Origin: a virus
Virus record (IMG/VR): IMGVR_UViG_3300046167_000873
Span: 62,001-126,000 of that record
DNA: 64,000 nt
Reading direction: 5' to 3' (one strand)
This document shows positions 1 to 64,000 of the stretch, in pieces (position 1 is the first letter of the stretch; each line of letters begins with the position of its first letter). The notes below the pieces were generated by a model. It was not told the origin of the DNA, made no database searches, and worked only from the letters and a program-made list of their open reading frames with translations. A program made the translations under genes and the position numbers.

Positions 1-643
1 AACTAGAAAATGAATTGGTGACACTACCAGTTACAGAATTTGTTTTCTTTAAGAAACCCATTGGGTTAAACATGTAGTATTCGTTGATTAGCTTTTCTAA
101 AGGAGCTCCAGTCTTTGGATCTTTTTCCTTTTTAACTTCACGAATCTTTTTAATATTTCTTGGATCGATATATCGGACTTCTACAATACCGTTTTTTGGT
201 TTTTTCTCGTCGATTACAACGTGATAATATAAGCGGCCGTCAATATACCACCTTTTAAAAATTTCATAACTCATTCGGTTAAATTCAAGTAAACGCAATA
301 CAGTAGTAAATTCTTCTTGTATTGTTTTCTTAATTGAATCTGTTTGTTCTATATCATCAAGGACGACGCTTACTGTAGTTTCATCAGAATCTTCGACAAT
401 TGCTTCGTTACATATATCTTGTATAGCTAAATCAATAGTAGGATCCATTGATATCGCTCGATACTTATTAACGAGTTCTGCTTCTGTGCGTACAGACCCA
501 TCTAAATCTACATATGTTCCATAAACACCACCAGCCTGAATTGTTAAAGCACCATCTTCATTGGTTGGCGGCACAAAAGATTGAAGAGTTTCTTGTTCGC
601 GCTCTTCTTTCTTTCGATTAATTGAAAAACCAAAAAGTTCCAT
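1..643 (-). CDS. gp20: Portal vertex protein gp20 (3' end cut by window edge)
   Basis: The N-terminal 214 codons of a T4 gp20-type portal are present, starting MELFGFSINRKKEE and running through the family-typical stretches with YVDLDGS, AISMDPTIDLA and RLYYHVVID. The portal forms the dodecameric DNA gate at the unique head vertex and docks terminase and neck. It lies directly downstream of the tube gene, as in T4 (18-19-20). ATG at 643 is preceded by AGGAG (plus-strand ctcct near 650), a good ribosome site. A terminator with a late-promoter element in its loop separates it from gp19. The C-terminal half is outside the window. Confidence 0.92.
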   Translation of the reverse strand, partial: MELFGFSINRKKEEREQETLQSFVPPTNEDGALTIQAGGVYGTYVDLDGSVRTEAELVNKYRAISMDPTIDLAIQDICNEAIVEDSDETTVSVVLDDIEQTDSIKKTIQEEFTTVLRLLEFNRMSYEIFKRWYIDGRLYYHVVIDEKKPKNGIVEVRYIDPRNIKKIREVKKEKDPKTGAPLEKLINEYYMFNPMGFLKKTNSVTGSVTNSFSS

Positions 644-657
644 TACATACTCCTGTG

Positions 658-697
658 AAAAAAAAGGGGACTATAGGTTTATTTATAGTCCCCTTTT
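658..697 (-). terminator. Rho-independent terminator between gp19 and gp20
   Basis: A perfect 14-bp stem (662-675 pairs with 684-697) with an 8-base loop is followed on the minus strand by a run of T residues (658-665). It should end transcripts coming from gp18/gp19. The other strand also ends in T residues, though fewer. Confidence 0.85.
680..687 (-). promoter_or_regulatory. Late promoter element TATAAATA upstream of gp20
   Basis: The minus strand reads TATAAATA, the T4-type late promoter -10 element, 36 bases upstream of the portal ATG. It overlaps the loop and one arm of the terminator hairpin, so one sequence can end the gp19 transcript and restart transcription for gp20. Confidence 0.6.
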
Positions 698-734
698 AGG
701 CCGATTATACGTTGAGTGGTATCAGCTTATTAGC

Positions 735-1241
735 TTATTGACCAGGCTCGAAGAAATCGAATGACCAAGAAACAGAATACAAACCAATAGTATCGGTCGT
801 GTTCCAATCTAATTCAATCGTTCCAATGTCACTTGGCCAACAACCTTGAAGAGTATAAGTCTGAGCTGGAGCACCTTGCTTAGTATAAAGAGTGACTGTT
901 GCATCTTCTTTATAATCTTCAGGTGAACCATACGAACGTGTATTACCAACAGCAGAGTTGATCTTTTCAGCCCACTCTTCTAATACACGACGCTGACTGA
1001 AATCTTCTTCAATCATAACTGTCGTAGTCCATGCATCGAATGTACGATCACCAGCAACTTTAATCTTACGACCAAAATAAGGAACTTCAATAATTCCAGT
1101 GGTATAAGAAGGAACCTGCGATGACATACACAACCAATTGAACTCTTCGCCAAGGGTATTAACCTGCACTTCGAAGAGTGCGGGCCGGAACCCGCCTCTT
1201 GCTAGTGCATCATTCTTAAATGTGTTAATATTGAAAGGCAT
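735..1241 (-). CDS. gp19: Tail tube protein gp19
   Basis: This 168-residue protein matches the size (T4 gp19 is about 163) and style of T4-type tube subunits. It starts MPFNINTFKNDALARGG and ends with the core that includes IGLYSVSWSFDFFEPGQ. Stacked hexameric rings form the inner tail tube through which DNA passes. It sits between sheath and portal as in T4. A paralogous protein at 43648-44175 has the same MP(F/L)NIN(T/E)FK start and is probably the tube initiator. ATG 1241 is preceded by AGGAG (plus ctcct near 1252). Confidence 0.92.
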   Translation of the reverse strand: MPFNINTFKNDALARGGFRPALFEVQVNTLGEEFNWLCMSSQVPSYTTGIIEVPYFGRKIKVAGDRTFDAWTTTVMIEEDFSQRRVLEEWAEKINSAVGNTRSYGSPEDYKEDATVTLYTKQGAPAQTYTLQGCWPSDIGTIELDWNTTDTIGLYSVSWSFDFFEPGQ

Positions 1242-1267
1242 TTAATTATTCTCCTATTATTATTTTC

Positions 1268-1275
1268 TATTTATC
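1268..1275 (-). promoter_or_regulatory. Late-promoter-like element GATAAATA upstream of gp19
   Basis: A one-mismatch version of TATAAATA lies in the 42-base gap between gp18 and gp19, 26 bases before the gp19 ATG, the same spacing as for gp25. It would let the tube be made independently of the sheath transcript. Confidence 0.4.
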
Positions 1276-1283
1276 CGTATTTA

Positions 1284-3830
1284 TTAGAAATTTCCAATAA
1301 CTTCGGAGAATTCTACACCTGATCTAACTGCAACAAAGTTGAGTTGGATGAAGTTAATGCTTCGAGCGGGCTTGATGTATATATCACCAACAAACTCGTT
1401 CTTATCAATTACTTCACCAGTATTATTGGTTTCATCACATATAACGATGAAGTCAGTAATACCTCGGCGTGCTTGTACCTCTCGAAGGAAAGGGGTTACT
1501 ACATTCACAAAGCTAGATCGTGTAAACTCGTCGTTGAATTCAAAGAGCGAGAATTGTGATGCTGCAGCAACTGCTTTTTCAAGGACGATGAACAAGCGTC
1601 GAACATTGATTCGATCAAAAGCAGAAGGCTTAGCAAGTAGCGTTTTATCTCCGTAAAGAACAACACCTTGACCTTGGAAATTAACAACTGGGTTAACACC
1701 ATTGGCATAAAGCACGTCGCGTTCAGCTTTTTCAGGACTCCAAGAAAGCTTAATAACATTCTTAACGTTACCACGGTTGAAGCCAGCAGGCGACCACCAA
1801 GGGTCACGCGTGTCATCAGTTCGTGCACACAATCCAGCGATATCACCATTGAGAGGTACCCATCGGTAAACATCATTGTGCTTATCGTATTGATACTTGT
1901 ATCCGCTATCAAGTACTGAGTAAGAAGTTGACCGTAAGCTATTTCGGAAGGTAATAACATCTTCAGAAATATCAGCAAAGTTATTTACAACATCTTCTTT
2001 AGCAGGTGAACAGAAAGATACACAATCTCGACGACGCTCACACAGGTTATCAACAATGTAGTTGGCTGTTTGAGTACCGTTAGCACCACCACGCGACTTA
2101 CCAGTTAGTACAAGAGAGATATCATAGTCTTCAGCAGACTTAAATACGTCGTAAGCCCTGAATACCTGACCTAAAGTACATGCGGATTCACCACCATTTA
2201 CATCAGATCCAAGTTGGAACGAATGATTTACTGGGGTTGTTGCGCTTGATGATACAACCAAAGCAGCAGTTGTAGTAGGTGCAGCGGTTTCATCTGATCC
2301 AGCCCAAACATATCGTGAACCTTGGTTCAAGACTTCTTTGTAGTAGATAGTTTCGCCATCAATTCCTTTAGCATCAGTTGCTCGTGACAGACCTTGATAT
2401 ACTTCTAATACAGTATTAGGTACACCAGAAATTTTACCATCTTCATCGACAACAACAACATGCAGCTCATCATTTGCAGCAGTGTTACCTTGCTCAGTTA
2501 CATATTGAGACTGACCAGGCGCCTTCTGAACGAGATTGTAATGCTTCCAGTATCGGTTGAGTGAATCACCGCTAACTAATTCAACATTCTCAGAAAGAGC
2601 AAGGTTGTCAGTAAACGTAATAGAACCTTCAGTTGAGGAAGAAGGGCCGATTGATTCAACTTCGAGGAACTGATAACCGATAGTAGTATTACCGAATCGT
2701 AAAAGATCACCAACAACAAACTGATTTGTGATTGAGACGATATCAGCAGCGTCACCAGAATCGGTAGTAATAGCAGCAACACGCTCACCAACTTCAAGAT
2801 CAACAGTACTGTTAATAACGATAGATGCGTTAGCTGCCGCTTGCTGTGCGATGCTAATGGTTGATTGGAAAGCAGAAGCACTATCACATACAGATATTGC
2901 TAATGAATTACCAAGCTCACCAGGATACTTTGCAACATATTTAACTGCTGCATCAAAGTTCAGAGCAGCATCAGCATATGCATCGTCATTCTTAACAATG
3001 TGATTTGCAAGAACTGAATCTGTTCCAAGAGTTGTGGTATTTGCAATAGCGCTGAACGTGTAATCTTCGTCGTGGATTTCTACAATTTTGTTGCCGTCGG
3101 CAGTTAAAATGTTACTTGATAAAGTAATACGAGTATCACCGTTTCGAACAACATCAAAGTTAGTATCGCCAGTATCACCAATAGTTATTGGAGCAATACC
3201 AAGCTGTTCATCAGTGACTTGGAAATCTGTAGCAGTAGCATTAAGGACATAGTAGTCAGTAGATTCAGCCAAAGGTGATGGCAATGTACCTGTACCGCCA
3301 TCGCGCTCGAATTGAATACGTTCGCCGTTAACAAGAGTAGTTCCAAGAGCTACGTCAATGGTGTTATTACCGACATCAACTTCAGTCGTATAATCAACAG
3401 CAACACGAACTTCAGCAGTATCAACAGATGATACAGTAGTACCAGCTGCAACATCAGATGATGCTACAACACCAAAACCCTGAAGAACAGTAGTTTCAGT
3501 ATTACCAGCAACAACAAGATAGTTATAACCAAGTGCACCATAAGCGCTAACATTTACGTCGACGCCAGTAGTGTATCCTGCCCTAGAAACATAAAGGCGA
3601 TTTGCATACGCCAAAAAGTTAGATGCAGTAAACCAGGTTTCAAAGTTATCATTATCAGGCCGTCCATATTCCCTAAGCAGTTCATCCTCTGAAACAACCA
3701 GAGTTGCTTTACCGACGGGACCCCACTTAAAAACTCCTGCGGTGGCTGCGTCTGTGGTTGCAACTGCAGGGATGACGGTCGTTAAATCAATCTCTGATAC
3801 ATTAACGCCCGGACTTAATTGAAAAGGCAT
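1284..3830 (-). CDS. gp18: Tail sheath protein gp18
   Basis: At 848 residues it is longer than T4 gp18 (659). The N-terminus (MPFQLSPGVNVSEIDLTTVI) and C-terminus (PARSINFIQLNFVAVRSG, then VEFSEVIGNF) are diagnostic of the contractile sheath family, whose ends make the inter-subunit handshake. The extra length sits in the variable, surface-exposed middle (roughly residues 100-450, rich in V/T/D). It forms the contractile outer cylinder around gp19. ATG 3830 has AGGGAG upstream (plus ctccct near 3838) and a late promoter at 3871-3878. Confidence 0.93.
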   Translation of the reverse strand: MPFQLSPGVNVSEIDLTTVIPAVATTDAATAGVFKWGPVGKATLVVSEDELLREYGRPDNDNFETWFTASNFLAYANRLYVSRAGYTTGVDVNVSAYGALGYNYLVVAGNTETTVLQGFGVVASSDVAAGTTVSSVDTAEVRVAVDYTTEVDVGNNTIDVALGTTLVNGERIQFERDGGTGTLPSPLAESTDYYVLNATATDFQVTDEQLGIAPITIGDTGDTNFDVVRNGDTRITLSSNILTADGNKIVEIHDEDYTFSAIANTTTLGTDSVLANHIVKNDDAYADAALNFDAAVKYVAKYPGELGNSLAISVCDSASAFQSTISIAQQAAANASIVINSTVDLEVGERVAAITTDSGDAADIVSITNQFVVGDLLRFGNTTIGYQFLEVESIGPSSSTEGSITFTDNLALSENVELVSGDSLNRYWKHYNLVQKAPGQSQYVTEQGNTAANDELHVVVVDEDGKISGVPNTVLEVYQGLSRATDAKGIDGETIYYKEVLNQGSRYVWAGSDETAAPTTTAALVVSSSATTPVNHSFQLGSDVNGGESACTLGQVFRAYDVFKSAEDYDISLVLTGKSRGGANGTQTANYIVDNLCERRRDCVSFCSPAKEDVVNNFADISEDVITFRNSLRSTSYSVLDSGYKYQYDKHNDVYRWVPLNGDIAGLCARTDDTRDPWWSPAGFNRGNVKNVIKLSWSPEKAERDVLYANGVNPVVNFQGQGVVLYGDKTLLAKPSAFDRINVRRLFIVLEKAVAAASQFSLFEFNDEFTRSSFVNVVTPFLREVQARRGITDFIVICDETNNTGEVIDKNEFVGDIYIKPARSINFIQLNFVAVRSGVEFSEVIGNF

Positions 3831-3870
3831 ATTATTCTCCCTATGAGTTATATTTTTTTTCTTAATATAT

Positions 3871-3878
3871 TATTTATA
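3871..3878 (-). promoter_or_regulatory. Late promoter element TATAAATA upstream of gp18
   Basis: An exact TATAAATA on the minus strand, 40 bases upstream of the sheath ATG in the gp17-gp18 gap. Both sequence and placement fit a T4-type late promoter for the sheath-tube pair. Confidence 0.65.
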
Positions 3879-3890
3879 ACATAGCGTATT

Positions 3891-5543
3891 TTAGAGAAGC
3901 CAACGATCATCAGAAACTGCCATCATCGGTTGTTCTTCATGCGAATCATGACCCGTTTCTATAAAACCAAACGGAACTAAGTCACGGAATATTTTTTCTT
4001 CATTTATCTCTTTAAGGTTTATCACAGTATTTATATCCGTTAATTCCTTAAAGAATTTTTGGTTAGTTAACCACCCAAACAAAACTAGACACATTACAAG
4101 ATCATCGTGGTTACCTGGTTCTGCTTCGTAAGATACTCCCTTTTTACTAAATACAGATAATTCTTGTATCGTATCAAAGTCATTAATAATTAATTGTTCT
4201 TGTTCTATAAGAAGCTTGAGCATAGAACAACCTAAAGATTTTACTGTTTTGGTCGTTCTTATACCCTTATCTGACTTACCACCAAATCCAGCCATACCAG
4301 ATATAAGTCGTTTTCCTTCACGACCATTATTCTCGGTCAGCAACATGTTCTCATATTCATATTCCTCAAATAATATACTGGCAACCTGATCGCCGATATC
4401 ATTAACTTCTACTAATATAAAGGCTTCGTTATAATACTTGCAACCATTCAATACTGCACCAGCATAATCAATAGGAGTAATCATATTATTTTTATATGTA
4501 CAGACTTGACGATATGGCATTTGAGTCGTATCTATAATGACGAATGCAGAGTAGTCTAAACCTTTACCGCGGCTTACGTCTACGATACCAATATAATTGT
4601 GACCTTGTTTAGGTTCTTCGTAGATAGTAACACCACCTACTTCTTTAATAGGTTGCTGGTAAACAAGCTGTTTAAGTTTTGCACCGGAGATTAATGTGCC
4701 TGAACTGCCCAAAAATTCACACTCCATTTCCTGTGCAAATTTCTCAGTATCGAAGTCCATAGATTCGAGAGCGTCTTGCTTCCATGCTTCATCTCTTCCA
4801 GGTACGTCGTACCACATTACCTTAACGAATTCGTATCCATTCTTACTAGTTCTAGCACCCTCACATGTTTTATAAAAATGGTTTAATCCATTAGGTGTAG
4901 ATGTTAAAAGGATTTTGGTAGTTTTACCTGACGAAATCGTTGGATAAACAGAAGCAAAAAATACGTCCCAGTTTTCGACGAATGCAGTCTCATCAATATA
5001 TAGAAAAGATACAGACTTACCACGAATTGCAGAAGATGATGTTGCTGCTGCCAATACTTTACAGCCGTTTTCAAACTCTACTGATCCTTTGTTCCATTCG
5101 ACGACACCTTGTTGCAACCACTTTGGAAGGGCTTCATAAGCCACTTTAATACGATCGAGAATTTCTCTCGCAGCATCCCCTTTGTTCGCAAGAAGAGCAA
5201 CAAGCTTATGATCATTAAACAATACGTAATGAAGGATAAGGCATACAGCAGTCGTTGTCTTACCAGCTTGGCGGGACGTAACAACACAGGTTCTTCTGCT
5301 GCTTGTTGTTTTGTCGATGATGTCTTTTTGGTAGTCATATAATTCTATCGGGATGAGTCCATGATCTACATGTACAATCTGTATATATTTTTCTGCAAAA
5401 TATATTGGATCGGCTGCACACTTCACATACTCTTGGACCATTTCTTCGGTCCACTCGATTTGTACTCCCTTTCTTTTAAGGTTTACATTACCTAAATATG
5501 ATCTATACTCTTCTATATCTTTTATATCTTCTTTATCAGTCAT
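3891..5543 (-). CDS. gp17: Terminase large subunit gp17 (packaging ATPase/nuclease)
   Basis: 550 residues. The N-terminal motor domain has Walker A SRQAGKTT (about 90-97), Walker B FLYIDE (about 180-185) and coupling motif TSTPNG (about 214-219). The C-terminal RNase H-fold nuclease begins at IGIVDVSRG (Asp near 322), with further acidic motifs VEVNDIGD (about 379-386) and NHDDLVMCL. The enzyme cuts concatemeric DNA and pumps it through the portal. It overlaps gp16 by 8 bases, as expected for a co-translated terminase pair. Somewhat shorter than T4 gp17 (610), but all catalytic motifs are present. Confidence 0.95.
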   Translation of the reverse strand: MTDKEDIKDIEEYRSYLGNVNLKRKGVQIEWTEEMVQEYVKCAADPIYFAEKYIQIVHVDHGLIPIELYDYQKDIIDKTTSSRRTCVVTSRQAGKTTTAVCLILHYVLFNDHKLVALLANKGDAAREILDRIKVAYEALPKWLQQGVVEWNKGSVEFENGCKVLAAATSSSAIRGKSVSFLYIDETAFVENWDVFFASVYPTISSGKTTKILLTSTPNGLNHFYKTCEGARTSKNGYEFVKVMWYDVPGRDEAWKQDALESMDFDTEKFAQEMECEFLGSSGTLISGAKLKQLVYQQPIKEVGGVTIYEEPKQGHNYIGIVDVSRGKGLDYSAFVIIDTTQMPYRQVCTYKNNMITPIDYAGAVLNGCKYYNEAFILVEVNDIGDQVASILFEEYEYENMLLTENNGREGKRLISGMAGFGGKSDKGIRTTKTVKSLGCSMLKLLIEQEQLIINDFDTIQELSVFSKKGVSYEAEPGNHDDLVMCLVLFGWLTNQKFFKELTDINTVINLKEINEEKIFRDLVPFGFIETGHDSHEEQPMMAVSDDRWLL

Positions 5544-5973
5544 CTTTTTTCTTATCGTTTATAATTTTAAGCAAATCGCTGGTTGTGCCCACATGAAGAT
5601 GATTGTTAGTTATTTCTTTGGGGCCTTCAGGTGCCTCGCCAGTTAATTTCTGTTTTTTCTGGTGGGAATCTAAAAGGTCTTTATTCAAATCACCCATTGT
5701 CTTAAGCATGTTAGCTAGTACTTCATATGCTCGAGGGTGTTGCGATTGATCGGCTACATTTAAAAGTTCATCAATAGATCGATGTCCCTTTTCAATTAAG
5801 TCATACATATTTTGCCGAACATATGCTGCATCCGTTTCAATTTCGTTGCCTGGATTTTGGTGAAGGCTAGGACGATATGTTGTAGGTAAAGGTGCATTAT
5901 CATCTTCTATATCAATGATTGTCGTTTCCTTTACTGTTTTCATACCAAGACTATCACTTATTTTATCATTCAT
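5536..5973 (-). CDS. gp16: Terminase small subunit gp16
   Basis: 145 residues (T4 gp16 is 164). A central helical hairpin includes IEKGHRSIDELL and QHPRAYEVLANMLKTMGDLNK, the conserved coiled-coil oligomerisation core of T4-type small terminases. It recognises or regulates packaging and stimulates gp17 ATPase. Position immediately upstream of gp17 with an 8-base overlap supports the call. The C-terminal tail is charged and Lys-rich (KIINDKKKDD). Confidence 0.88.
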   Translation of the reverse strand: MNDKISDSLGMKTVKETTIIDIEDDNAPLPTTYRPSLHQNPGNEIETDAAYVRQNMYDLIEKGHRSIDELLNVADQSQHPRAYEVLANMLKTMGDLNKDLLDSHQKKQKLTGEAPEGPKEITNNHLHVGTTSDLLKIINDKKKDD

Positions 5974-5988
5974 TCAATTGTGCCCTTG

Positions 5989-7086
5989 TTATGCGGGTGG
6001 ATATGGTGATTGCGATGTTTGTGCAATACCAAAATTATCTTCGCTTGCAATTTCATTCTTATCAAGTGATTGTAAATCTGGAATAGATATTGTGACGGTT
6101 GGCGTAGAAGTATAACCGCTCCCACCATTTGTAACTATAATTTCTTCTACGTCATCTGTAGATCCAATTGTTGCTGTTGCAACCGAGTTAGCTCCACCAC
6201 CACCAGTAATAGTAACAGTAGCAGCAGAATATCCATAACCAGGTTCTGTAACTATAATATTGGTTACTTCACCATCTGCTATAACTGCAACCGCCGTAGC
6301 TTGTTTTGAATTTAATGACGTATAAACTGTAGGTTGATTGTTAGCAAGCAATCCAGGTTGTAAAATCAATTTCGCAGCTGGATCAAGTTCTCCAATACTT
6401 TCAAAGATATCATCAAACGTAGAAGAATCAAATATTTGTGTGTTTGCTAGTTTAATAACTTTTTGTTGGTATATTGGTCCAAACATTTGACATTTCATGG
6501 TAAAATCAAGATTCCATATTTGAATCCTACGCTCTTCGTATCCGCCTTCATATGATTCATCAAGACTAACAGCATTTAAAGTTAAAGGAACATCTAATGT
6601 AATATCAGGTGTTTCTATTAACTGTACAGTGCTTGTCCATTCTGGTGTAAAGTAAGGAACAATTTGTTCTACAATTCTAGTGCCATCTACTGAATTCTTT
6701 ACGAATACAGATAAATTAAATGTTATATCATAAGGTACAGGCATATATTGATAATATCTTTTATCTTTATTATTGTCTATATCTTCAATTGTATATTTGT
6801 TAATTGTTGATAGTTTTCTTTCTGGGGCATAATTAAACCCGGTTATTTCAAAACCCATTCTTGGAACAACCATTGCAAACTGTTGCCCTTGAGGATCATA
6901 ACCATCAGTTAAACCTTGAATCCTTGCTAGCTGCTTATCTCTAGGTCCATATGTTAATGGTATTTTAAGGACGTCTTTTACGTTACCAGAAGAATCTTCT
7001 CGGTTGATCCATACGTCATTAAATAACGTACCAAATAAAATAACATACTTACGTAAAGTGTCGTGAAAATATGTACGGCCGAACAT
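5989..7086 (-). CDS. gp15: Tail sheath stabilizer/completion protein gp15, with extra repeat tail
   Basis: The first ~260 residues match gp15: start MFGRTYFHDTLRKYVILFG, then VLKIPLTYGPRDKQ, VVPRMGFEITGF and IVEQIVPYFTPEW. gp15 forms the hexameric ring ending the tail and joining it to the head neck. At 365 residues it exceeds T4 gp15 (272). The extra C-terminus (about 265-345) holds two copies of a module of the form I-V-x-x-G-x-GY-x-x-x-x-V-T-I (EPGYGYSAATVTI and NGGSGYTSTPTVTI), also found in several baseplate proteins here. It lies between gp16 and gp14 as in T4. Confidence 0.88.
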   Translation of the reverse strand: MFGRTYFHDTLRKYVILFGTLFNDVWINREDSSGNVKDVLKIPLTYGPRDKQLARIQGLTDGYDPQGQQFAMVVPRMGFEITGFNYAPERKLSTINKYTIEDIDNNKDKRYYQYMPVPYDITFNLSVFVKNSVDGTRIVEQIVPYFTPEWTSTVQLIETPDITLDVPLTLNAVSLDESYEGGYEERRIQIWNLDFTMKCQMFGPIYQQKVIKLANTQIFDSSTFDDIFESIGELDPAAKLILQPGLLANNQPTVYTSLNSKQATAVAVIADGEVTNIIVTEPGYGYSAATVTITGGGGANSVATATIGSTDDVEEIIVTNGGSGYTSTPTVTISIPDLQSLDKNEIASEDNFGIAQTSQSPYPPA

Positions 7087-7815
7087 TTAGTATTCTCCCC
7101 CTTCACTGAAAGGATCTTGTTCAGACCAATCAATAAAATCAGACATTAATTGCAGTGATGCATTATCACTAAACGGATCATCTGGATTCCAATCACTTGA
7201 AACTCCAACAGGTCTTCCCGTATTAGCATCTATAATGACATTGTTGTTTGCATCTCTCATTAATCCATCTAGCTCATCAGGTGCTTGACTATACTTCGCT
7301 TGAAGTGCGTCAATTTCAGGAACACCTGTACTTAATTTTTCGCTTGAATATTCAAACATCTCACAGCGTAAATCGTGAACTTGCAAAGAACCCATTTGAT
7401 AGAATACAGATTCATGCTCTGCAAATTTAATAACATAGACTTTACCAGTTAAAGGCATAAAAATAAGATCGCCTTCACGTGGTCGTGGTGCATCTATATA
7501 ATCGCCAATAGTTTCTTGGTAAACTCGATTTGCAATAGTGAATGTAATTTCATCACGGATTTGGATATTGAATCGACTTAAGAAATGCCCTTCTCCTTCA
7601 AATCCTTCAACATTCTTGATATACATCTCAACGAAATAAGAACTTTCATACGATGATGTAGCATCTTCATTATAAGGAGTATCATAGTCATTAATTTTTC
7701 TTGGGCAATACCAAACATCGTGGCCATATATTTTAATAGACTCGATGACCAGATCTTCGATAAGACTCTGTTCTGCCGTGTTTTGAAAATTGTCAAAATA
7801 AACTGACGTGGCCAT
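7087..7815 (-). CDS. gp14: Neck protein gp14
   Basis: 242 residues (T4 gp14 is 256), beginning MATSVYFDNFQNTAEQSLIE, with the neck-family stretch IKIYGHDVWYCPRK. It builds the collar connecting portal and tail with gp13. An alternative ATG at 7821 has AGGGA (7822-7826) directly abutting it, whereas ATG 7815 has it six bases away, so 7815 is preferred. A sigma70-like promoter lies at 7831-7859. It abuts gp15 downstream and follows gp13, as in T4. Confidence 0.88.
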   Translation of the reverse strand: MATSVYFDNFQNTAEQSLIEDLVIESIKIYGHDVWYCPRKINDYDTPYNEDATSSYESSYFVEMYIKNVEGFEGEGHFLSRFNIQIRDEITFTIANRVYQETIGDYIDAPRPREGDLIFMPLTGKVYVIKFAEHESVFYQMGSLQVHDLRCEMFEYSSEKLSTGVPEIDALQAKYSQAPDELDGLMRDANNNVIIDANTGRPVGVSSDWNPDDPFSDNASLQLMSDFIDWSEQDPFSEGGEY

Positions 7816-7830
7816 GTACATTCCCTATGT

Positions 7831-7859
7831 TCTATAGTACAATTCTTTTGTAGAGCAAA
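7831..7859 (-). promoter_or_regulatory. Sigma70-like promoter upstream of gp14
   Basis: Minus strand: -35 TTTGCT (7854-7859), 17-base spacer, -10 TATAGA (7831-7836). The spacer and -10 region closely resemble the promoter at 48698-48726 (shared CAAAAGAA and TGTACTATA). A host-type promoter inside the late block is unusual, so this is moderate evidence only. Confidence 0.45.
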
Positions 7860-7893
7860 ATGTTATTATTAAAGAGATTATAAAAGTGTATTT

Positions 7894-8637
7894 TCAACCG
7901 ATCATATCACTGACGGGTAAGCTGTAACTATTAATCATCTCATCTTCCAAGCGTTTAATCTCTTGATCGGCATCTTCATACAATTGTCGACCATTGAACT
8001 GAACACCACCAGGTAATTGCATACCTTCAAACTTAGATAGGTTGCTTCCCCATTGTCGTTTGATCTGTTGTGAAACATAATGCTGTAACCAACGATCTGC
8101 CCATACATCCGTATAAACAGCTGGATCAACAAGCTCGTAACATTCGAAGACTAAATATTCACCTTCTGTCAAGTCTCCTCTTCCTTCATCAATATGTAAG
8201 CGATTACGATGACGGTTATATCTTATTTGTGGTTTACCAACAAGCATCTCCTGAACAAAAGCAAGATGTTCCATTGTCATATAATAATCAATTAATGCTA
8301 CATTGGTTAATGTATATAAATCATTGAGAGCAATTTGATAACGGATATTAAAAATATCACCTGAAGATGTACTTGGATCGCCAACAGGAAACATCTTAAC
8401 AACGCCAATAATATTTTCTGGCAAATCTATATATGAATTGGCAACAGTGTCTGCCGTTACTAGGTGCTTAAAGTATATTTTCTCTGTACCGTCAAAGTGA
8501 TAGTCCCAATAAAAACGCAACGATTGGTCTATTCGATCTTCGACTTGCATATCATCAACGTTAATTTCAATAACTGGTTTTCCTAGAGAACGTAAACAAA
8601 ACTCTTTAAATTCGTCTCTATTTTGTGGAACTGCCAT
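7894..8637 (-). CDS. gp13: Neck protein gp13
   Basis: 247 residues (T4 gp13 is 309). The start MAVPQNRDEFKEFCLRSLG and the stretches VEDRIDQSLRFYWDYHFDG and LTNVALIDYYMTMEHLAF are typical of gp13, which binds the portal after packaging and caps the filled head together with gp14. The C-terminus is shorter than in T4. It precedes gp14 across a 72-base gap holding a promoter. Confidence 0.88.
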   Translation of the reverse strand: MAVPQNRDEFKEFCLRSLGKPVIEINVDDMQVEDRIDQSLRFYWDYHFDGTEKIYFKHLVTADTVANSYIDLPENIIGVVKMFPVGDPSTSSGDIFNIRYQIALNDLYTLTNVALIDYYMTMEHLAFVQEMLVGKPQIRYNRHRNRLHIDEGRGDLTEGEYLVFECYELVDPAVYTDVWADRWLQHYVSQQIKRQWGSNLSKFEGMQLPGGVQFNGRQLYEDADQEIKRLEDEMINSYSLPVSDMIG

Positions 8638-8649
8638 TTAAATTACCCC

Positions 8650-9003
8650 TTAAACTGAAGTGACGCCGGCTTTTACGAATATTTTTCCTTCCAATACCCT
8701 TTCGACGAAAGTAGTATTTGCTGATGTTGTTGAAATAACGACGTCATAGACGTATCTATCATTCCAATCTAATGCAGCTGTTTGTTCATTTGTCAAAGAT
8801 ATAGTAATAAGGCCATTATTTGCTGGAGCAACAATTTCTGTGTCAAAGCTCACACTCGTTGTAGAGTTATATCTTTTCTTTAATTCAGCATTGACAGTAT
8901 AAGATTCTAAATCTTTGTATGTGACACCATCAGTATCATAAACATAAAATGAATGTGACAAATCAGCGTTCTGCTCAACTGTCAAATCTTCGTTCCTGGC
9001 CAT
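8650..9003 (-). CDS. Small virion-associated protein, unknown function
   Basis: 117 residues starting MARNEDLTVEQNADLSHSF. The beta-rich sequence with DGVTYKDLESYTVNAEL and LDWNDRYVYDVVI resembles short immunoglobulin-like or baseplate-upper-protein-type domains of marine T4-like phages; I do not recognise a named family with certainty. ATG 9003 is chosen because AGGA lies six bases upstream; an earlier TTG (9018) lacks such spacing. A late promoter at 9036-9043 suggests late, structural expression. Confidence 0.65.
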   Translation of the reverse strand: MARNEDLTVEQNADLSHSFYVYDTDGVTYKDLESYTVNAELKKRYNSTTSVSFDTEIVAPANNGLITISLTNEQTAALDWNDRYVYDVVISTTSANTTFVERVLEGKIFVKAGVTSV

Positions 9004-9035
9004 GTGATTTCCTAGCAATAAAATTCTTATGATTT

Positions 9036-9043
9036 TATTTATA
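9036..9043 (-). promoter_or_regulatory. Late promoter element TATAAATA
   Basis: Exact TATAAATA on the minus strand, 32 bases upstream of ATG 9003, in the gap after the oxygenase gene. It likely drives the 9003 gene and the neck genes late. Confidence 0.6.
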
Positions 9044-9054
9044 TAGGCTTGGTT

Positions 9055-9666
9055 TTAGATATTATAGGGATCGGCAAAGTTCATAGCTATATTCAACCTT
9101 TCTTCTTCACTTTTATTGGTTTCAACGCTATGTGATAACCACGCAGGAAATACAATCAATTCGTATTCTTTAGGCACATACACCATTGAACTTTTAAATT
9201 GATTATGAAGGTAAGGCGTTTCCATATAATTAGGAAGCATCGAATGTACACCAAACGAAAAGTTTTCGTGGCGACTAAACCTAATTCCACCTTGATCTGG
9301 TTTTTGTTTTAAATAATATACCGCAGCAAGAACTGCACCAGGGTGAGTATGGTCACAATTGTAATCGCCGTTCATATTCGAATTAAACCAGCCATAAGAC
9401 ATCATAAGATTCTCATTCATGAGAAAATATCTACGGCACAATTCGTTAATGTGTTTTTCTGCAACTTGGTACATATTATCAAGTGCAGGATTTATTTTTC
9501 TATCCGCACCTCTTTGCCAACCGCCTACATTAGAACGAATGATACCATCAGGATCTTCTTTACGAACTTGTTTGCAATGTTCAATGATAGCAAGGTTATC
9601 AACCTCTTCTGATAAATCAAAAGTATGAATTGCATCGTGCCATAGTTCGATTTTATTGCCTGACAT
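9055..9666 (-). CDS. 2-oxoglutarate-Fe(II) oxygenase (PF13759-like)
   Basis: 203 residues. The pattern DHTHPGAVLAAVYYLK (His106, His108) followed by YELIVFPAWLSHSVETN (His179) and ERLNIAMNFADP (Arg190) is that of the 2OG-FeII_Oxy_5 type, in which the His residues bind iron and Arg binds 2-oxoglutarate. These enzymes hydroxylate proteins or small molecules; the substrate is unknown. It is third of three oxygenase-fold genes downstream of the Pro/Tyr repeat protein, and overlaps the next upstream gene by 14 bases, indicating co-translation. Confidence 0.82.
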   Translation of the reverse strand: MSGNKIELWHDAIHTFDLSEEVDNLAIIEHCKQVRKEDPDGIIRSNVGGWQRGADRKINPALDNMYQVAEKHINELCRRYFLMNENLMMSYGWFNSNMNGDYNCDHTHPGAVLAAVYYLKQKPDQGGIRFSRHENFSFGVHSMLPNYMETPYLHNQFKSSMVYVPKEYELIVFPAWLSHSVETNKSEEERLNIAMNFADPYNI

Positions 9667-10318
9667 ATCTATGCCCTAATACTAAGTCAGTAGGAGCAAA
9701 TGGCACACTTAAACTAATTCGATCAGTTAATGATTCGATACAATGGTATTGTTTATACGGAATATACAGACAATCACCAGGATGCAACTCGTCTTCTATT
9801 AAGATGTTTTGTGACAAATCAAAGTCCCGCTTCATATTAAATTCTTCTGGGTGTATACTTAACTCTTCTGTGTGTATAAAATGACCTGCTTTATTGCCAT
9901 ATACTATAACTTTACTTACACCATCTAATTGAAATATGAGGTTAGTACAATTATCAAAATGTGGTGCAAAACCACCACCCTGAGCCTTAGAAATATATAG
10001 GTGACTACCTACAATTGGCTGTTCATCTTGTGCAGAAAAAATATCTCTAATCAATTCAATTAATTGATATGATTGGGAGTCTTTGATATCAATTTCCCAA
10101 TTAGTAATTACGAGCGAATGATTTTCTTCGTCAAAAGCTTTTCGTGCTTCTTCTCCAAATAGTCTATTTGATGACTGCATACCTGGATGTAATTTATCTA
10201 TCGCATCCATAACAACTGAAGGATCTATGTGCATATTATGCATTTTTCTAATAATTGCAGGATGATCGTTATACTCCATTTCAGCTCTTAATGCATATAA
10301 AAAAGAAGTTTCAATCAT
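9653..10318 (-). CDS. Cupin/JmjC-type oxygenase
   Basis: 221 residues. The double-stranded beta-helix signature is visible: GGGFAPHFDNCTNLIFQLDG (H120-x-D122), VSKVIVYG, and LHPGDCLYIPYKQYHCI with the distal His192. This is the pattern of cupin_4 or JmjC-like protein hydroxylases (ribosomal oxygenase type), so Fe(II)/2-oxoglutarate dependence is expected but not proven. Its start overlaps the stop of the 10315-11058 gene (ATGA-type), and it overlaps the PF13759-like gene downstream, so the cluster is one translation unit. Confidence 0.75.
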   Translation of the reverse strand: MIETSFLYALRAEMEYNDHPAIIRKMHNMHIDPSVVMDAIDKLHPGMQSSNRLFGEEARKAFDEENHSLVITNWEIDIKDSQSYQLIELIRDIFSAQDEQPIVGSHLYISKAQGGGFAPHFDNCTNLIFQLDGVSKVIVYGNKAGHFIHTEELSIHPEEFNMKRDFDLSQNILIEDELHPGDCLYIPYKQYHCIESLTDRISLSVPFAPTDLVLGHRYVRQ

Positions 10319-11058
10319 AATATTGTGTGCTCATTTTTACTTGGTCGCATAAACATTTTTCGATACCATTGTTTAGCTGTAGATGGTGTACTTCTTTCTT
10401 TGTGAAGATCAATTTTATCAGCAATTCTACATGTAGATGTTATATTACCTTTTTGTAAAGGTATTATATGAAATAACGGTGTTCCAGCTTTAATCATAAA
10501 CCGCCCTTTTACAATAGGTGCAGCAATCATATTCATAGTATTAAATCCTTTGCTAGTATCAATAATGCCAGGATAGATATGAATCTTTCTTGCAATGTTG
10601 CCGTGATAATATGCTGGCATTAATGCAAATGAAAGATCAGTTGACTCAACCGCCCAGGGTGTTGTAAAATGCATTGCTTTTGGTCTTATGAGTTCAGAAT
10701 ATATAGGTAGCCTTGCAGGTATATCTGGGGATAATCCGTTACCTGCTGCTACAATTGGACAATGTTTTTTTAACGCTTCGTCTACAGGTGTAGACCTCTG
10801 ATTAACAGGGTCTGGATCACCATAATAAACCATGGTGCTTTTATCTGATGCGAATACATGTATATCCGTCCATGCTGGCATTATCCAACCGGTGTCTCTA
10901 TAGTCGGCCATTCCTGGACAAACAGTAAAACTGTCTTTTCCGTCTTTTTCTTTTTGAACATTTGATATGTTTTCAGTTTTTGAAGCAAGAGTAATAGGAT
11001 ACCAATGGATAACACCCATGTCTGATTTATCAATAAACTGAACATTAAAATCTGTCAT
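10315..11058 (-). CDS. Conserved phage protein of unknown function in oxygenase cluster
   Basis: 247 residues beginning MTDFNVQFIDKSDMGVIHWY. Recognisable features are CPGMADYRDTGWIMPAWTDI, PYYHGNI-like aromatic stretches, IHIYPGIIDT and AGTPLFHIIPLQKG. Similar proteins accompany oxygenases in marine phages as far as I recall, but I cannot assign an activity. There is no signal peptide or membrane segment. It overlaps both neighbours by four bases (ATGA-type), so it is translated together with the flanking oxygenases and probably acts with them. Confidence 0.7.
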   Translation of the reverse strand: MTDFNVQFIDKSDMGVIHWYPITLASKTENISNVQKEKDGKDSFTVCPGMADYRDTGWIMPAWTDIHVFASDKSTMVYYGDPDPVNQRSTPVDEALKKHCPIVAAGNGLSPDIPARLPIYSELIRPKAMHFTTPWAVESTDLSFALMPAYYHGNIARKIHIYPGIIDTSKGFNTMNMIAAPIVKGRFMIKAGTPLFHIIPLQKGNITSTCRIADKIDLHKERSTPSTAKQWYRKMFMRPSKNEHTIL

Positions 11059-11666
11059 TGTATTTGCCCTTTACCACGCACCCAAAAAACAAGAGTTTTT
11101 CTTATACCCTCACTGACAGGAGTAACACAATGGTGCATTGACGAATCAAATAAAATAACATCACCTTTATTCAAGGTAATATCTGTTGCCCTATTTTGAT
11201 CACCACCCGAAAGATCGATTTTAAGATCACCACCTTTATAGTCACTAGGATCTGATAACATCAAAACGCCTGATATCATACGATCCATTGGAACATAACC
11301 ATGCAAAGAACTATCACGATGCCAACCGTAATATGCATCATCTGAACCGTGGTATATAGTATATTGAAGATTTTCTATATGATCGATATTATACAAGAAT
11401 AAGTCGTAATTAGCTTGACTTACAATGCTAGCAAGTTTTTCAAAAATGAAACCGGTGTTTTCATCTATTGGAAGCCACCCGGTTTTTGTGATGCGTGTGT
11501 TAGGGTCTACTGAGCCTTCTTGCCCATCACCAACCTTAGCATCATCGAATTCTATAATCTTTTCGAAAAAAGTAATTCTATCAATTTCTTCTGCGTCGAA
11601 AGCGCCTTGAATCGTACCGTGCCGCTGCAACGGTACAGTAGGCAAAAGTTTTTGCACTGGGAACAT
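11055..11666 (-). CDS. Prolyl-4-hydroxylase-like 2-oxoglutarate-Fe(II) oxygenase
   Basis: 203 residues with a complete P4Hc/PKHD-type motif set: YYGWHRDSS (H116-x-D118), then GDVILFDSSMHHCVTPV (distal His179) and EGIRKTLVFWVRG (Arg189, the 2-oxoglutarate ligand). Spacing of about 60 residues between HxD and the distal His is normal. It would hydroxylate a protein side chain or similar substrate. It is the first gene after the Pro/Tyr repeat protein; a late promoter candidate (11724-11731) and AGGTGG ribosome site (plus ccacct near 11675) precede ATG 11666. Confidence 0.85.
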   Translation of the reverse strand: MFPVQKLLPTVPLQRHGTIQGAFDAEEIDRITFFEKIIEFDDAKVGDGQEGSVDPNTRITKTGWLPIDENTGFIFEKLASIVSQANYDLFLYNIDHIENLQYTIYHGSDDAYYGWHRDSSLHGYVPMDRMISGVLMLSDPSDYKGGDLKIDLSGGDQNRATDITLNKGDVILFDSSMHHCVTPVSEGIRKTLVFWVRGKGQIQ

Positions 11667-11709
11667 AATAATCCACCTTAAAAATTAACATTATAACATA
11701 CGATAAAAT

Positions 11710-13653
11710 CTATGTGTACTTTATATTTATAAACCCACCAGAGCCGACTGTTGCAGTTGCCTGTTTAGTTGCAGTACTTCCAGTTGATGGAATACCTCTT
11801 GGATCCCAAACAGTTGTTTGAGATGATGGGCCTGTTATAGGACCAAATCCACTTGCATTGGCGCCGGGTGCAGTAATAACCCCTGCGGTTCCTAAATTAA
11901 CGGTAGTTGGTGTTCCAGGTTGCCCTGATGTAAATCCTGACGAAAAGCTGTATGGTTGTACTGTAAACGCAGGAGTTACATTAAATCCACTTGTTGGCTT
12001 TTGACCAGTAACTCCATAAGAATAAGGCTGATTATAAGAATATTGCTGAGGCTTTTGCCCAGTTGTAGCAAACGTGTAAGGTTGTGTATAAGAATACGGC
12101 TGTGGCTTTGATCCAGTTGTAGCAAACGAATATGGCTGTACCAGAAAACCACTTGCAGGTTTTTGACCAGTTGTTGCAAATGGATACGGCGTTAATCTAA
12201 AGACACTTGTTACAGGTTTTGTTCCAGTCGTACCATACGAATATGGTTGCGAAAAGAATACACTTGTTACAGGTTTTGTTCCAGTTGTTGCAAACGAATA
12301 TGGTTGCACTCTAGTACCGCTTACTGGTTTAGTACCACCAGCTTGAAACGGATACGGTTGATTATATGAATATTGTACTTGCTTAGTACCGCCTGCTTGA
12401 AACGGATAAGGCTGTGAAAAGTATCCAGAAGCAGGAAAAGTACCAACAGCTTGAAAAGGATATGGCGCAATCCGAAAACCAGCGTTTGGTGTTTGCCCTT
12501 GAGTTGGTGTAATACCAGCAGCGGTATAATTATATGGCTGTTGATTGTCAACTGGCTTTTGGCCAGTCAAGACTCTCCATCCAGATCTTGCTGTTCCATA
12601 TGGGAATGGCTTCGCTCCCCACTTACTACCTTGAGCCGTATATGTATAAGGCGACGATGATGGTTGATTTGGGCCAGAGGGGTTTCCCTGCAGCGAGGCA
12701 CACTGCGGGATTGGTCTTCGGTTCGTTGAAAAAACACCGTCGGCGTTGATTGTGCATTGAGTTTGCGCAGTCCTTACTTTGAAACCACTTCCTGGGACCG
12801 GATATTGATATTTGTACGAAGTAAAACTAAAAGTACTGAAATCCGTATAAGAATATGGCTGACCATAAGGATAGGATGAAAATGTTGTAAATGGCTTTTG
12901 GCCAGTAGTTTGATACGCATAACCTACATTATATGGATATGGTGATTGAAAACCATAAGATTGCGGTGTAGAACCGAATGTACCGTATGTATAAAACCCA
13001 GTATATGAATATAAAGCCTGTTTAGAGCCGGTTGTTGCAAATGAATATGGCTGCGAACTGAATACACCAGTAACTGGCTTTGTTCCAGTCGTACCATATG
13101 TATATGGTTGATTGTAACCATATGGTTGTTGCTTAGTACCACCTGCCTGAAAAGGATATGGTTGATTATATGAATATTGTACTTGTTTAGTACCAGGCGC
13201 CTGAAAAGGATATGGTTGATTATATGAATATTGCTGTGGTGTTTGCCCTTGAGTAGTATATGGATATGGTGCTTGAAAACCATAAGGTTGTTGCTTAGTA
13301 CCACCTGCTTGAAACGGATAAGGCGTTAACCTAAAAACTCCAGTTACAGGTTTTGTACCAGGTGCTTGAAAAGGATATGGAGTTAACCTAAAAACATTAG
13401 TTACAGGTTTAGTACCACTGACAGTAAATGGATAAGGTGATTGATAACCGTATGGCTGATTATAAGAATACGGTTGTTGTTTAGTACCAGATGAATAGGT
13501 ATTAAAACCGCCAGTAGAAGATCCTCCTTGCAAAGAAACTTCTAATAATTTTCTTCCATAGGGTAAAGATATTTGACCAGGAGTTGTGCGGGTTACATCA
13601 AATGTATCAGCCCATGTCCTATTTAAAAAACCCTTTCCACCGCCAGCTGGCAT
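11710..13653 (-). CDS. Pro/Tyr/Gln-rich tandem-repeat protein, probable virion or fibre component
   Basis: 647 residues. After a short N-terminus (MPAGGGKGFLNRTWADTFDV) come many degenerate 17-19-residue repeats of the type GTKPVTGVFRLTPYPFQAG, with variants such as GTKQVQYSYNQPYPFQAG and GQKPASGFLVQPYSFATT. A non-repeat centre (about residues 285-385) contains the only two Cys (TQC and PQCAS). The Gly/Ala/Thr-rich C-terminus ends GGFINIKYT. No enzyme motif, signal peptide or membrane segment is seen. Composition resembles extensible structural proteins. It sits between fibre genes and the oxygenase cluster and may be virion-exposed. Confidence 0.7.
   Translation of the reverse strand: MPAGGGKGFLNRTWADTFDVTRTTPGQISLPYGRKLLEVSLQGGSSTGGFNTYSSGTKQQPYSYNQPYGYQSPYPFTVSGTKPVTNVFRLTPYPFQAPGTKPVTGVFRLTPYPFQAGGTKQQPYGFQAPYPYTTQGQTPQQYSYNQPYPFQAPGTKQVQYSYNQPYPFQAGGTKQQPYGYNQPYTYGTTGTKPVTGVFSSQPYSFATTGSKQALYSYTGFYTYGTFGSTPQSYGFQSPYPYNVGYAYQTTGQKPFTTFSSYPYGQPYSYTDFSTFSFTSYKYQYPVPGSGFKVRTAQTQCTINADGVFSTNRRPIPQCASLQGNPSGPNQPSSSPYTYTAQGSKWGAKPFPYGTARSGWRVLTGQKPVDNQQPYNYTAAGITPTQGQTPNAGFRIAPYPFQAVGTFPASGYFSQPYPFQAGGTKQVQYSYNQPYPFQAGGTKPVSGTRVQPYSFATTGTKPVTSVFFSQPYSYGTTGTKPVTSVFRLTPYPFATTGQKPASGFLVQPYSFATTGSKPQPYSYTQPYTFATTGQKPQQYSYNQPYSYGVTGQKPTSGFNVTPAFTVQPYSFSSGFTSGQPGTPTTVNLGTAGVITAPGANASGFGPITGPSSQTTVWDPRGIPSTGSTATKQATATVGSGGFINIKYT
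11724..11731 (-). promoter_or_regulatory. Candidate late promoter TATAAATA for the oxygenase cluster
   Basis: Exact TATAAATA on the minus strand inside the last codons of the repeat-protein gene, 57 bases upstream of ATG 11666. Its position next to a gene boundary favours a real promoter, though it also encodes the end INIKYT. Confidence 0.45.
11920..13520 (-). repeat. Tandem ~54-57-bp coding repeats
   Basis: The DNA shows repeated blocks such as those encoding QPYPFQAGGTK and QPYSFATTGTK at roughly 51-57-base intervals, with near-identical stretches recurring across 12000-12420 and 13070-13420. They encode the protein repeats and are interrupted at about 12500-12800. Such arrays invite copy-number change and assembly collapse. 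Confidence 0.75.
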
Positions 13654-13662
13654 ACTTACTCC

Positions 13663-14673
13663 TTATTGTGCAAATCCAGCATTACGGAAACTCAAGCTAC
13701 CGTATATCTGTCCACTTATATTTATAAAGCTATATATGTCTATTCCAGAACTAGGAGGTGGTTCAATACCATCTGACCAAAAAACTTTATCTGCTTCACC
13801 TGATCCTGGCCACGTGCAAGATCTAGCAGTTCCATTATTGTTAATGACTAATGTAAACGTTGTAGATCCGCCGGCTGCGGTTGCAGCATAATTAGAAAAG
13901 TCAATCGAGTATGAAGCGGTTGGTGTAAATGTGTGTACTGACCCACTATTAACATCAAGTGTGTACGCAGTACCAGAACCGCCTGCAACAACCTTTTCTT
14001 GAAAACAATCATTAGCTGTAATTCTTGCTGCATTAACACCATTGTTATTAACTTCAATTCTTTCTGTTCCACCAGTTACAACTCTAAATTGATCTGCTGC
14101 ATGAAATTGCGCGTAAGTATTAGTATCACCAATGTGAACAATAGCATTACCAAGATTAACATTAGCTGTTGCTGTAACATTAGGAGCAGTAATGAGACCA
14201 GAGCCTGATACAGTAATATTAGAAGTCGTTGCTAAAGTAGACGTAAGAGTTAATCCTCGGCCTGTAATATCACCAGAAGTATTAACATCAAATACTTGTG
14301 ACATTGTAACGTCACCGTCAATTGCAACTGTAGCCGCTGCACCTGAAAAATAACGTAAACCAGATGAGTCAAGAATAAGTGCTTGTTTATTGAAATCTGA
14401 GTTACCAGCTGAAGAAACAAATGCGTCGGCAACACCTGATTTTGGCCTAACTGCATATCCAAGTGCAATACCACCTGATGATGCCATTGATCCAACAGTC
14501 GCTATTTTATTAGCACCAGTATAATTGCCTGCTAGCATTAATGCGCCAGAGGTTGATGTTGCATCACCTGCGGTAATTACACCTGAGGATGATCCAGTCG
14601 CAACAGTAATATCAGTATTAAATGTTGTTGTTGACGTAGATTCATCAATGAACATTACATTTACATTGGAACT
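13663..14673 (-). CDS. Fibre-like structural protein, C-terminal part (frame-shifted from 14672-15007)
   Basis: In this frame, from just after the stop of the preceding frame, 336 residues run as SSNVNVMFIDESTSTTTF onward and end with GSLSFRNAGFAQ. The sequence is typical of phage tail-fibre or virion proteins (ATVAIDGDV, TGTERIEV-like strings, VHTFTPTASYSIDFSNYAA, a C-terminal beta domain). The longer open frame back to 14811 merely reads the upstream part out of frame (hydrophobic nonsense). No ribosome site precedes the internal ATG at 14655, supporting continuation from the upstream frame by a +1 shift or an indel. Confidence 0.65.
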   Translation of the reverse strand, partial: SSNVNVMFIDESTSTTTFNTDITVATGSSSGVITAGDATSTSGALMLAGNYTGANKIATVGSMASSGGIALGYAVRPKSGVADAFVSSAGNSDFNKQALILDSSGLRYFSGAAATVAIDGDVTMSQVFDVNTSGDITGRGLTLTSTLATTSNITVSGSGLITAPNVTATANVNLGNAIVHIGDTNTYAQFHAADQFRVVTGGTERIEVNNNGVNAARITANDCFQEKVVAGGSGTAYTLDVNSGSVHTFTPTASYSIDFSNYAATAAGGSTTFTLVINNNGTARSCTWPGSGEADKVFWSDGIEPPPSSGIDIYSFINISGQIYGSLSFRNAGFAQ

Positions 14674-15007
14674 AGGTGTCACCAAGATTAATAATAAAAT
14701 CTTTAGATGTACCGTTATCTGTAATAGTAACTCCGCTAGGAGTAAAACCAAACTTTGCACGATCATTAGACAAAAAGCTTGATGTGCCGCTAGTGGTATT
14801 ACCATCATCAATTCTAATTACAGATTGAGCAGAAGTTGCAGCAGTAACATCAAGTGCGTACGCAGGATTTGATCTGTTAATACCAACCCTATCGGTAGAA
14901 GAATTGACAAATAAAGTGTCTGTATCAACTGCTACGTTTCCACCAACATCTAAGCCGCCAGTGATTTTTAAACCATCAAGCGCATCGAATTTTTGTGAAG
15001 TTGCCAT
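14672..15007 (-). CDS. Fibre-like structural protein, N-terminal part ending at a frame break
   Basis: 111 residues starting MATSQKFDALDGLKITGGLD, containing STDRVGINRSNPAYALDV (a common fibre motif linked to S74-type fibres) and ending KDFIINLGDT then TAG. The sequence stops mid-domain, and the next frame continues coherently, so the intact protein would be about 447 residues. The stop context is GAC ACC TAG TTC; skipping one base after ACC restores the frame. ATG 15007 has AGAGA upstream (plus tctct at 15011). Confidence 0.65.
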   Translation of the reverse strand: MATSQKFDALDGLKITGGLDVGGNVAVDTDTLFVNSSTDRVGINRSNPAYALDVTAATSAQSVIRIDDGNTTSGTSSFLSNDRAKFGFTPSGVTITDNGTSKDFIINLGDT

Positions 15008-15019
15008 ATCTCTCTCTTG

Positions 15020-15436
15020 TTATAACTTAAAGATTCCAGAAGAACTCCATATGATGTCGACATTGCTGCCGTCTGGAGTAATTGGTAAACCATTAATATT
15101 TGTATCCATCCATGCAACTAATCTTGATGTGTTAGCATCAGCAGTATCAATCCATAATAATAGAGCTTCTGCATCAATCGATGTATTTGCTACGTCAGTA
15201 AATAAAACATCATCAGCATCTAAAACACCGTTTATACACGTAACATTTGTTAAATCAGCAGTTTCTAAAATACCTAAATCTGTATTTGATAAATCAGAAT
15301 AAAATTCATCAGTAGATCTAAATTCTGTTGTACCAGAATCTACGAGCGTAACTTTTACGCTTCCTGCAGTAAGAGAACTATCGGTAGCGCTTGTTAATAC
15401 AGCTTCTTTGTATTTATCATATATTACGTTTGCCAT
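15020..15436 (-). CDS. Conserved virion-associated protein
   Basis: 138 residues beginning MANVIYDKYKEAVLTSATDS, with VKVTLVDSGTTEFRSTDEFYSDL and ILETADLTNV. Proteins starting MAN-x-(I/L)YDK-x-(R/K)E and containing a V-x-L-VD core are widespread beside tail-fibre genes of marine phages. They are presumed structural but function is unproven. It follows the large fibre gene with one base between them and has AGAG upstream of ATG 15436. Confidence 0.7.
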   Translation of the reverse strand: MANVIYDKYKEAVLTSATDSSLTAGSVKVTLVDSGTTEFRSTDEFYSDLSNTDLGILETADLTNVTCINGVLDADDVLFTDVANTSIDAEALLLWIDTADANTSRLVAWMDTNINGLPITPDGSNVDIIWSSSGIFKL

Positions 15437-15437
15437 A

Positions 15438-18400
15438 TTATACTCTCGTCTCTATCTTCAGGACCTTAAATCGGTGAACATCCGTAACTGATGCAGCGGA
15501 ACAAGTTGCTTGTAAATCAATATGCGTTGTGTTAGCAGCAAGAACAGGTACAATACTAACTGTGCCTATATTCGAATCAACTTCACCGTATCGTGTATAG
15601 TATATATCTTTGTTATCAGTCACGATAATATTAACTTCTACAGCATAACCAGAATCCGCATCGTTAAGGTTTTCGCCGTGAACAAAATACTTAAATCCTT
15701 GTGTTTGACCAACTTCGAAGCTATCAATTACTGTAGCAGCAGTCGTTGTAACATCACCACCTGTACCTGTAAATGCAACACCATTTGCTTCAAGAGATGA
15801 TACCTCAAGATTTAAGATGACTGCTGTATTAGATACAAATAAGTTTTCAAATATAGTATTACCAGAGAGTGTCAATCCATCAGGTAAAGATGCACTATCA
15901 TCAACAACAAGATTATCTACTGTCAGCGTATTTGTACTTGGGTTGAATGTAAAGGTAGTGTCACCTCTAGCATCTTGATAACCAGATGTTGCTCCAGCAA
16001 AAACGACTGGTTGGTTAGCGTTAGTCGTTGAGGTATGCATCTGAATAGTATTTGATTGAGCAGCAGTACCTGAAATATTAGAGCTAATTTCAGCAGGCAA
16101 TCGAGCATCGTTAACTGTTCCAGTTGTAAGAGCAGTTGCATTTAGATTCGTTAGAGATGCACCATTACCTGTGAACGTAGTTGCACCAACATCACCAGTA
16201 ACTGTAATACCAGTAGATATTGTTTCTAGTTTAGTAGTTCCGTAATGACTTAACAATACAGAACCAGTACTACCATCAGCTCTAACATAATCTGTTACAC
16301 CGCCAGTAGAATCGTCTGACTGTATTGCAACATCTTGATCATTGCCAAACTGTCGAATCAATAAACTGCTTTGTAAAGCATCGATGTTGTTGCCGGTTCC
16401 AGAAGCTTTTATCGATAGATCAACTGTAGTACCAAACGTTAATATTTGACCATCATCAAATCGCAATGCGTCTGCTGATTTGTCCCACTCAACATTCCCA
16501 AGAGTACCTAAAATCGTAATATCGTTTTCAAACTGTGATGTACTAGAAACAAGTAACGTATCAGTATCTGTTTCGCCAGTTACATTAATACCGGTTGCAG
16601 TAGTTTCTATTTTAATATTACCTGCGTGAGTAACTTCAACTGCGCCAGCTGCAACACCTCGAATATAATTAGTTCCTGCAGTATCTTCAAGTACGATGTT
16701 GTTACCTTGGAGAACTAATGATCCAGAACCGCTTTCAGTTATAACACTAGCAGAACCGTCGTTATACAACTGCATCGTTGTGCCGAGTTGTATAATTTCA
16801 TTATCGCCAACAGTAACGCCATCAGCAACGAGTGTTCCTGTGACTGTAGCACCTGTTGCAGATGTTTCGAATTTAACATTTCCTGCATGAGTTACAGCAA
16901 CTGAAGCTCCCGCTGTACCTAAGATATAATCATTACCTGCAGTATCTTCTAAGACAAGATTGTTAGCTTGAAGACGAAGGCTACCAGGACCATTTTCTTT
17001 GATGATTGAATCGCCAGCTACTTCATGGAAGATTTGTAAATCATTTGAAGTTCCGAATGTGGCTTTTATGTCATCATTAAAGTTTAGTAGATCTTCTGAT
17101 GAATCCCAATGTAATGCATCAACAGTAGTACCATCGAAGAATGCATCATCTTCAAACAACGCAGTTGATCGTACTCTTAATGTATTTGTATTGGCATCAT
17201 TTACAATCTGAAGACCAGCATCGTTGATAGTCATTTCAACTGTGTTGGCATTCGGTGAATAGTATTCAACCCGATCACCATCAATTGCTGAAATATATCG
17301 AGTGTCATCGGATGCAGTCAACAGTAGATTAGTTGATCTAACAATTAAGCTACCAGTACCTTGCTCATCAACGTAAGAAGCAGAACCGGTGTGGTAGATT
17401 CTTAAATCTTCATCAGTACCAAATGCTGCATAAACATCATCTTCAAAACTTAGTGTATTATTTGAAGATTCCCAAACAAGGCTATCTGCATCTAGTCCAG
17501 CTGATCCATCAAAGTAAGCATCTTCTTGAACTCGTAAAGTAACAGTATTTGCTTCACCGTATACTTCGATACCAGCAGTGTTTGTTTGTAGCTTAGATAT
17601 ATTGTTGTGGTAAAGAGTAACTTCACCTGATGTATTAGCAACGATTAAACTAGTTGTTCCTGTATCGTCAGTGACTCTGAAGTTGTCCTCAACGCGCATG
17701 AATAAATCGTTGGTGGTTTCTGTTACAAAACTATCTGTTCCATCAGTGACGATTGTGAAGTTGTGAGCCGCAGCATAATCTGCTCCACCCATTTCAATAG
17801 GTTGGTTATTGTATGTAACAATACCACCATTTGCAACCAACTCACCAGTGACTTCAACACCATGTGTATTTGTTTGTAGCCGTTCAACACCTTCGTAGTA
17901 AAGACGTACCGTACTATTATCTGCTACATTAGCAGTCATATACAGTTCTGAACCAGATTCTGATTTAATTTCTACAGTATCAGTAATAACATTAAGATCA
18001 GTTCTTGCCCGAATGTCTTGGTTGTCGGTATTAGAATATGCTCTACCAGCTGCTGTATAGAACATCTCCCAGTCATCGCTATCACCGAATGTGGCTTTGA
18101 CTGAATCACGATAATTCCATACTTCGCTTGTTGCATCCCAATGAACACTGTTTGAGTTTAAAGTATCATTGTCAAAGTTTGCATCTTGACGTACGCGCAG
18201 TGTAGTTGTATTTGCTTCGCCAAAGACTTCAACACCAGGTACTTCGCCTGCTTGAGTGCCAGTCGTTTCGAGACGTGCATCGCCGTTGTTATAAAGAACA
18301 ACTTCGCTTGATCCGTCGTTATTAGCAGTAATAAAATTTGTTGTACCTGGTTCGTCAGTAAGATTAAAACCTTCATGAACAAAGATATTTAAATCTCTAT

Positions 18401-19349
18401 CGCCAGATATAATAATACCGTCTGTGCCGTCAGTGTAAAGTTGGAAATTGTATGTTGCTATATCCTCACCACCATTATAGGGGTATGTGCCACCCATAAG
18501 GATTTTATTATTATCAAAGATAACAGCATCATCTTGTATAATGGTGTCACCATGTACAACTACACCATATGTATTAGTTGACAGTCGTACATCACCTTCG
18601 TAGTAAAGCTTAACAGTACTATTATCAGCAACATCGGCAGTAATATAAAGTTCTGCACCTGTCTCTGATTTAACTTCTATATTGTCAGTAATAAAATTAG
18701 TATCTGTTACAGCTCGAATATCTAAGTTATCTGTATTAGCATACATTCTACCAGTATCGTAGAACATTTCAAGTTGTCCAGTACCACCAAATATTTCCGT
18801 GCCAGTTGCACCACCAAATGTAGCGCGCACGTTATCATTAAAGTTTAGTTGGTTATTGGAACTTTGCCAATGCATTTGAGGGTTTGTATTTGTTCCTGCA
18901 GGACCATCGCCTACAAACAAGACATCGTATCGTGCCTCAATGTTATTCTCTACGATCAATCCGTATGTTGAATCAACATAAACTTCTACAGTTTCGTCTG
19001 TAAACGTTGTGTTAGTTGTTACATAAAGCGTATCAGATACAAAATCATTAGAAGAAAAATCAAAAGTACCACCACGCAATCCACCATACAAACCATTTGC
19101 ATAAGCGTTTATTGAAGGATCACGACCATCGTTAAACACAACAACTGCGTTAGCTGCAAACTGACCAAAAAGTGTCGCATTACCATAAGTTAAAGAACCG
19201 CCTGGAAGACCGTTCGCAGTCATCATAGAGGTCTGAGCACCAGTAGTATCACCGCGGGTAATCAGTATAAGCTCGTTTGTTTTGTTTAACCAATCGCTAA
19301 ATGTCTGCGTGCTTGGTTGTATCTCGTTAAATCCGGAGAGAAGTGCCAT
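15438..19349 (-). CDS. Large tail fibre protein with internal repeats
   Basis: 1303 residues made mostly of repeated blocks of ~90-130 residues, each containing a phrase like LHWDSSEDLLNFNDDIKATF, then DLQIFHE or EMFYDTGR, then RAxTDxNxITDxVEIKSE and KLYYEGDVRLSTNTYGV. Such units are typical of trimeric beta-structured fibres of marine T4-like phages. The N-terminus (MALLSGFNEIQPSTQTFSDW) carries a conserved virion-attachment-like segment followed by NELILITRGDT. The C-terminal ~190 residues are non-repetitive and include a conserved ending (ADSGYAVEVNIIVTDNKDIYY). It probably contacts the host surface. Followed by the 15020-15436 accessory gene. Confidence 0.82.
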   Translation of the reverse strand: MALLSGFNEIQPSTQTFSDWLNKTNELILITRGDTTGAQTSMMTANGLPGGSLTYGNATLFGQFAANAVVVFNDGRDPSINAYANGLYGGLRGGTFDFSSNDFVSDTLYVTTNTTFTDETVEVYVDSTYGLIVENNIEARYDVLFVGDGPAGTNTNPQMHWQSSNNQLNFNDNVRATFGGATGTEIFGGTGQLEMFYDTGRMYANTDNLDIRAVTDTNFITDNIEVKSETGAELYITADVADNSTVKLYYEGDVRLSTNTYGVVVHGDTIIQDDAVIFDNNKILMGGTYPYNGGEDIATYNFQLYTDGTDGIIISGDRDLNIFVHEGFNLTDEPGTTNFITANNDGSSEVVLYNNGDARLETTGTQAGEVPGVEVFGEANTTTLRVRQDANFDNDTLNSNSVHWDATSEVWNYRDSVKATFGDSDDWEMFYTAAGRAYSNTDNQDIRARTDLNVITDTVEIKSESGSELYMTANVADNSTVRLYYEGVERLQTNTHGVEVTGELVANGGIVTYNNQPIEMGGADYAAAHNFTIVTDGTDSFVTETTNDLFMRVEDNFRVTDDTGTTSLIVANTSGEVTLYHNNISKLQTNTAGIEVYGEANTVTLRVQEDAYFDGSAGLDADSLVWESSNNTLSFEDDVYAAFGTDEDLRIYHTGSASYVDEQGTGSLIVRSTNLLLTASDDTRYISAIDGDRVEYYSPNANTVEMTINDAGLQIVNDANTNTLRVRSTALFEDDAFFDGTTVDALHWDSSEDLLNFNDDIKATFGTSNDLQIFHEVAGDSIIKENGPGSLRLQANNLVLEDTAGNDYILGTAGASVAVTHAGNVKFETSATGATVTGTLVADGVTVGDNEIIQLGTTMQLYNDGSASVITESGSGSLVLQGNNIVLEDTAGTNYIRGVAAGAVEVTHAGNIKIETTATGINVTGETDTDTLLVSSTSQFENDITILGTLGNVEWDKSADALRFDDGQILTFGTTVDLSIKASGTGNNIDALQSSLLIRQFGNDQDVAIQSDDSTGGVTDYVRADGSTGSVLLSHYGTTKLETISTGITVTGDVGATTFTGNGASLTNLNATALTTGTVNDARLPAEISSNISGTAAQSNTIQMHTSTTNANQPVVFAGATSGYQDARGDTTFTFNPSTNTLTVDNLVVDDSASLPDGLTLSGNTIFENLFVSNTAVILNLEVSSLEANGVAFTGTGGDVTTTAATVIDSFEVGQTQGFKYFVHGENLNDADSGYAVEVNIIVTDNKDIYYTRYGEVDSNIGTVSIVPVLAANTTHIDLQATCSAASVTDVHRFKVLKIETRV

Positions 19350-19559
19350 TTAACTTATCCTGCTATTAAGTTCTAGGAGTAGATCTTTGATTGCTGTTAC
19401 ATCATTCTTTACACTAGCAAATTCTTTTTCTAGTGTAACCACTTGCGATTCTAATTTCTTTTGATTTTCAGCGGAGCGTCTAGCTGACTTATATCTTTCA
19501 AGTGCAGCTATATCTTTATTTATAACAGCTCCATCGTTCTGCTTCACGAAGTTATCCAT
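19350..19559 (-). CDS. Small coiled-coil protein next to fibre gene
   Basis: 69 residues, MDNFVKQNDGAVINKDIAALE onward, with a heptad-rich helix (about 20-66: KLESQVVTLEKEFASVKNDV). Small coiled-coil proteins of this form precede fibre genes in marine T4-like phages. It overlaps the 926-residue protein's stop by one base (TAATG). Possibly a fibre connector or assembly factor; function not established. Confidence 0.65.
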   Translation of the reverse strand: MDNFVKQNDGAVINKDIAALERYKSARRSAENQKKLESQVVTLEKEFASVKNDVTAIKDLLLELNSRIS

Positions 19560-22339
19560 TAAGCTGAAACTCCAATTACTCTATAATCATTTACTTTTGG
19601 CACAACGTTTGCTTTGTCTGAGAGCAACACGATCTTAATCGCTGCCTTATCAAACGTATCATATATTTGGCCGGAATATCCAAAGTATCGAGTGACTTCA
19701 AAATTCTGAGGATTTCTAAAACCTGTGTTTTCATCTTCTAAAACGTCTAACCTAAATCCTTCACCAATCATATTAGTATTAGAAATTGGTTGCTGTAACA
19801 CAATTTCACCAGAAGCCGAATTAGCAGACTCAATACTATATAACTGATAGTTTGTTGGGAACAATGTGCTCCACAATTTAATTACTTGATTTTGTGATAG
19901 GTCATCAATTTGAGATGTATTTGCGCTTGCTGTATCAATTGTAATCGTCGCACTATTTTCAACTGTTGTTATTTCGCCATCAGTAGTATATTCTGTCTGA
20001 GGGAAGAACGGCATTTGATACTCAACTTCATGGTAAGAAGTTCGTATATCTTTATCGTCAAATATACCTTCGCCACCGATTTGCAACATCTTAGTCCATT
20101 GCTTATCATCAAAAGAATCTTCATCAATTGAATTATAAACACGTGCATAGAACTCAATAGCAGTTCCAGGCGGTGTATGAACATTTGCAATAACCCTAAG
20201 ATCTTCTGCTCGGTTTTCTTCGTCAAACTGAAGTGGCTTACCAATCATCTTAGATTCAGCATTACCAGATTCACCGTCACGCGTTAATGACTTGTATTCA
20301 CCTCTATTGTCAGCGTTAACATTAAATCGGTGCATTGTAAGTTGAAGAGTATCTGTCCTAAACTCAGGAGCACAGAATGACTTAATGTCATCTCCTTGGT
20401 AAGTATAATTTAGCTGGAATGTTGCAGACTTATTAGAGTTGTTTGCAAGACCAACTTCTTTTACTTCTAATGACCTCGATAAAACTTCACTCGCATATCC
20501 TCTTACGTGGTTAGGAGCATTCAAGAACATTAAATTGTCGTCTGTCTGCAAAGAAAACGTATTTGAAGAGTCTACAAAAACTGAGAAGTTATAAGCAGTA
20601 TCAACATCAAACATAGGTGGAATGTTACCGTTAAAGTTACACCTAAAGGTTGATACAGGCAAAGAACCAACACCTACAATTTCAGCTGAGTTAAACGATT
20701 CAATACCGATAATAGTATCACCCGCTTCAAATGCAAATGAATTATCAACAGCATATTGAGTTGGATTAACCGATGAATTGTTTAACCGCAATATATTGCT
20801 AATCACATTATAGTCATCACATTCAGCAACGACCGTATGTTGTACTGAACCAGTCATGTTAAATAGCGCTGGTTCTTCAACAACAACTGTTGTTGCTGTA
20901 GGTGTGAATATTGTTGTATCAACAGTAAATACCTGCGTATTCTCTTCGTTAGTCGAATCAATAACAACTAGCTTGTCGCCGTTAATTAAACTAGCATATG
21001 ATACTGAACCGTCATTTGTTAGAGTATTTTTAGATCTTACAATTGAAGCACTTCCTGCAAATGCAGTAACTTGCTTATAGACGATTTCACCTGGAGCCCA
21101 ACGAGATGTTGTATTTGTTACACTTAAAAACTCGTAGTCTTCAAGACACATATCAACAGTCTGATCTTCAAGATCGTATTGATTAATATGTACATCAAAC
21201 TTTAAATCTTTATTTTTGTCAGGTGCCCACTCAAGCTCTCCAAGAGGACCAGTACTTAATGGGTTTTTAGTAAATGAGCGTGGTGGATATACGTCGCCAA
21301 TATGCTCTTTTGTTGAACCACTAGAACGCGTCTCTGTCTTATCGCCATCAACAAGAAGTAAATCACCTTTTGTATTTGACCATAAGACATAATCAGCATC
21401 TTGAATTGTAACGCAGAATGCATAGAATCTATCAGTTGCTACACGAATAGGGTTTTCAAAAGTAAATATTGTTTCTACCTGAGCAACAGGTGATGCTTGT
21501 ATTTCTGACCATGACTTTGAACTTACTCCACCTAAAAGAATTTCAGTGGTATTTGGAGTTCCATCGTCTTTACAAGTCATAAGCTTAACAGAGACTTTTG
21601 GATTCTTAATACCTGAAGTATTAATGTCTCGTCGTGGTTTTTTCCTAAAGTATAAAGTGACGTCTGTAATGTCAACACAGTCAGAGTTTTTTACGACCTT
21701 AGAATCGATAAAGAATGTTTGATATTCATTACCAGTACCTACAGCAGGTAGTGTCGGCTTATCTTTACCTGGTTCAGGAATATCTCCAGGGACAAGTGGT
21801 GGTTGGACAGTAACAGTCTTAACGGTGTCATCAGAATCAGGACTAATAAAGGCTGAGTATTCAACAATTCTGATTCGTTCACGGTTCTTATCGTCCTCAC
21901 GTGATCGTGCCCCAAGGTTATCCCAATATTCGCTGTAATCAGGTAACCTAGCGTTAATAGGAGAACCGAGATGAGGTGGTGTAAACGTATTGATAGCTGA
22001 GTAGCTCGCAGCATCTGAACCAAAGGCTCTTACTTCAAATTGAAGATCGCCCTTATAATCAGTTTTTAAATACTTCCTATTTCTAACTTCATCGTTAGGC
22101 AATAAGTTACATAGAACACACTCATTTATAGGGCGCGTCCACTGTGTAATATCTTCAAACTGCTGCCCAGGATTATTATCAAGCATCACCTTATATCGAG
22201 TATTTGGCTTTAAATTACCAAAATTATATTTGATATATCCTGGTGACCTACGTAATACATAATCTTTAGGTTGATAGAAAAAATTATCATCAGGCTTCTT
22301 TAACCTATTTGAACTAAATGGTATAATTTTCTTTGACAT
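19559..22339 (-). CDS. Large structural protein of fibre/baseplate periphery
   Basis: 926 residues beginning MSKKIIPFSSNRLKKPDDNF. An early fibronectin-like stretch (IKYNFGNLKPNTRYKVMLD, then GDLQFEVRAFG) and a large beta-rich middle match conserved virion proteins located between gp8 and the fibres in marine T4-like phages. It is not assignable to a T4 gene; T4 gp10/gp11/gp12 occupy this place. A C-terminal stretch (EDLRVIANVHTPPGTAIEFY) looks conserved. Likely a baseplate-fibre adaptor. Confidence 0.68.
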   Translation of the reverse strand: MSKKIIPFSSNRLKKPDDNFFYQPKDYVLRRSPGYIKYNFGNLKPNTRYKVMLDNNPGQQFEDITQWTRPINECVLCNLLPNDEVRNRKYLKTDYKGDLQFEVRAFGSDAASYSAINTFTPPHLGSPINARLPDYSEYWDNLGARSREDDKNRERIRIVEYSAFISPDSDDTVKTVTVQPPLVPGDIPEPGKDKPTLPAVGTGNEYQTFFIDSKVVKNSDCVDITDVTLYFRKKPRRDINTSGIKNPKVSVKLMTCKDDGTPNTTEILLGGVSSKSWSEIQASPVAQVETIFTFENPIRVATDRFYAFCVTIQDADYVLWSNTKGDLLLVDGDKTETRSSGSTKEHIGDVYPPRSFTKNPLSTGPLGELEWAPDKNKDLKFDVHINQYDLEDQTVDMCLEDYEFLSVTNTTSRWAPGEIVYKQVTAFAGSASIVRSKNTLTNDGSVSYASLINGDKLVVIDSTNEENTQVFTVDTTIFTPTATTVVVEEPALFNMTGSVQHTVVAECDDYNVISNILRLNNSSVNPTQYAVDNSFAFEAGDTIIGIESFNSAEIVGVGSLPVSTFRCNFNGNIPPMFDVDTAYNFSVFVDSSNTFSLQTDDNLMFLNAPNHVRGYASEVLSRSLEVKEVGLANNSNKSATFQLNYTYQGDDIKSFCAPEFRTDTLQLTMHRFNVNADNRGEYKSLTRDGESGNAESKMIGKPLQFDEENRAEDLRVIANVHTPPGTAIEFYARVYNSIDEDSFDDKQWTKMLQIGGEGIFDDKDIRTSYHEVEYQMPFFPQTEYTTDGEITTVENSATITIDTASANTSQIDDLSQNQVIKLWSTLFPTNYQLYSIESANSASGEIVLQQPISNTNMIGEGFRLDVLEDENTGFRNPQNFEVTRYFGYSGQIYDTFDKAAIKIVLLSDKANVVPKVNDYRVIGVSA

Positions 22340-22354
22340 TATTCTATCAATCCT

Positions 22355-22660
22355 TTATCGAAGTTTTAGAGCGCGGTCATATTTCTTAAACCTTGTTCCG
22401 CCGGTTGTTGGCTTCTTAACTGGTTCTGGCTCTTTGAACACAGTAGGTACAGAAGGTACTGGGATATTTATTCTTGTTGGTATCCGCGTCCTGACCGGTT
22501 GAATAACTACCTGCTCTATTGGTGGTGGAGGAGGTGGCGGAGACTTAATCGGTACTGGCGGACTAGCCGGTTGTGTTGTTACCCGATCAGGTACTTTTAC
22601 CCTAATAGGATTCTTAATAATAGTATTAAGAAGATTAAAGGTTACCTGAGGCCCACGAAC
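22355..22660 (-). CDS. Pro-rich C-terminal extension in another frame of the 1709-residue protein
   Basis: 101 codons open in the +1 frame relative to 22635-27764, from GTT 22660: VRGPQVTFNLLNTIIKNP onward, a run of seven prolines near KSPPPPPPP, then basic RTRIPTRINIPV, ending KYDRALKLR. No ATG begins it; the open frame extends back to a GTG at 22717 with no good ribosome site. Because the upstream protein is already Pro-rich (VPTPPPVITANT) at the junction, I read this as its shifted C-terminus, by programmed +1 slippage or indel. Confidence 0.55.
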   Translation of the reverse strand, partial: VRGPQVTFNLLNTIIKNPIRVKVPDRVTTQPASPPVPIKSPPPPPPPIEQVVIQPVRTRIPTRINIPVPSVPTVFKEPEPVKKPTTGGTRFKKYDRALKLR

Positions 22661-25600
22661 TGGTGTTGGCAGTAATAACAGGTGGTGGCGTTGGAACCTT
22701 AATAACCTTACGTACACCGCCAGTTGCTGCCGGAGAGAATGCTAACTCATCTTGCTCGATTTCACATTCAGGATCTACACCAATAACACAACCATCATCA
22801 CCGATTACGATAGGTGGTTCTGGTTCACATACCTCAATCTCTGGTTCAGGTTCCACAACTTTAACTGGGCACCGATCAGGGTTAGCTTTAGCAGAAGCTA
22901 GTTTGATCGAACAATTACCTCTAGAATCCTGTTTACCTGTGTACTGATAAACATATAGCAATCCATCTTTGCAGTAGTCTTTATTAAATGTACCAGCAGA
23001 AGGACATGGATTAACTGGATCTGGTTCAGGCGCTGGAGGAATAATAATACATCGACTACTATTTGTCTGTCGTGATCCAACTACTGTTTTACAGTTACCA
23101 TCTTCAACATATGTTACATAGTCGTTACCAACACATCGTGCGTACAAGAACTTACCTTTAGGTGGGCAAGGAGGAGTTGTGTTGATTGTCGTAGAACCTG
23201 CATCATAAACAGGATCAACGATGCTTGTAGCAGGATAGCAAACTTCATAATTAAATACTTTGCCCCACTTCAATGCTCGGACTGTAATGTAACGGCCTTT
23301 TGACTCATCGTATGGAATCGTTATCTTACCAGCACCTCGATAAGCTTTATAAGTCTTATTAGGTAAACCTGGTATATTCGTCATAATCTTCGAACTATTA
23401 GATAACGAAGTAAACCATGGATTTGTTTGAAAAGGAATTGCAGAATTGCTACCATTTCTCACGTCGTAAAACTTCTGATAAATCTTAAATGCTTCAGCAC
23501 CACCTAAACTTTCAGCAGTTTCAACTGAACTTGACCAAATCACGTTACCCTTTTCTATGACAGAGCCAGATCTGGGTGGTGTGCTTGTTTGAAGAACTTC
23601 AAATCCAATACCTGCGACACCGGAACTTGGAATATAGAATTTTATATCAATATTCCGTGCTGTACCATCATTTCTATCTGTTCCAGTAAATGTAGTCTCT
23701 TCCCACACACCTTGAGCCTTTATAAATGTCCCAATATTTTCTGAAGAAAATCGAGTATTTTGGCTTCTTACAAACTGGCAAACAGTTTGAATTTCAGGTT
23801 CAGGTGGTTGTTCAATATATGGACCATATGTTGCATTCTTTTGACTTAACAACCTGAATCGCTGAGCAGGATAAACAATCTTACCACCAGTTACTTGGTC
23901 GGGATTGCAAGGTTCTAGGCTTAGAACAGATGTTGTCTTTTGTGGATACAAATTATATTCATAAATTGATGCAGCAAACTCTTGATTCTGAGTATCAGAT
24001 CGATTAAAGTTTTCAAAGTTATCAGCATAGAATCCGTACTTGAATTTTTCAAGAGTTGAATCAATTGAACTCGGAAAACTTAAGGTTCTTGTTTCGTTTT
24101 CCAATTCAGATAGGTTTTGGTTATATTCTAAAGATATAATCCTACGCTCAAGCTCAGCAATCTGAGCCATCGTATAACCTTGTGTTTGGTCATCGAGCTT
24201 TTCAATTGAACAAGTATACTTTGTCAGTTTTGTTCGTGATGCTCTTGTTGATATAACACCATTTAATGTTATCTCTCGAAGCTCATTTGATAGAACAAGA
24301 GGTAAACTAGGATACGGTGCAACATCAATCTTATATAGCTGTAAGCGGTTTGCATTGCTCTTAATATTGAGGTCACGAGTACCGATATTGAAAACAAACT
24401 CACCTTCGTTTGTAAGAGCGATCACGTCAGTGCGGCCGTCATACGACGTTAAATCATATGTAAGATCACCTTGTGGTATTGGGAAAGCGTAACCAGCGAT
24501 CGCTGAGAAGCTCTCAACATCACTTGGATCAGTACTTGCAGCTGCAGGTGTTGTTGCACTCGTTGCAGTAGGATCGCAATAAGGTCTAAAGTCTAAACAA
24601 TCCCTCAACAGAACTTCATAGTTTTCAGAAGTTCTAATATGGTAAGGAATCTCTAATGTATTGACATTAGTTGTTAGCCCTGATAAAGGAACCTCGTCGT
24701 TGATTGTATATGAGTCAACAGTTTTAACACCTTTAGAATCAGAAGGCACAAAGTGATCGAGCTCAACCAATATTGTTGCAGCTAAAGTTGATGGAGTTCC
24801 TTCTTCACGATACAGCTTACTTAAACCCCAGAATCCATCTTTTTGACCATCTTCAACATAAAATTCTTGAGTAATTTTAGCAGCTGTTGTATCTGTTCCG
24901 TTATAAACTTCTCTTAACCTAAAGACACCTGGTAAACCAAGCGACTTTGGAAATGCACCGGTCGTTGATATTTTCACAAAACGATTACGGTTTGCAGTAA
25001 TTGGTGTTGATGAAACATTCTTTGCTTTGACGTTATAGGTAACAGCCAGAGTAACAGATGTCGTAGTTATAGGTTGACCTGCACCGAGGTTAATTGTCAT
25101 CGACGTGCGATCACTATTAACTGTAGCATTTGCTGTTGTTCGAGAACCTAAGTTGATTGGAATATTCTTTGGGAATACCCTTCGCATTGGTTCAGCACTA
25201 AATGCAAATGAACCCGAAGGCTTTCGAATTGTAATTCTGTCTTGAGAATCTACACTTAAGACTTGTACAACATCGCCAGAGTTATTCTTGATCCAATCAC
25301 CAGAAACTAAGTTATCTGAGAATAGAGGAGTACCTACTGTTGCATCTAATACTTCAACTGAACTATTGCTTTGTCCGGCGTCTTGAACTAAAGTAATACC
25401 AGTTGCAAAATCACCGACCGTTATTTCATCCTCTGGAACAATGATTAAAGTGCCTTCTTCGCTATCAGTAAGTTCACCGATATAATTAAAGATATTACCA
25501 GCTGGCAATCCTGATATTGAAATATCACCACCTGAACTTACTGATTGGTTGACACTCGTTGTGCCATAGACATAGTTAATGCTGTCGCCTGAACCTGTCG

Positions 25601-27764
25601 TATTTGCAAATGCTTCACCGGTTGTAACTGGTGAACGCCCAGTGGGTACAACAAGGCTCGTTGTTTGAGATTGAAACAACTCAGCAAACCGAGTATATGT
25701 TGAAGGTGAATATTGGTCTTCTTCACCGGTTTCAGTAATTTTTCGAAGTACATCACTACCACTTGTTAATACAATATCAGCGATGCCATCTTCTGAACCA
25801 CCAGAGCTTGGGACGTAGATAGAACGAATATCTCTAAAGGATGCACGGTCTAATTGGATATCAAAAATGTATACACGATAAACTGCATCATTTGTACCGT
25901 GATTGCCTGATTCAAGAAATACCGATCTTATCTTTGCAGTACCAATCTGATCGCCACTAATTCTTGCTGCACTTACTGCAGTATTGGTCGCGTAGTTATC
26001 GTAATACTTAACACCTTCATCTGTTCCAGTCTGTGCTTTATATAAGTTAATTGTCTGGCCAGATTTAAATACGTGTGTACCTGCTAATTGGTTAACACGA
26101 ATATAAGAACCGTAAATCAAGTCTTGTTCTTGGTTTATTTTGATTGATATATTCTTTGACTTTTCAACTTTCTTTGCATAGTTGCGTTCAGTCTTGACAC
26201 GATAACCATTAATGTATGCGTGACCAGGATCTATAACATAAACGAAGTGAGTATCTGAATTTGCAATATCGCTTGTAGATCGTATAGTCAATTTAAATTG
26301 ATCTAGTGCATAGTTACCACTCTCTTCAAATGTACGTCTTGCAATCATGTCATTGATTTTATTGTACTGAGTAGTTTTAAACTGTGCGTATGGTCGACCT
26401 TCACTAAACTTAACTAAACTGAAGAACTCAGCGTCAGCTTCTTGTTCAGCAATTGTTTTTACAGAGAGCTGAGGAGTAAGCTGTAAACGGTTTGCACCAG
26501 GAGCTGAGAAGTTTGTAAAGTCATTTGAATTATCATAAAGAGTAGCATCTGTAAATACGTTAACGACCCCTTCTAATGTTGTAAATCCAACAGCAACATC
26601 ACTCGGCGTATTTGAATACTTGTCAACAAAAGCAAATTGGGCATCAACGTTTAAGAAGTATCCTTTCTGATATATTTTTCCTTCAGAAACTTGGATACCA
26701 TAACCAACACCAACTGGGTTAACATAACCGTCAGCAGTAGACGCAACAGTTAATTGCGTAAGGAAGGTTTGTGCTTCTAAATCTAAACTGTTGAGATTCA
26801 GTGTTGAGGCTGTTGTTGATCCAACAGTAACATACGGTATAGTTGTATAACCAGAACCACCCCTTGTTATTTCAGCACTCGATATTGAACCGCCTCGTGT
26901 TGTTTGAATAAGGCCCGTTGCACCTGAACCAATAATCTGAGTAACACTTACTTCTTCGTTGTTACCAGATGTCTGGTTAATAAGAACTGTGTTTTCTTCG
27001 ATATCATCCCATTTGCTTGAATCAGGAGCAGGAACCAAGTCACTGTTGACTGGTTTAACTGGTACAATAAGTGTTCCAGTATCTTCATCGACTGTGGGAG
27101 TATCATAAATCTGTACGCGCAACGTTGGAGTAATAAGATCATCTACAAGAATATCGTTAATAGTAAATGATTCAATGTCAGATGTATTTCCTGAAACGAC
27201 GTTGGCAATCTTAAGTGCACTAACAACATAAACGATATCAGCGTTTGAGAAACCAGCAGATGCGCCACCTGGCACAACATTAATATCGTAGACAATATCT
27301 TGGTTACTAAATATTTTAACAGATTCGCCTTCAGCAAACTTTGAATATTGATCATCAATGCCATTATCTTGGTATTCAACATATAATGTGTTTAAGTTGA
27401 TACCGTCACCTTGGAAACCAGCAGTTCCTCGGGAAACCCTAGCAGTTATTCCAGTACTTTGACCCCTTGCAAACAGACCAATATACTCATTAACATCAAC
27501 TGCTCCACCAGTACTTGACCTATCAAGTACTTTAATAAAAGGCATTTCATCCTTAAAGGTGAACTGACAGCCTGATAATATAGTGCCAGCTTTTAATATG
27601 TTATCGCCAAATTCTTCAATTTGATTTTGCAGCATCGTCTGCAGCTGGTTCATCTCTCTTACTTGAACCGCAGTTGATGGCTTGAAAAGAACTTTATAAT
27701 AATTCTTATCAGAATCGTAATCGTCGAAATATGGAGATACGGAAAAATTAGTTGTTAACGGCAT
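22635..27764 (-). CDS. Giant structural protein (DUF4815-like), baseplate/fibre associated
   Basis: 1709 residues. The N-terminus MPLTTNFSVSPYFDDYDSDK followed by NYYKVLFKPSTAVQVREMNQ and LQTMLQNQIEEFGDNI matches the DUF4815-type phage structural family as I know it. Residues ~280-300 hold the module GGSGYTTIPYVTV. The C-terminal ~170 residues contain two Cys-rich repeats (CPPKGKFLYARCVG and CPSAGTFNKDYCKDG) and then an acidic, Pro-rich end. In T4 the equivalent place holds gp9/gp10. It ends SSWASGNL, but a better Pro-rich continuation exists in the +1 frame (22355-22660). Confidence 0.78.
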   Translation of the reverse strand: MPLTTNFSVSPYFDDYDSDKNYYKVLFKPSTAVQVREMNQLQTMLQNQIEEFGDNILKAGTILSGCQFTFKDEMPFIKVLDRSSTGGAVDVNEYIGLFARGQSTGITARVSRGTAGFQGDGINLNTLYVEYQDNGIDDQYSKFAEGESVKIFSNQDIVYDINVVPGGASAGFSNADIVYVVSALKIANVVSGNTSDIESFTINDILVDDLITPTLRVQIYDTPTVDEDTGTLIVPVKPVNSDLVPAPDSSKWDDIEENTVLINQTSGNNEEVSVTQIIGSGATGLIQTTRGGSISSAEITRGGSGYTTIPYVTVGSTTASTLNLNSLDLEAQTFLTQLTVASTADGYVNPVGVGYGIQVSEGKIYQKGYFLNVDAQFAFVDKYSNTPSDVAVGFTTLEGVVNVFTDATLYDNSNDFTNFSAPGANRLQLTPQLSVKTIAEQEADAEFFSLVKFSEGRPYAQFKTTQYNKINDMIARRTFEESGNYALDQFKLTIRSTSDIANSDTHFVYVIDPGHAYINGYRVKTERNYAKKVEKSKNISIKINQEQDLIYGSYIRVNQLAGTHVFKSGQTINLYKAQTGTDEGVKYYDNYATNTAVSAARISGDQIGTAKIRSVFLESGNHGTNDAVYRVYIFDIQLDRASFRDIRSIYVPSSGGSEDGIADIVLTSGSDVLRKITETGEEDQYSPSTYTRFAELFQSQTTSLVVPTGRSPVTTGEAFANTTGSGDSINYVYGTTSVNQSVSSGGDISISGLPAGNIFNYIGELTDSEEGTLIIVPEDEITVGDFATGITLVQDAGQSNSSVEVLDATVGTPLFSDNLVSGDWIKNNSGDVVQVLSVDSQDRITIRKPSGSFAFSAEPMRRVFPKNIPINLGSRTTANATVNSDRTSMTINLGAGQPITTTSVTLAVTYNVKAKNVSSTPITANRNRFVKISTTGAFPKSLGLPGVFRLREVYNGTDTTAAKITQEFYVEDGQKDGFWGLSKLYREEGTPSTLAATILVELDHFVPSDSKGVKTVDSYTINDEVPLSGLTTNVNTLEIPYHIRTSENYEVLLRDCLDFRPYCDPTATSATTPAAASTDPSDVESFSAIAGYAFPIPQGDLTYDLTSYDGRTDVIALTNEGEFVFNIGTRDLNIKSNANRLQLYKIDVAPYPSLPLVLSNELREITLNGVISTRASRTKLTKYTCSIEKLDDQTQGYTMAQIAELERRIISLEYNQNLSELENETRTLSFPSSIDSTLEKFKYGFYADNFENFNRSDTQNQEFAASIYEYNLYPQKTTSVLSLEPCNPDQVTGGKIVYPAQRFRLLSQKNATYGPYIEQPPEPEIQTVCQFVRSQNTRFSSENIGTFIKAQGVWEETTFTGTDRNDGTARNIDIKFYIPSSGVAGIGFEVLQTSTPPRSGSVIEKGNVIWSSSVETAESLGGAEAFKIYQKFYDVRNGSNSAIPFQTNPWFTSLSNSSKIMTNIPGLPNKTYKAYRGAGKITIPYDESKGRYITVRALKWGKVFNYEVCYPATSIVDPVYDAGSTTINTTPPCPPKGKFLYARCVGNDYVTYVEDGNCKTVVGSRQTNSSRCIIIPPAPEPDPVNPCPSAGTFNKDYCKDGLLYVYQYTGKQDSRGNCSIKLASAKANPDRCPVKVVEPEPEIEVCEPEPPIVIGDDGCVIGVDPECEIEQDELAFSPAATGGVRKVIKVPTPPPVITANTSSWASGNL

Positions 27765-27768
27765 CGAT

Positions 27769-29013
27769 TTAGAACTCCAAAATTACTCTTATTTCTTCTG
27801 TTTGATCTTGCTGGCGTGAAATAGGTACGTCATTTTGTATATATATGACGGCTCCTTCGTTAGGATCTAAATCACCGTATGATAAATCTAAAATATCTGC
27901 ATTTACTCCGGAGACCACACTCGCGAATGTTGCGCCAGATGATCGGCCAGTAATAATTGCTGATTGTCCTGCAGATGCTGTTACAAAATCGCCTACAACA
28001 CGAGTAAGGTTTAACTGATCATCATTCCAAGAGTGAATGTATCCAGTTGTTTCTTCGCCTGTTGCAGCATCTACTTGAAAAACCTGTTCATCAAGTTGAA
28101 ATACACCTTGAGTCACATTACCTTGTATCTTAAACAGCTGATTAAAATCTTCAAATTGGAACTGTGCACTGAATGTTCCTATTCTACTATTTATATCAAT
28201 TGACTGAACGTTTCCTGTGGCTCTTGAAGTCAAACCATAAATGAGCTCACCAGTCTTAAACTTAGGAACTACTTTGTTACCAAGAAATGATGTATAGTTT
28301 GTTGGTGTTCCAACTGGTTTAGGTGGTGCATTATTATCAACAACACATGTAGCCAATTCTTTTGTTTGATATGCAATGATGCTGTAATCACCACCGGGTT
28401 CTAAGAATGGAATAGTATCTTGTAAAATGATTGCTGTTGTATTACTGCCAGCACCAACCGTACCTAGATATTTACCAGTACCAGTCACGGATTGCATATA
28501 GATATTTTCACCAGGAGTTAAGAATGTATCGAAGGATGAATCTCCTGATTGCAATACTAAAGACTTACCATCATCTTGTACTGTATTTGCAGTAAATGTA
28601 CCTTCTATTTTTATTTTCTTAAACTGAACAACATCTTCGCCTTCAATAAATTCAGTTGTTGCTTCAGTAAAATAGAATTGTGTGTTTGAGAAAACAGGAT
28701 CACGAATAACACCAAACTGCGAGAATGTATTTTCTGGAGAGACTAAGTCAGATTCTGAACTGTTGAAGTTAGCAACAATGCTCATCTTAGATGCACCTAA
28801 CTCAACAATGTTGTTTGCCCCATGGCCTCCCTGTGGAGGTATGATGGCTCTTAAATCAGAAGGTATAATAGTAACTGGTTCGCCATTAATTTCATCAGAA
28901 ATCAATGGAGGAATCTTGGCGGTAGCAAACTTATAATCTGCACCAGTATCAAACATTTCAACACGAATAATACTATTAGATGCATTACTATCTACGATTG
29001 CTCGAGCAAATGC
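27769..29013 (-). CDS. C-terminal part of gp8-like protein in shifted frame
   Basis: 414 codons open from the shift point; the first ATG is at 28956 but the frame is open and protein-like before it (KAFARAIVDSNASNSIIRVE, then MFDTGADYKFATAKIPP). This continues the sense of the gp8 end (FPEVRIIGDGTETKK), as in marine phages whose gp8 carries a long extension. At the junction AAA AAG CAT the frame moves by -1 to GCA TTT GCT. It includes PPQGGHGANNIVELGAS and ends EEIRVILEF. Read alone it would be an unassigned baseplate protein. Confidence 0.62.
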   Translation of the reverse strand, partial: AFARAIVDSNASNSIIRVEMFDTGADYKFATAKIPPLISDEINGEPVTIIPSDLRAIIPPQGGHGANNIVELGASKMSIVANFNSSESDLVSPENTFSQFGVIRDPVFSNTQFYFTEATTEFIEGEDVVQFKKIKIEGTFTANTVQDDGKSLVLQSGDSSFDTFLTPGENIYMQSVTGTGKYLGTVGAGSNTTAIILQDTIPFLEPGGDYSIIAYQTKELATCVVDNNAPPKPVGTPTNYTSFLGNKVVPKFKTGELIYGLTSRATGNVQSIDINSRIGTFSAQFQFEDFNQLFKIQGNVTQGVFQLDEQVFQVDAATGEETTGYIHSWNDDQLNLTRVVGDFVTASAGQSAIITGRSSGATFASVVSGVNADILDLSYGDLDPNEGAVIYIQNDVPISRQQDQTEEIRVILEF

Positions 29014-30011
29014 TTTTTCGTTTCTGTACCATCGCCGATAATTCTTACTTCTGGGAAAATATCATATGATGATGTATTGTCAAGCGGCGTAGTAAATTGA
29101 TCTTCAACATAGATAACTACGCCAACACCTGTTACAACATCAGACCTTAATATCCGTCTATATTGACCGGCACCTACTCCTGATGTAATATAGATGATGC
29201 AGTTCTTGTAGAAATCAATAATTTGTCGTCCACCAACAACTCTATACCATTGGTTAACATTTGCTTCACCAGCAACACTAGTCAGTGTTTGACCTGATGC
29301 AATTAATGCACCGTTCTCAGCAATATCTGGTGTAATTCTATTAAAGTCATTATCTGAAAAATCAGCTGAGATATAGTTGTTATGGTTTTTGCCTTCATCA
29401 AGAACGCGAATAACATCAATAGCACCAGGTTTTGAGTTGCTTTGAATTGTAGTATTAGCAGTAATTGGAATGAGCTTTTGTGTAGCAAACTTATTGAAGG
29501 TTGTAGAATCTATGCTGTACAGGTATTTCCACTGATAACCATCGTTTGTTTCGTAGTAATCATCACCTGATACAAAAAGATTCTCATCATATCGTGCATC
29601 TTGGAATAAAGGCTTAACAGTTGATGGAGCGCCATTGTTGTTATACAAACACTTATAAACGTGTTTAAACGCATCTTCATCAACAACAGTATAGAAGTTC
29701 TTTTCAAAAAGATTAACTTCAGTATCATCGTACATCGTGAATATCGTACCAGCTTCCCAATCATTGCGATTAACAACAAAGTTAAAATCCCTTTCGTCAA
29801 GTTTCTTGCCTATGATCATATTTCGAAACGCACCGATATTCATTTTTTGAGTGGTTTCAATAGGCGCTGAAATTTCATCAAGCGTAGAACCATCAGTGAC
29901 ATGATCACCAATAAATGAATAATAAACAGTATTAGCCGGTTCAGTAATCGATTCTATAAACTGATCGATCATGTGAGTTTTAAATTCAGCTGGTACTAGT
30001 GACTTAGCCAT
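28992..30011 (-). CDS. gp8: Baseplate wedge protein gp8 (N-terminal part, frame break at 3' end)
   Basis: 339 residues. The start MAKSLVPAEFKTHMIDQFIE, the NRNDWEAGTIFTMYDD stretch and DGYQWKYLYSIDS correspond to T4 gp8 (DGYVWEYLFEI in T4), a wedge subunit next to gp7/gp6. The last residues after ETKK (HLLEQS) are probably a frame-shift artefact, since the -1 frame continues for 414 codons (27769-29013), giving ~747 residues in all. It lies between the gp7-position protein and the 1709-residue protein. Confidence 0.8.
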   Translation of the reverse strand: MAKSLVPAEFKTHMIDQFIESITEPANTVYYSFIGDHVTDGSTLDEISAPIETTQKMNIGAFRNMIIGKKLDERDFNFVVNRNDWEAGTIFTMYDDTEVNLFEKNFYTVVDEDAFKHVYKCLYNNNGAPSTVKPLFQDARYDENLFVSGDDYYETNDGYQWKYLYSIDSTTFNKFATQKLIPITANTTIQSNSKPGAIDVIRVLDEGKNHNNYISADFSDNDFNRITPDIAENGALIASGQTLTSVAGEANVNQWYRVVGGRQIIDFYKNCIIYITSGVGAGQYRRILRSDVVTGVGVVIYVEDQFTTPLDNTSSYDIFPEVRIIGDGTETKKHLLEQS

Positions 30012-30029
30012 TATTGTCTCTTATATTAT

Positions 30030-32846
30030 TTACGATATTGTGATTGGATAGAAAGTGTTTTCATTTACAAACAATCCAAATTGCTTAATGTTATATTCTG
30101 TACTTGTTCCGGTAGCCGTAATATTAACATTTTCTTCTTGTGTTCCAACATAACCACCGAATGGTTTGCTGCCGGCAACGTGTAGTATTTCAATAAGCGT
30201 CTGCTTATACTTATCGAATGGTAAAGCAGTCAATACCTGATAAGAATATTCTTGATAAAAATTGTTATCTTGAAGATACTTATCTGTTGATAAAAACGAC
30301 TTTTTACTTGGCCAACTACCTTCACCAATTCCTTGCTTACCAAGATAGCCATATGCACTTACTGATCTATTTGAATCTTCACTTGATATAAGAGTAAGTA
30401 CTTCTCCATCTGTAACAACACCGTTGACAAAGCGCTTACCAAAATATCCAAATCCAGAATTAAGAATTCTAAGATCGGTAACGAATCCTTCACCTGAGAA
30501 TGCTTCAGATAGAATATCAGAATTAAGACCAACACGATTCATCATTCGTGTTTCATCAACAACATATACAGATGCAGATACACCTGAGTTTTCACCGGTG
30601 ATTATGTCGTTCCTTCTAAAATCGCGCTCAGTATAAATGTGGCTGTTATCTGTAATATCAGATGATACATTTAATCTTACTGCCCATATCTCACCAGTAA
30701 GAGGCTTATGTTTTAATATCCTTGCTCTTGCAAGAGGATCACCGGTTGGTGTTGTGATAATCTCATTAATACGGAATGCTTTTAATTGAGGTTCTCTTCG
30801 GTATCTAAAATATAGGTCGTATCTTTCCATATGATAATCACGTGGTTCAAATACAACATAATAAGGTGACCGTGAATAGCCTTGACCTGGATCAGTAACA
30901 ACAATAGATTTTAATGAACCTATTTCAACAGCTTCATCTGATATATTTAAAAAGTCGCTAAGTAATGTATTTGCAAATTCTGTAGGTCCAGTTCCTTCTG
31001 AAATATATTGAATCTCAGAATTAGCTGTGTCCCATATAGATGTATTTGCAAGAGTATCAAAGTCGTCGATAACCATCTCTGCTCCACCAGGAAATACCTT
31101 TGGCAAATCATCAATGATTTCTACTGAATCCCAATCTCTTAAAGATTGTTCTTCTTCATATTCAAATACATCGAACTTAGCAACCGTATTAAAACCAAAC
31201 TGGTCAATTGAGCCAGATGTCATTCCAGTATTAGCGTTATATGTATTCGCGTTATTAAATATGTAGTTGTCAGCCTGAAGCTCACCTTCGACACCTACGA
31301 CACCTGCATACGCGTTAGAGACATTGGTTAATGTGAATGCAGTTCTAGATATTGTTTCTTGTCTAAACAATGGTTGATCGTTACGAGGCCAACCAACATT
31401 GCGCACTACGTTAGCATACTTAAGACCATTGACTGTACTAACGTATGTGTTTGAGACTTCAATTTCAGTATACCTTAAAAAGTTTTTTGGATCTTCTTGA
31501 TAAAGTATGTCGCCAGCTACAAGACTAAATTGGTCTTCATTTGAATATTCAATTGTAAATTTATCGTCCCATGCAATAACGTTAGCTTCTGCTTTTGCAT
31601 CAATGACTGCTGAAGTAGTTTCTTGATTTACAGGAATTTCAATTGAATTATTAGAGGCATAAAATGTTGGAATACTATTTCCAAAGAGTGATCTTCCGTC
31701 GACAATGATTTCTCCATTTGAATTTCGTGGATAATCAGTGCCATTGTAGTTTAATGTAATGACGTTATTCTCAGAACTACTATAAACAATATGACCTTCA
31801 AATTCTACGTTTCCAGCAGGATCATCGTTTGTTCGTACTTCAACAATTTCATTTAAATTAAGTGAAAATGCAACATCTGATACATCGGTGTTCGTAATAT
31901 CTACTTTAATTGTCACAAGATCCTGTTCGATCTTGTCAAAAACATATGATGGATCGTGGTTATAGAAATACTTGTCGTCATTAAAAACAATATCATTTAA
32001 TTGTATGACTTTATCTGAACCAATAATCTCTGCTTGGTTTGTATAACCCCAACCACCATCAATAAGAGTAAAGTTAACAACGCCAATATAGTCTGCTGTT
32101 TTACTAACGACTGCTTTTGCTTTTTTACCTTTTCCATCCGAAACATAAACTTGCTCTCCTGATGAAAAGTTAGGAGAACTAAATGTAATTTCAAATGCTG
32201 ATAAAGACCCATCAATTCTTGCTGAGTAGTTATCCGTCAATAATTGTGTAGATATTCTTTCACCGGTTTTAAAGTTACCAGTAACATCTGTAATATATAG
32301 AACTTCAATATATTGATTATCTTTCTTAACACGAACTAGCCGTTCTGCAAATGCACTTGTTGTAGAAACACTACCAAAGACTTGTTCGCCTACAAAATTA
32401 ATGTTATTCTTATTAGGCTTAAGCTCAAGGTATTGTGTGTCTAACCAAGTGTTATCACTAAGTTTAAATAAGTCATCAGCAGGATAATAAACACGAGCTT
32501 CTAGACCGTAAATAAGTTTAAAGAAAAGGTCAACAGCTCTTTCTGTTCCTTTAGCACGATAGAAGTCTAACGCGTTTTTAATGAATAGCTGTTTATTCGT
32601 TGCTGTATTAAATTGAACGTTAGGCAAATACTTGTTTTTAAAATCAATAATAAATTCATCGATTGTTTTATCGATGTCACGATACTCAGGCAAATTACGT
32701 GTATGGTATGCTACTTGATTTTGTTGTTCCATCCACTCATAATACGCCTGTATGAAGGCAATAAACTTATCACCTTCTTCGCGATAGAGCTCTGGAAACT
32801 GTGACTCCAGTAAAGCACTAATATTCTTTTCAATTTCTATAGCCAT
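30030..32846 (-). CDS. Baseplate wedge protein at the gp7 position
   Basis: 938 residues. N-terminus MAIEIEKNISALLESQFPEL, then FIAFIQAYYEWMEQQNQVA and LFIKNALDFYRAKGTERAVD, a conserved N-domain of large wedge proteins in marine T4-like phages. Location between gp6 and gp8 equals T4 gp7 (1032 residues), but direct similarity to T4 gp7 is not obvious to me. It contains several G-x-GY modules (DGGWGYTNQAEI, DPGQGYSRSPYYVV, NSGFGYFGKR) like those in gp15. Its ATG overlaps the gp6 stop (TAATG). Confidence 0.72.
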   Translation of the reverse strand: MAIEIEKNISALLESQFPELYREEGDKFIAFIQAYYEWMEQQNQVAYHTRNLPEYRDIDKTIDEFIIDFKNKYLPNVQFNTATNKQLFIKNALDFYRAKGTERAVDLFFKLIYGLEARVYYPADDLFKLSDNTWLDTQYLELKPNKNNINFVGEQVFGSVSTTSAFAERLVRVKKDNQYIEVLYITDVTGNFKTGERISTQLLTDNYSARIDGSLSAFEITFSSPNFSSGEQVYVSDGKGKKAKAVVSKTADYIGVVNFTLIDGGWGYTNQAEIIGSDKVIQLNDIVFNDDKYFYNHDPSYVFDKIEQDLVTIKVDITNTDVSDVAFSLNLNEIVEVRTNDDPAGNVEFEGHIVYSSSENNVITLNYNGTDYPRNSNGEIIVDGRSLFGNSIPTFYASNNSIEIPVNQETTSAVIDAKAEANVIAWDDKFTIEYSNEDQFSLVAGDILYQEDPKNFLRYTEIEVSNTYVSTVNGLKYANVVRNVGWPRNDQPLFRQETISRTAFTLTNVSNAYAGVVGVEGELQADNYIFNNANTYNANTGMTSGSIDQFGFNTVAKFDVFEYEEEQSLRDWDSVEIIDDLPKVFPGGAEMVIDDFDTLANTSIWDTANSEIQYISEGTGPTEFANTLLSDFLNISDEAVEIGSLKSIVVTDPGQGYSRSPYYVVFEPRDYHMERYDLYFRYRREPQLKAFRINEIITTPTGDPLARARILKHKPLTGEIWAVRLNVSSDITDNSHIYTERDFRRNDIITGENSGVSASVYVVDETRMMNRVGLNSDILSEAFSGEGFVTDLRILNSGFGYFGKRFVNGVVTDGEVLTLISSEDSNRSVSAYGYLGKQGIGEGSWPSKKSFLSTDKYLQDNNFYQEYSYQVLTALPFDKYKQTLIEILHVAGSKPFGGYVGTQEENVNITATGTSTEYNIKQFGLFVNENTFYPITIS

Positions 32847-34657
32847 TAGATTCTTACTTGTTGTACGTTAATTTGAACATCCGAATCAAGTACTCTTAAT
32901 ATGCTCGTCTGTTGCGACTCAATATCTCTATCTTCTGGTGTAATTGAGAATGTAAGGACACCACCTTCAACTGCTTGGAATGATACATTAGAAAGAATAA
33001 TCACGCCAGTAGCATAATTAACTTCACCGGCTTGTGCAATTGCTACGTGACGATCACCTTCTTCTCTAACTATAACCATGTTGCCTTCGCCGTCATCCTC
33101 AAAGAAACATTCACTATCTTGGAATGTAAACGGAGAACTTGAAACGGCAGCTATGTCGTAAGAAAAATGTGATTTTCTTCCTTGACCAATATCACGTCTA
33201 ATAGGAATATTAAATGCAATCCTATAGTTATTTGATCCGTTAATATCAACAGTTAAAAACTTAGTAGCAAGTACATCAGTATCATTACTCACAATTGATT
33301 GTTGAGAATTATCGATTGCTGAAACGAGTTTACTGTAACGAAGTGTTTTGCCAAAGCCATTAATTTCAGATTCGTTATAACTTTGAATAGAAGATAAAAC
33401 CAAGCTTCGTATATCATCGATATTTAATGATGTTTGGTTAATGTTATATTTAACTGTTGTTCGTATACTAACGTATGTATAGTCAGGTTTAACGAAGACT
33501 GGATCAATAGACAAAGGACTTCTTGGTTTAATAAAAGAATTGTACTTTGTTTTAAATGAAGCTGGTAAGTCATCACTGTTCTTTAAATCAACCGCAACAA
33601 TAACCTTACCATAAAGAGGTGGATCAAATAGTTCTCCACCATATGCAACAACATCGTTAATTTCTGAGAAGTTTGCTTTCAATAAAGTACTATAGTCACT
33701 TGAGGTTACAACACGTTCTTGAGTTGTAAAGGCTCTTGGTGCATTTAACTTAATTGAATTTAAAGATTCTGGTAAAGATCCACCAGACGCAGCAGTATGA
33801 GTTTCAACACTTAAAACAGTTGCTGTATCAATTGAATCGTTTGGAGTAAATCTCTTGATTCCATTTGGCAACTCACCATTACACGTTCTATATTCTATAT
33901 TGACGATTGAATTATCTTTTGGTGGTCTTCCAATGACTCCATCACCAAAGAATATCTCGTAAGTATCCCCTTCAGATGGTTGAATAAAGAAGACCTGTGA
34001 TTGTGCATCAAGACCAAACAGAGTATCTCTTTTAAGATATTGTAAAACAGTTGAACCATTATCTTCAATAACAGTAACAATTAAGCTGTTTGTATCAATT
34101 GTTTTGTTACTTGCAATATACTTAACTGGGTTTTTAGCATTCACAACAAACGTGTCAAGAATATAATCACCTTCATAGAGCAAAACATCTTCAGCTTTAA
34201 AGTTTGCTTGTGCAGGTGCTCCAGGTGTGCCTGTAGTAATGCTTTTAGCAAGTATGTTTTCTGATGTTACGAAGGTAAAGTTTCTATTTCCTTCGGTTCC
34301 TGTAAATGATGTTCCTCGTGGAATTAATACAGTTGCATCATCAGAAGTATCTCTGAGATAAACATCAACGCTTGCAATCGCCGATCGAAATGACCTCGGA
34401 AGATAATTAAGTTCTTTTGCATGAGAGATAATGCTGTCTCTTAGTATAGCAGAATCAAGGAACATCTCGTTTGCTACCATGTTTAGATAAAATGCATTGA
34501 GGTTTGTGTTGTATGCAAGAATATCTAAAAGAACATTAATGTTTGAGGCTTCAAAATCGTAATCTTGAAAGATAGCCTGAGACTTTAAATACGACTTAAG
34601 ATTCTCTTTAACCGTATTAAAATCAAGTGTCGATAAATCGTTACTTACGTTTGCCAT
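32846..34657 (-). CDS. gp6: Baseplate wedge protein gp6
   Basis: 603 residues (T4 gp6 is 660). The N-terminus with FNTVKENLKSYLKSQAIFQD and YDFEASNINVLLDILAYNTN, then FLDSAILRDSIISHAKELNY, is the strongly conserved baseplate J-like core of gp6. gp6 forms the inner ring holding wedges together and drives the baseplate switch. Downstream of gp25 by one base, as in most contractile systems. The C-terminus includes FNIPIRRDIGQGRKSHFSYD and ends VLDSDVQINVQQVRI. Confidence 0.92.
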   Translation of the reverse strand: MANVSNDLSTLDFNTVKENLKSYLKSQAIFQDYDFEASNINVLLDILAYNTNLNAFYLNMVANEMFLDSAILRDSIISHAKELNYLPRSFRSAIASVDVYLRDTSDDATVLIPRGTSFTGTEGNRNFTFVTSENILAKSITTGTPGAPAQANFKAEDVLLYEGDYILDTFVVNAKNPVKYIASNKTIDTNSLIVTVIEDNGSTVLQYLKRDTLFGLDAQSQVFFIQPSEGDTYEIFFGDGVIGRPPKDNSIVNIEYRTCNGELPNGIKRFTPNDSIDTATVLSVETHTAASGGSLPESLNSIKLNAPRAFTTQERVVTSSDYSTLLKANFSEINDVVAYGGELFDPPLYGKVIVAVDLKNSDDLPASFKTKYNSFIKPRSPLSIDPVFVKPDYTYVSIRTTVKYNINQTSLNIDDIRSLVLSSIQSYNESEINGFGKTLRYSKLVSAIDNSQQSIVSNDTDVLATKFLTVDINGSNNYRIAFNIPIRRDIGQGRKSHFSYDIAAVSSSPFTFQDSECFFEDDGEGNMVIVREEGDRHVAIAQAGEVNYATGVIILSNVSFQAVEGGVLTFSITPEDRDIESQQTSILRVLDSDVQINVQQVRI

Positions 34658-34658
34658 G

Positions 34659-35093
34659 TTATCTTACTCTGTAGAGTGTTAGTTCTAGGTTAGCGACTTG
34701 GTTTGATGTTACAATTGCAAATTCTATATTAACGACAATAGCATTTTCATCGGGCTGTGAATCTACTGTGCAATCTATAACTCTCACTCTCGGTTCATGT
34801 GTTTCTATTGCATTATAGATTTCTTCTTTTATTTCTTCTTCGATATGACTATCGAATTGCTCAAAAACAAATCTACTTAAGCGTGTACCGAACTCAGGAT
34901 TGCGTAATCTTTCATACTTATTCGTCAATAAAAGGTTACGTAATGCTTGCTTTACAGATTCGACATTTACTTTTCTGGTAATCTGACCCGTATTAGGGTT
35001 AGGTAAAAATGATTTGTTTAAATCACTATACTTGTCAGCGAGTGCACCAGACTGTCTATATTCATCGTTTTCTTTGGCTATTCTAATGCCCAT
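34659..35093 (-). CDS. gp25: Baseplate wedge protein gp25
   Basis: 144 residues (T4 gp25 is 132). The stretch VESVKQALRNLLLTNKYERL followed by RNPEFGTRLSRFVFEQFD is the gp25/W-like signature, including the EFGTRL sheath-nucleating region. gp25 joins gp6 to the sheath. A late promoter lies 24 bases upstream of ATG 35093 (35118-35125). The ATG is preceded by plus-strand gagaat; the ribosome site is weak. Confidence 0.93.
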   Translation of the reverse strand: MGIRIAKENDEYRQSGALADKYSDLNKSFLPNPNTGQITRKVNVESVKQALRNLLLTNKYERLRNPEFGTRLSRFVFEQFDSHIEEEIKEEIYNAIETHEPRVRVIDCTVDSQPDENAIVVNIEFAIVTSNQVANLELTLYRVR

Positions 35094-35117
35094 GAGAATA
35101 TTCCGTGTTTATAGTTT

Positions 35118-35125
35118 TATTTATA
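35118..35125 (-). promoter_or_regulatory. Late promoter element TATAAATA upstream of gp25
   Basis: Exact TATAAATA on the minus strand, extended to TATAAATAAA, 24 bases upstream of the gp25 ATG. It is the clearest late promoter of the window, and heads the baseplate wedge operon gp25-gp6-gp7-like-gp8. Confidence 0.75.
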
Positions 35126-35159
35126 CAACTTTAAGTGTAGCGTTAATACAACTTTAAGT
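35123..35159. repeat. 14-bp direct repeat flanking the fibre-gene end
   Basis: ATACAACTTTAAGT occurs at 35123-35136 and 35146-35159, 23 bases apart. One copy encodes the last residues of the S74 fibre protein and the other adjoins the gp25 late promoter. It looks like a trace of a duplication or insertion event at the gene's 3' end. Confidence 0.7.
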
Positions 35160-37080
35160 ATAACCTTAATTTTTCTATTTCTGAATTTAAGTCTGCGATC
35201 ATTGCTTGCTGTTCTTGTATTGCCTTGATCAACCGGGTCTCAACAGTTCCCAAACCAGAAACCTGTTTGAATCCATCTTCGCCTTCGCTAACCAGATCAG
35301 ACCAAGCTGTCTGCTCAAGTTCTTGTGCAATGAATCCCTCACCAGAACCTACTGTAGCATCTTTCCAGTCCCAACGCGCAGGACGTAAAGACATAATGTT
35401 GTCTATCTCTGACTCGTGGTCAACTATATTTTCTTTAAGTCGTATATCAGAGTTAGATGCAAAAGTTGGAGCGCTCGCTGAAGCTGCCTTTATTGTACCT
35501 GCTAGAGCATTCCCTCGGTAGAACTGAATAATGTTTGCAGAAGCTGTACCGTCTTGTCTGTTAATGGCTAATACAGTGTCACCGGTAGCTTCAAAAAGAC
35601 CTCGACCGTTGTTCAACAATGCAACACCCGCGTCGCCTGTACCAAAAGACGACGATGTCTTAGATACCAGGAGATTGCCTGAGGCGTCGATACGCATTCG
35701 CTCTCCGCTATTAGTTTCGAACCTCATGTGATTAGTGCCGTGGGCATACACAACCTTACCAACTGTATCGCTGGCGCTATCTCCAAACAACAGTTGACAG
35801 TTATCGTCATTAGTAGAAACTAAAGAAAGTAGAGTTGCTCCTGATCCGCTTAGAGTCAGAAGCCTAGAAGGACTATCAGTGCCAATACCTACGTTGCCAT
35901 CGCCGTCAAGAGTCATTCTATTTACGCTATCTGTAAAATCAAATAAATGAAACTTATCAGCGCTAGCATCAACATACCAAGCATAGGAACCTTGATTATT
36001 TGTTGCTTTAAAGGCGGCAACATTGTCTGTGCCTTCTACCTCTATTCTTGCAATTCCTGTTTTGTAAACGTGTAGCAGTTCTTCAGGAGATGATATACCA
36101 ATGCCCACTTGCCCATCGGAGCCAATGCGCATGGATTCGTCTGTCGCATTTCTATAGAACACAGTATCAGACGATGAGCCACCTGCTGCTGCGAAAAACG
36201 ATAGTTCACGAGTAGTTGTGTCCTTGGTGAAAATTGCTTTACGAGTGTTGGAGCTTGGGCCGCCTAGGACGATAGAGATAGGGCCTACGTCTGTGTTAGT
36301 TCCTGTAGATACTTCAAGTTTTTCTATAGGATTATCTGTACCAATGCCCATGTTTCCTGTGGAGTCAATGGTTACCCTATCGTTATTTCCGCCAGTTGCA
36401 AAAGTTAAGTTTTGGCTGAAAGTGTCACTAGTGATTTTAGCTGCTGTTATTCCGTCCGACCTAAATCGCAAAGCCGCGGCTGAAGGAGAATCTATCGCTA
36501 CTGTAACTGCGCCATTAGCGGTTCTAACGTCAAGCAGCGCAGTTGGATCTTCAGTGCCAATTCCAATATTTCCATCAGGCGTTACAACAAATCTTTCCTG
36601 AATAGTACCGGTATCATCATTTGTTTCAAGTACAATTTTCATTGGTACTTCGTTTGATGCAGCGGTATTGGCTACACCATCGACTTTAAATCTAATCGCA
36701 GAAGAAGGTTGGAAGTCTTCACCATCATGACCCCAGCAATAGATGCCACCTGCGATATCTCCATCTTCTACTGCCTCTGTGTTTGCTTGGCTGCCACGGG
36801 CTTTTCTTTGGGATATAACACCACCGCCGTTTGAGTCGCCAGAAAAAGTGATCATGTTTGGATTATCGGCATGTGGGGTAGTTCGATCAGTAATAATACT
36901 AATGACTGCGTCAGAGTTTGTTCCAAGGTTTAACTTACTGCTTGAACCAAAAGTTGCAGTTGGAATACTCGCATCAGGAACTGGAATATTATTAACGGTA
37001 TTTGCATATTCTTCTAATTCACCAATTACTTGATTGGATCTCGTTAGAATATCATTAATTGCATCATCGATATCAGACAT
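35143..37080 (-). CDS. Tail fibre/spike with S74 self-cleaving chaperone domain
   Basis: 645 residues. The body repeats NVGIGTDSPSRLLTLSG-like and MRIGSDGQVGIG-like units, typical of beta-helical fibres. The C-terminal ~100 residues form an intramolecular chaperone (Peptidase_S74): NSDIRLKENI with catalytic Ser544/Lys549, followed by LRPARWDWKDATVGSGEGFI, AQELEQ and a terminal coiled coil (EIEKLRLYLKLY). The chaperone trimerises the fibre then cuts itself off. By eye the gene is more G+C rich than its neighbours, and it interrupts the gp5-gp25 order, so recent acquisition is plausible. Confidence 0.88.
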   Translation of the reverse strand: MSDIDDAINDILTRSNQVIGELEEYANTVNNIPVPDASIPTATFGSSSKLNLGTNSDAVISIITDRTTPHADNPNMITFSGDSNGGGVISQRKARGSQANTEAVEDGDIAGGIYCWGHDGEDFQPSSAIRFKVDGVANTAASNEVPMKIVLETNDDTGTIQERFVVTPDGNIGIGTEDPTALLDVRTANGAVTVAIDSPSAAALRFRSDGITAAKITSDTFSQNLTFATGGNNDRVTIDSTGNMGIGTDNPIEKLEVSTGTNTDVGPISIVLGGPSSNTRKAIFTKDTTTRELSFFAAAGGSSSDTVFYRNATDESMRIGSDGQVGIGISSPEELLHVYKTGIARIEVEGTDNVAAFKATNNQGSYAWYVDASADKFHLFDFTDSVNRMTLDGDGNVGIGTDSPSRLLTLSGSGATLLSLVSTNDDNCQLLFGDSASDTVGKVVYAHGTNHMRFETNSGERMRIDASGNLLVSKTSSSFGTGDAGVALLNNGRGLFEATGDTVLAINRQDGTASANIIQFYRGNALAGTIKAASASAPTFASNSDIRLKENIVDHESEIDNIMSLRPARWDWKDATVGSGEGFIAQELEQTAWSDLVSEGEDGFKQVSGLGTVETRLIKAIQEQQAMIADLNSEIEKLRLYLKLY

Positions 37081-37089
37081 TATTTTTCC

Positions 37090-37671
37090 TTAAATGTTTG
37101 GCAGACCGTCAACTGTATTTTCGACATTATCAAGTGTCCCTCCAACCTCTGATACATCATCGACGACACCTTGTATTTCATCAGTTACGTCTGTAATACC
37201 GGCCTTTTCTAATATATCATCTTTTATTGTTTCTGCTTTTGCAAGCGCTTTGTTTGCTTGATCAATCAATTCATTTTCAATATCTCTCATTGCGCTTAAA
37301 ACTGCTTGCTCAGTACAAAACTGTAATCTATCAACCGCTGATGTAACAGAACTTGCAAGACCAGCTAAAGCACCTGCAAGTTGTGCAAGCTCAATTGCTT
37401 GTTTTGCCATAAGTTCTACTTGCGCAGCAATTGGTCCACCTACAACCTTTGAAGCCCAAGTAAGAATATCTAAAGGATCAGTTGGCAAGTCTACAAGAGG
37501 CGCCCATTGACTTGCGATATTAGTAATAGACTCTGTCTTTTGTTCTATAACACTGGTGATATCCTTTACCGCAGTATCAACATATCCCTGGATTGCCTGA
37601 CAGCTCGTGGCCGCATCGATATCTTCAGTTAGTTCTTCTATGTACGCAGTACTTTCGTTTACACTCGCCAT
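37090..37671 (-). CDS. Helical protein next to gp5, unknown function
   Basis: 193 residues, MASVNESTAYIEELTEDIDA onward, predominantly helical with a small hydrophobic Ala/Leu/Gly centre (IELAQLAGALAGLASSVTSA) and two Cys. Similar proteins directly after gp5 are conserved in marine T4-like phages; role in hub assembly is plausible but unproven. No signal peptide. Confidence 0.65.
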   Translation of the reverse strand: MASVNESTAYIEELTEDIDAATSCQAIQGYVDTAVKDITSVIEQKTESITNIASQWAPLVDLPTDPLDILTWASKVVGGPIAAQVELMAKQAIELAQLAGALAGLASSVTSAVDRLQFCTEQAVLSAMRDIENELIDQANKALAKAETIKDDILEKAGITDVTDEIQGVVDDVSEVGGTLDNVENTVDGLPNI

Positions 37672-37682
37672 TCTTATGCGCC

Positions 37683-39197
37683 CTACGTGATTGCTGTTAC
37701 GATACCGGCTATGACAGTAACTACCTTACCATCTGCCGAAGTAAATGAGCCTGATGCACCTTTTGTTGTTCCTAGGTTACCATCAACTTTAATGCCGCCG
37801 TCTACGTAAATACCAGCATTAATAACTAAACCGCCTTTTGCTTCTATCTTTTGAAACCCCTCAACAACAATATTACTGTCTTCTTTTACTGACATATAAT
37901 GTTGTTGTTGAATAGTTGTTATTTGTGCACCACCAACAATTGTCTTTTGGTTATTAGCAACTGTCAATATAAAATTATTCTTGTCCTCAATCGGAGCAGG
38001 TGTTAATCTGTACTCATTTGCCGGATCTACACCAACACTCAATACATAGTTATTGCCAGTTGTTTGTATTGTGTTATTAGATACATCTAAATATAGGTTA
38101 TTGCTGTCAATTGCACCTGTTTGATAGTTGTCCCTACCGTTATTATTTTTTCGATTATCAGGTGTTTGATCCCAACCAATTGTCCAGTGTGCAGTGTTAC
38201 CTATCTTTTGGGTTGACGTGTTTGCAACTTCTACGTTGTGATCTCTTAAAAGCAATTGATTCTTATCTTTAACAACGACCTCAAAAGAAGAGTCCATTGT
38301 CTTTTTGCTACGGCGACCTAAGTAATCGTCTTCGGTAACTCCACCTGCTGTTACATAAGAATAACCAGATGGTCCAAAATCAGGCCACGTAGTTTTATCC
38401 TTGTCACCTGATGATCTTGTATCGCCGTCAAAGAATGGTGATGGACCATTTGATATCTCTTCGTAACAACCACTGCGATGCCAAATATGTATTCTTTCAT
38501 GCTTAGGTGTATCATCTATTTCTATTGCATGACCAGATTTAGTCGTGTACGTTGTGTTATATGGATATTCTGTTGAGTATGCCGTAGGGAATTCATCAAC
38601 TGGTGATTTTTTCTTTGGGTCATCTTTCCACAAAGTACTAACACTGTATGGTTCTTTTGGAAGTGTTTGACCAGATCCACCACGCTCTTTCTCGTCATCA
38701 AAGAAATAACCTTTTGCAAGAGAGCTTACATCATGAAACTTAAAGTTCTCTTCAGGTGGTTCTCTTAGATCTTGAAGCATCGATTGTGGATCACTACCAG
38801 GTTCAGGATACATCGACACCTTATGGTATGTTCCAAAGATCATTGGAATATTTGCTTCGTGGCCGTCTAAATAAAAGCCAAAGCAATAAGTCCCTACTGC
38901 GATACCAGTCGGTGATAAGCCAACAGCATCAATCCAATCAGGTACAAATGTTTCTTCATCATATTCTAGTTCGTTAATTTTCTTCCAAGATAAGCTTGCC
39001 GATTGGATTGCAGACATCGGATATGCCCACAAAAGATCTTCATCTTCTAAACCAAATGTTTCTTTTTTAAGACCTAACTCACCAGTTTGATCGTGGATAA
39101 CACGTATTTTAACTCGGCCTAATCTTTCCTCGTCTTTTATATCTACAACTCTGGCCATAAACCAGTGAAAAGAATCTCCGAGATTATAATATGACAT
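37683..39197 (-). CDS. gp5: Baseplate hub/needle protein gp5 (lacks lysozyme domain)
   Basis: 504 residues. The N-terminal OB-fold is visible as FMARVVDIKDEERLGRVKIR and VGTYCFGFYLDGHEANIPMI, followed by a region with SGHAIEIDDTPKHERIHIWH, typical of VgrG/gp5-like spikes, and a beta-helical C-terminus (KIEAKGGLVINAGIYVDGGI). T4 gp5 has a lysozyme insert after the OB-fold; no lysozyme-like sequence is seen here. With gp27 (next upstream) it forms the membrane-puncturing hub. ATG 39197 follows GGAGAG at a good distance. Confidence 0.85.
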   Translation of the reverse strand: MSYYNLGDSFHWFMARVVDIKDEERLGRVKIRVIHDQTGELGLKKETFGLEDEDLLWAYPMSAIQSASLSWKKINELEYDEETFVPDWIDAVGLSPTGIAVGTYCFGFYLDGHEANIPMIFGTYHKVSMYPEPGSDPQSMLQDLREPPEENFKFHDVSSLAKGYFFDDEKERGGSGQTLPKEPYSVSTLWKDDPKKKSPVDEFPTAYSTEYPYNTTYTTKSGHAIEIDDTPKHERIHIWHRSGCYEEISNGPSPFFDGDTRSSGDKDKTTWPDFGPSGYSYVTAGGVTEDDYLGRRSKKTMDSSFEVVVKDKNQLLLRDHNVEVANTSTQKIGNTAHWTIGWDQTPDNRKNNNGRDNYQTGAIDSNNLYLDVSNNTIQTTGNNYVLSVGVDPANEYRLTPAPIEDKNNFILTVANNQKTIVGGAQITTIQQQHYMSVKEDSNIVVEGFQKIEAKGGLVINAGIYVDGGIKVDGNLGTTKGASGSFTSADGKVVTVIAGIVTAIT

Positions 39198-39290
39198 CTA
39201 TCTCTCCATTATCCTAATGATTTACCAAACTGATCTGGCTTTCGTAACTCATAGACCATTGTATGCACAAATTCATTTGCTTCATTTTTA

Positions 39291-40484
39291 TCACAGCGAT
39301 GTTTTAACGCTGTTATCATATAGTTGTTTCGAGAATATTTCTACTTTCTTAGGTGCTCTTCCTGATAGACCTGATATTTCTGGAAGATTTAATTGCACAA
39401 TATCGCCTACCTTTATATCTGTATTACCATAGACTCTAATTCGTACACCTTGCTGTGTCATTCTTTCAATAAACGGTCTTTGATAGTGTAGGTTTTTGTT
39501 GTGCTCCATTTCAGGCCGTAAACTATCTGTAACTGCCATACGGGTTACACTTGGTAATTGCTGTGTAAACGCATTAAAATCAGGACTATTTAAATCAATG
39601 CCTTGATCAATTGCTGTATAGCTACCATGATCTGATATATTGATATATTCTTCAGTATTAAAATATGTACCACGAAAAATATCAAACTCGCGATACTGAT
39701 TTCTCATTGCACCTTTTTTTGTTTTTTCTGCTTGTTGGCCCTGACTCATTACTTCATAAGATAGTATTTCCCATGCATTAACATTTAGTTTAAAGTCAGC
39801 TTTGTTACCTGTTCGATACTCGTACTTCTTTCCGGCCGCACCAGCTTTACGATCAGCGATTAATTTTTCAATCGTCTGGAAATGATAACCTTGATTGTCT
39901 TCATAAAAAACAAAAACACTTGACAGGTATTTTTGTGATACGGCTCTTTCTTTAATAACGTCAATAATCTGAAAAGGTCTCTTGTTATTTACAACGTAAT
40001 CAAAGTGGCCTTTTGTTTGCTCAAGTGTTACTAAAGGTGTTCCTGCTGACATATCAACGTTTAACAATGTAGCAAGTGCAATATCGTACTTCATGTCAGT
40101 ATATCTTTTTGTAAACGACATTGAAGAGTTCTTGAGAAAATCCTTTGTGACACAACGTAAAACATATGAACGAAGATTTGCCATATCGTTTGTCTTCATG
40201 TTTTGAATGGCGTTGATCATAAAGTTATATGTAATAGCACCTCTCGATGGTGTTTGGATTGTTACTTCTATTGTTTCTTCACCACCGAGAGGATAATTAT
40301 TAATTAACTCAATACCGTCAGTAATATAAAAGTCTGCCGTTACGGTGTAGTTATCAAGGTCTTCATAAATATCAAAGCTTGATACTTGCGCATATATATT
40401 GAGCTCGTCGGCACCACTAAACTTTTTAAGTGATACCTTTTTACCAACAATAATAACCTTGCCCGCATCGTATACATTACTCAT
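39291..40484 (-). CDS. gp27: Baseplate hub protein gp27-like, 3' end in shifted frame (true end near 39209)
   Basis: 397 residues as read (T4 gp27 is 391). The position before gp5 and after gp53/gp48, the size, and domains such as VSSFDIYEDLDNYTVTADFY and RTPFIERMTQQGVRIRV-like sequence followed by TDIKVGDIVQLNLPE fit a hub/gpD-like protein. The last 21 residues (about KQLYDNSVKTSL) look wrong: the +1 frame continues NNYMITALKHRCDKNEANEF, VHTMVYELRKPDQFGKSLG to TAA at 39209-39211, matching the usual hub ending. So the gene probably spans 39209-40484 with a frame break near 39330. Confidence 0.72.
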   Translation of the reverse strand: MSNVYDAGKVIIVGKKVSLKKFSGADELNIYAQVSSFDIYEDLDNYTVTADFYITDGIELINNYPLGGEETIEVTIQTPSRGAITYNFMINAIQNMKTNDMANLRSYVLRCVTKDFLKNSSMSFTKRYTDMKYDIALATLLNVDMSAGTPLVTLEQTKGHFDYVVNNKRPFQIIDVIKERAVSQKYLSSVFVFYEDNQGYHFQTIEKLIADRKAGAAGKKYEYRTGNKADFKLNVNAWEILSYEVMSQGQQAEKTKKGAMRNQYREFDIFRGTYFNTEEYINISDHGSYTAIDQGIDLNSPDFNAFTQQLPSVTRMAVTDSLRPEMEHNKNLHYQRPFIERMTQQGVRIRVYGNTDIKVGDIVQLNLPEISGLSGRAPKKVEIFSKQLYDNSVKTSL

Positions 40485-41356
40485 TATTTTAGTACTTCCG
40501 TTAGACTAAGGTTTATATCATCTGCGTAATAGTTTTCAACAAGACTTAGGTCTCTCTTTTTCTCGTTTAAATCTTCTTCGTATGAGTAATAACTATATTG
40601 ACTATAATAGACTTCCTCATCGACAGGTATGCATTGTTGCAAAAGAATATATGAATCAAAGTCTATTTCAACCTCTACACCAGATTTCTTACCAACAAGC
40701 GTATAGTTACTTAATCTTTCAAAAGATCCATTAATGTTTTTCAGTATGATACCTGTTGAATTTGCACTAGATACCGTAGCTGTCTGATCAAGATTATTTT
40801 TAATGTAAACATTTTCATTGTCATCAAATGTTATTGATTGCTCTGAAGTGAATGATAAAGAGATAATGCGGTTTGTTGTGACATATAAATCTTCTTTAGA
40901 TCGAGAGTAACCAACAACTCCGGTTGGTGAAACAATAGGCTGCCAATATTTCTTTTGATTACCAGGTAACGCTTGATAAGCACTTAGCGCTAAAATATTA
41001 TCAATATATGCAGCATAGTTTGTTTTATACGTCAATATACTTTTTTGTGCTTCTTCGATTGATCCATATTTCTTTTTAATAAAGCTTGTAAAATCAGTGC
41101 TGTTTAGTGGAGTACCGTAATAAGGATCTACGATATCATTTGCGAGATAGATTAACCAATCAAAATCGACGTCATTATAATAGTCATGTGCAAGGTGTTG
41201 TATGTTATCATCTTCTTTCATCGTGTATTCATAAAAGGCTTCATAGAATCCCTTTACGTTTGAGTTAAAATCAACACGCTTTAAGATATTAACACCTACA
41301 GTTCCACGGTAATCTATGAGTGGAAATTTACGGAAATACTCTTCTCTATTTGACAT
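40484..41356 (-). CDS. gp53: Baseplate wedge protein gp53
   Basis: 290 residues from ATG 41356 (MSNREEYFRKFPLIDYRG); an earlier TTG (41380) overlaps gp48 and is less likely. The core FNSNVKGFYEAFYEYTMKED and YYNDVDFDWLIYLANDIVDP followed by YYGTPLNSTDF is the gp53/LysM-like wedge signature (T4 gp53: GNPQLYWVLL..YDPYYGW). T4 gp53 is 196 residues, so this version carries ~90 extra residues (about 190-260). It joins adjacent wedges. Confidence 0.85.
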   Translation of the reverse strand: MSNREEYFRKFPLIDYRGTVGVNILKRVDFNSNVKGFYEAFYEYTMKEDDNIQHLAHDYYNDVDFDWLIYLANDIVDPYYGTPLNSTDFTSFIKKKYGSIEEAQKSILTYKTNYAAYIDNILALSAYQALPGNQKKYWQPIVSPTGVVGYSRSKEDLYVTTNRIISLSFTSEQSITFDDNENVYIKNNLDQTATVSSANSTGIILKNINGSFERLSNYTLVGKKSGVEVEIDFDSYILLQQCIPVDEEVYYSQYSYYSYEEDLNEKKRDLSLVENYYADDINLSLTEVLK

Positions 41357-41357
41357 T

Positions 41358-42566
41358 TTATTGTCCGTCGTAATTTTCAACTTCTTGGAAGTTTAAGCCT
41401 AAGTTAATTGATACTGGATTTCCATCAACAAAATAAGCACTCGATCCTTCAGCAGAAAAGTTAATATTGAGTTGACTTACCATTGATCTTTTAAATGTAC
41501 CATACATCCATGTATCACCATCGCCGTTGACTTTAGGCTTTACTAAAAATGGATATTCTAGGTAACCGTTTAAATCTTGAGGAATTGTAAATGCACGAAG
41601 AACTGAAAGAATAGCTTTTATCATATTAGCATCTTCTTGTGATCGTGGCACCATTTTCCAATTCCATTGAAACTGGCGTAAATCCATACCTTTAAAGAAT
41701 ACCGATGGGTGTGGGTTTGGTATACCGCCTATAAGTTGACCAGCAAGACCACCAGCAACAGGATCTACAGATTCTAAACCAGTAAATGCCGCTCTTCCTG
41801 CAACCTTTGATACAGCACCATCCCCGAGAGCATCCTTTACTCTGCCGACAATATTATCACGATCGCTAGCAGTTCCGGCTGCACTTGGTTCTATCATTTT
41901 AAGTAATTGACCATGAACACCAGTATCAGCATCATCTAATCTAATGCTAGATGTAAATGAAAAGTTTTCAGGTAGAGGTAAATGAATATTGGTATACCCA
42001 CCAACTGATCCTGGAGCAAATGGATTTGTTCGGCTATACTTTGCAAATTGTAATGTTATCCAAACAGGTGCATAAGTATCGAGATCATTAGGAAACTGAA
42101 GACCAGCATAACTTAAATCGAGCATATCTAAATCTTCTAGAACAGCACCAAGAATATCTGATTTGTTTCTCTTAATAACTTCATCAGCGCTCTTTCTTTT
42201 GGTGAGTGGTCTATTCTTTGAGTTTGCTACACTATTCCTAAATTTATTTTCTACGTTGTGTATTGCATTCTTATCTTGTATTACTTTAGGAATTATACTG
42301 CCAATAAACTCTCTAGAATTCTTACGAACAGCTCCAGCAGATTCTAGGTTTTGTGAAATACTTGCACCGATTTCCATGGTCGATCGAGCAGTGTTATTAA
42401 TATTAGACAGTGCAGTTGAAACACTACCATTAATTTTACCAGGTGTCGCTGTAATAGACACTCCGGTATTTGTAATCGCGCCTATTTGGGTTTTTTCAAT
42501 AAAAGAAAGCTTTTGACTCAACTGCCCGGTATCTGGTCCGATTTGTTTTAGTTTAGTATCAGTCAT
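41358..42566 (-). CDS. gp48: Baseplate tail tube cap protein gp48
   Basis: 402 residues (T4 gp48 is 364). The C-terminal half has HPSVFFKGMDLRQFQWNWKM and VPRSQEDANMIKAILSVLRA, a conserved tube-like domain of gp48, plus VSINLGLNFQEVENYDGQ. It caps the hub and starts tube polymerisation together with gp54. It is the first gene of the minus-strand block, divergent from gp4 across only 23 bases; AGGGA five bases before ATG 42566 serves as ribosome site. Confidence 0.85.
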   Translation of the reverse strand: MTDTKLKQIGPDTGQLSQKLSFIEKTQIGAITNTGVSITATPGKINGSVSTALSNINNTARSTMEIGASISQNLESAGAVRKNSREFIGSIIPKVIQDKNAIHNVENKFRNSVANSKNRPLTKRKSADEVIKRNKSDILGAVLEDLDMLDLSYAGLQFPNDLDTYAPVWITLQFAKYSRTNPFAPGSVGGYTNIHLPLPENFSFTSSIRLDDADTGVHGQLLKMIEPSAAGTASDRDNIVGRVKDALGDGAVSKVAGRAAFTGLESVDPVAGGLAGQLIGGIPNPHPSVFFKGMDLRQFQWNWKMVPRSQEDANMIKAILSVLRAFTIPQDLNGYLEYPFLVKPKVNGDGDTWMYGTFKRSMVSQLNINFSAEGSSAYFVDGNPVSINLGLNFQEVENYDGQ

Positions 42567-42575
42567 TGATATCCC

Positions 42576-42583
42576 TATAAATA
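42576..42583 (+). promoter_or_regulatory. Late promoter element TATAAATA upstream of gp4
   Basis: Exact TATAAATA on the plus strand, only six bases before the gp4 ATG. Transcription would begin at about the start codon, giving an mRNA with little or no leader. It is the only clear plus-strand late promoter at the head of the 42.6-47.6 kb block. Confidence 0.6.
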
Positions 42584-42589
42584 GCTACT

Positions 42590-43027
42590 ATGAAAACATA
42601 CAAAGGTTATTTTAAACCCGAAAACTGCCAAAAATATAAAGGTGATCCTTCTAACATTATTTATAGAAGTCGCTGGGAGCTCGTTTTTATGCGTTATTGT
42701 GATAAGCACCCAGATATCTTAAAGTGGTCAAGCGAAGAAATTATTATACCTTATAAGTCTCCAATTGATGGAAGGTATCACCGATATTACCCTGACTTTT
42801 ATATAAAGAAAAAGAATCGCCAAGGAAAAATCGAAGAGGTGGTTATTGAGATTAAGCCAAACGCTCAAACAAAAGAACCAAAACCACAAAAGAAGCTCAC
42901 TAAACGTTATTTATCTGAGGTGCAAACTTGGGGTATAAATAAATCTAAGTGGATAGCTGCAAATAAATATTGTAAAGAAAAGGGATGGGAATTCACAATA
43001 ATGACCGAAAAGGAATTAGGGTTATAA
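42590..43027 (+). CDS. gp4: Head completion protein gp4
   Basis: 145 residues (T4 gp4 is 150). FKPENCQKYKGDPSNIIYRS and RWELVFMRYCDKHPDILKWS followed by YYPDFYIKKK and VVIEIKPNAQ are diagnostic; the PDF...EIK pattern is a TnsA/PD-(D/E)XK-like nuclease fold. gp4 finishes the filled head before tail attachment. No Shine-Dalgarno is visible and the late promoter is six bases upstream, suggesting leaderless translation. TAA abuts the next ATG. Confidence 0.9.
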   Translation: MKTYKGYFKPENCQKYKGDPSNIIYRSRWELVFMRYCDKHPDILKWSSEEIIIPYKSPIDGRYHRYYPDFYIKKKNRQGKIEEVVIEIKPNAQTKEPKPQKKLTKRYLSEVQTWGINKSKWIAANKYCKEKGWEFTIMTEKELGL

Positions 43028-43642
43028 ATGGCACGCAGAGAATCTAAATATCTGTTTCAACAGATATCAAAAGAAGGCGAAGCTGTCGGTATTAAGCCAG
43101 GATCGATCGACTCTAGAGATTGGTTTAGAGACCGAGCAATGGATATTACTAGAGTTAACGCACAAAGGCTTATGACAAACAAGGCATCGATGTATCCAAA
43201 TCTCACTGAGATGGATGCTGGCAGAATGTATATGTTTTTCTATGATCCTAAGCACAAAGACAAACTACCGTTCTATGATCGATTTCCGCTCATTTTTATG
43301 ATGGAAAAATATACCGATGGGTTTCTTGGTATGAACATGCACTATTTGCCATTGGTTTATAGGGCAAGATTGATGGATCATTTATATGATATTGAGCGCA
43401 ATGATACTCAAAGAGATAGTAAAAAGCTTGCACTTAGCTATGGTTTATTGAGAGCTGCTTCGAAATATAAATATTTCACCCCCACAGTAAAGCGTTATCT
43501 TACTGGCCATGTAAGGTCAAGGTTCTTGTATATCCCAGCAGAACAATGGGATATTGCTCTTATGTTGCCAACAGAGAGATTCAAGAAAGCGAGAAAAGGT
43601 ACTGTGTGGAAAGATTCTCGTAAGAAAATTAACCAGAGATAA
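43028..43642 (+). CDS. Conserved T4-like phage protein, unknown function
   Basis: 204 residues, MARRESKYLFQQISKEGEAV onward, basic, with FFYDPKHKDKLPFYDRFPLI and GMNMHYLPLVYRARLMDHLY. Such proteins lie next to gp4 in marine T4-like phages; DNA-end protection (gp2 function) is one possibility, but I see no similarity that decides it. The start codon follows the gp4 stop directly (TAAATG), so translation is coupled. Confidence 0.65.
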   Translation: MARRESKYLFQQISKEGEAVGIKPGSIDSRDWFRDRAMDITRVNAQRLMTNKASMYPNLTEMDAGRMYMFFYDPKHKDKLPFYDRFPLIFMMEKYTDGFLGMNMHYLPLVYRARLMDHLYDIERNDTQRDSKKLALSYGLLRAASKYKYFTPTVKRYLTGHVRSRFLYIPAEQWDIALMLPTERFKKARKGTVWKDSRKKINQR

Positions 43643-43647
43643 AACAC

Positions 43648-44175
43648 ATGCCATTGAACATCAATGAATTTAAAAGCTCGTTCAGTGAAAGTTTACCAAT
43701 AACACACTATGAAATGATCGTCAATCCACCTGGCAATGCCGGAGGTGGTCAAGAAATCAATCTTAGAACAGAAAGTATTATGTTGCCTGGTGTTTCTTTT
43801 TTCAGTGTTGATAATTATTCTGCGTACGGTAATGGTTTGATGTACAACATACCATACCGTTATAGCCCTCAAGAAATCTCAGTCGTCCATACTATAGACG
43901 AAGATGCTAATATGATTTCTATTTTTAGGGATTGGACGAATAAAATTATTGACTTAAATGGAGATGATAAGTTCGGCGCAAAGTATTTCAAAGATTATGT
44001 CGTTGAAGGGCAGATTATTGTCTTCAATAGACAGTTACAAAGTGCCACTAAAAAGATAAAGCTTTTTGATTTATACCCAATATCTGTAGAACCTATCAAT
44101 ATGAGTTGGGGACAAAATGATGATATAGCAAAATTAGCTGTATCGTATCGATTTACAAGATATGAAATGAATTAA
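43648..44175 (+). CDS. Tail tube paralogue, probable baseplate tube initiator (gp54-like)
   Basis: 175 residues, MPLNINEFKSSFSESLPITH onward. The N-terminus matches the gp19 of this phage (MPFNINTFK), and GVSFFSVDNYSAYGNGLMYN and IPYRYSPQEISVVHTID followed by SWGQNDDIAKLAVSYRFTRY mirror tube subunits. T4 gp54 is a larger tube-like initiator on top of gp48; since gp48 is adjacent, a gp54 role is likely. A minor second tube protein is the alternative. Confidence 0.75.
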   Translation: MPLNINEFKSSFSESLPITHYEMIVNPPGNAGGGQEINLRTESIMLPGVSFFSVDNYSAYGNGLMYNIPYRYSPQEISVVHTIDEDANMISIFRDWTNKIIDLNGDDKFGAKYFKDYVVEGQIIVFNRQLQSATKKIKLFDLYPISVEPINMSWGQNDDIAKLAVSYRFTRYEMN

Positions 44176-44190
44176 TAATGGAGAAAAATT

Positions 44191-44898
44191 ATGTTACCTA
44201 AGATATCACAACCGTTATATGAAATTAATCAACCTTCGACCGGTGATATTCTTCAAGTTCGGCCGTTCCTTGTTAAAGAAGAAAAGATACTACTAGGAGC
44301 AAAAGAATCTGGTGATGGCAATGACATTTATATGGCGATTAAGCAGATCGTTAATAACTGTGTCACGAATGAAGGGTTTGACGTTAACGATATCCCAATT
44401 GTAGATATGAACTATATTTTTATTAAATTGAGAGCATTATCTGTAAGTCCAATTGTAAAGTTTAAAGTCCAAGATAGTACTGATAATATCGAGTATGAAC
44501 TTGAAATGGATTTAACTGAAGTAGAAATAAAGACTGACGAAGATCATAGCATGAAAATAGATATTGATGATCAGATTGGCATTATGATGAAGTATCCTAC
44601 TCCGTCACTTTCAGAAAAAGTAAAAGATATTGAAACAGAGGTTGAATTAACAACGGCAACAATTGAAGATTCGATAGATTATATTTGGGATGCTGATGAT
44701 GTTTATCCATGGAGAGATGTTGTTCAAAAAGAAAGAACAAAGTTTTTAGATGAATTACCTATTGAGATCTATAAGAAAATACAGTCTTTTTACAATACAG
44801 CTCCGAGGATTGAGCATGTTGTAACATATGAAAATAGTGAAGGTACGGAGAAGCGCGTTGTGTTTCGGGATTTGAACGATTTTTTTACGCTAGCCTGA
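44191..44898 (+). CDS. gp26: Baseplate hub assembly / tail chaperone gp26
   Basis: 235 residues (T4 gp26 is 208), of the T4_baseplate family type: MLPKISQPLYEINQPSTGDI then QVRPFLVKEEKILLGAKESG and IPIVDMNYIFIKLRALSVSP. Located just before the tape-measure candidate, the usual place of tail assembly chaperones. Its end reads LNDFFTLA, with a T TTT TTT heptamer at 44880-44886 and a coherent continuation in the -1 frame (44886-45098). The short form and a fused form of ~302 residues are both expected if slippage occurs. ATG 44191 has GGAG upstream. Confidence 0.85.
   Translation: MLPKISQPLYEINQPSTGDILQVRPFLVKEEKILLGAKESGDGNDIYMAIKQIVNNCVTNEGFDVNDIPIVDMNYIFIKLRALSVSPIVKFKVQDSTDNIEYELEMDLTEVEIKTDEDHSMKIDIDDQIGIMMKYPTPSLSEKVKDIETEVELTTATIEDSIDYIWDADDVYPWRDVVQKERTKFLDELPIEIYKKIQSFYNTAPRIEHVVTYENSEGTEKRVVFRDLNDFFTLA
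44880..44886 (+). promoter_or_regulatory. Candidate -1 ribosomal frameshift site T TTT TTT
   Basis: In the gp26 frame the codons GAT TTT TTT ACG place a perfect X XXY YYZ heptamer 10 bases before the TGA stop. After -1 slippage the reading FFYASLSYINLYNHYK runs into the gp51-like frame. A one-base deletion in a run of eight T would give the same picture. Confidence 0.6.
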
Positions 44899-45098
44899 GT
44901 TATATCAATTTGTATAACCATTACAAAATATTATTTGACATAACTCAGTATCACAAATTATCGATGACGGATATCAATGAAATGATTCCATACGAAAGAG
45001 AAATCTACGTCGATATGATCGTTGAAAAAATGAACACAGAAAAACAAGAACAGCTTGGTGGTGGTGGAGCAGGAGTTCCAATCGAAACCATGCTATAG
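44886..45098 (+). CDS. gp51-like tail assembly domain, probably expressed as -1 frameshift of gp26
   Basis: 70 residues in the -1 frame: YASLSYINLYNHYKILFDIT then QYHKLSMTDINEMIPYEREI, ending in an acidic/Gln/Gly tail. The motif (L/M)T-x-(I/L)-x-x-MIP-x-ER-(D/E)IY is what I know from small proteins after gp26 in marine T4-like phages. The only start in the frame is TTG 44910 without ribosome site, and the frame is open back through the slippery run, so synthesis as a gp26 fusion is the simplest reading. Confidence 0.65.
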   Translation, partial: YASLSYINLYNHYKILFDITQYHKLSMTDINEMIPYEREIYVDMIVEKMNTEKQEQLGGGGAGVPIETML

Positions 45099-45107
45099 GA
45101 AAAAAAC

Positions 45108-47615
45108 ATGTCAGCAGCGTCAGTAGCAAAGATCTATAAAAGATTAGAGAAATTAAAAACAACATCAAGAGGCGTTGGCAAAGCTGGCGGTGATGTCCAT
45201 AAAGCTGCCAGTGGTTCAGTCAGATCTATTACCAATATTATTAAAGGTGGTACATTAGGTGCTGTAGGTACCAGTTTATTGACTGGTCCAGATGTTCAAC
45301 AACAAACTAACTTTGCTGCACCTTTTTCTGTTGACTATACTAATCAAGCATCGAGGGTCATTGAAGACCCGATTATTGATGTACCGAATATAGTAGCTGC
45401 AGTTGAATCTGAAGAAATAGATCAAACTCTACCAGAAGCACCAGAAAAAATTGATTTAACAACAACCGAAGAAATACCAGTTGTAGCTGAGGTTGATCCT
45501 AAAATTGTTGTTGAGAATTATTTTAATAATGAATTAAAACCAATTCCTATTGAAGCGTCGCTACCAGCAAGCGTTTCATTTTCTGCAGAATCGCCTGAAT
45601 TCCAAGCACTTCAAACTGATGTCCAAAAACTGAATGGTTTATTGAATACAATCGGTGTTCGAATGAATACCGTTGAAGAAGCAATTGAATCTGCTGTACT
45701 TCAAAACCAAAAAACACTTAGAGATAATGAAAGGCGCAGAGACGAATCAGATGTAGAAGAAAGACCACAACCACAACAGCAGCAAAAACAACCTGGCGCA
45801 CTAAGTAAAGCTGGTGATTTTATTGGTGCTGCACTTGGAGCACAACTCGCAAGATATACTCTACCCGCTATTGCATTACTTGGCGCTTCACTTGCTAGTT
45901 CTGCTGAATCTGCGTTTGAAGATGATAGTGAAGAAGCACTTGTCGAAGAGATGGATACAATTGATTCGATGCACGAGAACTATGTAAAAGCAACTGTTGG
46001 TGTTATGGCTGCAAAGTCGACAGGCGCACTTAAAACAATTGCTGTAGGTTCTGCAATAGGAATAAGTCAGCTCAATGAAAAAGTTCCAAATGTAAAGACT
46101 GCTGTAAGCGCTCCTATGAAAAGAGCTACCCAAGCAATTGTAACAAAATCAGCACCTGTAACCACAGCAGTTAATTCGGCTTTAAAGTCTATTAAAGATA
46201 TTCGGCCTAATCCAGTCATGACTAAAGTTGTAGCTGGTTTAAAAGCATTATCTCAATTTATTACTTCTTTTGCTAAGAGTGTCGCAACTCCTTTATTGTC
46301 TAGTGCTTCTCGCTTATTAACACCCGTTGCTGATGTTGCAGGAAAGGTCTTAAAAAGCGTGCTTGCAAAACCAGTTAATTGGTATGTAGGTATAGAGGCA
46401 TTATTTTTGGCAATATCAATGGGTGATGCATACCTAATAAACCCATCGCCAGAAGCAGAAAAAGCATTTCACAAAGAGACCAAAACAGCAATCAATAAGC
46501 TCATTGATATCATGGGTGGTACATATATTGCTACGATGATTGGTGTTGCAATTGGTGGATCACTCGGCACTTTAGTATTACCAGTATTTGGTACTGTAGC
46601 AGGAACAATAATTGGTGCAATATTTGGCATAATGCTTGGTGAGACTGTTTTTCAAATACTGCCGATCGATTCCATTGTCAATGCTACATACGATTATTTT
46701 ATAAGGGGTGATAAAACAGCGTTTAATTCCCTTGGCAATAAAATGCTAAATCATGTTAAAAAAGAGCTTGCTGGATATGCGGACAGTTTGATTGAGACCG
46801 TCGATATAGTAACAGGTGGTGGTATTGAATTAGCCACGACTGAAGATATCTTATCTGAGTATGGTGATTTGACTCCAGTAAAATTACTCGACCAGGCTAT
46901 GTCTGGTGTTGGTACTGATGAGAATGCAATTGCATACGCGTTTAAAGATATAAAGACTGAAGCACAAAGAGTTGCTATAAATGAAGCATACAAAGCTGAG
47001 ACTGGATTAGATCTAGATGTACAGCTAAAAAGTGAATTAAGCTCGTCTGAATATACAAAACTTGAACAGCAAATTAGCAAACAATTACAGAGACCAGTTC
47101 GAAGTGTACAAATCAACAATATAGAAACGGATATTGTAGAATCGAATATTGTACCGGCAGAGGTTGCACCAAACCAACAATCGCTTGTTCAACCAGTACG
47201 CACTGATGCTACTGTAACATCATTAACAAAACCTAATATAACCACAAGTGGAAACATATTAGAAGTTATGACAGCGCCTCAGGGAGTTGTGGTGCCGCCT
47301 GCACAAGAAACAGAACAGATTATTTCAAACATCTTAAATGAATCTACGGTGGTACAAGAAAAAATTGTTGATAATATGAACGTAACCAATATTAACACAG
47401 CAACGATAAGAAGCATACCAGATATTAGAATGGCTACTGTTGAACAAAAAGCTGGAGAAGGTGCTATTATTCCTATTATAGTTCAACCAAAAATAAGTCA
47501 ACAACAATTTCAAAATCCGCTAGGATCAACATCTGGTCAATCGCAAATTGATACAGCAAGATCTGGATATAGAACAAGCGATGAATTCTTATCAAACTCA
47601 TCGCTTCAGACTTAG
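45108..47615 (+). CDS. Tape-measure candidate with annexin-like repeat
   Basis: 835 residues directly after the tail-chaperone pair, the canonical place of the tape measure. An N-terminal helical/basic start (MSAASVAKIYKRLEKLKTTS), a coiled coil (~185-225), Ala/Lys-rich helices, then hydrophobic Gly-zipper segments (about 455-520: TYIATMIGVAIGGSLGTLVL and GTIIGAIFGIMLGETV) fit a protein inserted into membranes during injection. Around residues 592-655, AMSGVGTDENAIAYAF and AINEAYKAETGLDLDVQLKS resemble an annexin repeat (GTDE at 602-605). The C-terminus is Gln/Thr/Ser rich. Alternative: another hub-linked protein; T4 gp29 similarity is not evident. Confidence 0.65.
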   Translation: MSAASVAKIYKRLEKLKTTSRGVGKAGGDVHKAASGSVRSITNIIKGGTLGAVGTSLLTGPDVQQQTNFAAPFSVDYTNQASRVIEDPIIDVPNIVAAVESEEIDQTLPEAPEKIDLTTTEEIPVVAEVDPKIVVENYFNNELKPIPIEASLPASVSFSAESPEFQALQTDVQKLNGLLNTIGVRMNTVEEAIESAVLQNQKTLRDNERRRDESDVEERPQPQQQQKQPGALSKAGDFIGAALGAQLARYTLPAIALLGASLASSAESAFEDDSEEALVEEMDTIDSMHENYVKATVGVMAAKSTGALKTIAVGSAIGISQLNEKVPNVKTAVSAPMKRATQAIVTKSAPVTTAVNSALKSIKDIRPNPVMTKVVAGLKALSQFITSFAKSVATPLLSSASRLLTPVADVAGKVLKSVLAKPVNWYVGIEALFLAISMGDAYLINPSPEAEKAFHKETKTAINKLIDIMGGTYIATMIGVAIGGSLGTLVLPVFGTVAGTIIGAIFGIMLGETVFQILPIDSIVNATYDYFIRGDKTAFNSLGNKMLNHVKKELAGYADSLIETVDIVTGGGIELATTEDILSEYGDLTPVKLLDQAMSGVGTDENAIAYAFKDIKTEAQRVAINEAYKAETGLDLDVQLKSELSSSEYTKLEQQISKQLQRPVRSVQINNIETDIVESNIVPAEVAPNQQSLVQPVRTDATVTSLTKPNITTSGNILEVMTAPQGVVVPPAQETEQIISNILNESTVVQEKIVDNMNVTNINTATIRSIPDIRMATVEQKAGEGAIIPIIVQPKISQQQFQNPLGSTSGQSQIDTARSGYRTSDEFLSNSSLQT

Positions 47616-47827
47616 GACTTTAGGACTCTTGCAATTTCTTCTTGAGTAAACTCACCCCATGTCTGATCGCCTGATGCTGCACGCTTCCATAAAGACTTAA
47701 GCTCTTGTAGCGTCCATGATTCTTTACCGGTACCTTGAAGTATATCATCAAGAAGGCGGACGCAATAGGCCTCAGTGTAAACTGCTGAACGCGCTAGTCG
47801 CTGCCAGTTCATTTTTTGGACATCCAT
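47612..47827 (-). CDS. Small hypothetical protein
   Basis: 71 residues: MDVQKMNWQRLARSAVYTEA then LQELKSLWKRAASGDQTWGE. Convergent with the tape-measure gene (3' ends overlap four bases). AGGAG lies seven bases before ATG 47827. Soluble and helical; function unknown. Confidence 0.6.
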   Translation of the reverse strand: MDVQKMNWQRLARSAVYTEAYCVRLLDDILQGTGKESWTLQELKSLWKRAASGDQTWGEFTQEEIARVLKS

Positions 47828-47850
47828 ATTTTTCTCCTATTGACAGACTT

Positions 47851-47875
47851 AAAAAGCCCCTTAAATAAAAGGGGC
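47851..47875 (-). terminator. Rho-independent terminator
   Basis: A seven-bp stem (47856-47862 with 47869-47875), six-base loop, then five T on the minus strand. It overlaps the stop region of the 47861-48076 gene and separates it from the gene at 47612-47827. Confidence 0.7.
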
Positions 47876-48076
47876 GAGAGATGAAAGCTTAGGCTTTTTT
47901 AATTGCTTTAAGAATTCTCCAAGATCAGACCATCCTTGTTGCTTATGAATAGCGGTTAACCATTCGTGCATCGCCTCGTTTTCCTTTTTAAGATTTTCCA
48001 TCTTTGCGTTGTACTCAATCTCTACTGCTGAACGCACCATTCGACGTGCTTCTTTAATTTCTTTTTCAATATTCAT
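47861..48076 (-). CDS. Small helical hypothetical protein
   Basis: 71 residues, MNIEKEIKEARRMVRSAVEI, strongly charged coiled-coil-like helix to about residue 40. Starts at the stop of the preceding gene (TAATG overlap); its end lies in a terminator hairpin, so it is the last gene of the operon from the promoter at 48698-48726. Confidence 0.6.
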   Translation of the reverse strand: MNIEKEIKEARRMVRSAVEIEYNAKMENLKKENEAMHEWLTAIHKQQGWSDLGEFLKQLKKPKLSSLAPFI

Positions 48077-48300
48077 TATGACACCTCAGAAAAAGCTTGA
48101 ATTTCACGATACTCACCACCAACAGGCCAAACATAAAACTTCATATTAATACTATGGCTATTCAATATGCCAACTTCAGGATTAGCTTGAAGCCATTCTT
48201 GTACATCTTCAAGCCACTTAACGTTAGCAGCATATTCTAGATCTTGCTTGATCTCTTTAGGTGTAAGCCGTTTTTGATCGCGGGCTTCAGACCACAACAT
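48076..48300 (-). CDS. Small hypothetical protein
   Basis: 74 residues: MLWSEARDQKRLTPKEIKQD, then WLQANPEVGILNSHSINMKF and YVWPVGGEYREIQAF. Overlaps both neighbours by one base (TAATG), so it is co-translated. No recognisable family. Confidence 0.6.
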   Translation of the reverse strand: MLWSEARDQKRLTPKEIKQDLEYAANVKWLEDVQEWLQANPEVGILNSHSINMKFYVWPVGGEYREIQAFSEVS

Positions 48301-48656
48301 TACGCTGCCTCCTTAACTTCAGTGAATCCAAAAGGATCTACCATGTAAGACGTATTTGTAGTTTCGTCTACAATGATATCACCGACAGAGATTGAATGCA
48401 TTTTATGCAACACATTCATTGAACCTTTGCACACATTTCCAATATGAAATACCTCATCAAGATCGTTGGCTTCAACAGTAGCAACACGCTTAAACAGTGG
48501 CATCATGTCAGCAGTAAACTTTTCTGAACCGAAACATTTGACATCTCGTTGGATGCGAATCTCAAGATCAAAGCTTCCATGATCACCACCCCAACCGACA
48601 TTGTTGAGTACGTCTATAGCTTCTTTTGAAATTTTGTTCTGCCAAATTGAATACAT
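48300..48656 (-). CDS. Hypothetical early protein
   Basis: 118 residues from ATG 48656 (MYSIWQNKISKEAIDVLNNV). A longer reading from 48686 would only translate the conserved early leader. No known domain seen; GWGGDHGSFDLEIRIQRDVK and VCKGSMNVLHKMHSISVGDI are notable. First gene after the sigma70-like promoter at 48698-48726. Confidence 0.62.
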   Translation of the reverse strand: MYSIWQNKISKEAIDVLNNVGWGGDHGSFDLEIRIQRDVKCFGSEKFTADMMPLFKRVATVEANDLDEVFHIGNVCKGSMNVLHKMHSISVGDIIVDETTNTSYMVDPFGFTEVKEAA

Positions 48657-48697
48657 AATCTTCTCTCTTTTTAAGTGGTTGCTCAATTGATGAAACC

Positions 48698-48726
48698 ATT
48701 ATAGTACAGTTCTTTTGAAAAGTAAA
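48698..48726 (-). promoter_or_regulatory. Early sigma70-type promoter (copy 1 of the leader family)
   Basis: Minus strand: -35 TTTACT (48721-48726), 17-base spacer, perfect -10 TATAAT (48698-48703). The leader after it shares GGTT-CATCAA and AGAGAGAA-(A)TT-ATG with four further promoters at 54555, 56732, 57899 and 58553. Confidence 0.75.
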
Positions 48727-48736
48727 CACTTTTTTT

Positions 48737-48762
48737 TAAAAAAAAGAGAGCTTTTGCTCTCT
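48737..48762 (-). terminator. Terminator after gp32
   Basis: Stem AGAGAGC (48745-48751) with GCTCTCT (48756-48762), four-base loop, followed on the minus strand by a T run. Directly downstream of gp32, upstream of the early promoter at 48698. Confidence 0.8.
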
Positions 48763-48781
48763 TTTTCTTGGTTCTTCTTGG

Positions 48782-49771
48782 TTAGAATGGAATGTTATCT
48801 CCTTCCGAAGAAGTTTTATCTTCCCAATTCTTAAAGAAGTCTAGGTCATCATCATCGTCAGAGGCTTGCGGCGCTTCAGGTGCAGGCGCTTTAAAGTCTT
48901 CAGTTGGTGGTGTCCATGCAGCTTCAGTAGCAGGTTCAGGTGTAGGTGTAGCAACAGGTGCTTCCCAATCTGAATCTTGATTTGCTGGTGTTGGGCTTTT
49001 AAGATCTAAAACCCAGTCAAGCTTATCTTTAAGATCATCGTACGACTTAAAGTTGCTTTCAGCATTAATCTCTTCAAGAGAATATTGCTTCTTCCAGATG
49101 TTCTCAAGAACCTGATCGTCGTTATGAAGAGCTGAAGATGAATCGAAGTAAGACTTATCGTATGTCATAAAGTTATTTGAACCTTTATAGATACGCAACC
49201 TAAAGTTAGCACCTTCCCAAAAATCAAATGGGTTAATTGCTTCGTCTTCTTCAAACTCTGGATGCATCTTATCATTGATCATACTAAAGATACTAGGACC
49301 ATACTCAAACAGAAAAACACGGCCTTCATTTTCTTTGTTTGCAGGATCTTTGATAACAAGAATATTAGAAACATATTTGTTGCTGCGCTTTTGACGACGA
49401 GCTTGATTACGAGCAGGTCCGTCGTTATCATCGCTGCTGTCCCATAAAGCTTTATTCATTTCAGATACTGGATCGGGTTGGTTAATGGTTGCTCGCGAGC
49501 GTTCAATATACCAACGCTTTTGGCCACCCACTATATTATTGAAACTGTGAGTCCAGTACTTTGTGAAAGGTACATCTTCGTTTTCTGGTGCTGGCAAAAA
49601 TCGAATAATGGCAGAACCGTTATCTGATTCATCACGCTTAAGTTTCCAATAGCGTGGGTCAGGTTCATATTCTTTCTTTGCTGGTCGAGAATTACCAGAT
49701 GCTATATTGGCTTTATCTGCAAGTGCACCGAATTGGCTCTTGCGGTTGGCTTTTAATTGACTAAAGTCCAT
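48782..49771 (-). CDS. gp32: Single-stranded DNA-binding protein gp32
   Basis: 329 residues. DNA-binding core with AIIRFLPAPENEDVPFTKYW, KRWYIERSRATINQPDPVSE, NILVIKDPANKENEGRVFLF and NPFDFWEGANFRLRIYKGSN is the gp32 fold; the acidic C-terminus (SDDDDDLDFFKNWED..NIPF) recruits replication partners. It coats ssDNA in replication and recombination and binds gp59. There is no cysteine in the whole protein, so the zinc site of T4 gp32 (His64, Cys77, Cys87, Cys90) is absent. A terminator follows and a hairpin plus late promoter precede it. Confidence 0.93.
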   Translation of the reverse strand: MDFSQLKANRKSQFGALADKANIASGNSRPAKKEYEPDPRYWKLKRDESDNGSAIIRFLPAPENEDVPFTKYWTHSFNNIVGGQKRWYIERSRATINQPDPVSEMNKALWDSSDDNDGPARNQARRQKRSNKYVSNILVIKDPANKENEGRVFLFEYGPSIFSMINDKMHPEFEEDEAINPFDFWEGANFRLRIYKGSNNFMTYDKSYFDSSSALHNDDQVLENIWKKQYSLEEINAESNFKSYDDLKDKLDWVLDLKSPTPANQDSDWEAPVATPTPEPATEAAWTPPTEDFKAPAPEAPQASDDDDDLDFFKNWEDKTSSEGDNIPF

Positions 49772-49821
49772 ATGTATATCCTTTTTAACTATTTTGAAAT
49801 ATTTTTTTAAATGTTTTTAAA

Positions 49822-49842
49822 GGCCGACAAACAGCGTCGGCC
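49822..49842 (-). terminator. Hairpin between the 50058 gene and gp32 (terminator or gp32 leader structure)
   Basis: Seven-bp G+C-rich stem (49822-49828 with 49836-49842), seven-base loop, followed on the minus strand by TTTAAAAA rather than a clean T run. It lies in the gp32 leader, so it may be a weak terminator or a translational operator, as T4 gp32 regulates its own mRNA through leader structure. Confidence 0.5.
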
Positions 49843-49845
49843 ATA

Positions 49846-49853
49846 TATTTATA
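49846..49853 (-). promoter_or_regulatory. Candidate late promoter for gp32
   Basis: Exact TATAAATA on the minus strand, 74 bases upstream of the gp32 ATG and right after the 49858-50058 gene. Plausible, since gp32 is also made late in T4, but unproven. Confidence 0.45.
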
Positions 49854-49857
49854 CCAC

Positions 49858-50058
49858 TTAGGAGTTAGCGAGGCTATAGAAGCTTCGTGTTTCACCTTTA
49901 GAGTTAGTTCGCTGAGTAGTTACAATATTATTACCTGCGGAGCGCAAGTGTGTAATTACTGCAGTTGGGTTGGCAACACGAAATCGTGCAGCAATTTGCT
50001 TTGCAGTCATTGAAGCACCTGATTGCATAGCTGAAAGAACTCGTTGACCTTGTGACAT
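49858..50058 (-). CDS. Small helix-turn-helix DNA-binding protein
   Basis: 66 residues: MSQGQRVLSAMQSGASMTAK then QIAARFRVANPTAVITHLRS and GETRSFYSLANS. This reads as a winged helix (HTH at about 17-43, wing at the end). Similar small wHTH proteins adjoin gp32 in marine T4-like phages. Its promoter carries an inverted repeat (50125-50140), so autoregulation is conceivable. ATG 50058 has GGAGA upstream. Confidence 0.75.
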   Translation of the reverse strand: MSQGQRVLSAMQSGASMTAKQIAARFRVANPTAVITHLRSAGNNIVTTQRTNSKGETRSFYSLANS

Positions 50059-50121
50059 AATGTTTCTCCAAATTTAAGTTTAGGTTTTGATTATTTTAAA
50101 TGGATAATCAACCATTGTTGC

Positions 50122-50150
50122 ATCCTACACATGTGTGTAGAATTTGTACA
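50122..50150 (-). promoter_or_regulatory. Early promoter upstream of the wHTH gene, with inverted repeat
   Basis: Minus strand: -35 TGTACA (50145-50150), 17-base spacer, -10 TAGGAT (50122-50127). The arms CTACAC (50125-50130) and GTGTAG (50135-50140) form an inverted repeat overlapping the -10 box, a possible operator. Confidence 0.6.
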
Positions 50151-50158
50151 ATACTATT

Positions 50159-50746
50159 TTAAAAAAGTTGCTTTAAGATAGTGTTGTACTCTTCTTTGTC
50201 GTACCGTGAATTTAAGAACTCACCATACTTCAAAAGACTTTTCTTTATCTTTGGCCAGATGATTTCATCTGCGATAGTCTTATCCCAATAATTAAAAATA
50301 TTGAGAGTACCATTCAGTATACACAACGTTTCAGCAGATACTTTCTTCTGTTGGAACATTTTAAATATCTTAGGGTATTCTCCTTGTCTAACCACGAGAG
50401 CATCATCTAATGAATCACACTGCTTAACCTCATTGCAAAAATGGTACTTAAGACCCATTAGATTCTTCTTAGTATGTTTCCACGCTGTCTGTGTTGGGGC
50501 ATCACAGAGATTGCCAATCCATACGTCTGGATTATCACGTAAAACACTTGCAAGAAATATTTCAAAGTCATCAACATTACCTTTAAACTTCATGGCAAGT
50601 TTATGAAACTGATAACGATCCTTACGTGTTTCGAAACTTGATGCTGTTAACTTGACTTTACCACCATATCGAAAATAGCTATAGCTATCATTTTTAAAAT
50701 GTATTTTGACAGCCATGTATTTCTTGTAAGCTTCAAATGCATCCAT
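50159..50746 (-). CDS. gp59: Replicative helicase loader gp59
   Basis: 195 residues from ATG 50746 (T4 gp59 is 217). MDAFEAYKKYMAVKIHFKND, ETRKDRYQFHKLAMKFKGNV and FLASVLRDNPDVWIGNLCDA match the two-domain helical gp59 (T4: KRRDKYFFQKLSEKY..NQDAWIGDISDA). gp59 binds gp32-coated forks and loads the gp41 helicase. Order gp33-gp59-gp32 is as in T4. An upstream TTG (50752) overlaps gp33's stop and is less likely. Confidence 0.9.
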   Translation of the reverse strand: MDAFEAYKKYMAVKIHFKNDSYSYFRYGGKVKLTASSFETRKDRYQFHKLAMKFKGNVDDFEIFLASVLRDNPDVWIGNLCDAPTQTAWKHTKKNLMGLKYHFCNEVKQCDSLDDALVVRQGEYPKIFKMFQQKKVSAETLCILNGTLNIFNYWDKTIADEIIWPKIKKSLLKYGEFLNSRYDKEEYNTILKQLF

Positions 50747-50748
50747 TA

Positions 50749-50994
50749 TCAAATCGGTAACCTCGGCATTTTATTCAAGTAATTTAAATCTTCTGCTTCT
50801 TGTTGAAGCTTTGCTTTTAGTACAACATTCTTCTTAATGTATTTCGCTATTGACTCAATTTCAACATCATTTTTCTCGCAGTAAACAATAATTGCAGACA
50901 TATAGTCGCCATTATTAGATTTTGCAATATCATCTATTTCACTAAAGATTCGTTGCAACAGTATTGCTTCCGAATCATCTATTAATTCTGGCAC
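50749..50994 (-). CDS. gp33: Late transcription co-activator gp33
   Basis: 81 residues (T4 gp33 is 112), GTG start at 50994. YMSAIIVYCEKNDVEIESIA and KYIKKNVVLKAKLQQEAEDL match the gp33 core that bridges host RNA polymerase, the late sigma gp55 and the sliding clamp. Its presence fits the TATAAATA late promoters found in the window. The N-terminus is shorter than in T4, the clamp-binding C-terminus ends NYLNKMPRLPI. Confidence 0.87.
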   Translation of the reverse strand: MPELIDDSEAILLQRIFSEIDDIAKSNNGDYMSAIIVYCEKNDVEIESIAKYIKKNVVLKAKLQQEAEDLNYLNKMPRLPI

Positions 50995-50996
50995 AA

Positions 50997-51302
50997 TCAG
51001 ACGCCGAAAAAGTCAGCCGGTACAACTTGACCAACCAAAAGATTTTTTAGTGTTGGCTTTGTCTGCCGTGAGAGCCACCGTTCTTCAAGATTAGCATCGG
51101 CTTTTACCGCAAGTATTACAAGCTGATTCTTAGTGTATACACTCAAATCTTCTTGGGTAATAACAATAGTACTTGATTCTTGTGGTTCATCACCTTCTAC
51201 AACTCCGCTGCTGTTATCTCGAGCCATGACGAACAAGATGGCCAGTATAGCCAGTCCGACGACGAGTAGTACTAATTCTAAAGTTTGTTCAGCAAGATCC
51301 AT
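50997..51302 (-). CDS. Single-pass membrane protein, unknown
   Basis: 101 residues. One hydrophobic helix near the N-terminus (about 8-27: LELVLLVVGLAILAILFVMA), then an acidic linker and a C-terminal soluble domain (YTKNQLVILAVKADANLEER). Stop is two bases before gp33's GTG. GGAG seven bases before ATG 51302. Predicted inner-membrane location; function unknown. Confidence 0.65.
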   Translation of the reverse strand: MDLAEQTLELVLLVVGLAILAILFVMARDNSSGVVEGDEPQESSTIVITQEDLSVYTKNQLVILAVKADANLEERWLSRQTKPTLKNLLVGQVVPADFFGV

Positions 51303-51329
51303 ATGGTTTTCTCCGTTGTGTGTTGTGTA

Positions 51330-51389
51330 TTAAAGAGTCAATAAAATGCCAATGATAATCCAAAGCGTAATGCGTAGTTCCATATCCAT
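51330..51389 (-). CDS. 19-residue hydrophobic peptide
   Basis: MDMELRITLWIIIGILLTL, one short transmembrane-like segment. ATG 51389 has AGGA with a seven-base spacing (plus tcct 51397-51400), good for so small an ORF. It sits between a terminator and the membrane-protein gene, so it is probably expressed from read-through or an unseen promoter. Confidence 0.5.
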   Translation of the reverse strand: MDMELRITLWIIIGILLTL

Positions 51390-51416
51390 GATTTTGTCCT
51401 CCCTATCGTTGATGTT

Positions 51417-51453
51417 AAAAAAAGGCGGCTTTCGTCAAAGACTAATCACCGCC
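51417..51453 (-). terminator. Terminator after the DUF932 gene
   Basis: Outer stem GGCGG/CCGCC (51424-51428 with 51449-51453), inner CTTT/AAAG stem, followed on the minus strand by seven T (51417-51423). Directly after the stop at 51460. Confidence 0.65.
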
Positions 51454-51459
51454 AAAGGG

Positions 51460-52461
51460 TTACGCCGCTTCGGCGTACTCGCAAGCCAGACCAAGGGCTT
51501 CGATATTTGTGTTCTTGTTGGCACCATACCATGTTGACTGCAGACGTGTATCTGCGCTGTTGCCTAATGTGTGGTTAGTCATATAAGTTACAGCGTTATA
51601 TGCTGCCCACCATGATCCACGACCAAGATCTGCACCAGGTTGTGTATCAATTACTTCAAGAGCATTAACTGCATTTCGTGAAAGCACGTTTTCACCTTTA
51701 CGAATTTTGTTCATCATCTCTTCAAACGAAACAACATCGTTTTTTGTTGTCTTAGGAAAGACTCGAGCGAAGTACTCAGTCAGCTTCTCTTGAGAGAATC
51801 GCTTAGAACTTAAGAACTCAGATGCTTCTCGATATGTTTCCATGTGCTTTGAAGCAGCATCGAGTGCAGCCTTTACTTTCTCAACATCAAACTCTTGACG
51901 GTGATTCACTGAGATACCGAGTTCAGCTTTACCACTAAGAGCGAGTGAGAGAGTATTGTTGCACACAACACGAGTTGGTGTAAACCGTACATCAACACCA
52001 CGACCATAATTATGTGGATTAGAAAGCAGCATATAGGATTCTACTTCGTCTTTACCACCGAACAGTGAAAAGGTTTCATTGACTTTTGCCAAGCCCCAAA
52101 TGATTTTGCCTTCTTTCAAAGAACCAGCAGTGTGCATAGTCATACCACCTGCTTTTACATAATCATCGAAGAAGTTAAACGCGTCTTCGTTTTGTACTGG
52201 AATCCACTGATCACCAACAACATCAAGTACTTTGTTATCAGAAGAACGCACTAACGCTTTCTTGCCAGGTACCGTAATTGTTTCATCACCGACATTAGTT
52301 TGCAGTGGGAATCGCTCAACTGACCAATCAAGACCGGCAGCTTCCATGATTTCTTGAGGTGTTAGATTATCACCAACCCTTACACCAAGACCGTGCCAAG
52401 GAAGATCACCTGCGTAGGCCATCTGAGCTTGACCGTTAATAATTTCCAATTCGTGACTCAT
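51460..52461 (-). CDS. DUF932/TIGR03299 phage-plasmid-like protein
   Basis: 333 residues. AYAGDLPWHGLGVRVGDNLT, then MLLSNPHNYGRGVDVRFTPT, RVVCNNTLSLAL and GSWWAAYNAVTYMTNHTLGN are hallmarks of this family found on phages and plasmids (DUF932; also called LGT_TIGR03299). Biochemical function is not established. It is the first gene downstream of the TGTACA-N17-TAGAAT promoter, followed by a terminator, so it is monocistronic. Confidence 0.9.
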   Translation of the reverse strand: MSHELEIINGQAQMAYAGDLPWHGLGVRVGDNLTPQEIMEAAGLDWSVERFPLQTNVGDETITVPGKKALVRSSDNKVLDVVGDQWIPVQNEDAFNFFDDYVKAGGMTMHTAGSLKEGKIIWGLAKVNETFSLFGGKDEVESYMLLSNPHNYGRGVDVRFTPTRVVCNNTLSLALSGKAELGISVNHRQEFDVEKVKAALDAASKHMETYREASEFLSSKRFSQEKLTEYFARVFPKTTKNDVVSFEEMMNKIRKGENVLSRNAVNALEVIDTQPGADLGRGSWWAAYNAVTYMTNHTLGNSADTRLQSTWYGANKNTNIEALGLACEYAEAA

Positions 52462-52504
52462 AATATTACCCTTTATTAATTTAAGTTTTAACGCTTTTTA
52501 ACTT

Positions 52505-52555
52505 CATGTTCTCACATGATGAAGACATTCTATATAGACTAACTTACCTTGTACA
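52505..52555 (-). promoter_or_regulatory. Promoter and hairpin leader of the DUF932 gene
   Basis: Minus strand: -35 TGTACA (52550-52555), 17-base spacer, -10 TAGAAT (52527-52532). Downstream is a small inverted repeat CATGT/ACATG (52505-52518) at about the transcript start. Same layout as at 59469-59497. Confidence 0.6.
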
Positions 52556-52582
52556 CATTTTTTTTAACAAATATCTTCTCCT

Positions 52583-52801
52583 TCATTCTTCCGAAAATGT
52601 TACGTTAGGTGGTACTTGCTTACCTATGGCAGTCCAGTAATCTCGACACCATATTCGTGTCTTGAGTATCTGTAGTCGGGTCATCTCTTTGATGACAGGG
52701 TCTAGTTCATTCTGAAACAAGCGGTCTAACTCTTTAGTAATCGCATTCTCAAATATGTGGTATGGATGACGTCCATTACTGAACCCTAGTATCTCACTCA
52801 T
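52583..52801 (-). CDS. Small hypothetical protein
   Basis: 72 residues: MSEILGFSNGRHPYHIFENA then LDRLFQNELDPVIKEMTRLQ and IWCRDYWTAIGKQVPPNVTF. Coupled to the upstream gene by ATGA overlap. Unknown function. Confidence 0.58.
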   Translation of the reverse strand: MSEILGFSNGRHPYHIFENAITKELDRLFQNELDPVIKEMTRLQILKTRIWCRDYWTAIGKQVPPNVTFSEE

Positions 52802-53082
52802 CTTTTAAAATTCCTCAAGATATGATTATCGATTGCTGCATCCAGTTTAGGATCTAGATCAAGACCTTTGATCTCGAGTTTGCGACCAAACTCCATGGCA
52901 TATGAAACGACATAACTTTTCATTCTCTCACGCCACTCAATTTCTGCAAGTGAATCCAACATGGCGTTTCTTTTTTCTATGTCCTCTTGTATCTCCTTTT
53001 TGGCATCAGGAGAGTGTTTCATGAGGACTTCCACCATGCTTTGTAACTGTGTGATTTTACTTTCAAGTAGGTTCATATTCAT
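52798..53082 (-). CDS. Small coiled-coil protein
   Basis: 94 residues from ATG 53082 (MNMNLLESKITQLQSMVEVL). The ATG overlaps the stop of the 53079-53243 gene as ATGA, which decides the start; an earlier in-frame ATG lies at 53097. Helical and charged to about residue 55. Unknown function. Confidence 0.58.
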   Translation of the reverse strand: MNMNLLESKITQLQSMVEVLMKHSPDAKKEIQEDIEKRNAMLDSLAEIEWRERMKSYVVSYAMEFGRKLEIKGLDLDPKLDAAIDNHILRNFKR

Positions 53083-53243
53083 TTCCAAGCTTCCCATCTT
53101 GTTGTATGAGTAGTGCACTCAATAAACTTGATAAGAACGTCATCTACCTGCACTAAACGTTCTACTATGGATAACCACAAGTCATGCTTTGTCTTGCATT
53201 CGTGGATTGGTATTGCTAACTCACCGCTCTTAATTAATGTCAT
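53079..53243 (-). CDS. Very small hypothetical protein
   Basis: 54 residues: MTLIKSGELAIPIHECKTKH then DLWLSIVERLVQVDDVLIKF. Both ends use ATGA overlaps (start with the stop of 53240-53428, stop with the next ATG), which makes it a real member of the operon. Function unknown. Confidence 0.6.
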   Translation of the reverse strand: MTLIKSGELAIPIHECKTKHDLWLSIVERLVQVDDVLIKFIECTTHTTRWEAWK

Positions 53244-53428
53244 AATTTATATTTTCCTCTCCACATCTCACTAAAAAATAAATCAATCGATTCGCCTGTG
53301 TGTACTACCATTGCCATGAAATCTACGCCATATCTTTTTTCTATGACAACCTTGCTACCTGCATTAGGATGCACTTTAAAAGGATGCACGTAATAGTACT
53401 CACCAACTTTAACATCTTGAGGACTCAC
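53240..53428 (-). CDS. Small hypothetical protein
   Basis: 62 residues: MSPQDVKVGEYYYVHPFKVH with later FMAMVVHTGESIDLFFSEMW, a small beta-barrel-like pattern. Starts at GTG 53428 overlapping the upstream stop (GTGA). Unknown. Confidence 0.6.
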   Translation of the reverse strand: MSPQDVKVGEYYYVHPFKVHPNAGSKVVIEKRYGVDFMAMVVHTGESIDLFFSEMWRGKYKL

Positions 53429-53682
53429 GCGTATTCCTTTATGATGGCAGTTGCTAACATAAACAAAGATACTACGTTAAGAATAATAAGTGCGCGATCT
53501 TTCCACATGATGCTGACCCACAACCATAGAGCTACACCAAAGAATCCAACAACCAAATCAAAATCACGATACTCAACACCCGCAGCTCTAAAAGCCAGGG
53601 AAGTTAGAATCAATATGGATGCTAGCCATTTAACGTACCAATCAAAATTGTTTGGGTACCACTTAGAATCAGGCTTGCTCAT
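53425..53682 (-). CDS. Small multi-pass membrane protein (DUF6552-like)
   Basis: 85 residues. KWYPNNFDWYVKWLASILIL, a second hydrophobic stretch (LVVGFFGVALWLWVSIMW), then KDRALIILNVVSLFMLATAI: about three helices. The WYPNNFDW...KD/NDRALI pattern is known to me from marine phages as an uncharacterised membrane family (I believe DUF6552). ATG 53682 overlaps a stop as ATGA. Confidence 0.65.
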   Translation of the reverse strand: MSKPDSKWYPNNFDWYVKWLASILILTSLAFRAAGVEYRDFDLVVGFFGVALWLWVSIMWKDRALIILNVVSLFMLATAIIKEYA

Positions 53683-53797
53683 TTAATTTGACCCATAATT
53701 CTACGGTACTGGTGACGTGCGATATAGAACAAGTCATCAGCCTGATACTCGTCAAGGTTGTGTTGATTGATGGCGTACTGGTTGCTTGAGTCTTCAT
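53679..53797 (-). CDS. Small reading frame without a clean start
   Basis: The frame ending at TGA 53679-53681 reads YEDSSNQYAINQHNLDEYQA then DDLFYIARHQYRRIMGQIK, protein-like and coupled (ATGA) to the downstream gene. It has no ATG, GTG or TTG; an ATG at 53797 lies one base out of frame (ATG AAG versus ATG AAA GAC). A one-base indel or unusual start is likely. About 38-40 residues. Confidence 0.4.
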
Positions 53798-53800
53798 AAT

Positions 53801-53852
53801 ATGTCTTATATATTGATCTATAAGATAGTTATTTGTTCATAATATAAGACAT
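53801..53852. repeat. Inverted repeat, 11-bp arms
   Basis: ATGTCTTATAT (53801-53811) pairs with ATATAAGACAT (53842-53852) across 30 bases that themselves hold a small ATCT/AGAT hairpin. It covers the 3' end of the 53818-53955 gene. Possible RNA structure controlling translation of the next frame. Confidence 0.5.
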
Positions 53853-53955
53853 TATGGTCTAAAAGCACTATAACGTCCAGAGCTTCAGTCCACGTGTACG
53901 CGCCTCTTTTAAGATTTACTGCTGTAGTAACAGCAGCTAACATATCATCTGTCAT
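53818..53955 (-). CDS. Very small hypothetical protein
   Basis: 45 residues: MTDDMLAAVTTAVNLKRGAY then TWTEALDVIVLLDHNVLYYE. Strong ribosome site AGGAGG just before ATG 53955, which overlaps the upstream stop (ATGA). Unknown function. Confidence 0.6.
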   Translation of the reverse strand: MTDDMLAAVTTAVNLKRGAYTWTEALDVIVLLDHNVLYYEQITIL

Positions 53956-54104
53956 TCTTCCTCCTCAATCCATGCCTGTATGTAATTATTCGAAAACATA
54001 GTTTCCGCGATACGATTAGCGGCCTGCCAGTCAATAGCCTGAATCGTTATCCTGCCTAGTGTGCCTTCGGTGGTGTGTATCAGATCAATAGTATAAGTTT
54101 TCAT
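53952..54104 (-). CDS. Very small hypothetical protein
   Basis: 50 residues: MKTYTIDLIHTTEGTLGRIT then IQAIDWQAANRIAETMFSNN. Beta-alpha pattern; its last codons (EEEE) are the next gene's AGGAGG ribosome site. Similar small proteins (MKTYTI..) recur in phage accessory operons. Unknown. Confidence 0.6.
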   Translation of the reverse strand: MKTYTIDLIHTTEGTLGRITIQAIDWQAANRIAETMFSNNYIQAWIEEEE

Positions 54105-54110
54105 GATTCA

Positions 54111-54257
54111 TCAAACTCCATCTTCTTGTATTTCATAAGACACCCAGCGCCAGTCCAACATAAACTCACCATGGCTCTGCGCGTCACTCTGGCAGTCATA
54201 GGGGCCTTCTGGATCTAGCTCCCCTCCGTCTCGGTCAAACATTACCACCCAGTACAT
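54111..54257 (-). CDS. Very small hypothetical protein
   Basis: 48 residues from ATG 54257: MYWVVMFDRDGGELDPEGPY then DCQSDAQSHGEFMLDWRWVS. ATG 54257 is chosen since GGAG lies upstream; the open frame back to 54347 reads low-complexity basic sequence. Unknown function. Confidence 0.58.
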   Translation of the reverse strand: MYWVVMFDRDGGELDPEGPYDCQSDAQSHGEFMLDWRWVSYEIQEDGV

Positions 54258-54297
54258 TATTCGTTCTCCTCTACAGGCATTGCTAGTGCCTAGTTCG

Positions 54298-54519
54298 TTA
54301 GCAGCCTTGGTCGTGATCCTTCTTGGCCTCGTCCCAAGCCACATCACACATCTCAGCGATAATGTCGGCCTGCAGGGAGTCAGTTACGTCGTTAGTGCCG
54401 AGTGTTGCTTTAACAACAATTGAAAAAGGGTCTAACTGTCCGTCCTTATTGTGCCAGTAGACCACGTATTTAGCGTCCTGACCGTAAAAGATGAAACTCT
54501 TAATTAGTCCTTGCTTCAT
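54298..54519 (-). CDS. Small hypothetical early protein
   Basis: 73 residues from ATG 54519: MKQGLIKSFIFYGQDAKYVV then YWHNKDGQLDPFSIVVKATL. First gene after the promoter at 54555-54583; the open frame upstream (KRQN I) is the conserved leader, not protein. Unknown. Confidence 0.6.
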   Translation of the reverse strand: MKQGLIKSFIFYGQDAKYVVYWHNKDGQLDPFSIVVKATLGTNDVTDSLQADIIAEMCDVAWDEAKKDHDQGC

Positions 54520-54554
54520 AATATTTTGTCTCTTCAATTAAAGTTGATGAAACC

Positions 54555-54583
54555 ATTCTACAATAGTTTTTTTGAGAAGTAAA
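54555..54583 (-). promoter_or_regulatory. Early sigma70-type promoter (leader family copy 2)
   Basis: Minus strand: -35 TTTACT (54578-54583), 17-base spacer containing AAAAAAACTATTG, -10 TAGAAT (54555-54560), then the shared GGTTTCATCAA and TTGAAGAGACAAAATATT-ATG leader. Confidence 0.75.
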
Positions 54584-54593
54584 CACATTTTAT

Positions 54594-54803
54594 TCACTCT
54601 CCCTCCAACTCTCCTACTCTTTCAAACTTTGGATCTTCTTGTTGTGTTACCTTCCACACCACACCTTCCGAGATAAACACTGTACCGCGGTAGTCATTAT
54701 CACGTAGCTGCTTCGATAACTTAGATTTGCGGCTATGCAAATTTAGATCCGCCTTTCCAATTCGCTGTGATTCTTCAAGCAACTTCTCTAGTTGTTTAAT
54801 CAT
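54594..54803 (-). CDS. Small hypothetical protein
   Basis: 69 residues from ATG 54803: MIKQLEKLLEESQRIGKADL then YRGTVFISEGVVWKVTQQED. Follows the upstream stop by two bases. Helical start, beta end, acidic tail. Unknown. Confidence 0.58.
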   Translation of the reverse strand: MIKQLEKLLEESQRIGKADLNLHSRKSKLSKQLRDNDYRGTVFISEGVVWKVTQQEDPKFERVGELEGE

Positions 54804-54805
54804 TA

Positions 54806-55054
54806 TTAATCCGCCCATTCACTGTAAGTCATCAACGTTCCAAACTTTTTGAGTAATCCTTTTTCGACAGCTTTCATTTCTATGTCACGCATCTTTTTTT
54901 CACAATCCCTCACCACCTTGGCAGACGGTGTCATACTTGTACCATTTTTACGTATTGTAGGGAAATTTGATGAATCATTACGATAGTAAACTCTTGCCTC
55001 TCCAAGCATTCTACTACGATAACATAGCTCATAGAGAATTTCTTTTTTCTTCAT
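54806..55054 (-). CDS. Small basic hypothetical protein
   Basis: 82 residues: MKKKEILYELCYRSRMLGEA then MTPSAKVVRDCEKKMRDIEM. Lysine/arginine rich, helical. Between a membrane-protein gene and the 54594 gene. Unknown function. Confidence 0.6.
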   Translation of the reverse strand: MKKKEILYELCYRSRMLGEARVYYRNDSSNFPTIRKNGTSMTPSAKVVRDCEKKMRDIEMKAVEKGLLKKFGTLMTYSEWAD

Positions 55055-55061
55055 AGTATGT

Positions 55062-55397
55062 TTATCCTTCTTTCTCTAGATCCCAAACACCACGTCTGTC
55101 TTTGGCATCAGGCAGTCTATTGCGAATTACCCAGGTATGTCCATTCTTTTCAGCCTCTTGAAATATCATTGCTGTTATAAAGAATCCGCCAATCACTAGA
55201 AGATGACCGCCTACGCTGTAGATGCCATAATAGATAGTATAACCTGCCCATGCAGTAAAAATTGCAGACCACATTACACTGAGATAAAACATCAGAATAA
55301 ACTGAGTGTACGGGCTGGGTATATGCCGCAAAGGATTGATCTTTAGATCGAAGAAAAAGTTATATAAATCGTAAATCCAAAATCCTACTTTCTTCAT
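55062..55397 (-). CDS. Small membrane protein
   Basis: 111 residues from ATG 55397 (MKKVGFWIYDLYNFFFDLKI). Two to three hydrophobic helices (QFILMFYLSVMWSAIFTAWA, YYGIYSVGGHLLVIGGFFIT) then a soluble tail with NGHTWVIRNRLPDAKDRRGV. Starts within the upstream stop (TAATG). Predicted inner membrane; unknown function. Confidence 0.62.
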   Translation of the reverse strand: MKKVGFWIYDLYNFFFDLKINPLRHIPSPYTQFILMFYLSVMWSAIFTAWAGYTIYYGIYSVGGHLLVIGGFFITAMIFQEAEKNGHTWVIRNRLPDAKDRRGVWDLEKEG

Positions 55398-55861
55398 TAT
55401 TGGTTTTCTCCATTTAACCACTTTTGTGCTTGTTCAGGCGTGAGACGATATCGTCTAATGCCGTTATCGGTTCTGTACAAATCCCATTGGTCCTGATCTT
55501 CCCAGTTCTTCAACTTGGAATCGTCGTTAGTTGTAAGGATGTATTGTACGTGCGGGAATACTTCAGGACAAGAAAGCGTCACCCAATCGAATGGATCAAT
55601 TTTGACGATGTCGTCTTCAGTAAACGTCCAACTGGCCACAATTATAGGCTGGTGCCACTTTTGATATTGCTCTGCGGTGAGGTGATACCGTGGAATACCA
55701 CCACCATTATCACTTTCACTGATCCGGTGCAATCGCCATTCATCTTCATCTTCCCAGTTATGATTATCCGCCCTTTTCTCTATACACATATGAGGCGAGC
55801 AGTCGGATGACATCGCGACGAACTCAAAGTGGGGTTTGTTTGGGGTTTCTGTTTTACTCAT
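55397..55861 (-). CDS. Protein with two NWED-type repeats
   Basis: 154 residues from ATG 55861 (MSKTETPNKPHFEFVAMSSD). It contains two copies of a ~30-35-residue unit: NWEDEDEWRLHRI..IPRYHLTAEQYQKW (about 36-70) and NWEDQDQWDLYRT..IRRYRLTPEQAQKW (about 118-148). A third copy is in the neighbouring 55858-56091 protein. Function unknown; Trp/Asp/Glu-rich, possibly a binding module. ATGA coupling with the upstream gene. Confidence 0.65.
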   Translation of the reverse strand: MSKTETPNKPHFEFVAMSSDCSPHMCIEKRADNHNWEDEDEWRLHRISESDNGGGIPRYHLTAEQYQKWHQPIIVASWTFTEDDIVKIDPFDWVTLSCPEVFPHVQYILTTNDDSKLKNWEDQDQWDLYRTDNGIRRYRLTPEQAQKWLNGENQ

Positions 55862-56091
55862 TGAGGTTTCTCCTGTTTGGTACGGAACTTTTCCCATTGC
55901 TCGGCAGTGAGATGATACCGTCTATACCCACCGGACGTCGTGGTCGAAAGACCGAGGTCTTGCCATTCGTCTTCATCTTCCCAGTTTAAGACCGAGCCAG
56001 ACCTTTTTTCCACTCTAATACTAAAAGGCGGCTCTGGCTTATCCCACGAAAACACTACAAAGTTGTCATCAAAGTTGTCATCATCATTCAT
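55858..56091 (-). CDS. Single NWED-repeat protein
   Basis: 77 residues: MNDDDNFDDNFVVFSWDKPE then LNWEDEDEWQDLGLS and GYRRYHLTAEQWEKFR. One copy of the unit duplicated in the next gene, so the two genes arose by duplication. Overlaps the upstream gene by eight bases. Confidence 0.62.
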   Translation of the reverse strand: MNDDDNFDDNFVVFSWDKPEPPFSIRVEKRSGSVLNWEDEDEWQDLGLSTTTSGGYRRYHLTAEQWEKFRTKQEKPQ

Positions 56092-56311
56092 TTAAATCTC
56101 TCCTTAGTTCTTCAGTCCACTCTTCGAGTTGTCCTAGATCTATACCGTATTGAGCTTTAAACGCTGCGCCCGGCGTCATATTCTGGAATTTGCCATCGGC
56201 AGCCTGTATTGATTCTCTCGAATTCAGCTCAAATATCTTGGTAAGATATTTTATCTCCCACATTGTTGAGAGCATTTGATCTTTAATTAAAGTTAAATCT
56301 TGGGATTTCAT
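56084..56311 (-). CDS. Small hypothetical protein
   Basis: 75 residues: MKSQDLTLIKDQMLSTMWEI then AADGKFQNMTPGAAFKAQYG and LEEWTEELRRDLNE. Helical. Starts inside the upstream stop region (ATGA). Unknown. Confidence 0.58.
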   Translation of the reverse strand: MKSQDLTLIKDQMLSTMWEIKYLTKIFELNSRESIQAADGKFQNMTPGAAFKAQYGIDLGQLEEWTEELRRDLNE

Positions 56312-56475
56312 TTCTTGTTCCTCGTTTTACACTTGCCGCTCATACACATCGGGCAGTAGTGCTTTCTATCTTCGTGCTCAAAACCATACGCTATTATAAC
56401 ACTACATCCGTCACAGAGCAAGGCTCCTCTACCGCCATTAAACTTGACTTGTGCAATCTTATACTTGCTCGCCAT
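56308..56475 (-). CDS. Small zinc-ribbon-like protein
   Basis: 55 residues from ATG 56475 (MASKYKIAQVKFNGGRGALL). Two CxxC pairs (Cys21/24 and Cys41/44: LLCDGC and HYCPMC) form a probable zinc ribbon. The stretch NGGRGALLC...IIAYGF is familiar from marine phage hypotheticals. TAATG overlap with the upstream stop decides the start. Possibly nucleic-acid or protein binding. Confidence 0.68.
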   Translation of the reverse strand: MASKYKIAQVKFNGGRGALLCDGCSVIIAYGFEHEDRKHYCPMCMSGKCKTRNKK

Positions 56476-56684
56476 TAGGCTATGATCCACTCGTGGTCTT
56501 CTTCACTCGGCCACAATGTAAGTGTTTCTACACGACGTTTTTCTGCATAGTCATGTGTGTACCACGTACCACCTTCAACTGACCAATTCTGAACATCACA
56601 AAATATCTGTCCATCTTCTTTGAATACTTCGACACTAGCTTCTACTTCAAGGAGGCCGGTTTCGTGAATTACATTAAAAACCAT
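56475..56684 (-). CDS. Small hypothetical early protein
   Basis: 69 residues from ATG 56684: MVFNVIHETGLLEVEASVEV then FCDVQNWSVEGGTWYTHDYA. Its N-terminus resembles that of the 57652-57852 protein (ViHETGLLEV versus ViLEQGVIEV), hinting at paralogy. First gene after the leader-type promoter at 56732. Confidence 0.6.
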   Translation of the reverse strand: MVFNVIHETGLLEVEASVEVFKEDGQIFCDVQNWSVEGGTWYTHDYAEKRRVETLTLWPSEEDHEWIIA

Positions 56685-56731
56685 AATATTTTCTCTCTTC
56701 AATTAAGTGGTTAACTTCATTTGATGTAACC

Positions 56732-56760
56732 ATTCTACGATAGTTTTTTTAACAAGTAAA
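56732..56760 (-). promoter_or_regulatory. Early sigma70-type promoter (leader family copy 3)
   Basis: Minus strand: -35 TTTACT (56755-56760), 17-base spacer, -10 TAGAAT (56732-56737), then GGTTACATCAAATGAAG and TTGAAGAGAGAAAATATT-ATG. Confidence 0.75.
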
Positions 56761-56767
56761 CACTTTT

Positions 56768-56998
56768 TTAAATTTCTCGAGGCAACGGCATCCAATGAGT
56801 AAACTTCTCATCCCATGCAAAACTATCCTTGAAAATATTGTACGTGTCACCGTACGCCCCATTACATAAATGGTAGGTTTTACCATTCATATCGATTATC
56901 TCTCCGACAACGATTAGCGGCCGATTTTCATCGAATATCTTTATTAGCACGATGTTCTGATCACGCGGGGTTTTTGCGTTAATAAGTTCCATGCTCAT
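56768..56998 (-). CDS. Small protein with DUF551-like ending
   Basis: 76 residues: MSMELINAKTPRDQNIVLIK, then VVGEIIDMNGKTYHLCNGAY, ending FTHWMPLPREI. The end matches the ITHWMPLPEPP signature of DUF551, a common small phage domain. Function unknown. GGAG upstream of ATG 56998. Confidence 0.7.
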   Translation of the reverse strand: MSMELINAKTPRDQNIVLIKIFDENRPLIVVGEIIDMNGKTYHLCNGAYGDTYNIFKDSFAWDEKFTHWMPLPREI

Positions 56999-57002
56999 CT
57001 CC

Positions 57003-57239
57003 TTAGTTAGCGCCTACGCTAATTCGATTTTCAAAGCGAGTGAGCATTAAGAACTCTTGTGCTTTGATGCCAAAGTTTTGAAGCTCTGAAGTGTGGTAAC
57101 CGCCAGGCGAATACACTTTAACGGTGTCTTCACTATCCATCAGCTGCATCGTCACTTCATGCTGAATAGGATCGATACCATTTAGCTTTGCACCAACTTG
57201 AGCAATAACCCAACCATCTTGCATTTTAAATTCACTCAT
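57003..57239 (-). CDS. Small hypothetical protein
   Basis: 78 residues: MSEFKMQDGWVIAQVGAKLN then VKVYSPGGYHTSELQNFGIK. AGGAG ahead of ATG 57239. No family recognised. Confidence 0.58.
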   Translation of the reverse strand: MSEFKMQDGWVIAQVGAKLNGIDPIQHEVTMQLMDSEDTVKVYSPGGYHTSELQNFGIKAQEFLMLTRFENRISVGAN

Positions 57240-57252
57240 AGGTAGTTCTCCT

Positions 57253-57417
57253 TTAGTTTGTGTTATTCATGCACAGTAGATCAGTTTTTAACTCAGCTAA
57301 ATAAGCTAGAGTTTCTTCAGTGATCGTATCTGGGCGGACGCTGTTGACATAGTTGATACAGTCAATTGCAGTTTTAAGTGCAGTCAATTTCTCTTGCGGA
57401 TTAGAAATCTCCTTCAT
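57253..57417 (-). CDS. Very small helical protein
   Basis: 54 residues: MKEISNPQEKLTALKTAIDC then INYVNSVRPDTITEETLAYL. Overlaps the upstream gene by 17 bases. Followed by AGGAG of the next gene. Unknown. Confidence 0.58.
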   Translation of the reverse strand: MKEISNPQEKLTALKTAIDCINYVNSVRPDTITEETLAYLAELKTDLLCMNNTN

Positions 57418-57649
57418 GATTTAAACGCCTCTTTACGTAATCAATGTCGTATTCAATAGTCGACCATAAAACATTTTTATCTGTTACCTGCCTATTAACT
57501 TTGGTAAATCCAGCCGGTATAACCTCAGGCTGTTCTATACCATCGCATAATATAAGTTCTGCAAGTTCATTGATTTCACGCTTTGCATCAGCACATGTAA
57601 CGCGAGAATGTAGCTGACGCAATTTTTCATAGATCTCTAGTTGATTCAT
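57401..57649 (-). CDS. Small hypothetical protein
   Basis: 82 residues: MNQLEIYEKLRQLHSRVTCA then DAKREINELAELILCDGIEQ and IEYDIDYVKRRLNHEGDF. Helical. Two bases after the upstream stop. Unknown function. Confidence 0.58.
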   Translation of the reverse strand: MNQLEIYEKLRQLHSRVTCADAKREINELAELILCDGIEQPEVIPAGFTKVNRQVTDKNVLWSTIEYDIDYVKRRLNHEGDF

Positions 57650-57651
57650 AA

Positions 57652-57852
57652 TTACTCCGCAAATCCTGATTCATACTCTTCTTCAGCTAGTTCACACAGA
57701 AGCGCGTAAAGAGCATCTGAAGGAGCGGCCTTCATTTCTTGGCCTTCTAACCACCACTTCATAACTTCACTAGCATCTTCTCGCGCAGGATCAACCCACA
57801 CATTAGCAGAAACTTCAATAACGCCTTGTTCCAAAATAACTTCTAATTGCAT
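57652..57852 (-). CDS. Small acidic early protein
   Basis: 66 residues from ATG 57852: MQLEVILEQGVIEVSANVWV then KWWLEGQEMKAAPSDALYAL, acidic end. N-terminus similar to 56475-56684. Preceded by promoter 57899-57927 and the common leader. Confidence 0.6.
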   Translation of the reverse strand: MQLEVILEQGVIEVSANVWVDPAREDASEVMKWWLEGQEMKAAPSDALYALLCELAEEEYESGFAE

Positions 57853-57898
57853 AATATTTTCTCGCTTCAATCAATGGTTAACTTCATTTGATGTAACC

Positions 57899-57927
57899 AT
57901 TCTACAATAGTTTTTTTAACAAGTAAA
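57899..57927 (-). promoter_or_regulatory. Early sigma70-type promoter (leader family copy 4)
   Basis: Minus strand: -35 TTTACT (57922-57927), 17-base spacer, -10 TAGAAT (57899-57904), followed by the shared leader. Confidence 0.75.
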
Positions 57928-57974
57928 CACTTATTTGTCAAAAAAGATGATGATCCCGATGCATGACTGTGGCC

Positions 57975-58280
57975 CTAGCCCCAATGCAATTTAGCGTTGC
58001 TAAGGTCATGGGCTGACCAGCCCAACCCACTACACAAAAACGTATCAGCGGCGTCAGCCCAATTCATTCTGCCTAGAGTAGAACCTAGCTTCACCTCGAC
58101 ACCATCCTTGTGCGCGGACCAGGCGCGTCGCTCATTCCACTCACCAGCATCGATCACATCGGATCGCTCAAGCGTCCAACCGTTCTCGTTGATTAGGTCG
58201 AGCAGAAACCCCTTGGAGCCGACAAAAGAACTGCGACGGCCGTGGAGAGTTCCATGTATTCGGTTACCTGACTTAGCCAC
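57975..58280 (-). CDS. Hypothetical protein of atypical G+C-rich composition
   Basis: 101 residues: MAKSGNRIHGTLHGRRSSFV then GSKGFLLDLINENGWTLERS and RMNWADAADTFLCSGLGWSA. By eye the coding sequence is markedly richer in G and C than its neighbours, which points to recent transfer. No family recognised. Confidence 0.6.
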   Translation of the reverse strand: MAKSGNRIHGTLHGRRSSFVGSKGFLLDLINENGWTLERSDVIDAGEWNERRAWSAHKDGVEVKLGSTLGRMNWADAADTFLCSGLGWSAHDLSNAKLHWG

Positions 58281-58312
58281 AATCTTCCCCTTAGAGTTGA
58301 ATTTCAGTAAAA

Positions 58313-58510
58313 TTAGAACGGATATCTACCGTCAAATGTAGCAGTGAGCTCGTAGTCTACGCTTTCGGTGTAATCAAACAACGCATTAAGAGTACACACG
58401 TAATCTAAAGTACTGAGGGGTTCCTCATAAGCGTGATGTGTTTTTTGCAGTGAACGTATCTCAGCTACAAGCTTATCATATGCTGCTGCTTTCATTTCTA
58501 AATCGGTCAT
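58313..58510 (-). CDS. Small early protein
   Basis: 65 residues from ATG 58510: MTDLEMKAAAYDKLVAEIRS then LDYVCTLNALFDYTESVDYE. Helical. First gene after promoter 58553-58581. Unknown function. Confidence 0.6.
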   Translation of the reverse strand: MTDLEMKAAAYDKLVAEIRSLQKTHHAYEEPLSTLDYVCTLNALFDYTESVDYELTATFDGRYPF

Positions 58511-58552
58511 AATATTTTCTCGCTTCAATGGTTAACTTCATTTGATGGAACA

Positions 58553-58581
58553 ATTGTAAAATAGTTTTTTTCAAAAGTAAA
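58553..58581 (-). promoter_or_regulatory. Early sigma70-type promoter (leader family copy 5)
   Basis: Minus strand: -35 TTTACT (58576-58581), 17-base spacer, -10 TACAAT (58553-58558), then the shared leader with a slightly shorter centre. Confidence 0.7.
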
Positions 58582-58584
58582 CAA

Positions 58585-58761
58585 TTATTTTTTAGCTCTA
58601 GCAAGAGAACAAAGTTGATCATGCTCCTTTCGTGACAGATCGCTAACAGGCATGGGTCGTCCATCCATGCTCCATTCTAATACTGCATCGCCACTATCAT
58701 TAACCTCAACAGTTGCGAAGACTATATCTGGGCCAAAGTCTGTTGTAACTCGTATAATCAT
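58585..58761 (-). CDS. Very small hypothetical protein
   Basis: 58 residues: MIIRVTTDFGPDIVFATVEV then LEWSMDGRPMPVSDLSRKEH. ATG 58761 overlaps the nuclease stop as ATGA. Beta-rich start, helical end. Unknown function, perhaps a partner of the nuclease. Confidence 0.6.
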   Translation of the reverse strand: MIIRVTTDFGPDIVFATVEVNDSGDAVLEWSMDGRPMPVSDLSRKEHDQLCSLARAKK

Positions 58762-59438
58762 CCTAATTTACCTTTGTGATAAAGATCGAAAAAATGCTCG
58801 GTGATTGGTTTCCAGTTGCTCAACGGTTCGTTGAATACAAGGGAACCTTCGCCATGGTTGACAGCCATGAGAATTACAAGTTGTTCAATATCGATATCGT
58901 AATGCTCTTTTACCATCTGAGCATACGCAGCACCTTGCATAAAATAAGATTTAATTTCACCTGCTGATTTAAACCTTTTTGATGTCTTATAATCAAGTAT
59001 CGTATTTTTACCTTGATACTTGCAAATAAGATCAGATGTGCCTGCAGTTTTTAACTTATCTGAATACATCTGAAGCTCAACGCCATAGACAGTATCTACG
59101 TGTTCATCAAGATATGGTTTGATGACCTTAAACGTTTCAGATGCAATTGGATTCGGTGGTTTTTCTGGAGTTCTGCCTAGGACATAGTCTTCAGCAATAT
59201 TGTGAACAGCAGTACCAGCTCGTGATGCTGTACCGGCAATCTTATTTGCTTTCTCATAACCAACTCGCTTTCTCCAAGCTTGAATTGATTTTCTGCTTAA
59301 GACACCGAGAGCTGATGTAACTGAAACATACTTGTTACCTGATTCATTTACATACAGCCTCGGGCCATCACCTTTTCCATCAATTCTATTGAGTCGCACT
59401 GGTTCCAGTAATTTAAATTCTGCTTCAAACTTATCCAT
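58758..59438 (-). CDS. PD-(D/E)XK nuclease (RecB/exonuclease-like)
   Basis: 226 residues. Visible motifs: SRAGTAVHNIAEDYVLG (His79), GVELQMYSDKLKTAGTSDLI (Glu121, Asp136), and KNTILDYKTSKRF (Asp149, Lys151), then QGAAYAQMVKEH. This is the RecB-type exonuclease pattern of many marine phage nucleases, acting on double-stranded DNA in recombination or host DNA breakdown. Own promoter upstream (59469-59497). Confidence 0.85.
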   Translation of the reverse strand: MDKFEAEFKLLEPVRLNRIDGKGDGPRLYVNESGNKYVSVTSALGVLSRKSIQAWRKRVGYEKANKIAGTASRAGTAVHNIAEDYVLGRTPEKPPNPIASETFKVIKPYLDEHVDTVYGVELQMYSDKLKTAGTSDLICKYQGKNTILDYKTSKRFKSAGEIKSYFMQGAAYAQMVKEHYDIDIEQLVILMAVNHGEGSLVFNEPLSNWKPITEHFFDLYHKGKLG

Positions 59439-59468
59439 GGTATTTCCATCTTCAATTGTGTATTGAAC

Positions 59469-59497
59469 ATTCTATCATAGAATTGTAGGTTTGTACA
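59469..59497 (-). promoter_or_regulatory. Promoter upstream of the nuclease gene
   Basis: Minus strand: -35 TGTACA (59492-59497), 17-base spacer, -10 TAGAAT (59469-59474). Same class as 52527-52555 and 50122-50150, with palindromic -35 TGTACA. Confidence 0.65.
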
Positions 59498-60271
59498 TCA
59501 TGCAACAGATTTTATACTAATGATCGAGTTACGATCTAGCAATTCGCTTTCTGCAATGATATATTCCCTTACAAATCCTGACCTCACAATATCATCGATA
59601 CCAAATTCTATCTGAGTCATCGATGGTACATTATTAAATACCTTCATTGCTGTCATCAGACCAGATTCTTGGTTATATCGAGAACTTGTAAGATCATCTT
59701 GTAATACATCGCCGCATAATAGAATTCGACTATTTTCACCGACTCGAGTGAGTACTGTCTTTAATTCCATATACGATAAATTTTGTGCTTCATCCAAAAT
59801 GATAATGCTATTATCAAATGTGGTTCCCCTTAGGAATGAAGTAGATTGGAATTCTACAAGACCTTTCTGCTTGAGGATGTCATATGCATCGCCTCTGGAA
59901 AATAATTCACTGCAGATAGAACTGTATGGGGCCTCATAATTCGCCAACTTTTCTGACTCTTTACCTGGAAGGAAGCCAATGTCTTTTGTTGGTTGTGCGG
60001 ATCGAATTATGGTAATCTTATCATATCCTGATTCTGTATATTCAAAGAGATCATAAAGAGAAAGATATAGGGATAAGAAGGTTTTCCCGGTTCCTGGAGA
60101 ACCGTGGAGAATGAGATGTTGACCATCGTCATATGCATCAAAAGTAAGCTTTTGATTATTTGTTTTTGGGTGGATAGTGTTTAATTTCATGCCTCTCTGG
60201 GGTACTCGATCGGACTCATCTAACACACCTTGCCTGCGAAGTGCCCGTCTTTTTCTTTTTGAAAGTGCCAT
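59498..60271 (-). CDS. phoH: PhoH-like P-loop ATPase
   Basis: 257 residues. Walker A GSPGTGKT (57-64), Walker B IIILDEAQN (about 156-164), plus TIIRSAQPTKDIGFLPGKES and FLRGTTFDNSI, characteristic of PhoH. This ATPase is widespread in marine phages, often called a phosphate-stress gene; its real role in infection is unclear (RNA-linked helicase/NTPase suggested). The N-terminus is basic. AGGG six bases before ATG 60271. Confidence 0.92.
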   Translation of the reverse strand: MALSKRKRRALRRQGVLDESDRVPQRGMKLNTIHPKTNNQKLTFDAYDDGQHLILHGSPGTGKTFLSLYLSLYDLFEYTESGYDKITIIRSAQPTKDIGFLPGKESEKLANYEAPYSSICSELFSRGDAYDILKQKGLVEFQSTSFLRGTTFDNSIIILDEAQNLSYMELKTVLTRVGENSRILLCGDVLQDDLTSSRYNQESGLMTAMKVFNNVPSMTQIEFGIDDIVRSGFVREYIIAESELLDRNSIISIKSVA

Positions 60272-60337
60272 GTAAAACCCTTTTTGTTATGAATTAAGTT
60301 AACGACTAATAATATAGGGTTTAGTTTTCCTCCTTTT

Positions 60338-60571
60338 TTAGAATGTGTTTATATTTTCTCCTCGGCCTGAGGCCTTCTTAATTGATTTAAGAACATCACG
60401 GAATCCTTCATCAGGTTTCATAGTGCCACTATCTCTTACAAGACCTTGGCCGCCTGAGATGACTTGGGTGAGTTCTGGATTGGCTTGTTTGAATTCATCA
60501 AGCTGTGACATACGTAATATGTAGTCCTCAACTTCGCCTGATTCTATATGTTTAAAAGTATATGTTGGCAT
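60338..60571 (-). CDS. FmdB-like small protein of T4-like phages
   Basis: 77 residues from ATG 60571: MPTYTFKHIESGEVEDYILR then MSQLDEFKQANPELTQVISG and GFRDVLKSIKKASGRGENIN. The MPTYTFKH start resembles FmdB putative regulatory proteins but the zinc-binding Cys are absent. Conserved in marine T4-like phages; function unknown. Confidence 0.68.
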   Translation of the reverse strand: MPTYTFKHIESGEVEDYILRMSQLDEFKQANPELTQVISGGQGLVRDSGTMKPDEGFRDVLKSIKKASGRGENINTF

Positions 60572-60575
60572 GGAC

Positions 60576-60770
60576 TTATTTATCCTTAACAACATCTTTA
60601 AAACGATAATATTCGTCCATCCAGGTATGAGTAATTGCTTTACCTGTCATGGAACGGCCAGTATTCATACCTTGAGCTTGAACGCCTCTCAATGGCCCTT
60701 TACGGGCACCACCATCTGAAAATACTTTATCATACTCACGATGGATCTTATCTTTACGTGTTTTGCTCAT
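60576..60770 (-). CDS. Small basic conserved protein
   Basis: 64 residues: MSKTRKDKIHREYDKVFSDG then GMNTGRSMTGKAITHTWMDE. Basic start; overlaps the upstream gene by four bases (ATGA). Conserved type in marine T4-like phages as far as I recall; unknown function. Confidence 0.6.
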   Translation of the reverse strand: MSKTRKDKIHREYDKVFSDGGARKGPLRGVQAQGMNTGRSMTGKAITHTWMDEYYRFKDVVKDK

Positions 60771-61189
60771 TTGAATAACTCCGGTAATGCCTCACTAACA
60801 GTCTTTAAAGTAATTCCTTTAATTGGTTTATTATCTTTAATGTCTAAAAGGAATTTAGCATCATCTCCATTAAGTGACTCTAACAGTTCAATAAACAAAC
60901 TTTCCCTTCGGTTCCGCTTAACAGCGTTTTGTGGATGATCAAAGAAATACTTTAGTTTCCTATATTCACGGTATAACCCGCCGTGATCATCGATCATATC
61001 TTCAGCCTCTTTATAAGGAGGCGAACCTTCAGGCAAACTAAATTTAATCCTATCATCGTATATTGTTTTTAAGATAACCATAGCGGCTGGAATACTACGA
61101 AGACCTTGTAGCTTTGTTATCTTTTCTTTACGTGAACCAATTTCTCCTATTTCTTTGAGGAGGACCGATAGTTTTTTCAGTTGTGGCAT
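60767..61189 (-). CDS. DUF6433-like conserved phage protein
   Basis: 140 residues: MPQLKKLSVLLKEIGEIGSR then SLPEGSPPYKEAEDMIDDHG and GLYREYRKLKYFF, RESLFIELLESLNGDDAKFL. EGSPPYK and LFIELLES are what I associate with DUF6433 of marine myoviruses. It is predicted helical and sits after RNase H, perhaps replication-linked. Confidence 0.7.
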   Translation of the reverse strand: MPQLKKLSVLLKEIGEIGSRKEKITKLQGLRSIPAAMVILKTIYDDRIKFSLPEGSPPYKEAEDMIDDHGGLYREYRKLKYFFDHPQNAVKRNRRESLFIELLESLNGDDAKFLLDIKDNKPIKGITLKTVSEALPELFK

Positions 61190-61190
61190 T

Positions 61191-62048
61191 TTAAAACTCC
61201 ATTATGACATCTGTTAGATTTTTTAGTTTGTGTTTAATAAAGTAATTGAAAAGTTTATTACGTGGTTTGTTGTCCTGTTCTTTCAATTGCTGAAGCGATT
61301 CTGCCTTTATCCTTGCTGGGACATTATCTAAGTCTATCATCATTTTGTTTCTAGCGTAATTACGCTTAAGTTCATCATTCATTCCATTCCAATCTTCGGT
61401 TGAAAGTATCTCATCAACTTTGGTTTGGCGGAGTTGCTTCTGACGCTTATCTACATTAACAAATGTATCATCATCAGATAAGAAATTAGGAACGCCATCA
61501 CCAGAATCACCACGAAGAATATGCGTTGCAAGATATAGGTTAGCGTCCTTACAATCAATCCACTTTTTCTGAACTGGACTATATTGCTTGACGTTACTAT
61601 ATTTTTGGAGTTGTTGGAAATCTTTATCGCTTGAAAGAATTAAAATAGGATCACCACCAAGCTCTCGCCCATATTCTTGAACGATACTTGCAATAATATC
61701 ATCTGCTTCTGCTTTTTCTATAAGAATAGTAGGATAAGGAAAGAATTCATAAATTTCTTCACGAATCTTATTCAGAATTCTGTAGACTTCATTCCAGTCA
61801 AATTGTGATTTTGTGCGGGCAGTTGCACGAGATGCTTTATAGTAGGGGTAAATTTCTTTTCGCCAGTTAGACGAAGAATCGCATGCAATAACTAATTGAC
61901 CAAATTCTTTTTCAAATTGATTTTTCGAAAGACGAATAGAATTAAGAATGGTATGGCGCACTAAATCTTCGTGAATCACACCATTAAAGTTTTTTGCTTC
62001 GGCCATAATACTAGCAATAGCTACATGATTAAAGTCTAAAATTATCAT
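61191..62048 (-). CDS. rnh: RNase H (FEN-like 5'-3' exonuclease)
   Basis: 285 residues (T4 RNase H is 305). MIILDFNHVAIASIMAEAKN (Asp5), VIACDSSSNWRKEIYPYYKA (Asp56), KAEADDIIASIVQEYG and SSDKDFQQLQKYSNVKQYSP plus RGDSGDGVPNFLSDDDTF give the acidic metal sites of the FEN/RNase H family and the H2TH region. It removes RNA primers and flaps. Order rnh..33-59-32 matches T4, with accessory genes inserted. Confidence 0.92.
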   Translation of the reverse strand: MIILDFNHVAIASIMAEAKNFNGVIHEDLVRHTILNSIRLSKNQFEKEFGQLVIACDSSSNWRKEIYPYYKASRATARTKSQFDWNEVYRILNKIREEIYEFFPYPTILIEKAEADDIIASIVQEYGRELGGDPILILSSDKDFQQLQKYSNVKQYSPVQKKWIDCKDANLYLATHILRGDSGDGVPNFLSDDDTFVNVDKRQKQLRQTKVDEILSTEDWNGMNDELKRNYARNKMMIDLDNVPARIKAESLQQLKEQDNKPRNKLFNYFIKHKLKNLTDVIMEF

Positions 62049-62082
62049 TAAAAAATCTCCATCATAATGATATATATACTAT

Positions 62083-62403
62083 TTAAAAATCAAACTCAAG
62101 CTGTTCTTCAGAGCTTTCTTGATACTTTAACGATAGATTATACATCGTCCTTGATAAATCTTGAATAGGGTGATGTAGCTTCTCTGCTTTATACATAACT
62201 GATTTAATCGCCTCATATGCCATTGATATATCTATGATGTAGTCGTCTGATGTAACGTCATATCCATCTTCTATGAGAGTGAATACAACATCATCAAAAA
62301 TATCATCGCAGTACATCTCTATTCTATTTACAATTTCAAGAATATCTTCGCCGCTAGATTCTGTGGGTTTATTTACCCCAGGGAATTGTATAATTTCACC
62401 CAT
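62083..62403 (-). CDS. Conserved T4-like hypothetical protein
   Basis: 106 residues: MGEIIQFPGVNKPTESSGED then DDVVFTLIEDGYDVTSDDYI and AIKSVMYKAEKLHHPIQDLS. Acidic, helical, no catalytic motif seen. Overlaps the glycosyltransferase gene by eight bases. Conserved in marine T4-like phages as far as I recall. Confidence 0.65.
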   Translation of the reverse strand: MGEIIQFPGVNKPTESSGEDILEIVNRIEMYCDDIFDDVVFTLIEDGYDVTSDDYIIDISMAYEAIKSVMYKAEKLHHPIQDLSRTMYNLSLKYQESSEEQLEFDF

Positions 62404-63406
62404 TTGTTGTTGAGTAACTAAACATGGTTGATGGATCTACCTCAAAAGTTCTTGATTCTACGGTAGGATATCTATCACTCAATAATTGTAAAACGGCATT
62501 CCATTCATTTGCACGTGTTGGCCAACCATAAAACAAATTAGCGTATGACGCGGCTGATGCAGTTCTGGGCTTGATTACGTCGTAATTAGTTATGACACCA
62601 TCTAACATATTATAAAACGTACTAGCGTGTGCTGAGACGTCCTCATGCCATTGATACATCTCGGTCCAGTTTGCAGCTGTTTCGTAGAGAGCACCATAAT
62701 TAGGATGAACGCAAATATTACCAGCAGCCATTGCTTCCATGAGACATAAACATGACGTCTCTTGCCAAGTTGATGGGTATGCAAAGATGTGTGAATTTTG
62801 TAACGCAGTTCTAATTTCACTATTACTTACAGTTCCATGATTTGTGACAGTTGGCAGTGATTCCAGTTTATCAAATACCATCTTATAATTTTCATCATTT
62901 TTGCCCCATCCATAAAGCTCAAATGAAGAGTAAACATCGAGAGTGATATTATCATGCTTTTCAAGAAGTTTCTCATAGACAGCAGCTAAAATATTAAGTC
63001 CACGATGCGGAGTACTATGATAGATTAAATTAATTGTGTCTGTTGGTTTTTCCTTAGGCTCAATTGGTTGAATAGCATTTTGCAATACAAGACACTTAGA
63101 CCACGGAATATTAAACCTATTAATATATCCTTGGGCTTGCCAATTAGAAACGAAGACAAACATGTGAAACTGATGAATACTATCTGCAAACAAGTTATTT
63201 TCTGGATCCTCTGGTAAATCATGGGCCCAAAAGATTCTAATCTTTTCTTCATCAAGTTCACGAACACGGCTTGATACTATTTGAAAGTCTTCAAGCCTTT
63301 CTTTAGGTATTACATCAAGTAATGCGTAATTGAGTAGTTCAGTACCACCTAATGAATTTTCATTTGTGTCATTTCTTTTAAATTCGCCGTCATAAATCTC
63401 AGCCAT
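62396..63406 (-). CDS. Glycosyltransferase (GT-B, GT4-like)
   Basis: 336 residues. NENSLGGTELLNYALL (Gly-rich donor-acceptor loop), IRIFWAHDLPEDPENN, FVSNWQAQGYINRF, INLIYHSTPHRGLNILAAVY and AYPSTWQETSCLCLMEAMAA (the E-x7-E-type GT4 core) identify a GT-B retaining transferase. It may glycosylate phage DNA, protein or host surface sugars; the substrate is not visible. Lies with a glutaredoxin in an early or middle block. Confidence 0.87.
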   Translation of the reverse strand: MAEIYDGEFKRNDTNENSLGGTELLNYALLDVIPKERLEDFQIVSSRVRELDEEKIRIFWAHDLPEDPENNLFADSIHQFHMFVFVSNWQAQGYINRFNIPWSKCLVLQNAIQPIEPKEKPTDTINLIYHSTPHRGLNILAAVYEKLLEKHDNITLDVYSSFELYGWGKNDENYKMVFDKLESLPTVTNHGTVSNSEIRTALQNSHIFAYPSTWQETSCLCLMEAMAAGNICVHPNYGALYETAANWTEMYQWHEDVSAHASTFYNMLDGVITNYDVIKPRTASAASYANLFYGWPTRANEWNAVLQLLSDRYPTVESRTFEVDPSTMFSYSTTNG

Positions 63407-63409
63407 AAC

Positions 63410-63598
63410 TTATTTTCCTATCATCGTGTCACGATCTTTTTTAATGTTTGATTCTCGAACAGAGCGAACATCTGCAAGATTACCTTTCTTACTTTTATTG
63501 TCTAAAGAAAAAAGGCAGTATATATAACCTGGTTTGCCAGCCTGTGCTATGGGATGCACAATTTCGTTTGTTTTTTTAACGCGCCAAATATCTAACAT
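63410..63598 (-). CDS. Small hypothetical protein
   Basis: 62 residues: MLDIWRVKKTNEIVHPIAQA then YIYCLFSLDNKSKKGNLADV. Basic; the first half is beta-like. AGATT upstream of ATG. Unknown. Confidence 0.55.
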   Translation of the reverse strand: MLDIWRVKKTNEIVHPIAQAGKPGYIYCLFSLDNKSKKGNLADVRSVRESNIKKDRDTMIGK

Positions 63599-63613
63599 AA
63601 TAAATCTCCAAAT

Positions 63614-63838
63614 TTAATTCATTTCAAGGTGAAGAATAGGATCATATACAAATTCATCATTAATGTACACAATCGGTGTTCCATGATCTACGTGCTCAGC
63701 ATGGTCTTTCATAAAATCATCGTAAGATAAATCTTCGTTTATTACTTGTTCTTTAAATGGCAATTTTTTCCATTGTAAATATTCTTTGACTGTATTGCAC
63801 GCACCACAATCTTTTTGAGATATAACTAGTATTTTCAT
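63614..63838 (-). CDS. Glutaredoxin-like thiol oxidoreductase
   Basis: 74 residues: MKILVISQKDCGACNTVKEY with the CGAC redox site (Cys11/Cys14), a cis-Pro context HGTPIVYIND and the usual thioredoxin/glutaredoxin size. It would reduce ribonucleotide reductase or other disulfides. ATG 63838 overlaps the stop of the upstream gene (ATGA). Confidence 0.82.
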   Translation of the reverse strand: MKILVISQKDCGACNTVKEYLQWKKLPFKEQVINEDLSYDDFMKDHAEHVDHGTPIVYINDEFVYDPILHLEMN

Positions 63839-64000
63839 TTTTGAAAATCCTCACTTTCTATATATTCTTTCCAATCTGGCCTGTTCTCGCCATTGATAAT
63901 CACATATGGAAAATTTAAATATTGTTTTTCTTCAACAGATTCATCTACAAAAAAATCTTTTATGAACTTAGACGTAGGACCAACATCATCGTCTATTCTT
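63835..64000 (-). CDS. Partial gene, N-terminus outside the window
   Basis: The last ~54 residues are visible: DDDVGPTSKFIKDFFVDESV, then LNFPYVIINGENRPDWKEYI ending ESEDFQK. FPYVIINGE resembles a thioredoxin-fold C-terminus, but this is uncertain. Stop overlaps the glutaredoxin start as ATGA. Confidence 0.55.
   Translation of the reverse strand, partial: RIDDDVGPTSKFIKDFFVDESVEEKQYLNFPYVIINGENRPDWKEYIESEDFQK

Follow-up and report, generated by a model that had tools for sequence, protein, structure and literature searches.

The locus lies in the window, the whole 64,000-nt stretch of viral DNA that was analysed (62,001 to 126,000 of IMGVR_UViG_3300046167_000873), in whose positions all coordinates are given, and it comprises the following features:

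11710..13653, minus strand: capped Pro/Tyr/Gln repeat protein of 647 aa, matched by an N-cap HMM; the proposed substrate
11055..11666, minus strand: P4H-type Fe(II)/2-oxoglutarate (2OG) oxygenase of 203 aa (PF13640, 2.3e-13)
10315..11058, minus strand: DUF6065-like protein of 247 aa, homologous to the second DUF6065-type cassette gene
9653..10318, minus strand: JmjC/cupin-type oxygenase of 221 aa (JmjC_2, 3e-11)
9055..9666, minus strand: PF13759/TIGR02466 putative 2OG oxygenase of 203 aa (PF13759, 1.8e-18; TIGR02466, 1.1e-21)
8650..9018, minus strand: flanking gene for an LtfC-like beta-sandwich protein of the tail-fibre assembly type (PF23926, 2.3e-07; phrog_3304)

The three oxygenases and one extra protein that a preliminary description had placed in overlapping genes after the 647-aa repeat protein were all recovered as minus-strand ORFs, with coordinates, overlaps and Pfam assignments in agreement. 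The order runs from the repeat protein through the P4H, DUF6065-like and JmjC genes to the PF13759 gene, with 43 nt between the end of the repeat gene and the start of the P4H gene, and with overlaps of 4 nt (P4H/DUF6065-like), 4 nt (DUF6065-like/JmjC) and 14 nt (JmjC/PF13759); neither the repeat protein nor the DUF6065-like protein was assigned to any family in the Pfam search. The LtfC-like gene, which matches phrog_3304 (L-shaped tail fibre assembly) at 3.6e-21, separates the cassette from the neck genes. In this T4-like phage the cassette has the distal tail-fibre genes on one side and the neck genes on the other, a position from which we infer that the repeat protein is part of the virion.

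Pro, Tyr and Gln account for 12%, 10% and 10% of the repeat protein, whose N-cap (about residues 1-48) and C-cap (about the last 40 residues) enclose units of about 18-19 aa rich in Pro, Tyr, Gln and Thr, with synonymous sites that vary between copies. Its sequence assigns it, as a divergent member, to a family in which the N- and C-caps are conserved and the Pro- or Gly-rich repeats vary greatly, the latter being of a Pro/Asn/Tyr type (Pro-type) or a polyglycine type (Gly-type). An N-cap HMM that excluded the window protein still picked it up (E=5.6e-5 among 4868 ORFs), the Pro/Asn/Tyr-type N-cap HMM matches it at 8.8e-6, and it is the sole window ORF reported by the N-cap HMM at E<=1; a Gly-type-only N-cap HMM gave no significant match to it, and its N-cap is the most divergent in its group. 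Its prolines occur in Q-Pro-Tyr, Tyr-Pro-Phe and Lys-Pro contexts, with Pro-Gly at only 6 of 78, and those of Gly-type relatives mainly in Asn-Pro-Gly. By sequence the protein is not a collagen, having no Pfam Collagen match and units of about 18-19 aa rather than Gly-X-Y triplets; a Gly-type relative in locus L088 does match Pfam Collagen (5e-22). In composition it may be likened to extensin or mussel-foot proteins. The repeats of the 685-aa relative in L049 match Caulobacter phage "pentapeptide" proteins by composition, with no annotated oxygenase near the latter, and this candidate connection was set aside. Single-protein searches of viral_contigs with the repeat, DUF6065-like and JmjC proteins returned the same-metagenome contig alone, so that relatives had to be sought with profiles; among cultured phages nothing matched the repeat protein, and an N-cap search of genome_contigs for a bacterial or prophage origin gave no relative.

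The P4H-type enzyme carries the HxD...H iron triad and the Arg for 2OG (His116-x-Asp118...His179 and Arg189), invariant in 18 homologues. Prolyl hydroxylases head the PDB matches of its AlphaFold model (pLDDT 90), with 4iw3 the best at E=9.6e-13; the leading matches include PPHD, PKHD/PiuC-type enzymes, Dictyostelium PHD, PHD2 and the PBCV-1 collagen prolyl hydroxylase vCPH (5c5t), with E from 1e-12 to 1e-9. It is thus a P4H-type Fe(II)/2OG oxygenase with a predicted prolyl-hydroxylase-like fold, and a putative peptidyl-proline hydroxylase. Its nearest fold match, Pseudomonas putida PPHD, was solved with EF-Tu, and this kinship, together with the NO66, L16 arginine hydroxylase and MINA53 relatives of the JmjC enzyme and the occurrence of cyanophage P4H-type enzymes beside the uvsW helicase, would suit an alternative in which the substrate of the P4H is a regulatory protein of host or phage (compare EF-Tu for PPHD and ribosomal proteins for JmjC ROX enzymes) and its fibre-side location merely reflects a hot spot for cargo genes.

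Random cargo would not predict the genomic pairing that we observe. Two N-cap scans blind to oxygenases yielded 97 evaluable loci (24 Pro-type and 73 Gly-type), which include many near-identical contigs and form 13 clusters at 90% N-cap identity (6 and 7, respectively). Genes for a P4H-type oxygenase and for a DUF6065 protein are both present within 2.5 kb downstream in 24/24 Pro-type and 73/73 Gly-type loci; the same genes directly follow the repeat gene of the window. In a neck-anchored blind set, all four capped proteins (4/4) likewise have both genes downstream, and such genes follow repeat-rich proteins in general more often than other genes (4/29 versus 17/736, p=0.006). On this comparative evidence, the P4H-type enzyme and the DUF6065 protein are constant genomic partners of the capped repeat family. 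Nor would random cargo predict that single contigs bear adhesins of both types, Pro and Gly, each accompanied by a DUF6065 gene and its own P4H (42% identical to one another), or that P4H clades track repeat type. In the P4H tree, the window enzyme is sister to that of L179 (support 100/97) within a six-member clade of Pro-type P4Hs (99/80), 6/6 of which are encoded downstream of Pro/Asn/Tyr repeat proteins, and context labels are clustered (10 changes versus 22.8 when shuffled; 0/200 shuffles). A regulatory target for the P4H therefore appears unlikely, and the earlier suggestion of host ribosomal proteins as substrates finds nothing in its favour beyond distant kinship.

The repeat protein and the cassette are both absent from the same place in phages whose terminase is about 80% and whose neck protein is 81% identical to those of the window, and the nearest relatives of the P4H and DUF6065-like proteins (42% and 34%, in L179) come from a different context, which together argue that the unit moves as one. 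The Pro-type cassettes of L049, L098, L177, L179 and L203 also contain a PF11397 glycosyltransferase, PF11397 being the Gnt1 family, which is linked to the glycosylation of hydroxyproline in Skp1; unlike these sister cassettes, the window lacks one. This partnership does not extend to phage P4Hs as a whole, a generalisation ruled out by the 36 of 75 representatives of the wider P4H-type family that have no repeat protein within 3.5 kb. Oxygenases in relatives devoid of the repeat protein, which the preliminary description had held would count against its proposal, do occur, many of them in marine cyanophages and in about half of that wider family, but the P4H clade of the window was never found without a repeat protein.

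The fourth protein, described earlier only as unknown, can now be placed as a divergent DUF6065-type one. It has no Pfam match to PF19541 (DUF6065) itself and is classed through homologues: its homologues are the second DUF6065-type genes of the L049, L177, L179 and L180 cassettes, and first-type DUF6065 homologues in L049 and L088 score for PF19541. All 50 PDB matches listed for its AlphaFold model, of medium confidence (pLDDT 72.6), are dUTPases, with a best E of only 4.3e-3, and a dUTPase-like beta fold is thus predicted. The idea that DUF6065 partners fibres exclusively was ruled out, since in haloarchaeal viruses it neighbours genes for thymidylate synthase and ribonucleotide reductase.

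The JmjC enzyme combines a profile match (43.4 bits against a cut-off of 22) with an HxD...H triad (His120-x-Asp122...His192) invariant in 5 sequences, and its sequence relatives comprise NO66, YxbC, L16 arginine hydroxylase and MINA53. The PF13759 enzyme scores 67.2 bits (cut-off 27) and, for TIGR02466, 77.5 (62.5); the canonical HxD/E...H triad was not seen in it, and His106-x-His108...His179, invariant in 6 sequences (the window protein and 5 homologues), is of the family-typical HxH...H form. Iron ligands, said to be intact in all three oxygenases, are so for the P4H and JmjC triads but in the PF13759 enzyme only in this family-typical sense. The notion of an oxygenase locus at the service of the repeat protein gains strong comparative support for the P4H from the blind pairing, its clade, the joint absence and the separate P4H per adhesin, but remains positional for the JmjC and PF13759 enzymes, whose link to the repeat protein is the weaker one. 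JmjC homologues turned up only in oxygenase clusters of marine cyanophages and in none of the other capped-adhesin cassettes examined, and we would give rather less than even odds to the P4H alone modifying the repeat protein, with the other two enzymes a chance addition from such a cluster that serves another purpose. Against this stand the single overlapping run that their genes form with the P4H and DUF6065-like genes, the PF13759 enzymes of the Gly-type cassette of L103, and the cyanophage oxygenase cluster, which likewise follows Gly-rich tail-fibre genes (none of whose products matches the N-cap HMM at E<1e-3, placing them outside the capped family). The published readings of the cyanophage homologues, namely 2OG/NtcA and DNA repair (PMC3037559), DNA repair (PMC2984593) and host metabolism reprogramming (PMC9964418), would instead make these auxiliary metabolic genes, for 2-oxoglutarate consumption, DNA repair or small-molecule synthesis; with protein hydroxylases as the best sequence and structure matches, a genomic tie to a structural repeat protein rather than to metabolic genes, and no tryptophan halogenase in the window phage, we consider this very improbable.

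We propose, with a probability of roughly 0.7, that this locus represents a mobile cassette for virion-protein maturation, whose P4H hydroxylates a tail adhesin that is often then glycosylated; gene content and context suggest that these phages hydroxylate a surface fibre of their own, comparably to what animals do with collagen. With Fe(II), 2-oxoglutarate and O2, the P4H would hydroxylate prolines of the newly made repeat region, candidates being those in the contexts given above for the window protein and for Gly-type relatives, and this could stiffen a polyproline/polyglycine-type fibre or alter its binding surface. The hydroxyproline would then probably be glycosylated by the PF11397 enzyme in most Pro-type relatives. 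Further residues of this fibre, or of its neighbours, are the probable targets of the JmjC and PF13759 enzymes, and the DUF6065-like protein may be an accessory factor with a dUTPase-like fold. Points that weigh against the proposal are the divergent N-cap and scarce Pro-Gly sites of the window protein, the missing glycosyltransferase, the near-identical contigs among the 97 loci, the PPHD fold match, and P4H-type enzymes of similar sequence that have no repeat protein nearby. A bolder version, for which our confidence falls just short of an even bet, sees a phage-specific hydroxyproline-rich fibre system, that is, a mobile module joining a fast-changing repeat adhesin to a prolyl hydroxylase of its own, a helper with a dUTPase fold, an optional glycosyltransferase, and JmjC and PF13759 enzymes oxidising further residues, such that some "auxiliary metabolic" prolyl hydroxylases of viromes would be virion-maturation enzymes. 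One virome survey ranks prolyl 4-hydroxylase with the commonest auxiliary genes and says of its use by viruses that it "remains cryptic" (PMC9301287). For one P4H branch, the fixed partnership with an adhesin offers a concrete answer, virion-protein maturation. If true, oxygen-dependent hydroxylation and probable hydroxyproline glycosylation would join the modifications of phage tail proteins, and fibre maturation would be tied to the host supply of O2, iron and 2-oxoglutarate.

Several known systems share parts of this arrangement. The T-even polyglycine-II adhesins (gp38 type) are distal tail-fibre proteins whose polyglycine repeats would resemble those of Gly-type members of the capped family, and gp38 is not known to have a dedicated hydroxylase. 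Homologues of the DUF6065-like, JmjC and PF13759 genes occur in the Kyanoviridae oxygenase-halogenase cluster (Syn9 gp41-54, S-CREM1, P-TIM40, Sf-FP1), also in overlapping runs after Gly-rich tail-fibre genes and published as metabolic or DNA-repair genes, but that cluster has tryptophan halogenases and many oxygenases and no Pro/Tyr repeat protein. Bacillus BclA is a Gly-rich prokaryotic repeat protein, and a bacterial P4H hydroxylates collagen-like peptides (PMC8968730), in a system that is not of phage and lacks the overlapping multi-enzyme cassette seen here. In the Skp1 pathway of Dictyostelium and Toxoplasma (PhyA-Gnt1), a proline is hydroxylated and the hydroxyproline then glycosylated (PMC3515798), a pairing of prolyl hydroxylase and glycosyltransferase that recalls the Pro-type cassettes with PF11397 more than the window itself, and one that acts on a single Pro of a cytoplasmic adaptor, whereas the repeat protein offers tens of prolines. 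In PBCV-1 and mimivirus, virus-encoded 2OG prolyl- or lysyl-hydroxylases (viral P4H/vCPH, with PBCV-1 vCPH a fold match of the window P4H, and the mimivirus lysyl hydroxylase-glycosyltransferase) accompany collagen-like proteins; these are giant viruses of eukaryotes, whereas the candidate substrate here is a repeat protein of a T4-like phage, partnered by DUF6065 and, in relatives, also by a PF11397 glycosyltransferase.

Five minus-strand genes, all found where the preliminary description had placed them, make up the window locus:

13653-11710, minus strand: repeat protein, upstream-most of the five
11666-11055, minus strand: P4H-type (prolyl-4-hydroxylase-type) enzyme, second, after the repeat gene
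11058-10315, minus strand: DUF6065-like protein, third
10318-9653, minus strand: JmjC/cupin enzyme, fourth
9666-9055, minus strand: PF13759/TIGR02466 enzyme, fifth and downstream-most

The last four overlap successively by 4, 4 and 14 nt. Iron ligands, described earlier as intact in all three oxygenases, are so in the P4H and JmjC enzymes (HxD...H), whereas the PF13759 enzyme has HxH...H instead of the expected HxD...H. Two minus-strand frames in the region 13663-15007 (14672-15007 and 13663-14811) apparently represent one tail-fibre protein split by a +1 frameshift near 14675 (GGT GAC ACC TAG TTCC), either a sequencing error or a programmed shift. The window covers 64 kb of a 150.9-kb IMG/VR record, which encodes, outside the window and away from the cassette, two more PF13640 oxygenases (G000:C1:127242-127496 and 148578-148778). 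By terminase, the nearest cultured phage is Sinorhizobium phage phiM12 (58%); there the gene for neck protein gp13 comes after the tail-fibre genes, and no annotated oxygenase lies between them.

A scan that used the neck protein as its anchor and was blind to oxygenases gave 80 loci, in several of which a P4H and DUF6065 pair was preceded by a protein with very different repeats, such as NYNIIPGP/NGPANYNAPT (locus L049) or GNPGNAG (L088), and similar ends: a common N-cap (roughly FNAPG..[IV]P[YF]G....V.G.GG) and a common C-terminal cap. The window repeat protein belongs to this capped family as its most divergent member, being matched among 4868 ORFs at E=5.6e-5 by an N-cap HMM built without it and at 8.8e-6 by one of Pro-type members only; a Gly-type-only HMM did not find it. 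It is probably a tail adhesin. At L080 (5516-8564), three collagen-like GPT-repeat proteins without the N-cap directly follow a P4H-type enzyme.

Co-occurrence of repeat family and oxygenases, proposed earlier as a check, was borne out for the P4H-type enzyme. IMG/VR scans by N-cap alone, again oxygenase-blind, gave 25 Pro-type and 80 Gly-type loci, and every evaluable capped protein (at least 1.5 kb downstream; 24/24 Pro-type, 73/73 Gly-type) had a P4H-type oxygenase as well as a DUF6065 protein encoded no more than 2.5 kb downstream. Many of these contigs are near-identical, collapsing at 90% N-cap identity into 6 Pro-type and 7 Gly-type clusters, all positive. The pairing is constant; contigs such as IMGVR_UViG_3300042455_000921 encode two putative adhesins, one Pro-type and one Gly-type, and each has its own P4H (the two 42% identical) and DUF6065.

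Repeat protein and cassette move jointly. In a maximum-likelihood tree of 76 P4H-type proteins, the window enzyme groups with the L179 enzyme as its sister (100/97) within a six-member clade (99/80), all preceded by a Pro/Asn/Tyr repeat protein, L179 being labelled 'none' solely because the contig end cuts its repeat protein. The alternative arrangement, in which a Gly-rich capped protein follows the oxygenases, forms a single clade (100/100), and context labels change 10 times on the tree versus 22.8 in shuffles (0/200). Backbone history differs: L014-L016 resemble the window phage in terminase (~80%) and neck protein (81% identical), yet L015 and L016, whose sequences span the junction, lack both repeat protein and cassette.

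Pro-type loci run repeat, P4H, DUF6065, DUF6065-like and PF11397 glycosyltransferase (families checked with Pfam), and most Gly-type loci repeat, DUF6065, P4H. Glycosylation would presumably follow hydroxylation in the Pro-type relatives. The window runs repeat, P4H, DUF6065-like, JmjC, PF13759, without the glycosyltransferase; none was detected across the 150.9-kb record, in a search equally silent for its control set. In L094 (10592-12569), genes resembling a fatty-acid desaturase and a sulfotransferase come after the Pro-type cassette, and a similar pair lies near the neck genes of L020 (6762-8831).

The medium-confidence model of the window DUF6065-like protein (pLDDT 72.6) matched dUTPases in all 50 PDB matches listed, none at E 1e-3 or better. 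The family is not restricted to fibre loci, since haloarchaeal viruses encode DUF6065 proteins next to genes of nucleotide metabolism; in HSTV-2 and HF1 (L286, L287) these proteins share ~40-44% identity with a phage cassette member and adjoin thymidylate synthase or ribonucleotide reductase genes, neighbours that would fit the predicted dUTPase-like fold.

The window P4H model (pLDDT 90, pTM 0.88) has prolyl hydroxylases as its structural matches, among them P. putida PPHD, PHD2 and the PBCV-1 collagen enzyme, and we put at roughly 0.7 the probability that the enzyme acts on repeat-protein prolines. In most Gly-type members glycine follows most prolines (82/93 in L120, 77/83 in L210), usually as Asn-Pro-Gly; X-Pro-Gly is also the site of collagen P4H (PMC8968730). 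Since 32 of the 78 prolines in the window protein precede Tyr and only 6 Gly, its P4H, if acting there, must have a different site preference. From their position, the JmjC and PF13759 enzymes may share this substrate.

No phage cassette of this kind was found described in the open-access journal literature searched; one survey termed viral use of P4H cryptic (PMC9301287). The marine T4-like phages Syn9, S-CREM1, Sf-FP1 and P-TIM40 carry a related, larger cluster, which besides Gly-rich tail-fibre genes holds a JmjC cupin, several 2OG oxygenases and either one or two tryptophan halogenases. Published interpretations of these enzymes are DNA repair, control of 2OG/NtcA or reprogramming of the host (PMC3037559, PMC2984593, PMC9964418). 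The PHROG families DNA endonuclease V (274), ferrochelatase (3531) and minor coat protein (1644) match 2OG oxygenases, and such names on neighbouring cluster genes of Syn9 (L002, gp46-gp54) may be misannotations. Unlike the window, none of the four marine clusters has a Pro/Tyr repeat protein; like it, they carry a homologue of its DUF6065-like protein.
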